Assembly: GCF_000003815.2 (NCBI RefSeq)
Contig: NC_049991.1
Span: 19,894,674-19,958,673 of the forward strand
DNA from: Branchiostoma floridae
Lineage: Eukaryota; Chordata; Leptocardii; Amphioxiformes; Branchiostomatidae
Reading direction: 5' to 3'
DNA length: 64,000 nt
Part shown: positions 1 to 64,000 of the stretch, in pieces
Numbering within the stretch: position 1 is the first letter of the stretch
How the letters are laid out: each line of letters starts with the position of its first letter
Translations under genes and position numbers: made by a program
Notes under the pieces: generated by a model
Database searches by the model: none
Seen by the model: the letters and a program-made list of their open reading frames with translations, nothing else
What the model was told of the DNA's origin: nothing

Positions 1-119
1 ACTATCTTATGGCAGTAGGATCTGCTTGGAGATTGAGTGAAGGCAGACTGATGAAAGTTTATCCCAGTTCATTGAACCGATGTTTTATTTGCATAATCAT
101 GCCCGAAGACTAATTGCAC

Positions 120-355
120 GTAACGGTTCTTCCCCTTACCCAAGGGTTAACCTATATCCGTTGTCTTTTTAAAACAGTTTATTTAGGTATTTTGTATCAA
201 ATTTACGGACGATGGTTTCAAACTGCAATATTTTAAAATTTTCATATATGTTGCAATTTGAAAGCACCGCCAGTCGACTTGATATCTCTAAATACCCTGT
301 TTTATAAACAACGGATATAGGTTGCCCTTCAGATAAAGGTGAACTAGCGTTACAG
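120..355. repeat. Palindromic MITE of the TAACGCTAGTTCACC family, copy 1
   Basis: The right end carries the family terminus GGTGAACTAGCGTTA and the two halves are inverted (both contain the ATATCCGTTG block); the left 25 bases are diverged. Further copies: 18125-18255 (partial), 45597-45811, 49486-49710, 50498-50896 (interrupted) and 52899-53118. Non-coding and non-autonomous; superfamily not identified. Confidence 0.7.
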
Positions 356-678
356 CCTCTAAGTAAAAGCAAAATTTTCCAGCAAATGCCACTTATTCCT
401 AATCAATTGTTAATTATCTTGGCCAGTTTGTTTGTGAACCGCATAACCGTGGACACAGGAGCACAGGTTTCACCACATCTTTCAATGTGATGGAAAATCA
501 TGACAAAGACGGTCAAAGTAAATGTTAAGACAAACAAACAAGTGAACAAATAAAGTTATACATTTGTAAGAGGAAACTTTTCTCTACGTTATATAGCCTT
601 AGTCGTCATGACGTTTGTTGTTGTGACCACACTTGGTTGAATTTTCTAATTTTGAAGTGGCTGTTTACGGGTGTCTAA

Positions 679-1792
679 GGCCCCGGTCACAAGAATCGTA
701 CGATTGACTGCGATGGAGGTTTTATGCTTGGTATAAGTGCAGTACGTCGTAAGTCGGGGAAGAATCGGAAGCAATGGTTTAAATATATAAAGCCGTGGTC
801 ACAAGGATCGTAGCGCATCGTACGATGAGGTCATAAGAGTGTATCTGTGTCAATCGGAGGTAAATCATAGTAAATCGGGGAGCTTCCTATGACGAAAATA
901 GAGCTGAAATAGATTTTGAACATGTTCAAAGTTTCTCCATCGTCGTACGATTTTTATTGCCCCCATATCAGACTTCATTACGGCCATGTTTTCTTCTGAT
1001 GACTTCAAAGATCCATACATTTTTAGCACGTGGTCATGGTTTCAGTTTCCCCTGATATTGTCGATGTTGACGAAAAAGGAAACTATATCAGTCGCAACTG
1101 TTCACAATAGCAACTAGAGAACAGCGCGCCCGTAGAAGAGTCTGCATTCAAGGCAATGTTTTCCACGTGGTGGATTCAGTATCACACACAGGTGATGCAT
1201 GTATTTGCTTGATGGCTACATACTCGTGGGTTTATAATTAGATCAAATCTCATCACTCGCCGGTCTCTGGTCAGTTTACCATAACCGTAGCCATGGGGGA
1301 AAATCGAACAGAAAGGCAGGCTTATGATATAATGCTTATGATATGATTTTTGTCTGATGACATTTTTTCCTGATAGCATATCATCACAAAAAAGTAAAAT
1401 ATTATTTTTGAAAAAGCCTGACTCGTAGAGCCGGCGAGCAGGCCGAGATAATCATATAAGTACTTGTGCTTGATTTGAACCTTTGTTTGTAAGACTCATG
1501 TTGTTGTGGTTAACGTTTCTTTTGATTTGTTTTTAAAGTGAAAGACATTATATGAAGGTATTTAACAGCTAGGTCCACATTTGGTTGGTTAAAGAATCGC
1601 ACAAGTGGTCAGGCGGCTATTCAGAAGAGACACAAGTGAAAAATCGTACGACGCTGGAAAAATTTTGAACATCATCCGATGCTTTGCGATGGCTGATTTT
1701 GCTTACGATTTAGCTGCGATTCATTGCGATCATCGTGCGATATGCGGAATATGCCATCGCAAGGACGTCGTACGATTCTTGTGACCGGGGCT
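679..1792. mobile_element. Non-autonomous Harbinger-like DNA transposon, 1.1 kb
   Basis: Terminal inverted repeats begin GGCCCCGGTCACAAGAATCG on the left and, reverse complemented, AGCCCCGGTCACAAGAATCG on the right, and both continue for about 5 more bases. TAA flanks both ends (676-678 and 1793-1795), which suits the 3-bp target duplication of PIF/Harbinger. No ORF long enough for a transposase is present. Degenerate internal copies of the terminal motif occur near 792-830 and 1640-1760. Confidence 0.75.
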
Positions 1793-2482
1793 TAACGTTG
1801 CAATTTTATTCGCGTCGCTCAAAGACGTTGAAGATTTCACGAGTAGCTACTTAGTAGAGTAGTCAAGGATGACCATTGTATGGAGACAATGGCGTCACCC
1901 TGACCCAAATAGTTCTGTCGGCTGCAGTCACGTTAGTTTGGCCAAGGACGGGTTATGGGAGGACAAATTTGTCCGGTCAAAGTTCGAACAACGGGGGTTA
2001 CACATTTATTTGAAATACATGGAGCGGACGAAATCATAGAAGCTCAGTGCAACCCTGTTTTAGTAATGCTGGGGTCACATTTCTAAAGCAGGACCCGGTC
2101 GGGCAGTTTGCTTAAACGGAAATGTGGTGTGAAAGACTAAAAGACAAGTCGAAAAGACACACAAATCGTAAATCTTGATATGCATCTTACTTTCCTTTAT
2201 TTGAATTGCAACAGGTACAATACCATGTGGACACTATGCGGCTACCTAGCTGATATTGTGTCTCAAACAGCCCGGCCGGGTTCTGGTTTGGAAATGTGAC
2301 CAAAGCACACGTCTGTAACACTTTCGGCTGTAAGCCGTTTTTGGACGTTTTCGGCGGAGAATGACCTTGCTGACATGTATGAACCAGCTGACCTTGCCAA
2401 AGGTGACCTTGTTTATGTTGACCTTAGCAGAACACGTAAACACGTAAATCTCGGCTCCAGACAGACTGGAGAGGCGTCTGTA

Positions 2483-2733
2483 AAGGTGATATCTCACTGC
2501 ACCTGGGGCAACGGTGCGGCACTGCGGGGTTCGTTCACTGCGGCACTGTTGTGTTATTTTCGCCAATTTTCTTATAACGATAATTCAGATATAGCGTAAT
2601 ACGTAGAATTGTGACTCAAAATACACAGAACGCAAAGGAAATTCGTCCTTTATCGCTGAAATTCGTTGTGTCATCTTTCAAACCCCGCAGTGCCGCACCG
2701 GTGCCCCAAGTGCAGTGAGATACCACTTTAACT
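2483..2733. mobile_element. Palindromic inverted-repeat element, about 250 bp
   Basis: About 50-base arms (left TAAAGGTGATATCTCACTGC, right its near-perfect inverse) share the block GGTGCGGCACTGCGGGGTT. A half copy lies in the P450 at 8763-8910, directly before the exon at 8941. Small reading frames across it are fortuitous. Confidence 0.75.
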
Positions 2734-3027
2734 CTGTCAGTGAGTTCACCGCATTATCCAAGCAGATGTCAAGTTCTAGCTTGGTATTACGTAACATCGC
2801 CAGAAGGTTATGTTTTTACCTCCATGAGTAATGGAGGTATTGTTTTTTTTCTAATGTCTGTTGTGCGAAGGTTTCTGTATGTCTGTTTTTCCGGATGTAC
2901 TTGTGGTCAGCATAACTTAAGAACCTCTGGATGGATTATGATGATATTTCGCATTATGTTAGGTTAGGTCAATTTTTGCACCCCCCCATAATGCTGCAGC
3001 GGTTTTGCATCAATCAATCAACCAGCA

Positions 3028-3062
<35 letters not shown>

Positions 3063-3099
3063 GTCTGTTTTGCCGAACTTCTGTATATTTTGTCGGCAA

Positions 3100-5110
3100 G
3101 CAAAGATGTCTGTTGGAGGCCTGCAAGACCGGTCAACGAACCAGCTCTTGTGACCTTGACCATGACCTTGCCGTTGCGCTGAACTTGGGTTACATCATCC
3201 CACCGTCCGTCTGTCTGGCACATGTGACCGTTTAAACCGCAGATAACCAGAGACCTTAGGAGGTAACGCCAGTCTGGTAAGGTCTGGGCAACCGTAGAAT
3301 CATTCTCAGACTTCCAATTCCAGGTTTTCAAGCAATCAGGTCAATCAGGCATCTTTGAGATTTTCAACACGTCGAAATGTTACATGACACAGAGTTTACA
3401 GGTATCACTATAGATGACTATTTTTGTTTGAACCTTTATTTTATTCATTAGAAGCTCAAATCGGCCTGCAGGCCGCTTTTCATTGAGGTCATGAAGGAGG
3501 TAAGGGGTCAGATAGAATATGACAGCTCTTGTGAGTGTTACCACGACGTTGCCCTTCACATTGAACTTGGTTTACGTAATCTCATCGCCATCCGTCCGTC
3601 TGTCTGTCTGCCACATGTGATCGTTTGACCCCCTGACAATCTTATACCTTGAGAAGCGACGCCAGTCTGGAAGGGTCTTGACCGCCATAGGATTATTATA
3701 TGAATGATATCAACGGTTTCGACGTTCATATTTATAAACATAGATTATAACTCCTGATACAGGCATCAGTATAACCGATTGAGAAAGGTCTACAAGTTTG
3801 ACATTATAAGCGACATTGACAATAACCCTAGCTCCAAAATCAAAGGTGCCTGCTGAAAGCTTGCAAGGCCATCTTTTGACCCTTACCATGACGTTATCCT
3901 TCTCCTTGAACTTGAGTTACATCATCTGTCTGCCACATGTGACCGTTTACCTCTCTGATAACCTTGAGATGGAACACAAGCCTGGAAAGGTCTAGGTCAC
4001 TGAAGGATCATTTTAGGATGATATTGAATAATTCCTCTTCCTGATTTTTAAGCATTCAGATTTGGCTTCAAGACGTTCAAATTTTCCAAGGTATACTTTT
4101 TGTAGGACTCTTGAAAGTACGTAAATTTGACAATATCATCGACATCGACATTATAGCTTTAGTGCATGCTGTAATTTCTGGAAGGTCGGTTACAAGACTA
4201 GGCTGTCGGCAAGGAAGATGTTGTGATTGATGATTCACCATGACGTTTTTTCTTCGCCTTAAACTTGACTTAGTTGCATCATCTGCCTGGATCTGCCACA
4301 TGTGACCGTTTAACTCTCCGATAACCTTGAGCTTCGTCGTAGGATCATTGTCGTATGGTATTGAATTTTTCCACATTCAAATCTTTAAACATCCAAACTT
4401 CGCTTCAAGACGACGAAATGTTTAATGACACAGAGTTTTCAGGTATTCCCTTTCCTAACAATGGAAAGTCTGCAATAAAATATCAGGAACATTACCAATA
4501 AACTTAGTGCACGCTGTCATTGCCTGGGGTTGCAATGTCAGACTGTCGGCAATGAAGATGTTGTGATTGATGATTCACTATGACGTTTTTTCTTCGCCTT
4601 AAACTTGACTTAGTTACATCATCTGCCTGGATCTGCCACATGTGACCGTTTATCTCTCCGATAACCTTAACCCTTGAGATGTAACGCCAGTTTGGAAAGG
4701 TTCTGGACAGCCGTGGGATCATTTTAGGATGATATCAAAGATTACTGATTTTCAAACATTGAAATATTATTTTATCAAGACAACGAAATGTTTCATGACA
4801 GGTATACAGGTGTAAGTTTCCAGGTATACGTTTTGCTGACTATGGAAAGTCTACAACTTCAACATCGCCAACAACCTTAGCTTTAAATCAAAGGTGTTTG
4901 CTTGGGACTTGCAAGACCAGGCAGTCGACAAACCAGCTTTAACTAGTGACCTGTAGCATGACGTTGTCCTTCGCATTGAACTTGAACTTGGCTTGCATCA
5001 TCTCACCGCAGTCTGTCCGTCTGTTTGCCACATGTCACCGTTTACCCCCCAGCTCAGCCTGATACCTTAATGCCGCCAGTCTGGAAAGTTCCGGCCGCTG
5101 TAAGATGATC
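3100..5110. repeat. Tandem array, six diverged copies of a 320-390 bp unit
   Basis: The anchor CACATGTGACCGTTT (or a close variant) recurs at 3219, 3612, 3934, 4297, 4637 and 5029, spacings 393, 322, 363, 340 and 392. Each unit also has a 'CGCCAGTCTGGAAAGG'-type block and a 'CGACGAAATGTTTCATGACA'-type block in the same order. The copies differ by many substitutions and indels, so the array is old. No coding potential seen. Confidence 0.8.
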
Positions 5111-5230
5111 ATTTAGATGGTGTGCGTTTCTGAATAAAGAGACTCTTCACCACAAACCATGGTTTGTTTACACCGACTGTCACCTTCCTCAGGGTCGGTG
5201 TACATAAAGTAAGGATTGTGAAAAGCGAGT

Positions 5231-5542
5231 CAGTGACGTATCAACGTGATGAAGCTATTCACGGATGTATACGTTTGGTATCAGTGAATACCCTGTTCTA
5301 AACACAGTGTCAGTGGACATAGGTTACCCCGCATCAGTGACGTATCAACCTGATGAAGCTATTCACGGATATATACGTTTGGTATCAGTGAATACCCTGT
5401 TCTAAACACAGTGTCAGTGGACATAGGTTACCCCGCGTCAGTGACGTATCAACCTGATGAAGCTATTCACGGATGTATACGTTTGGTATCAGTGAATACC
5501 CTGTTTTAAACACAGTGTCCGTGGACATAGGTTACCCCGCGG
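5231..5542. repeat. Tandem repeat, three copies of 104 bp
   Basis: Units begin CAGTGACGTATCAAC at 5231, 5335 and 5439, exactly 104 bases apart and nearly identical. Each ends with an ATAGGTTACCCCGC block that is shared with the ends of the TAACGCTAGTTCACC-type MITEs, so the array probably amplified from part of one of those. Confidence 0.9.
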
Positions 5543-5939
5543 ATAAAGGTGAAAGGGCATTATAAAGGACGCATGTTTGGGCACCAGGTGGGCAGTTATA
5601 ATTTGAATTCACTATCTATTTCTTATCAGTAGAATTATTCCGAGCATCTTCTGAACCTTGTTTACTTTAGGAAACTAACTTGAACATGTTCAAGGAAAGG
5701 AGAGTGGCAGATTTCAGACAAACCTACCAAGGTTGCAAAGACCGCAGAAAATGACGACTGGAAAGCGACACCATGCGACAGCATGAAGTTTTGCAAAAGC
5801 TTTAATTCAAATTTTTAATTCAATGTTAGACGCATATCAATTACCAGATGAGATGAGTGTCAACGACGGTGATTTTTTGTTTCTTTGAACCTTTGTTAAT
5901 TTTGAGGAACGTTTTGTTTAAACTTTATCTTTACCGTAG

Positions 5940-8900
5940 GACTGGTGTTCAGGGCTTTCGGGAAGAGCCTGATGGAGCAGCGGAAGTTTGCGATGGTGGT
6001 TTTTCGGGACATACTCTCAAGACCCCGCACGGAGTCCATGATGATCCGGGAGGCCCAAACTCTCGCCTCAACTCTCGCGCAGAAGGCGGGCCGACCCACG
6101 AGAGTCCACGATAACATCGGGTTATCCCTGCTGAACGTCACGTGTTCGCTGTGCTTCGGCAGGAGGTTCGAGACGAGCGATCCAAGGTTCATTTTCTAAA
6201 CAACATAAGTATATATCAACATGTATGCACAATATATATCAACATGCATGCACAATGAATTACAAAAGTTGTGAATATCGTTAAAGAGGTTCATCAGTCA
6301 CGTATGTATACAGTTACTACGGTGAATGTTTTAAAGGTAAGGACCTAGGTACATACCTCAAAACAGGGAGGTTAAAACCTCCTTGCTCAAAATTTTCGAT
6401 GTCTGACAGCACATCTTGGTCACGGAGAATGACCTAGTGTCAATCTCGCGAGAGAACACGAGACTAGGTCAGGCTTGCGTAGATCATCTTCCCCCTTCCC
6501 CGCCTCCTTGCGGAGTAGTGGTAGGTATGACTTGGGCAGCTCCCAATCCTCATTTCCGTTCAGCTTCGCCCCCTAGTAGATGGATGTGGATGGCCTCCTT
6601 AACCTTACAGTGTGCTTTGCATGCTAAAGAATTGTTCAACCATTGTAGAATATTTCACACCGGTACTTTCTTACCATTCTCTACGATACCAGGTTCTGGG
6701 GGTTCGTCCATTCGTTGGACATGTTCGCCAAAAACGCCGCCTGCTGTCAACTCTTCAACATCTGCCCCTCCCTCGCCAGGGTTCCCAAAATCAACACGCC
6801 GGCAGTCAGGGTTCAAACCGGCATCAGAGAGGTATGTTCATCACTAAAGATAAGGGCACAACCCGCCGTACGCTACAAATACGTGCTATCTACGTGCCAA
6901 AACGTGGGCAATCTTTTGGGATCCGTAAGTGGTACCTACCGCCTCCGTACGAACCCGTAGGGAATCAGACGGACTTTAGAGCTCACAGACACGCCGAACT
7001 TTACGTGTGCAGGCAAAACTTTGTGTGCCATCGGGCTGCGGATTCACCCCCACCCGTACGTGCCAGTACGGGCGACGCGCCTGCCCTGTACAGCCTGAAC
7101 GTTTCAAAGTCAGAAGTACGTGGTGGACGTGACCTCCAAAAAAAAAAAAAAAAACGTACGGACAAATCGCACGTACGGCGAGTTGTGCCCTTAGCTTAAG
7201 AAGTTTATCTTTTTTTTGGTAGCGCTTCTACGTTTGTAGATAATTCAGGTTGATAATTACTCTTATAGTAAAGTATAGACAATGGGGGATACAAACTGAG
7301 CAACGTTTGGGACGGCATTCTCGCTTCTGCAGCGCCACCTACATCGGCTATACGTAGCAGCAAGAAGCAGATCCAGGCATCCAATCTAACCCTGATGATG
7401 GTGCCTGGTTGATATTTAGTATGTATGTAGGTCCTGAGGAGACCTTGAAATGGTTTTCTGGCCTCCCTTGCAGGTTGTTACGGTGCTGCTGTGGAACTTC
7501 CGGCTTTGAAAGCTCGAGTTGAGTAATTCTAAGTGGTAGGTAGCTATTAGGACATAGAGTAAATGTGGTAGAGTTGGACCCCTTATCGGCCTTTTTGGAA
7601 CAGCAGGTGCTGGTTTTCTTTCAGACTTTGATAGAGAATAACTCAAGAGGGGATTGAGGGATGGATATGATATTTTGTAGGTGAAATCTCGGATCTCCGA
7701 CTTCTTTTTTTTCTAATATGCTAAAAACAAACGAATAAACCGCTGCAGGTGAAGGAATTTGTCCGGTCGGAGACTGAAGGTCACAAGGTCAAGTTCGACA
7801 GGGAGAACATCCGGGACATTATAGATGCCTTCGTTCTGGAGATGGAGTCGCGCAGGCGCAGTGGCCGGGATCTTGGCAGTTTCACCGAAAGGGAGATGGA
7901 GCAGGTAATATAAAACGAATCAATCAATCAATCAATCGATGGATTGGTCAATTAACCAGCCAATCAATTAGTTAATCAAACGTTTTTTTCTTTTTTCTAG
8001 GGTTACTATTTAATCTACTCACTCCTTTATAAAAGATGCAGACCACTAAGAACTAAATTAAAAACTAAATTAATGCTTAATGTTTCAAATCTACTTTACT
8101 TAGATCTATAAGAAACATATAATATCGTGAATGTCTGCCTTTTTCCGTTCTTCCCAAGCTCTCTTTCGTCCAGCAAAGAGGTTTACAAAATAGATATGCA
8201 TTAATTTTCAATATCTTTAAAGATGACGTGGCCCCCCTTGCTCCCAGCACTAATAGTCGTCTGGATGGTGTTCCTCTTAACATCATACCCGAACATCCAG
8301 GCCCGCATTGCAAGTCACTACACGCGTTACTCAAGGTACGCTACTAAAGGCTTTAACATGTCCTCCTTCCTACAGGTGATATTTGACCTGTTCTTCACGG
8401 GAGCAGAGACCAGCTCGACGTGCCTGCGGTGGGCGGTGTTCCTCATGGCGGTGTACCCTGACGTCCAGGTCCGCATGGCTAGTCACTACTAAAGATTCTA
8501 GCGTTTCTTCCTCCCTACAGGTTATATTTGACCTGTTCTTCACGGGAGCCGAGACCAGCTCGACGTGCCTGCGGTGGGCCGTGTTCCTCATGGCGGTGTA
8601 CCCCGACGTCCAGGCCCGCATCCACCGCGAGCTCGACACGGTGCTGGGGCCAGACGGGGAGGTCACCCTGGACAAGCGCGCCGCACTGCCGTTCCTGGAC
8701 GCCACCATTAGCGAGGTGTATTATCTTAATTCATTTTTCGCCACTATGTGATAGTTGGTTAAGGTGGTATCTCACTGCCCTTGGGGTACCAGTGCAGCAC
8801 TGCGGGGTTCGTTCACTGCGGCACTGTTTTGTTATTTTCTCGAATTTTTCATAATTGAGATATTGTGTAATACGTAAAAGTATGGCTTAGAAGACAACAA

Positions 8901-10381
8901 AAATACAGAAAACGTGACTCTCTCCCTCCTCCCTTGCCAGGTGCTGCGGTTCCGTCCGGCGGCGCCTTTCATGTACAGGTGTGCCACCAAGGACTCCAAG
9001 CTACGGGATTACTTCATACCTGCCGACACGCAGGTAGGAGATAGTCAAGCACATTTCAGTCTGGGTTCGAATTCACTAGCAATTAAGTCACAGAAGCCCA
9101 AAATATACATTTTGGTATGAAAATTGTCTAGGAATGTCATAAAATCGATTCTGAGAAGGAATCGAAATATCCCCGTATATACACTTATACATACACAATA
9201 TGTGACAATACCCTAATAGAATATGTTCAACCACATGGGTGCCAAATTTCGGGAAAGACATTATATTTATAAGTTTTGATCCAACGAAAGGAGAATGCTC
9301 CGTACGATTTTTTTTTGACCGTCGCTCTTGGTCCTGGTCCTCTGTGATGTTCCAGACAGCCTGAACACGTGTCTAGCCGAATTCGAACCTTGTTCGACGG
9401 TGTTCGATCTGCCGCATTTCGAACTGAACCCGTATTCTATTTGGGGTCATCCGTGGTCATTGCAGATTTTCACAGCCCTTTCCCCAGTGCCTTGCATCAG
9501 ACAAACAAAAATGTTTTTTTTTCCACATATATAAGCATTTTCTTTGCCGAACGTGCCTAGTAACGGGAAAGAATAACCTAGCAACCGACCGCCGTGGAAA
9601 TCCTGTCTTTAATTTTCTGCTTATGATTTTTCTGCCACATCGCAGGTGTTGGTGAACCTGTGGTCTATTCACATGGACCCGAAGCACTGGCAGAATCCGG
9701 ACCAGTTCAACCCGGACCGGTTTCTGAATTCGGAAGGGACCGTGAAAATTCCGGAAGCGTTCAAGGCATTCGGACTTGGTAAGAGTATCGGATTTGCTGT
9801 GCGATGGGCTTACGACAATCTGAAACAAACAAACCTACATTTCCTCCACAAAACGTTTTTCCGATTAAACCACGTGCACTCAGACCAATCTAACGTTATA
9901 CTGTACATGTTGCTTTCAATCTGTTACTTGATAGTTACCTGCACATGGACTAGACATCTGACCCAAAGTTCCTAAACTATACATCAAGTTTAATCTATGT
10001 CCTTCTCAAGAAGGTTTGTCTTTATGTTGTTTCAGTTGAGTTAATAATGTGGTTTCAAACTGTAATATTCATTGAAAGTTGAATGTCCATTTGGAACCAT
10101 AGGCTACACGTGGTAACGAATATGCGGCGATATATTGGCATTGTTTAGGTCAAATATCTATAATGATTTATTTCAAAACTGTCTTCCGTTCCACCCTAGG
10201 CCGCCGACTGTGCTTTGGTGAACAGATGGCCCGAATGGAGATGTTCCTGTTCTTCGCTATCCTCATGCAGCACTTCACCTTCAAGCTGCCAGAGGGCGCT
10301 CCCGTACCGAACACGATTGGCGTGTTCGCTCTGACGCTCTCACCACCTCCTCACGAGCTCTGCATTTTCAAGCGACACTGA
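5940..10381 (+). CDS. CYP2-like: Cytochrome P450, CYP2-clan type, 5'-partial (seven exons)
   Basis: Haem-thiolate monooxygenase, expected to be an ER-membrane enzyme that oxidises lipophilic substrates with electrons from P450 reductase. Exons, all AG/GT bounded and in frame: 5940-6186, 6693-6831, 7749-7904, 8521-8715, 8941-9033, 9646-9778, 10200-10381 (stop TGA 10379-10381). They give 380 residues against roughly 490-500 for the family, so about 110-120 N-terminal residues (membrane anchor, proline hinge) are missing; I found no such exon in 1-5939, so it probably lies upstream of the window. Visible motifs: I-helix GAETSST (exon at 8521), ExxR as EVLR across the 8715/8941 junction, NPDRF, and the haem loop FGLGRRLCFG across 9778/10200 with its Cys ligand. 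The final exon has 182 coding bases, the usual size of the last CYP2 exon. Oddity: the C-helix WxxxR position reads LMEQR, so the tryptophan is replaced. CYP2 clan is secure; the subfamily is not. Confidence 0.92.
6851..7193. mobile_element. CpG-rich inverted-repeat element in the P450 intron
   Basis: Terminal inverted repeats TAAGGGCACAACCCGCCGTA (left) and the same with one change (right, inverted). It starts 19 bases past the donor of the exon ending at 6831. The interior is rich in ACGTGC/CGTACG words and a poly-A run. No clear target duplication, so superfamily is not assigned. Confidence 0.75.
8240..8520 (+). repeat. Two partial tandem copies of the P450 I-helix exon
   Basis: Upstream of the real exon (8521-8715) are two incomplete copies. 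The nearer one (8377-8478 plus about 42 bases of intron-like sequence ending in CTACAG at 8520) repeats the first 102 exon bases including its own acceptor, then breaks into sequence reading ASHY and a stop. The farther one (about 8240-8350) is older and recognisable only from its end (YPNIQARIASHY). Both copies switch to the same intron-like tail, so the repeat unit is about 144 bp. Comparing the nearer copy with the real exon, four of five differences are at synonymous third positions. Only the 8521 copy continues into the exon 3' part, so it is the one taken as coding. Confidence 0.85.
8763..8910. repeat. Half copy of the 2483-2733 palindromic element
   Basis: Shares GGTATCTCACTGCCCTTGGG and the GCACTGCGGGGTTCGTTCAC block with the left arm of the element at 2483-2733. 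It ends about 30 bases before the acceptor of the P450 exon at 8941. Confidence 0.75.
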
Positions 10382-11879
10382 AAGAGTAAAAGAGGAATGG
10401 AACTGAGTTTGTTTTAATTACAAGTATATGATTTTTTTGCAAAAGAATATGTTGATCCCTCAACATTTTATGTCTATATATATTTTCTTCTCGTGTTATC
10501 ACTACACTCTTCCGCAACTGTTACCGTAACAGTACTATCGCACGCCTTTCCTCTGGGGGTCAGAGCTTCCAGATATTCCTTGGTGTATGGTTCGGACAAG
10601 AGAGGGCAGACAAGAAGGTGTTTCATACATGATATAGACGTGTTAAGGAGGCTAAGAAAATGTTAAGAGGCTATATCACAATACCAGAGAAGAGAAGAAA
10701 AGAGAGACGAAAAAGGAGATGCTTTTCAAAGAGAAAGTTAAGCTATAATAGGGATATGCGATATCAATGCAACTGGATATACATATCCATAGTCTTGTTT
10801 AGGTAAATATATGTATATTTATATATGTCATGTACTATTATTATTTCATCAATATGAATTTATCACGATCGATATAAAAGAACGGGACCTATGACCCACT
10901 GCTGACGTCACATGTCCGTATAAGGTCACGTACAGGGCATGGAGTGGAGTTAGAATATAGGGGATGAAAAAGACCGAAAATTTAGTGGGGAATTCGGTAA
11001 GTCGTAGTTTTGTTGTGTCGTATCAAGATTGTTTGAAGCATGTTTTATACGTATCATAGTCATGCACTGTATTAAGGACATATACACATGTATTAGTATT
11101 CTTGTGCAGGTAAGAAATAACGCGTTATTCGTTAAATAACGCTTTAGGACTGGTGTATTATCGATTTTGCCTTACGATACAACCTTTCGTCATTCATATA
11201 TTTATATATGTTAAGGTTCAACGTATATCGAGATATATGTACGATATTATTCTTTTACTATAAAACATATATATGTACGTTATATCCTTTATATTCATAC
11301 TTGACGAAACGAGAATTTCAGCCGTCGTCTTGAAAAACTTGAAAGTTTGATGTACTTTGCACAGTAAACCGTGCATTATGGGATTATAAAATTACCTACA
11401 CAAGAATTGTACACAGGGAAACACGCGTTACACGTTTGATGGTGAGAAGTACTAGTAGTGATTTGTGACAAGTGCAGCGATTAATTATATTGTTATTTGC
11501 TGTGCGATTTTATGGTAAAATGACTTGAGAGAATGAAAAGTCGAAACATAATTTTTGTTGTATTTAGATTGCCGAAATTGACCTGATGTTTTTAAAATCG
11601 CCAAGCAGATATATCGTTTAAGCTTACTTCGTTTGCGTTTTCTATGTTTGTTTTTTCAAGATCACGAAACGGAAAGAATTTTAAATTGATATATTTTCTG
11701 TCTGGAAACATCAAAACAACAATGTCAATTAAATAAAAAAGGCGAAGAAAAATCTCTTGTTCTAGTTGTATATTAAGGTTGAAATAGAACTCTTACCTAG
11801 CCTTTATGATACCACAGTTGTCATGCTCACCTGTAAGGTAGATATCTCCTGTCGTCATCTTCTGCTTACAAAACACCCC

Positions 11880-11892
11880 GTTACCTAGCAAC
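11880..11892 (+). promoter_or_regulatory. X-box-like RFX motif, distal
   Basis: GTTACCTAGCAAC fits GTNRCC-N(0-3)-RGYAAC exactly with a one-base spacer. It is about 1.6 kb upstream of the dynein start codon and 1.5 kb downstream of the P450 stop. A weaker relative (ATAACCTAGCAAC) occurs at about 9577-9589 inside the P450. Regulatory role for the dynein gene is inference. Confidence 0.4.
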
Positions 11893-13034
11893 AAGCCGTC
11901 AGGTGAGAAGGCGCCGCGGGGGTCGGCTGGGAAGATCCCACTCACCAAGTGGGTCACTCACGGTCACACCACTGAACTTTACTCTCAAAGCAGAGGTTTG
12001 GTTCCGGCTGTTTTTGAGGCGTTTTTGTCACGCTTGCTATTTTGTACCGTTTTCCACGGGGACATAAAAAAGGTACAAAATAGAAAGGCCGACAAAAGAA
12101 CCTAAAAACTTCAGCTTGGAGAGTAATCAAACCTGTCTACGTAAAGTTTACACAGCTTTCAAGGTTTTCTGGGTGACTAGAAGTCATCAGAGTTTAACTT
12201 TAACTGTTCCAACGCAGAAATCGGACTTCGAGCTGTGGATTGCTCTCTCATTGATAAAAACTGGTATCGGACGGTCAAAGACTTAAGTAAGTCCCAGTGC
12301 TGAAAATTACAGTGCAACTTGGCTTAAGAAGTGACAAAGACGAGTGACTCAGCAAAGACATCTTAAGACCCGGGTCTTTTGTTCCTTGTGCCCACCGGTC
12401 AGCTTCCATTTCAGCCAAGGAGGCAGCGTCCTGCAGGGCAAAAAGGTGGTCTTCTTTTTCAAATGAGTCATCTCGATTACGGTTATCTTATGTCCAGCTA
12501 GTTAAGATATACCTTACACAAACGCCCTGCCCATACCCCGCGGTGTAGCCAAACTAGCGAACTGTTAGATATCTGTTATCTATTGGTGTCAAATCGATAA
12601 TTTCAAATGATGCCCGAATTACAATCAATTTGATTAATTACGTTAACATTACCAAAAACTGTGACAAAAGTCATTGTCCGTGCATTGTATAAGTCCCCTT
12701 GCTAGTGACCTTTTCGGCTCAGCTTTCGCCCTCCCTTTGTTAACCAATCAACCACTTCGTGTCACAGCAAACCAGCCCAGCAGGAAAGGTTTTGTCTTGT
12801 CCCGCTATCTGAGCCGACCTGGCAAAACCAAATCCCGTCGTCTGAAATGCTATCACCCCGCGAAAGGACCACCAAAAACTTAGTAATCTGGTCAGAACTA
12901 TGCAAATGTCATTAACTGAGATCCTACAGTGCCCTTCCACGGTTTATCTTGAAATAAATGGCGCAGATAATGCAATAATACGTCTTTGTTTGAACGTTGT
13001 CTGCGGTATTGTGTTTGAGAATTCTTTTGTATAC

Positions 13035-13048
13035 GACACCATGGCAAC
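13035..13048 (+). promoter_or_regulatory. X-box-like RFX motif near the dynein start
   Basis: GACACCATGGCAAC has the full right half-site GGCAAC, the central AT and five of six bases of the left half (GTNRCC expected; A replaces T at position 2). It lies about 456 bp upstream of the dynein ATG. X-boxes bound by RFX factors are established regulators of ciliary genes, so the place and gene type fit. It is a 14-base match with one mismatch; function is inferred. Confidence 0.5.
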
Positions 13049-13503
13049 GGACGAGTTCATTCTTCCTAGGGTTCAGGAACTCAGAAATAAACAATTAAAT
13101 AAACCTGTCCGTACCACTATCAATAAAGTATTGAATCTTTACCACAGCAATAGACATTTTACATTGGTTTCCATTCAAGAATTGACTGATTTAAGTCTTG
13201 TTATGTTAACGAAGTAAATTCTAAACCTCCCTGTCCCCGCTCCCCAGTTCTAGAGTCCAGAAGCCGGTCTCGCCATCTTGGGTTTCCCGTGTCAGAAGGA
13301 GTCGTGTAGTGGGAAGATCAGATTTGCCTGGACTCGGTCCAAACCATCAACTTTCCGGACCGGGCAAGACTTGAGGATACATTCTAAAGGACTACCGACG
13401 ATGTAGACATATTTATTGGTTGCTCAAGTTAACAAGACAACAACATTTCCATCCTAAACAGACTTTTGGGACGTTACCTTGAAAGACCCGAGTTCGAACC
13501 AAG

Positions 13504-63504
<50,001 letters not shown>

Positions 63505-63578
63505 GTGAGGGGATAGTTTATTATTCAATATTTGATCTCCGTGGACGGGATATAGTTTATCATTATGATATTTCATGT

Positions 63579-63655
63579 CCATGGAGGTTCTGTCTGTGGT
63601 GGCCGTACAGGTCAAGTCTATCCAGGACGCCATCAGGGACAAGAAGAAAAGGTAC
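63579..63655 (+). repeat. Partial duplicate of dynein exon 40 3' part with donor
   Basis: [20 protein letters not shown] and KKKR plus a GTACGG donor repeat the last 70 or so bases of exon 40 (ending 63504). Two differences within the matched codons, both synonymous. Confidence 0.9.
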
Positions 63656-63794
63656 GGGCTTGTTGTTACTCTGTGATGGAGGGTGACCTCCGACAATATT
63701 GTTGTTGTCCAATGTGATGAGTGTTCACATCATTCTGTAGCTCTATGCTCCTTTTGCCGCATGCGTATACTATGTAGTTTTGCATATTGTCTGC

Positions 63795-63975
63795 CATTGG
63801 TTTATTTTGATCTTCATTTGTGATACATTACTACTCTTCCTGGAGTCCAGATTGAAATAATACAAAAGATAACAACAGAAATGTACAGAAATATAACAAA
63901 TCATGACTTTGAAATTATAACAGAGAGCAAACATAGGGTGAAATCAAAATCAGTGATAGATATATTATATATGTA
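63795..63975 (-). repeat. Dispersed repeat, probable LINE 3' end (copy of 34800-34985)
   Basis: Shares CTACTCTTCCTGGAGTCCAG and the following TATGACTTTGAAAT-type block with 34800-34985; runs toward the window end. Confidence 0.55.
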
Positions 63976-64000
63976 ATATATATAACCATATTACGTCAAG

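Follow-up and report, generated by a model that had tools for sequence, protein, structure and literature searches.

The window, a stretch of 64,000 nucleotides from Branchiostoma floridae, contains a P450 exon and the start of a DNAH9/17-like dynein heavy-chain gene that extends approximately 58 kb past the end of the window. The region from the end of the N-terminal-2 domain to AAA1 matches DNAH17 (E 1.7e-171) and DNAH9 (E 3.1e-170), in keeping with the DNAH9/11/17 group of axonemal outer-arm dynein beta heavy chains. The protein obtained by joining seven consecutive real dynein exons aligned to human DNAH17 with one gap of one residue, which is the split codon omitted when the exons were joined. 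The original prediction named 12 exons with neighboring partial copies; nine of these are solid (the P450 exon and eight dynein exons), two are probable and one was rejected. The features are:

8341..8476, +, acceptor-side copy of P450 exon 8521-8715, upstream, with 101 exon bases and the acceptor flank; 4 synonymous, 1 nonsynonymous
8521..8715, +, real P450 exon; Pfam p450 match, ab initio exon
22600..22761, +, acceptor-type copy 1 of exon 23272-23461, upstream
22843..22965, +, acceptor-type copy 2 of the same exon, upstream
23048..23144, +, acceptor-type copy 3 of the same exon, upstream
23272..23461, +, real dynein exon; gene model
24538..24749, +, real dynein exon; gene model
24776..25209, +, three donor-type tandem copies of the end of exon 24538-24749, unit ~146 bases
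26133..26167, +, probable short donor-type copy of exon 25449-25582; score equal to the background maximum
27656..27689, +, probable short donor-type copy of exon 27339-27506; score inside the background range
30141..30222, +, acceptor-type copy of exon 30283-30427, upstream, with a 43-base unrelated spacer; 4 synonymous, 0 nonsynonymous
30283..30427, +, real dynein exon; gene model
34547..34791, +, real dynein exon; gene model
35004..35054, +, donor-type copy of exon 34547-34791, downstream
38024..38193, +, real dynein exon; gene model
38197..38242, +, donor-type tandem copy of exon 38024-38193, downstream; 4 synonymous, 0 nonsynonymous
42953..43033, +, acceptor-type copy of exon 43096-43238, upstream; 98.8% identical, spacer unrelated
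43096..43238, +, real dynein exon; gene model
45905..46027, +, real dynein exon; gene model, DHC_N2 match below Pfam's curated cut-off
46122..46211, +, donor-type copy of exon 45905-46027, downstream; 9 synonymous, 2 nonsynonymous
63359..63504, +, real dynein exon (AAA_6); gene model, AAA_6 match
63574..63664, +, donor-type copy of exon 63359-63504, downstream; 3 synonymous, 2 nonsynonymous

The two short copies (34-35 bases) have scores of 27 and 24 and are graded only probable because these scores lie at the level of chance matches, which we took from the best matches more than 3 kb away within the window (top score 27). The rejected candidate, a copy of exon 54471-54649 near 54364, was gapped, had no exon boundary and showed 1 synonymous to 7 nonsynonymous differences.

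Counting within 2 kb of each exon, we found 57 partial copies belonging to 23 of the 82 modelled exons of the dynein gene, with a maximum of seven per exon; the copy at 38197..38242, belonging to a 24th copy-bearing exon, was scored by hand and lies outside this set. None of the 57 contains a whole exon. As predicted, the copies retain one splice boundary together with intron bases: 56 extend beyond exactly one boundary and the remaining one is an internal fragment of 38 bases. All 19 acceptor copies lie upstream of their exon and all 37 donor copies downstream, with the AG retained in 19/19 of the former and the GT in 28/37 of the latter. The copies contain seven stop-making changes and, within their exonic parts, 22 frameshifting indels. 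For single copies the indel density was 4.2 per kb in exonic parts (3 events) and 26 per kb in intron tails (8 events). Outside the set, more than 5 kb away, there are three stronger matches (scores 83, 63 and 46); two are inverted acceptor-edge copies of exon 94538-94684, located 5.3-5.6 kb downstream, and the third is mostly intronic, with 22 exon bases.

At 85% identity or more, the repeat clusters comprise 8 tandem (head-to-tail) and 14 spaced ones. Twelve of the 14 spaced pairs fall on exons, against a random mean of 4.2 (0/5000 randomisations), and the spacers of all 12 single-copy pairs lack homology to the intron that they would be expected to match. A general scatter of tandem repeats was rejected as an account, since the exon overlap of clusters exceeds that of random shifts at all three identity cut-offs: 23/32 against 14.4 at 75% (6/2000), 21/28 against 12.0 at 80% (0/2000) and 18/22 against 8.8 at 85% (0/2000).

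A history of coding constraint in the copies

The exonic part of the copies bears a history of coding constraint. Over all 57 dynein copies, the differences from the real exon are distributed over codon positions 1:2:3 as 69:27:227, with 234 synonymous and 86 nonsynonymous differences. The twelve copies of the eight solid dynein exons in the window give 20:0:46, with 49 synonymous and 17 nonsynonymous differences; a hand count made when the copies were first noticed had given 34 synonymous differences in 42. Because sibling copies of one exon have changes in common, these counts are not counts of independent events. Taking one copy per exon (23 exons), 21 exons show differences, and in 17 of these third-position changes outnumber those at first and second positions together. 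Differences occupy 26/1020 zero-fold and 52/257 four-fold sites; the corresponding values for the 12 single-copy exons are 12/442 and 26/103. Under a model of duplication and subsequent neutral decay, the 23-exon set should show 60 differences at zero-fold and 27 at four-fold sites, and the lnL of this model, -32.7, compares with -13.2 when a free constrained component is allowed. The constrained divergence required is 0.11-0.25 with introns in the fit and up to 0.30 without them. A control of 10 hand-picked, exon-free near-repeat pairs, with the phases sorted within each pair, gave 53:35:21 against 51.5:35.5:22.0 expected if even. CpG hypermutation was rejected as the chief source of the third-position bias, since just 19 of the 85 differences at third positions coincide with a CpG in the real exon. 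Within the dynein gene the copies are thus not plain dead sequence growing old, as had been proposed: the site-class counts exclude decay and the codon positions are used unevenly.

In sequence beyond the dynein gene, the signature is weak and near plain decay. Six pairs were kept there (8521, -75013, two copies at -43554, -19162, and one on C5, where a 50-kb block with 12,861 bases N held 14 predicted exons and one copy); they gave codon positions 14:7:23 and 19 synonymous to 24 nonsynonymous differences. We dropped several matches by eye, namely upstream EGF-repeat exons at window -39.6 to -18.2 kb, whose mutual matches reflect related domains; eight P450-array rows at -3.8 kb, with 26-28 exon bases per copy and 0 or 1 synonymous or nonsynonymous change per row; for the P450 copy at 8376, its reciprocal row and one further row (3 synonymous to 9 nonsynonymous); a match at -70.4 kb without a boundary (1:3); and the reciprocal whole-exon matches downstream at 155077 and 157099 (~70% identical), which we read as repeated domains, i.e. 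real exons.

In the 11 multi-copy exons, variants shared among units are constrained and changes private to a single copy are relaxed. Shared variants comprise 30 synonymous and 7 nonsynonymous changes and those private to the real exon 19 and 3, against 43 and 41 for those private to one copy, whose codon positions are 21:14:50. Informative sites show four-gamete conflicts in 5 of the 8 arrays with at least three copies and no conflict in 3; in the three arrays with at least five informative sites the conflicting pairs number 11/15, 50/120 and 10/21. Clustering of conflicts along the unit was not significant in the three arrays tested (p 0.06, 0.13 and 0.24), nor was a recombination test by site order. 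Given the clustering result and the three conflict-free arrays, recurrent mutation may be a source of the conflicts.

Proposed exchange with functional alleles and its rivals

We lean, by a narrow balance of belief, towards reading the copies as 'mirage' exon-edge duplications that were founded from, or overwritten by, functional alleles through conversion or unequal exchange and then decayed neutrally. Each mirage here consists of a copied exon edge, a single splice site and a short tail of intron, placed in the neighboring intron. Such copies would be harmless because a pseudo-exon without a second site would escape recognition, and whole-exon copies would be purged by selection. Functional exon alleles could found the copies or later overwrite them by short-tract gene conversion and unequal exchange; the single functional exon edge of a copy-free chromosome could serve as allelic partner for either position on a two-unit chromosome, and the copy would decay neutrally in the intervals between exchanges. 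Conversion would also replace the allele of the real exon, so that the neighboring real exon would effectively be another population allele. In favor of this reading stand the zero-fold and four-fold counts, the contrast between shared and copy-private variants, the four-gamete conflicts, the lower indel density of exonic parts compared with intron tails, the exon preference of the spaced pairs and the unrelated spacer of a copy that is 98.8% identical. In B. floridae, one study gives a mean conversion tract of 99 bp and, across 73.0 Mb, 96.1 paternal conversion events for each offspring (PMC12500494), and another a mutation rate of 5.89e-9 (PMC12862219); by our arithmetic from these published rates, conversion reaches a site thousands of times oftener than mutation.

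Several observations count against the exchange reading, including the three conflict-free arrays, the non-significant clustering of conflicts and the distant inverted copies. The required constrained divergence of 0.11-0.25 is greater than the published synonymous diversity of 0.0397 and is not fully explained; at an immune-type locus, 7.6% of the aligned bases distinguish BAC haplotypes, which narrows the gap and leaves it in place for the single-copy exons. The near-decay counts outside the dynein gene also weigh against it. A possible, though speculative and rather doubtful, extension is an exon 'seed bank', where exon edges would go dormant in harmless copies and return by unequal exchange if intact. 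A lineage that passed back and forth between the coding position and a dormant copy would preserve synonymous variation far older than ordinary alleles. A constrained divergence several-fold above published synonymous diversity would then be accounted for, and synonymous diversity would be raised just in the copied part of an exon.

The main competitor, which we regard as possible and clearly less probable than the exchange reading, is birth only: a fairly recent insertion, templated by a divergent allele during repair of an intron break, with the synonymous signature inherited when the copy arises and with decay but no exchange afterwards. The unrelated spacers of the 12/12 single-copy pairs tested resemble insertions more than tandem duplications, copy-private changes are relaxed, and the two distant inverted copies of the acceptor edge of exon 94538-94684 indicate that insertion can give rise to copies that have no tandem structure, an observation that slightly lowered our belief in the exchange reading and slightly raised it in this one. 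Birth only leaves unexplained the exon preference of the spaced pairs and the conflicting sites in 5/8 arrays, and it needs donors approximately 3 to 6 times beyond the published synonymous diversity. The original prediction had offered divergent-allele origin and repeated exchange as alternatives; both do better than decay, and the two are not fully separable. It did not include the exon preference of the spaced pairs, the contrast of constrained shared with relaxed private variants, or the weakness of the signature beyond the dynein gene. Simple tandem duplication followed by neutral decay draws on 8 genuinely head-to-tail clusters and on the synonymous share outside the dynein gene (19/43), which is near the model prediction, but it is rejected for the dynein gene by the zero-fold and four-fold counts, the spacers are unrelated, and we give it a very small chance.

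An assembly artefact, with alleles of a highly heterozygous animal placed side by side, had also been suggested in the form of haplotype collapse. The differences are allele-like, high heterozygosity is expected of the genome, and one globin mirage is reported as aberrantly assembled in an older draft (PMC3087553). The absence of whole-exon copies among the 57, the presence of up to seven copies per exon and the unrelated flanking spacers of the 12 single-copy pairs do not favor it; the window's two N-runs (19921-20020 and 58425-59239) adjoin no copy, and re-sequencing upheld similar repeats in lancelet PGBD5 (PMC3902484). We consider it very unlikely. Selection on the copies themselves, for example as translated alternative exon ends, would fit the low zero-fold to four-fold ratio and the retained splice dinucleotides, but every copy lacks part of its exon, and the stop-making changes, the frameshifting indels and the relaxed private changes make it as improbable as tandem decay. 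Least probable of all is derivation from a second functional paralogue, which would account for the combination of a four-fold divergence of 0.2 and little divergence at zero-fold sites; the copies match intron tails and adjoin their own exon, and a genome search found no second dynein locus among 40 scored of 3061 candidates, 39 of the 40 being transposon-like repeat.

Amphioxus mirages and a possible record of exon alleles

Tandem repeats undergo concerted evolution through gene conversion and unequal crossing-over. The dynein units resemble such systems in conflicting in 5/8 arrays, as expected from exchange, and differ from them generally in that one unit is a live selected exon and the truncated units retain the mark of selection. 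The amphioxus Adh precedent mentioned in the original prediction is correct: in the sections consulted, mirages are described as minisatellite-like duplications of exon boundaries in the Adh3 and globin genes, those of Adh3 being reported from two species and somatically unstable (PMC3087553). The same sections give units of approximately 10-160 bp with 81-100% identity in one globin gene, and state that copy number differs among haplotypes, that splicing is undisturbed and that the edge unit escapes homogenisation (PMC3087553). As in the dynein gene, fragments of the 5' or 3' intron-exon boundary adjoin the real exon (PMC3087553). Unlike the mirages in that text, the dynein copies affect 23/82 exons of one gene, many are single and spaced with a non-homologous spacer, and their coding-constraint signature has been measured, no synonymous/nonsynonymous analysis of mirages having been found in those sections (PMC3087553). 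Lancelet PGBD5 has imperfect repeats of 60 and 108 bp spanning splice sites, for which re-sequencing argued against assembly error; it is one gene with tandem repeats, and no codon-position analysis was found in the portion consulted (PMC3902484). Mirages are already known in amphioxus; in the parts of the literature consulted we found no published account of the constraint signature, the density in one gene or the exon preference of spaced pairs.

The same literature, as far as consulted, regards mirages as a form of instability and as material from which new introns can be made. The exon preference of the spaced pairs hints at a copying process that depends on homology between divergent haplotypes. 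If exon parts regularly exchange with functional alleles, mirages would keep a natural record of earlier exon alleles and of conversion within coding DNA, and they may form a reservoir that prolongs the life of exon variants.

Gene model and exon-edge copies

Our analysis is based on the window (C13:19894674-19958673) within a genome of 513 Mb in 431 contigs. An ab initio gene model built from codon scoring and splice-site scoring places a single dynein heavy-chain gene between 18.4 kb in the window, or earlier, and 122.5 kb, about 58 kb past the window end, and an open frame at about 14.2 kb may be an earlier dynein exon. The joined protein of seven consecutive exons matched human DNAH17 (E 1.7e-171) and human DNAH9 (E 3.1e-170) along its whole length, the sole gap being one residue at a split codon omitted when joining, so the borders and frames of these seven exons are sound. 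The remaining dynein exons are based on the ab initio model and Pfam, which gave a dynein-family match for five of the seven dynein exons submitted, one match scoring under the curated cut-off. Eleven called exons, nine of which were mirage copies, were dropped before counting, leaving 82.

Each exon with 60 flanking bases was used as query, and same-strand matches scoring at least 30 within 2 kb were accepted as copies. This search returned 57 copies at 23 of the 82 exons. As background, the best score more than 5 kb from the exon was 27, except for three matches that are left out of the 57: one mostly intronic match and two inverted acceptor-edge copies of exon 94538-94684. Exon 38024-38193, which has a 47-base tandem copy, was missed by the script and also lies outside the set. 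The inverted copies are:

99968-100250, inverted (L012, downstream of the window): two acceptor-edge copies, with 38 and 56 exon bases, 5.3-5.6 kb downstream of exon 94538-94684; by eye, the second differs at four third positions only

The acceptor was held by 19 of the 57 copies, all upstream of the real exon, and the donor by 37, all downstream; the remaining copy was internal. The AG was retained in 19/19 and the GT in 28/37. The copies retain 13-66% of the exon, and none of the 57 in the dynein gene is a whole-exon copy. Tandem duplication would set the side of a copy by geometry alone, but the lack of whole-exon copies is not so explained, and it suggests selection against complete pseudo-exons.

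The original prediction had named a mirage precedent at an amphioxus Adh locus, correctly: PMC3087553 and PMC3902484 place mirages in Adh3, as well as in globins, troponin C and PGBD5. Among open-licence papers, our literature search found no codon-position analysis of mirages in the text available.

Coding-constraint signature in the copies

Over all 57 copies, the copy-exon differences fell on codon positions 1, 2 and 3 in the ratio 69:27:227, with 234 synonymous and 86 nonsynonymous; the neutral expectation for the copied exon parts, taken from the intron spectrum, is 26% synonymous. Because several copies of one exon are non-independent, we also counted one copy per exon, where 26/1020 zero-fold, 52/257 four-fold and 69/583 intron sites away from splice signals differ. 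The 12 single-copy exons gave 12/442, 26/103 and 31/163, respectively. Ten exon-free near-repeat pairs, picked by hand and including two from outside the dynein gene, served as control and used the three phases evenly. Indels agree with the substitutions: single copies had 3 in 706 exonic against 8 in 304 intronic bases, and arrays showed a smaller contrast (25/3381 against 28/1954).

We modelled a copy that is neutral for time x, a real exon that takes almost only silent changes and starting functional alleles that differ by pi, with pooled sites taken as independent. When pi was set to 0, the best fit predicted 60 differences at zero-fold and 27 at four-fold sites, where 26 and 52 were observed (lnL -32.7); lnL was -23.6 at pi 0.0397, -16.9 at 0.08 and -13.2 at the free estimate of 0.138. 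If four-fold sites mutate at 1.5x the intron rate, pi 0.08 nearly matches the free fit (lnL -10.2 vs -8.8). The single-copy exons gave a fitted pi of 0.25, or 0.20 with the 1.5x factor. Under this model, origin from functional alleles is needed, for which ordinary allelic diversity may or may not suffice. PMC12862219 gives a synonymous diversity of 0.0397, the wild value possibly being higher owing to laboratory inbreeding, and in PMC2632668 the BAC haplotypes of one immune-type locus mismatch by 7.6%.

Outside the dynein gene six copy-exon pairs were kept (two from P450 exons, two from a single exon of an unnamed gene, one from an EGF-type gene and one from C5). On unvalidated gene models these gave codon positions 14:7:23, with 19 synonymous and 24 nonsynonymous differences, close to what simple decay, or weaker constraint on the genes concerned, would give. 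With so weak a signature here, the general claim stands on one gene. Other repeats in the region are:

-4718 to -3312 (L019, upstream of the window): tandem array in 50-base steps running into the acceptor of a P450 exon, with eight copies of that exon's first 26-28 bases
3142-5116: degenerate array of units of about 350-380 bases, about 60% identity
5229-5541: three tandem units of 104 bases, 96-97% identical, close to the P450 exons; used as control
45182-45506: repeat of about 325 bases within a dynein intron, with at least 39 relatives at 85-89% identity spread over many chromosomes; inverted parts of it also lie at 42008-42106 and 44005-44104
148138-151255 (L017, beyond the dynein gene): tandem units of about 1 kb, 88-92% identical

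Spacers, arrays and a proposed mechanism

At 85% identity or more, the dynein gene holds 14 spaced pairs, 12 of which touch an exon (random placement: mean 4.2, maximum 10 in 5000 trials), and eight tandem clusters, five of them on exons. One of the two exon-free spaced pairs is intronic, and the spacer of one copy is a microsatellite:

88929-88992 and 89290-89353 (L011, downstream of the window): pair, 95% identical, either side of exon 88998-89160
46037-46117: TAG-repeat spacer that separates exon 45905-46027 from its copy

For the 12 single-copy pairs with a long enough spacer, the spacer aligned at chance level with the stretch that tandem duplication predicts (z -1.98 to 1.40), also at 43096, where copy identity is 98.8%. 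The tested pairs are therefore not simple tandem duplications grown old.

Eleven exons have at least two copies. Among these, variants common to several units comprised 30 synonymous and 7 nonsynonymous changes; the corresponding counts were 19 and 3 for changes private to the real exon, and 43 and 41 for those private to a single copy. Older variation is thus constrained and copy-only variation relaxed, its synonymous share still exceeding the neutral expectation. By eye, four distal copies of exon 73657-73929 share a block of mainly synonymous variants that the real exon largely lacks, as does the copy nearest to it, which looks mosaic. Four-gamete conflicts occurred in five of the eight arrays with at least three copies and in none of the other three; they were frequent in the three arrays with enough sites, and their clustering along the unit was not significant.

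In B. floridae, 96.1 paternal short gene conversions per offspring, of mean length 99 bp, are reported over 73.0 analysable Mb (PMC12500494), and the mutation rate in PMC12862219 is 5.89e-9 per base per generation. By our own arithmetic, conversion at this rate uncouples an exon and a copy 100 bases apart far faster than mutation marks either. On a copy-less chromosome, the lone exon edge could pair with either position of a copy-bearing chromosome, and such pairing would refill the copy with a functional allele. Refilling alone explains neither the single-copy exons' four-fold divergence of 0.25 nor the inverted copies, which need an insertion step. It would account for the constrained old variation, the relaxed private variation, exon parts that are fresh next to unrelated spacers, and the preference for exons.
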